DNA of 9,571 nt from Deltaproteobacteria bacterium (GTDB lineage Bacteria > JAUYMQ01), in assembly GCA_030698575.1 (NCBI GenBank), contig JAUYMQ010000620.1:1-9571 (forward strand), written 5' to 3'. The notes under the pieces were generated by a model, which had not been told where the DNA came from, ran no database searches, and was given only the letters and a program-made list of their open reading frames with translations. The position numbers and the translations under genes are program-made. Of the stretch, positions 1 to 9,571 are shown in pieces. The first letter of the stretch is position 1, and every line of letters begins with the position of its first letter.

Positions 1-1283
1 AGGTGCTCCCGCATGAGCCGCTCCTCGATGTGGAGCCGCTCGGCGGCGAGCTTCATATAGAGATCGAGTTCGACCGGGTTCTTGATCTTCTGCAGCACCG
101 CGCCGATCACCGCCGCGCGCCGCCCCCGCTCGGCGAAGGACCTGAGCCCCTCGGCCTGGCGCACGACCCACTCCTCGAGAAGCGGGCGCGCGAGCCGGAT
201 GTCCTGCTGGAGCGAGTCGGGCCCGTGCTGGCGAACGTAGTCGTCGGGGTCGAGCCCCTCCGGCAGTCCGACCCCGTAACCCTGGACGCCCTCCTCGAGA
301 AAAAGGTGCATGGCGCGCTCGGTTGCGCGCCGGCCCGCATCGTCGGAGTCGAAGACCGTGACGATGTCTTCGGCGAACCGCCGGAGCACGCGAACCTGGC
401 CGTCGGTGAGCGCCGTTCCGCAGGGCGCCACCACGTTATCGATGCCGGATTGCGCCAGCAGGATAGCGTCGAAGTAGCCTTCGACCACCACCACGCGCCC
501 GGCGCGCCGCACCGCTTCGCGCGCTTCGAGGATCCCGAAGAGCGCCCGCCCCTTGTCATAGAGCGGCGTCTCGGGCGAGTTCAGGTACTTGGCGTCCTCG
601 CCGCCGGTCTTCCCGCCGCTGAGCGCCCGCCCCCCGAAGCCGAGGACGTTGCCGTTCAGATCGTGGATTGGAAAGACGACCCGGTGCCGGAAACGATCGT
701 AGTGGCCCGATCCCTTTCGGGGGATCAAAAGCCCGGCCTTCACGCCAAGCCCGGCTGTAAATCCCTTCCGCTCGAGGTGCTCGGCCAGGCCCGTCCAGCC
801 GTCCGGCGCGTAGCCCACATGGTAGCGCTTTACGGTCTCATCGCCGACACCCCGCTCGGCCACGTAGGCCCGGGCCTCGGCGCTCGCCGCCAGCTGGGCT
901 TCAAAGTAGTCGCGCGCAGCCGAGGTCACCTCGCGCAGCCGCTCGCGTTCGCTCCGGGCCTGCGCCTCGGCGGGTGAGGCCTCGCGGCGCGGAAGCTCGA
1001 TGCCACGCTCCCGGGCCAGCCTCTCGACGACCTCGGGGAAAGTGAGTCCCTCGAGGCGCATCAGATAGGTGAAGACATTGCCGCCCGTGCCGCAGCCGAA
1101 GCAGTGGAAGGTCTGCCGCTCGGGGCTCACGTTGAAGCTCGGCGTCTTCTCCGTGTGAAAGGGGCAGAGGCCGAGGAAGTTTCCGCCGGAGCGCTTGAGC
1201 GAGACCTGCGCCGAGATCACCTGGGTGATGTCGGTCCGATCCCGGATGAGATCGATCGTCTCTTCGGGGATGCGTCCCCCCAC
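1..1283 (-). CDS. dnaG: DNA primase DnaG, 3' end outside window
   Basis: DnaG makes the RNA primers for lagging-strand and restart DNA synthesis, working with the replicative helicase at the fork. About 427 residues are visible. The N-terminal CHC2 zinc-binding domain has C40, H43, C61 and C64 in the contexts LCPFH and HCFGC. The TOPRIM catalytic core shows VVVEGYFDA with E268, then VFDSDDAG with D312 and D314, then DPDDYVR. The family is normally close to 600 residues, so the C-terminal helicase-binding domain lies beyond the window edge. The frame is open throughout, with no frameshift or stop. The GTG start at 1283 puts the zinc ligands at their usual positions and has a GGAGG-type ribosome site 8 bases upstream. 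The glycosylase gene ends 20 bases before, so co-transcription with it and rpsU is likely. The complementary strand carries a long open frame, which is a codon-bias shadow. Confidence 0.97.
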   Translation of the reverse strand, partial: MGGRIPEETIDLIRDRTDITQVISAQVSLKRSGGNFLGLCPFHTEKTPSFNVSPERQTFHCFGCGTGGNVFTYLMRLEGLTFPEVVERLARERGIELPRREASPAEAQARSERERLREVTSAARDYFEAQLAASAEARAYVAERGVGDETVKRYHVGYAPDGWTGLAEHLERKGFTAGLGVKAGLLIPRKGSGHYDRFRHRVVFPIHDLNGNVLGFGGRALSGGKTGGEDAKYLNSPETPLYDKGRALFGILEAREAVRRAGRVVVVEGYFDAILLAQSGIDNVVAPCGTALTDGQVRVLRRFAEDIVTVFDSDDAGRRATERAMHLFLEEGVQGYGVGLPEGLDPDDYVRQHGPDSLQQDIRLARPLLEEWVVRQAEGLRSFAERGRRAAVIGAVLQKIKNPVELDLYMKLAAERLHIEERLMREH

Positions 1284-1291
1284 GCCCGGAA

Positions 1292-1299
1292 CCTCCGCC
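1292..1299 (-). promoter_or_regulatory. Ribosome binding site of dnaG
   Basis: On the minus strand GGCGGAGG lies 8 bases before the GTG at 1283. It supports this GTG as the start; no ATG gives a full zinc domain in this frame. Confidence 0.75.
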
Positions 1300-1303
1300 G
1301 CGC

Positions 1304-1954
1304 TCAGGCGCGCGACACGTACGGGTTTCCCTTCAAATAGAACCGGAGCTTCGCATCCGACCGGCCGGACACGCCCACCCGCGGCCCGCGCGCGATCGCG
1401 CCACGCCGGGCGCAGGGAGCGGCGACGAACAAATCGCCCTCGACCAGGGGCGCTCCGTTGTGCCGCGGCCCCAGACCCAGGGCCCGCGTCAGACGTCCGG
1501 GCCCGTTCGTGAGATCGCGCTCGCGGCGCACGCGCCTCCGCCGCCGCATTCGCTCAAAACCTGCAAGCGGTTCGAGCGCCCGGATCAGCACCGCGGCGGG
1601 CTCTCCCGCCTCTCCGCAGACTGCGTTCAGCATGTAGTGGTTTCCGTAAATGAAGTAGACGTAGGCATGCCCCGGCGGGCCGAACATCGGGGCGTTGCGC
1701 TGCGTGCGCCCGCGATGAGCGTGGCTCGCCGGATCACCGTCGCCGTAGTACGCCTCGTTCTCGACGATCACGCCTGCCGTCAGGTGGCTTCCCTCGCGAC
1801 GCACGAGGACGGCCCCCAGGAGATCACGCGCCACCTCGGCGCAGTCGCGCCGGTAGAAAGATGCCGCGAGTCTGTGGGCATAGAGGAACGGGTACAGCGA
1901 GTGGCGGTCGTCAGTGCCGGATGCCGCGCGCTGCCTGTGGGTCCTCGCCGTCAT
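1304..1954 (-). CDS. AAG/MPG-family 3-methyladenine DNA glycosylase
   Basis: This 216-residue protein matches the alkyladenine DNA glycosylase family (Pur_DNA_glyco fold), monofunctional enzymes that flip out and excise alkylated purines such as 3-methyladenine and hypoxanthine. The core begins near residue 29 (SFYRRD, then VARDLLG). The catalytic block VENEAYYG carries E67 (counterpart of human AAG Glu125) and Y69 (Tyr127), followed by H78 (His136), YVYFIYG at 98-104 (Y100 matching Tyr159) and N110 (Asn169). ALEPL and LTNGPGRL follow as usual. All key residues are present, so it should be active. About 28 residues before the core look unconserved. No good ribosome site precedes the ATG at 1954 and no other ATG, GTG or TTG start lies before the core, so the start is less certain than the identity. 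It lies 152 bases after rpsU and 20 bases before dnaG, an unusual place for a repair gene and probably part of the same transcript. Confidence 0.93.
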   Translation of the reverse strand: MTARTHRQRAASGTDDRHSLYPFLYAHRLAASFYRRDCAEVARDLLGAVLVRREGSHLTAGVIVENEAYYGDGDPASHAHRGRTQRNAPMFGPPGHAYVYFIYGNHYMLNAVCGEAGEPAAVLIRALEPLAGFERMRRRRRVRRERDLTNGPGRLTRALGLGPRHNGAPLVEGDLFVAAPCARRGAIARGPRVGVSGRSDAKLRFYLKGNPYVSRA

Positions 1955-2106
1955 GTCTGTCCAAGCGCGGCACGCCGGCCCGGTAACCCGGGCCGGGGCC
2001 GTCGAGATTTTGCGACTGGATCACGAGATGGGACGGACCTGGATTGCGGCCCGGGCCGGTGACTGGAACAGAAACACCGCGCTGGAACGAGGACCCGTCG
2101 TCCGAC
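1955..2106 (-). other. Intergenic region between rpsU and the glycosylase gene
   Basis: These 152 bases hold no convincing gene; the short open frames across them have no recognisable protein character. They contain a perfect G+C hairpin (annotated separately) and a second copy of its right arm, CCCGGGCCGG at 2050-2059. No sigma70-like promoter and no T-tailed terminator were found on the minus strand, which favours read-through from rpsU into the glycosylase gene. Confidence 0.6.
1975..1996 (-). repeat. Perfect 9-bp G+C hairpin upstream of the glycosylase gene
   Basis: Arms CCGGCCCGG (1975-1983) and CCGGGCCGG (1988-1996) flank a 4-base loop, making a stable RNA hairpin that ends 20 bases before the glycosylase start codon. 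No T tract follows in the direction of transcription, so a classical intrinsic terminator is unlikely. A processing site, pause site or translational control element is possible. G+C-rich sequence makes such hairpins easier to get by chance. Confidence 0.5.
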
Positions 2107-2304
2107 TCAGGCCTGCGCCCGGCGCATCTTCTTGAGCGCGCGCTTATGCGCGGCAATTGCCTTGCGCTTGCGGCGCACGCTCGGCTTCTCGTAGTGCTGA
2201 CGCTTGCGGATCTCCGAAAGAATACCCGCCTTTTCGCACGCCTTCTTGAACCGCTTCATGGCGTACTCGAAAGGCTCGTTGTCCTTGACCTTGATTCCCG
2301 GCAA
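2107..2304 (-). CDS. rpsU: Small ribosomal subunit protein bS21
   Basis: This 65-residue, very basic protein is S21, which binds the 30S platform near the anti-Shine-Dalgarno end of 16S rRNA and aids initiation. The N-terminus reads [19 protein letters not shown] and continues with the typical [20 protein letters not shown] block and an Arg/Lys-rich tail ([13 protein letters not shown]). Length and pattern fit the family. The start is TTG at 2304: it gives the canonical N-terminus, and a strong GGGGAGG ribosome site lies 8 bases upstream with no in-frame ATG nearby. The gene has its own promoter in the gap after hisF. With dnaG downstream it resembles the head of the rpsU-dnaG-rpoD macromolecular-synthesis operon. 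Confidence 0.96.
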
Positions 2305-2312
2305 TGAAATCG

Positions 2313-2319
2313 CCTCCCC
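2313..2319 (-). promoter_or_regulatory. Ribosome binding site of rpsU (decides the TTG start)
   Basis: Minus-strand GGGGAGG sits 8 bases before TTG at 2304. The strong site and ideal spacing support the rare TTG start, which also yields the standard S21 N-terminus. Confidence 0.8.
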
Positions 2320-2350
2320 TCAGTCGGGATTTGGACGTAGTAAACGAAAA

Positions 2351-2371
2351 CGGTCCGACCCAGCCGGACCG
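2351..2371 (-). terminator. Hairpin with T-rich tail between hisF and rpsU
   Basis: Arms CGGTCCG and CGGACCG (7 perfect pairs) flank a 7-base loop and are followed on the minus strand by TTTTCGTTT. This looks like an intrinsic terminator able to stop his-operon transcripts arriving from hisF. It also lies only a few bases after the predicted rpsU transcription start, too close for normal termination of that transcript, where it would instead form a 5'-end stem-loop on rpsU mRNA. The T tract is interrupted, so strength is uncertain. Confidence 0.6.
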
Positions 2372-2379
2372 AAGCGGTA

Positions 2380-2407
2380 AGTATATAGCCCGAACCGGTG
2401 CTGTCAA
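2380..2407 (-). promoter_or_regulatory. Sigma70-like promoter of rpsU
   Basis: The minus strand carries a perfect -35 box TTGACA (2402-2407), a 16-base spacer, and TATACT (2380-2385), five of six matches to the -10 consensus. The expected transcription start is near 2373, giving a leader of about 70 bases before the rpsU TTG. It stands out as an A+T-rich patch in a G+C-rich window and is the best promoter visible here. It likely drives rpsU, the glycosylase gene and dnaG. Confidence 0.75.
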
Positions 2408-2444
2408 CTGCCCCGGGCCCAAAAAAGTCTTGAAATACGCCTCT

Positions 2445-3212
2445 TTAGAGCCGTATCGGCACATCGCGGGCGGCCAGGTAGGCCTTGGCCTCGCGGATCG
2501 TGTGCTGGCCGAAGTGGAAGATGCTCGCCGCCAGCGCCGCTGTGGCGCCGCCCGCCGTGAGCCCCTCGTAGAGGTGCTCGAGGGTGCCGACGCCGCCGGA
2601 GGCAATGACGGGGATACCGACCGCGTCGCTCACCCGCCGGGTGAGGTCGATGTCGTAGCCCTTCAGCGTGCCGTCGGCATCCATGCTCGTGAGAAGGATC
2701 TACCCGGCGGACGCCATTTCCATCCGCCGCGCCCTGGCAAGCACTTCGCTCCCGGTGGGACTGCGCCCGCCGTGCGTGAAGACCTCCCAGCGCAATTCAC
2801 CCCCGTCAGGTGCGCGCTTGGCGTCAATGGCCACCACGATGCACTGGCTTCCGAAGCGGCCCGCGGCGCGCCCGACGAAGTCGGGATCCTCGACGGCGCT
2901 GGTATTGATAGAAACCTTGTCGGCCCCCGCGCGCAGCAGCGCGCGAATGTCCTCCAGTTCGCGGATTCCGCCGCCGACCGTGACGGGCATGAAGACCCCC
3001 TCGGCCGTGCGCGCGACCACGTCAATCATGGTGCCGCGAGTCTCGTGGGAAGCCGTGATGTCGAGGAAGGTCAGTTCGTCGGCGCCCGCCGCGTCATAAG
3101 CCAGCGCGGCGGCGACCGGATCGCCGGCGTCGCGAAGATTCACGAAGTTGACCCCCTTCACGACACGGCCATCCTTCACGTCGAGGCAGGGGATGATTCT
3201 TCGAGCCAGCAC
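2445..3212 (-). pseudogene. hisF: hisF, imidazole glycerol phosphate synthase cyclase subunit, interrupted by in-frame TAG
   Basis: HisF is the (beta/alpha)8-barrel subunit that uses ammonia from HisH to turn PRFAR into imidazole glycerol phosphate and AICAR. Full alignment length is 255 codons, normal for the family. The GTG start at 3212 gives [16 protein letters not shown] and has AAGGAG 8 bases upstream. D11 and the second catalytic D130 (VVAIDAKR) are present, as are [30 protein letters not shown] and LAASIFHFG. Codon 171 is TAG where the family has Glu (motif GAGEILLTS). A single change from GAG explains it, and the frame continues undisturbed for 84 more codons to TAA at the normal C-terminus. 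The N-terminal product would be 170 residues, losing strands beta6-8 and the second phosphate site. Re-initiation at ATG 2684 would omit strand beta6 and has no good ribosome site. This could be a real nonsense mutation, a suppressed stop, or a sequence error; identity itself is certain. Confidence 0.93.
2700..2702 (-). other. In-frame amber codon within hisF (codon 171)
   Basis: The minus-strand reading is GCC-GGG-TAG-ATC-CTT-CTC, that is A-G-stop-I-L-L. The family consensus here is A-G-E-I-L-L, so plus-strand base 2702 (a) would be c in an intact gene. By position this is the counterpart of Glu167 of Thermotoga maritima HisF. Confidence 0.95.
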
Positions 3213-3220
3213 TTGAAGAT

Positions 3221-3226
3221 CTCCTT
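3221..3226 (-). promoter_or_regulatory. Ribosome binding site of hisF
   Basis: Minus-strand AAGGAG lies 8 bases before the GTG at 3212. It fixes the start and excludes a longer open frame that would begin inside the upstream palindromic repeat. Confidence 0.85.
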
Positions 3227-3250
3227 TGTACCCGGGACCGTGCCTCATTC

Positions 3251-3349
3251 CGCATGTCATTGCGAGGAGCGAAGCGACGAAGCAATCCCCCGGCAGCTGC
3301 GAGGGGGATTGCTTCGTCGGGCCTGCGGCCATCCTCGCAATGACATGCG
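3251..3349. repeat. 99-base imperfect palindromic intergenic repeat between hisA and hisF
   Basis: The outer arms 3251-3268 and 3332-3349 are an 18-base perfect inverted repeat (core TGTCATTGCGAGGA). The inner arms 3275-3291 and 3303-3319 are a 17-base perfect inverted repeat (core CGACGAAGCAATCCCCC). The loop is 11 bases; between the two stems is an asymmetric bulge of 6 versus 12 bases, the longer side containing GGCC-TGC-GGCC. The sequence has the character of the dispersed ATTGCGAGGAGC...GAAGCAATC palindromes known from the intergenic regions of many bacterial genomes. It fills most of the 147-base gap between hisA and hisF. There is no T tract, no coding content and no clear target-site duplication. 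As RNA it would be a long stable hairpin within the his transcript. Confidence 0.9.
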
Positions 3350-3359
3350 CAGCGGGACG

Positions 3360-4088
3360 CTAGCCGCCGCCGAGGAGCGTGAGCGCGTCGGCCATCACGA
3401 CGTCGCCGGTGTAGAGCGCGCGTCCGACGATCACCCCCGCGACGCCCGCCGCCTCTATTTCGAGAAGGCGGCGCAGATCCTCGAGCTTCCCCACGCCGCC
3501 CGAGGCAATCACCGGGGTTACCAGCGCGCGCGCGAGCGTCTCCGTCGCCTTCAGGCTGGGGCCGCGCAGCGTGCCGTCCACCTCTATGTCGGTGTAGATG
3601 ATCGCCGCTAGCCCGAGCCCGTCGAAACGCCCGGCGATCTCCGCGGCGCTATCCTCCGTCGTCTCTTTCCAGCCGCGGATCGCAACGCGGCCGCCGCGCG
3701 CATCGAGGCCGAGAGCCACGCGCCCCGGATGCTTCGCCGCCGCGCGCTCGAGCAGCTCCGGATCGGAAAGCGCTGCGGTGCCGATGACGACCCGCGAAGC
3801 CCCGAGATCAATGAGGCGCGAAGCGGCGTCGAGCGTGCGCACCCCGCCGCCGATCTGAACGGGGATCCGCACGGCTTTCAGTATCTTCTCGATGGCAGGC
3901 AGGTTGCGCGGTTCGCCGGCCACGGCGGCGTCCAGATCGACCACGTGGAGCCACCGGGCCCCCTCGCTTTCCCACCGCTTCGCCGCGTTCTCGGGATGGT
4001 CGTCGTAGCGCGTCTCGCGGGCCATGTCGCCCTGCGTGAGGCGCACCGCGGCGCCCTCCTTGATGTCCACCGCGGGATAAAGGATCAC
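3360..4088 (-). CDS. hisA: ProFAR isomerase HisA
   Basis: HisA is the (beta/alpha)8-barrel Amadori isomerase that converts ProFAR to PRFAR, the substrate of HisF-HisH. The 242 residues fit the family. Catalytic D8 (LYPAVDIKEG) and D129 (ALGLDARGG) are both present, with phosphate-binding loops QIGGGVR (78-84) and PVIASGGVG plus GVIVGRALYTG in the C-terminal half. TDIEVDGT at 166-173 is the usual strand-6 motif. The start is GTG at 4088, overlapping the TGA of the lipoprotein gene by 4 bases, with GAGGAGG 7 bases upstream, so translation is probably coupled to that gene. It ends in TAG at the normal family C-terminus, which matters for judging the TAG in hisF. Confidence 0.97.
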   Translation of the reverse strand: MILYPAVDIKEGAAVRLTQGDMARETRYDDHPENAAKRWESEGARWLHVVDLDAAVAGEPRNLPAIEKILKAVRIPVQIGGGVRTLDAASRLIDLGASRVVIGTAALSDPELLERAAAKHPGRVALGLDARGGRVAIRGWKETTEDSAAEIAGRFDGLGLAAIIYTDIEVDGTLRGPSLKATETLARALVTPVIASGGVGKLEDLRRLLEIEAAGVAGVIVGRALYTGDVVMADALTLLGGG

Positions 4089-4849
4089 GGCGCGGCCTCC
4101 TCGGGGGCATTCTTTCCGGTCTCCCCGGGCCGGGGAAACTCCTCCAGGATCTGCTCGACGGCCCAGGTGGCGAGCTGGCTGGCCGTCAGGAACTTCGCGC
4201 CACGCTGCACGAGCGTGCCGAAGCTCGCCACGTTCTCACTCAGTGTCGCCTGCGCTTCCTGGTAGCTGCCCTCCCACAGCAGCGCGCCCGTCCGCGCGTC
4301 CATGAGATGCGTGTCGATCGCGACCGAGGCCGACCGCTCGGCGCCGTAGGCCGATCCCCTGAGCTCGTCGAAGCGAAGGACGTTTCCCGCGACAACCGCG
4401 TCGACCTTGAGCCCCTGGCCGATCGCCATGAAGAAGGTCGCCGGATCGAGTGTCGCTGCATCGAGACCCTGCCGGTCGACGAACGCCTGTGTCTCGCCCG
4501 GCAGAACCAGCTCGTAGCCGCCGCCCCGCAAGGTGAGTTGCTGCACGAAGGCCGCGGTCACCTCGTCGGGCGCGGTCTTGGGAATCAGCCCGCCCGCATA
4601 GCGCCTCCCCTCGATAAGACAGGTGACAACCGGTTCGAAGGTCCCCTTCGTCCGCTCGACGTAGAGATCGGTCGCAAAGGGCAGGACGGCTATTCGCCGC
4701 ACCGGCCGCTCCTTCAGAAGATCGCTCCGGTGCACCTCGACGAACCGCGCGCAGGCGGCAAGCATGGGAAGAAGCGCCATTGCGGCGCAGGCAAGCCGGA
4801 AAGGTCCGGCCCGGCGCCGTCCGCGCGTGCTGGAGGTTCGTGGCTTCAT
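4085..4849 (-). CDS. Predicted lipoprotein of unknown function within the his operon
   Basis: This 254-residue protein begins with an Arg-rich n-region, a hydrophobic stretch (about 17-32) and a lipobox L30-A31-A32-C33, so it should be lipidated and anchored on the periplasmic side of a membrane. The mature part has RRIAVLPFA (51-59), DAVVAGNVLRF (150-160) and IDTHLMDARTGALLWEGSY (178-196). This pattern is typical of the CsgG/LpoB/GNA1162-like periplasmic lipoprotein fold; the match is by motif style only and the specific function is not recognised. The C-terminus is Glu/Pro-rich. The gene starts 21 bases after hisH and its stop overlaps the hisA start, so it is embedded in the his operon, though no histidine-related role is evident. 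A GGAG 12 bases before the ATG lies in a small GGAG-ATTT-CTCC hairpin, so the ribosome site is weak or partly masked. Confidence 0.8.
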   Translation of the reverse strand: MKPRTSSTRGRRRAGPFRLACAAMALLPMLAACARFVEVHRSDLLKERPVRRIAVLPFATDLYVERTKGTFEPVVTCLIEGRRYAGGLIPKTAPDEVTAAFVQQLTLRGGGYELVLPGETQAFVDRQGLDAATLDPATFFMAIGQGLKVDAVVAGNVLRFDELRGSAYGAERSASVAIDTHLMDARTGALLWEGSYQEAQATLSENVASFGTLVQRGAKFLTASQLATWAVEQILEEFPRPGETGKNAPEEAAP

Positions 4850-4870
4850 GTTTGGAGAAATCTCCGTCGG

Positions 4871-5497
4871 TCAGCCCTGGCAGAGATTGCCGAAACGCGC
4901 GAGCACCTCGAGACCGAGCTGCTGGCTCTTCTCGGGATGGAACTGGACTCCCCAGATGTTGTCGCGCGCGATGGCCGCGGTGAAGGGGGAGCCGTATTCA
5001 GCCGTGCCGGCCAACCAGTCAGGATCGTCCGGGGCCACGTAGTAGGAGTGGACGAAGTAGAGATAGCTTGGATCGGGCAGGTCCTCGAAGATGCGCGCCC
5101 GCTTTCGCCACCGGACCTCGTTCCAGCCGATGTGTGGCACCTTGAGTGAGCCGCCGTCCGGATCGGTGGACGGGAAGCGGAGCACGCGCCCCGGAACCAG
5201 GCCGAGACCCTCCTGCCGTCCGAACTCCTCGCTTTCGGTGAACAGCAGCTGAAGCCCGAGGCAGATCCCGAGAAACGGCTTCCCGCTCCTGACAACCTCC
5301 ACGACTGCCTCGCGCAGGCCCCCGCGCTCGAGATTCGCCATGCAGTCGCCGAAGGCGCCAACCCCCGGCAGAACGACGCCCGCGGCGCCGCGCAGCCGGT
5401 CGGGATCGGGCGTGACTTCCGCCGCGTGACCCAGGTTCTCAAAAGCCTTCTGCACGCTTCGGACGTTTCCCATCCCGTAGTCGACGATGGCGATCAT
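4871..5497 (-). CDS. hisH: Imidazole glycerol phosphate synthase glutaminase subunit HisH
   Basis: HisH is the class I glutamine amidotransferase that hydrolyses glutamine and channels ammonia through the HisF barrel. Length (208) fits. The catalytic triad is complete: nucleophile C79 in FLGICLGLQLL, and H187 and E189 in WGVQFHPEKS. The N-terminal IVDYGMGNVRS, the oxyanion-strand LPGVGAFG (43-50) and PHIGWNEV (121-128) are also typical, as is HSYYV. The gene starts with ATG 2 bases after the hisB stop and an AAAGGG-like ribosome site lies somewhat far upstream. HisH is intact while its obligate partner HisF carries an amber codon, so glutaminase activity would lack its normal partner if hisF is truly broken. 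Confidence 0.97.
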   Translation of the reverse strand: MIAIVDYGMGNVRSVQKAFENLGHAAEVTPDPDRLRGAAGVVLPGVGAFGDCMANLERGGLREAVVEVVRSGKPFLGICLGLQLLFTESEEFGRQEGLGLVPGRVLRFPSTDPDGGSLKVPHIGWNEVRWRKRARIFEDLPDPSYLYFVHSYYVAPDDPDWLAGTAEYGSPFTAAIARDNIWGVQFHPEKSQQLGLEVLARFGNLCQG

Positions 5498-5499
5498 TG

Positions 5500-6120
5500 C
5501 TAGAGAACACCCTTTGTCGAGAGCGCGCCGCTCACGCGCGGCTCGGCGCTGCTCGCCTGATCGAGGGCCCGGCCAAGCGCCTTGAATATGCTCTCGACCA
5601 GGTGGTGCGAGTTTTTTCCGTACCGCACGTTCACGTGCAGATCGATCTGCGCATTCGAACCGAAGGCGCGGAGAAACTCCTCCACCAGCTCCAGATCGAA
5701 GCCGCCGATCTTGTTCACCGGCAGTACGGCATTGAAGACGAAGTGCGGCCGGTTCGAGAGATCAACCGTCACCTCCGTCAGCGTTTCCGTCATGGGGACC
5801 ACGCCGTGGCCGTAGCGCCGTACGCCCTTGTAGCCGTCGAGCGCCTTCCGGAAGGCCTGTCCGAGCACGATGCCCACGTCTTCGACCGTGTGGTGGAGAT
5901 CCACCTCGAGATCGCCGCGAGCCTTGAGCTGCACGTCGAAGAAACCGTGCTTGAACGCGGCGCCGAGCAAGTGGTCGAAGAAGGGGATCCCGGTGTCGAC
6001 GTGGTAGTCGCCCGTCCCGTCCACAACGAGTTTCATCGAGATGTCGGTCTCGCGCGTTTTACGACTGAGCTGGGCGCTGCGCGCCCCCTCGCCGCGTTTT
6101 CTGGGCGTCGTCTTCTTCAT
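5500..6120 (-). CDS. hisB: Imidazoleglycerol-phosphate dehydratase HisB (monofunctional)
   Basis: This Mn-dependent enzyme dehydrates imidazole glycerol phosphate to imidazole acetol phosphate, the step after HisF-HisH. It has 206 residues and no fused histidinol phosphatase domain. Duplicate metal-binding motifs are present: FFDHLL (47-52), DLHHTVED (74-81) and NSHHLVES (170-177). RRYG and VDLSNRP are also typical. The usual PMDE reads PMTE (109-112), a substitution outside the metal-binding histidines. The N-terminus is about a dozen Lys/Arg-rich residues longer than many homologues before SRKTRETDI. ATG at 6120 overlaps the hisD TGA (ATGA), with GGAGGGG just upstream. The gene ends with TAG directly after the canonical STKGVL C-terminus. 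Confidence 0.96.
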   Translation of the reverse strand: MKKTTPRKRGEGARSAQLSRKTRETDISMKLVVDGTGDYHVDTGIPFFDHLLGAAFKHGFFDVQLKARGDLEVDLHHTVEDVGIVLGQAFRKALDGYKGVRRYGHGVVPMTETLTEVTVDLSNRPHFVFNAVLPVNKIGGFDLELVEEFLRAFGSNAQIDLHVNVRYGKNSHHLVESIFKALGRALDQASSAEPRVSGALSTKGVL

Positions 6121-7483
6121 CGTCCCCTCCGCTCCTTCCGTCGCGATCCGTCTGCCCGGCGGCTCCGGCCCCCCCGGTCCGCCTCCATCCTCACCCGCAC
6201 CGCCTCAGCGTGCCCCGCCAACCCCTCCAGCCCGGCAAGCGTTCGCGCGTGCGGGCCCAGCCGCTGGATGCCGGCGCGGCTCACCTCGATCACGCTGGAG
6301 CGCTTCACAAAGTCCTGCGCGCCCAGCGGGGAGAAGAAACGCGCCGTGCCCGCCGTGGGAAGCACGTGATTGGGTCCCGCCACGAAGTCCCCCAGCACCA
6401 CGGTTGAATTGTGCCCGAGAAAGATAGCGCCGGCGTGGCGAATCTGCCGGAGCCAGAGCGACGGCCGGGCAACGGCAAGCTCCAGGTGCTCCGGCGCATA
6501 CCGGTTGGCAAGACCGACCGCCTCCGCGGCGCTCCTCGCCCGGATGAGCGCGCCTCCGCGCGCGAGCGCCTTTTCGATGATGCGCCGGCGGGGCGCCCGC
6601 GCCATCTGCCTGGCAAGCGCCGCGCGGGTCTTCTCCAAAATTGCCCGCGAGGTCGAAATGAGAATCGCTCGCGCATCCTCGTCGTGCTCGGCCTGCGAGA
6701 GAAGATCCGCCGCAAGCCACTCGGGGTTGGCGGTCTGATCCGCCAGGATCAGGATCTCCGTCGGCCCCGCGATGGCGTCAATCCCGACCTCGCCGAAAGC
6801 CAGCCGTTTGGCCGTGGCGACGTAGATGTTGCCGGGCCCGACGATTTTGTCGACCCGTGGCACCGTGCGCGTGCCGTAGGCGAGCGCGGCGATCGCCTGG
6901 GCTCCGCCGATGCGGAACACGCGATCCACGCCGGCGATTTCCGCCGCCGCGAGCACCGCGGGGCTCAGCTTCCCCCCGGATGCCGGCGTGGCCAGCACGA
7001 TCTCGCCAACACCCGCCGCCCTGGCCGGAACGGCGGCCATCAGAACCGATGAGGGGTAGGTAGCCTTGCCGCCCGGCGCGTAGACACCCACGCGATCGAG
7101 CGGCGTCACCTGCTCGCCCAGCTTCACCCCGGGGCCGCCGTCCATGCGCCAGGAGCGCGGGCGCGCCTTCGCGTGAAAGCGCGCGATGCGGGCCGCAGCC
7201 ACTTCGAGCGTGCGAAGCGCGGCGGCAGGCAGCCCGCGGCCCGCGGCCCGGATGGTGCGCCGATCCACCTCGAGGGTGGCCGGCGTCAGGCGAAGGCCGT
7301 CGAACTTCCGCGTGAGCTGGATGAGCGCGCGATCGCCCTTGCGCCGCACCGCCTCCATGATCGCGCGGACCTCGGTCTCGACCTGCCGCCCGTCCACGAG
7401 GCCACGCTCGCAGATGCGGTCGAAAGTCCGGCCGAAATCTTTCGAGGTGGTCGAGAGCAGTGGCATCGAGGGTGCGGCGGCTT

Positions 7484-7487
<4 letters not shown>
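6117..7487 (-). CDS. hisD: Histidinol dehydrogenase HisD
   Basis: HisD carries out the last two steps of histidine synthesis, a four-electron NAD-dependent oxidation of histidinol to histidine with a Zn ion. It has 456 residues. The signature runs through [15 protein letters not shown] (192-206), [17 protein letters not shown] (212-228) and [10 protein letters not shown] (241-250). Zn and catalytic residues are all present: Q265 and H268 (SQAEHDED), E333 and H334 (APEHLE), D367 (VLGDF) and H426 (GLAGHAEAV). After about residue 433 comes a roughly 20-residue Arg-rich tail beyond the usual end. The start is GTG at 7487, overlapping the murA TGA by 4 bases; the ribosome site is poor, and ATG at codon 8 (MPLLSTTSK) is an alternative. 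In many relatives hisG precedes hisD here, but it is absent. Confidence 0.96.
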
Positions 7488-8737
<1,250 letters not shown>

Positions 8738-8776
8738 GGTGTCCCCCCTCGCCGCCGCGTCGCGCGGGCCTCCTGA

Positions 8777-9571
8777 TTACCGTCGCCTTGCCGAGACCAC
8801 TCTTGGAATTCCAGCCAGATCCGCGATCACCCGGATCCCCTCGAAATCGCCGCCGGCCTCGTAGAGCGCCGACACGGCCGCCGCCTGCCCGACGCCCACC
8901 TCGACGGCGATCGAGCCGCCGGGAAGAAGGTGCGCGGGGGCGTCTGCCCGAAGCCGCCGGTGGACCGCAAGGCCGTCGGGTCCGCCACGCAACGCACCCG
9001 CGGGCTCCCAGTCACGAATGTCCGGCGGCAGCTTTTCCCAGTCGCCGTCTTCGACGTAGGGCGGGTTCGAGAGAATGAGATGAGCCGGCGCCGCTCGCCC
9101 GCTCTTCCCGGCCCCTCTGGCTCCGTCCCGCTCGCCGAGGAGATCGCCCCGGCAGAGCGTCACCCGCCCCACAAGGTCTAGCCGTTCCACGTTGCGGGCC
9201 GCCACACGCAGCGCTCGCGCGCTGCGATCGATGGCGAGGACCTGCGCGCGCCGGTTCGCGTGAGCCAGCGCCACAGCCACGCAGCCTGATCCCGTTCCGA
9301 CGTCGATGACGCGCGCCCCTTGATCCGTACCGCCGCGCGGCGCCCGGTCATGGAACCCCGCTTTCTCAAGAAGTTCAAGCCCTTCCTGCACCAGCGTCTC
9401 GGTATCCGGGCGCGGTATCAGGACCGATCGGGTCACTCGAAAGGGCAGGGACCAGAATTCCCGCTCCCCGGTGATGTAGGCCACCGGCTCCCGCCGCCCC
9501 CGGCGCGCGATGCGCCGCCGGTAGGCCTCCGCATCGCGCTTCCCGAGCGGCAGGCGGCGGTCGAGGATCAT
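8777..9571 (-). CDS. prmC: Peptide chain release factor N5-glutamine methyltransferase PrmC, 5' end outside window
   Basis: PrmC methylates the GGQ glutamine of release factors RF1 and RF2 with S-adenosylmethionine. The visible 264 residues hold the end of the N-terminal recognition domain (RREPVAYITGEREFW, then LIPRPDTETLV) and the whole class I methyltransferase domain: motif I DVGTGSG (90-96) and the catalytic NPPY (169-172), then GGPDGL. The C-terminus DLAGIPRVVSARRR is typical. The ATG at the very edge of the window is almost certainly an internal Met, because the first 25-30 percent of the N-terminal helical domain is missing; the true start lies upstream, where prfA is often found. Short Gly/Arg-rich insertions (about 75-85 and 146-162) are lineage-specific loops. 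It ends in TAA, 39 bases before murA. Confidence 0.95.
   Translation of the reverse strand: MILDRRLPLGKRDAEAYRRRIARRGRREPVAYITGEREFWSLPFRVTRSVLIPRPDTETLVQEGLELLEKAGFHDRAPRGGTDQGARVIDVGTGSGCVAVALAHANRRAQVLAIDRSARALRVAARNVERLDLVGRVTLCRGDLLGERDGARGAGKSGRAAPAHLILSNPPYVEDGDWEKLPPDIRDWEPAGALRGGPDGLAVHRRLRADAPAHLLPGGSIAVEVGVGQAAAVSALYEAGGDFEGIRVIADLAGIPRVVSARRR

Follow-up and report, generated by a model that had tools for sequence, protein, structure and literature searches.

The window analyzed here, a stretch of 9,571 nucleotides that makes up one whole contig (C490) of a 4.13-Mb genome bin (653 contigs, 91.6% complete, 4.6% contaminated), carries a hisF gene with an in-frame TAG, and we judge it probable, at roughly 60%, that sequencing or assembly introduced this stop locally into the stored sequence. 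Because the TAG lies within a short abnormal stretch while the rest of the gene and operon is intact, it most likely reflects either a defect in the sequence or an ordinary, recent gene disruption; our best reading ranks the defect first and a recent nonsense allele next, while recoding of UAG at hisF is very unlikely. A stretch of about 60 bases (approximately 2700 to 2762) would hold several wrong bases, one of which would create the TAG, and the living cell would carry an ordinary, working hisF. The cause would probably lie in sequencing or assembly; a join with thin read coverage in a metagenome bin would be one example.

Genes on the minus strand of the window occur in the order prmC, murA, hisD, hisB, hisH, a lipoprotein gene, hisA, hisF, and a methylpurine-DNA glycosylase gene. 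Features of the window, together with genes elsewhere in the genome that contain a single in-frame TAG, are reported in Table 1.

Table 1. Features of the window and other TAG-interrupted genes of the genome
Feature	Position	Strand	Description
hisF	2445..3212	-	GTG to TAA, 255 codons, 1 internal stop; the translated frame matches PF00977 across the TAG
In-frame TAG	2700..2702	-	Codon 171, at an invariant Glu (Glu167 of T. maritima)
Abnormal stretch	2700..2762	-	Codons 151-171; several conserved positions broken, flanks normal
hisA	3360..4088	-	Intact; ends in TAG, normal length
hisH	4871..5497	-	Intact partner of HisF; no deviation at conserved columns
hisB	5500..6120	-	Intact; TAG end two bases before hisH ATG
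hisD	6117..7487	-	Intact
prmC	8777..9571	-	Runs off the end of the 9,571-base contig; prfA expected just beyond
FabH-type synthase	L246:4811-5893 (C154)		In-frame TAG; Glu there in the three solved homologues shown
Molybdopterin oxidoreductase	L171:9326-11494 (C381)		TAG at residue 592, between two domains
PEP-CTERM protein	L165:12695-13447 (C335)		Single in-frame TAG
Phage-like protein	L177:3-644 (C1)		Single in-frame TAG; weak matches only

An earlier note on this DNA had described the hisF frame, its length, and its sole internal stop, and all three hold in the stored sequence. In a profile search, hisF matches PF00977 with 281.8 bits over model positions 1 to 227 of 228, the TAG falling inside the match, and with 283.8 bits when the stop is read as Glu. 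Both catalytic aspartates (Asp11 and Asp130) are present, and three gate residues (Arg5, Glu46, and Lys99) stand at the numbers that the note had given. The fourth gate residue is replaced by the stop: codon 171 aligns with Glu167 of Thermotoga maritima HisF, as the note had proposed, and all 107 aligned homologues have Glu there. In T. maritima, HisF carrying E167A binds HisH with a ten-fold higher dissociation constant (PMC9032424); our literature search on the four gate residues gave no match. The gene thus resembles the HisF family in its full-length profile match, its catalytic aspartates, its three retained gate residues, and its place in the operon after hisA, and differs from it by the TAG at the invariant Glu and by the broken codons 151 to 171. 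A second hisF, which the note had suggested looking for, was not found in a profile search of the assembly.

The description of this gene as otherwise perfect did not survive comparison with its relatives, since three further strongly conserved positions are broken within the 21 codons up to the stop. Ser155 stands where 100 of 107 homologues have Ile or Leu, Arg160 where all 107 have Trp, Phe, or Tyr, and Ser168 where all 107 have Gly; Ser151 and Met166 are also unusual. Relatives read like RPTGLDAVSWAARMEEYGAGE over codons 151 to 171, from which the 20 residues and stop of the window differ. Identity to the 15 closest relatives is 72 to 79% over codons 1 to 150, falls to 30 to 50% over codons 151 to 171, and is 63 to 73% over codons 172 to 255; among themselves, these relatives share 62% identity over codons 151 to 171. 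The deviations are significantly clustered (permutation P = 0.001 for the worst 18-residue stretch, with the stop not counted), and their excess is limited to approximately codons 151 to 195, codons 1 to 150 and 196 to 255 being at or near expectation. The note's statement that the downstream codons show no decay was correct. Ranked among 108 sequences, this hisF is fifth for its worst stretch but only 29th in total divergence; of the four sequences with a worse single stretch, at least three are far more divergent overall. Codons 151 to 171 contain no indels, and their G+C and third-position G+C contents look normal.

The other histidine genes of the contig, hisA, hisH, hisB, and hisD, match their respective families without interruption, and hisG and hisI lie side by side on another contig, free of stops. 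At columns conserved in at least 95% of relatives, hisA and hisH show no deviations and hisB and hisD two each, in a comparison that leaves out murA (too few relatives).

Several simple mechanisms for the abnormal stretch were considered and rejected. By eye, neither the other reading frames of codons 151 to 171 nor their reverse complement encodes a HisF-like peptide, as compensating frameshifts or a short inversion would predict. A G-to-T damage signature explains the TAG only and was not adopted because Ser155, Arg160, and Ser168 require other changes.

Several side observations concern the surroundings of hisF. The lipoprotein gene between hisH and hisA (4088 to 4849) is weakly GNA1162-like, and three Nitrospirae-labelled loci (L065, L068, and L070) carry, in the same place, genes 29 to 32% identical to it. 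Between hisA and hisF lies a dispersed palindromic repeat some 99 bases long (3251 to 3349), in which perfect inverted repeats of 18 and 17 nucleotides are nested; a DNA search found 94 further matches in the same genome, a count that includes both strands and partial copies. An Rfam search of the window gave no match. hisA and hisF share one reading frame (3360 to 2445), which is open past the hisA TAG through the repeat, so that TAG codons alone separate the two genes.

To see how UAG is used in this genome, we turned to a six-frame hexamer scan of approximately 1.01 Mb, sampled by contig, which replaced a codon-usage scan without frame comparison whose signals were mostly antisense shadows. 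The scan recovered 877 stops ending coding frames (574 TGA, 212 TAG, and 91 TAA). Coding continues in frame after 43 TGA (7.5%), 21 TAG (9.9%), and 6 TAA (6.6%) codons, and many of these continuations are the next genes of operons. UAG is therefore an ordinary stop here; recoding would require it to be rare or absent in that role. Known recoding systems, such as pyrrolysine systems and phages that read UAG as Gln, share with this case an in-frame UAG within a conserved gene; here, in contrast, UAG ends about one quarter of genes, and neither a pyrrolysyl-tRNA synthetase (PylRS) nor a tRNA with a CUA anticodon was found.

The search for an amber suppressor tRNA, which the earlier note had proposed, found none among 42 tRNA matches in this incomplete assembly, and a pattern search for CUA loops yielded nothing beyond arms of known tRNAs and unrelated matches. 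Several expected tRNAs, including those for Trp and Phe, were likewise not found, and the recovered tRNA set is therefore incomplete. The best PylRS match scored 25.5 bits against a cutoff of 178.15. Release factors RF1 and RF2 are both absent from the assembly. In L067, a groundwater bin with matching gene order, the end of prfA (RF1) lies directly before prmC, which is where the contig of the window breaks. Because RF2 is missing as well, which is impossible in a living bacterium, and because the break falls beside prmC, an assembly gap is the simplest account of the missing RF1. Stop usage, the tRNA and PylRS searches, and the place where the contig breaks together led us to reject recoding of UAG.

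The tRNA search also returned some irregular matches. Two Leu-like tRNA genes with a long variable arm (L144:132-219 on C376 and L150:117-204 on C176) are assigned Glu (CTC) and Val (CAC) anticodons by ARAGORN; one has C for U before the anticodon, and both end in ACCC rather than ACCA. A weak tRNA match (L151:102-157 on C479; 32 bits), in which ARAGORN calls no gene, resembles tRNA-Lys(TTT) in its 5' half and not in its 3' part.

At least four further genes in the approximately 1 Mb sampled contain a single in-frame TAG, as identified by eye and partly with Pfam (Table 1). The TAG of the oxidoreductase aligns with a variable Arg/Pro position, not with Glu. No clear case of an in-gene TAA was seen in this sample, and 0 of 42 ABC-ATPase matches contained a stop. 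Given the codon usage of the genome, 63% of one-step nonsense changes would yield TAG; five TAG codons among five interrupted genes are therefore not significant (chance, approximately 0.1).

The earlier note had named the right set of alternatives, a very recent lesion, suppression, or a sequence error, and its account of the geometry and of Glu167 stands; it overlooked the cluster of conserved-site substitutions beside the stop, which shifts weight toward a local sequence defect. We favor such a defect over neutral decay because the changes cluster at the stop, the flanks are normal, and the tested pathway is intact. The simultaneous breakage of columns 160, 168, and 171, each invariant either in residue or in residue type, the fragmentation of the bin, and the other TAG-interrupted genes also speak for it. 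Against it, the lack of indels and normal G+C content mean that every error would have to be a substitution, at a high local rate; among the interrupted genes, such a stretch is documented for hisF only; and worse stretches do occur in 4 of 108 sequences. A true recent nonsense allele is possible but clearly less probable: hisF would then be a young pseudogene whose protein ends after residue 170 of 255, HisH would be left without a partner, the strain would need external histidine, and the neighboring substitutions would stem from one local event or have followed soon after. A single substitution from a Glu codon would suffice, TAG is the commonest outcome of one-step nonsense changes at this codon usage, the frame is otherwise open, and the genome holds further single nonsense codons; yet all six other histidine genes tested (hisG, hisI, hisA, hisH, hisB, and hisD) are intact, and neutral decay should spread across the gene rather than stay within about 21 codons. 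Nonsense alleles and sequence errors in metagenome-assembled genes alike leave a single in-frame stop with an intact frame, intact flanks, and no downstream decay; this stop differs in lying inside a cluster of conserved-site substitutions. A literature search on nonsense errors in bins gave no match.

Read-through, in which a suppressor tRNA or partial reassignment would insert an amino acid at codon 171, is highly improbable. The five in-gene TAG codons without a clear TAA counterpart, the Glu aligned with the stop in both hisF and the FabH-type gene, the RF1 gap, and the incomplete tRNA set would fit it, but roughly 90% of the 212 TAG-terminated frames show no coding continuation, the hisB TAG falls immediately before hisH, the decoding components sought were not found, the RF1 gap extends to RF2 and coincides with a contig break, the oxidoreductase TAG sits at a variable position, and the run of TAG codons is not significant given codon usage alone. 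It is extremely improbable that a suppressor tRNA encoded in the missing part of the assembly lets UAG be tolerated or decoded in hisF and in the FabH-type, molybdopterin oxidoreductase, PEP-CTERM, and phage-like proteins while also serving as a stop. HisF half-barrels are able to associate, and an ATG at codon 177 could restart translation, so that the first 170 residues and a second fragment might assemble into a split HisF. We consider this hardly credible: no ribosome-binding site is evident before that ATG, the break lies away from the half-barrel boundary, and neither arrangement would restore the invariant Glu and Gly.

Our preferred reading is still that the stored sequence is locally defective, and it counsels caution: one stop codon in the gene for a key enzyme should not, in a metagenome bin, be taken as a sign of auxotrophy or recoding until the reads have been checked, and clustered conserved-site substitutions beside such a stop are a useful warning sign. 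If real, the hisF allele would represent an ordinary loss of histidine synthesis of a kind already known.

In-frame TGA codons were observed as well. An AhpC/TSA-type redoxin gene (L262:7616-8221 on C306) has a TGA at codon 124 that opens a CxxC-like motif (TGA-P-N-C), making the product a candidate selenoprotein; a SelB-like match on C389 scores 188.9 bits, below the cutoff of 242.25. The adjoining BNR/Sortilin-repeat gene (L262:6390-7772) contains a second in-frame TGA, at codon 370.
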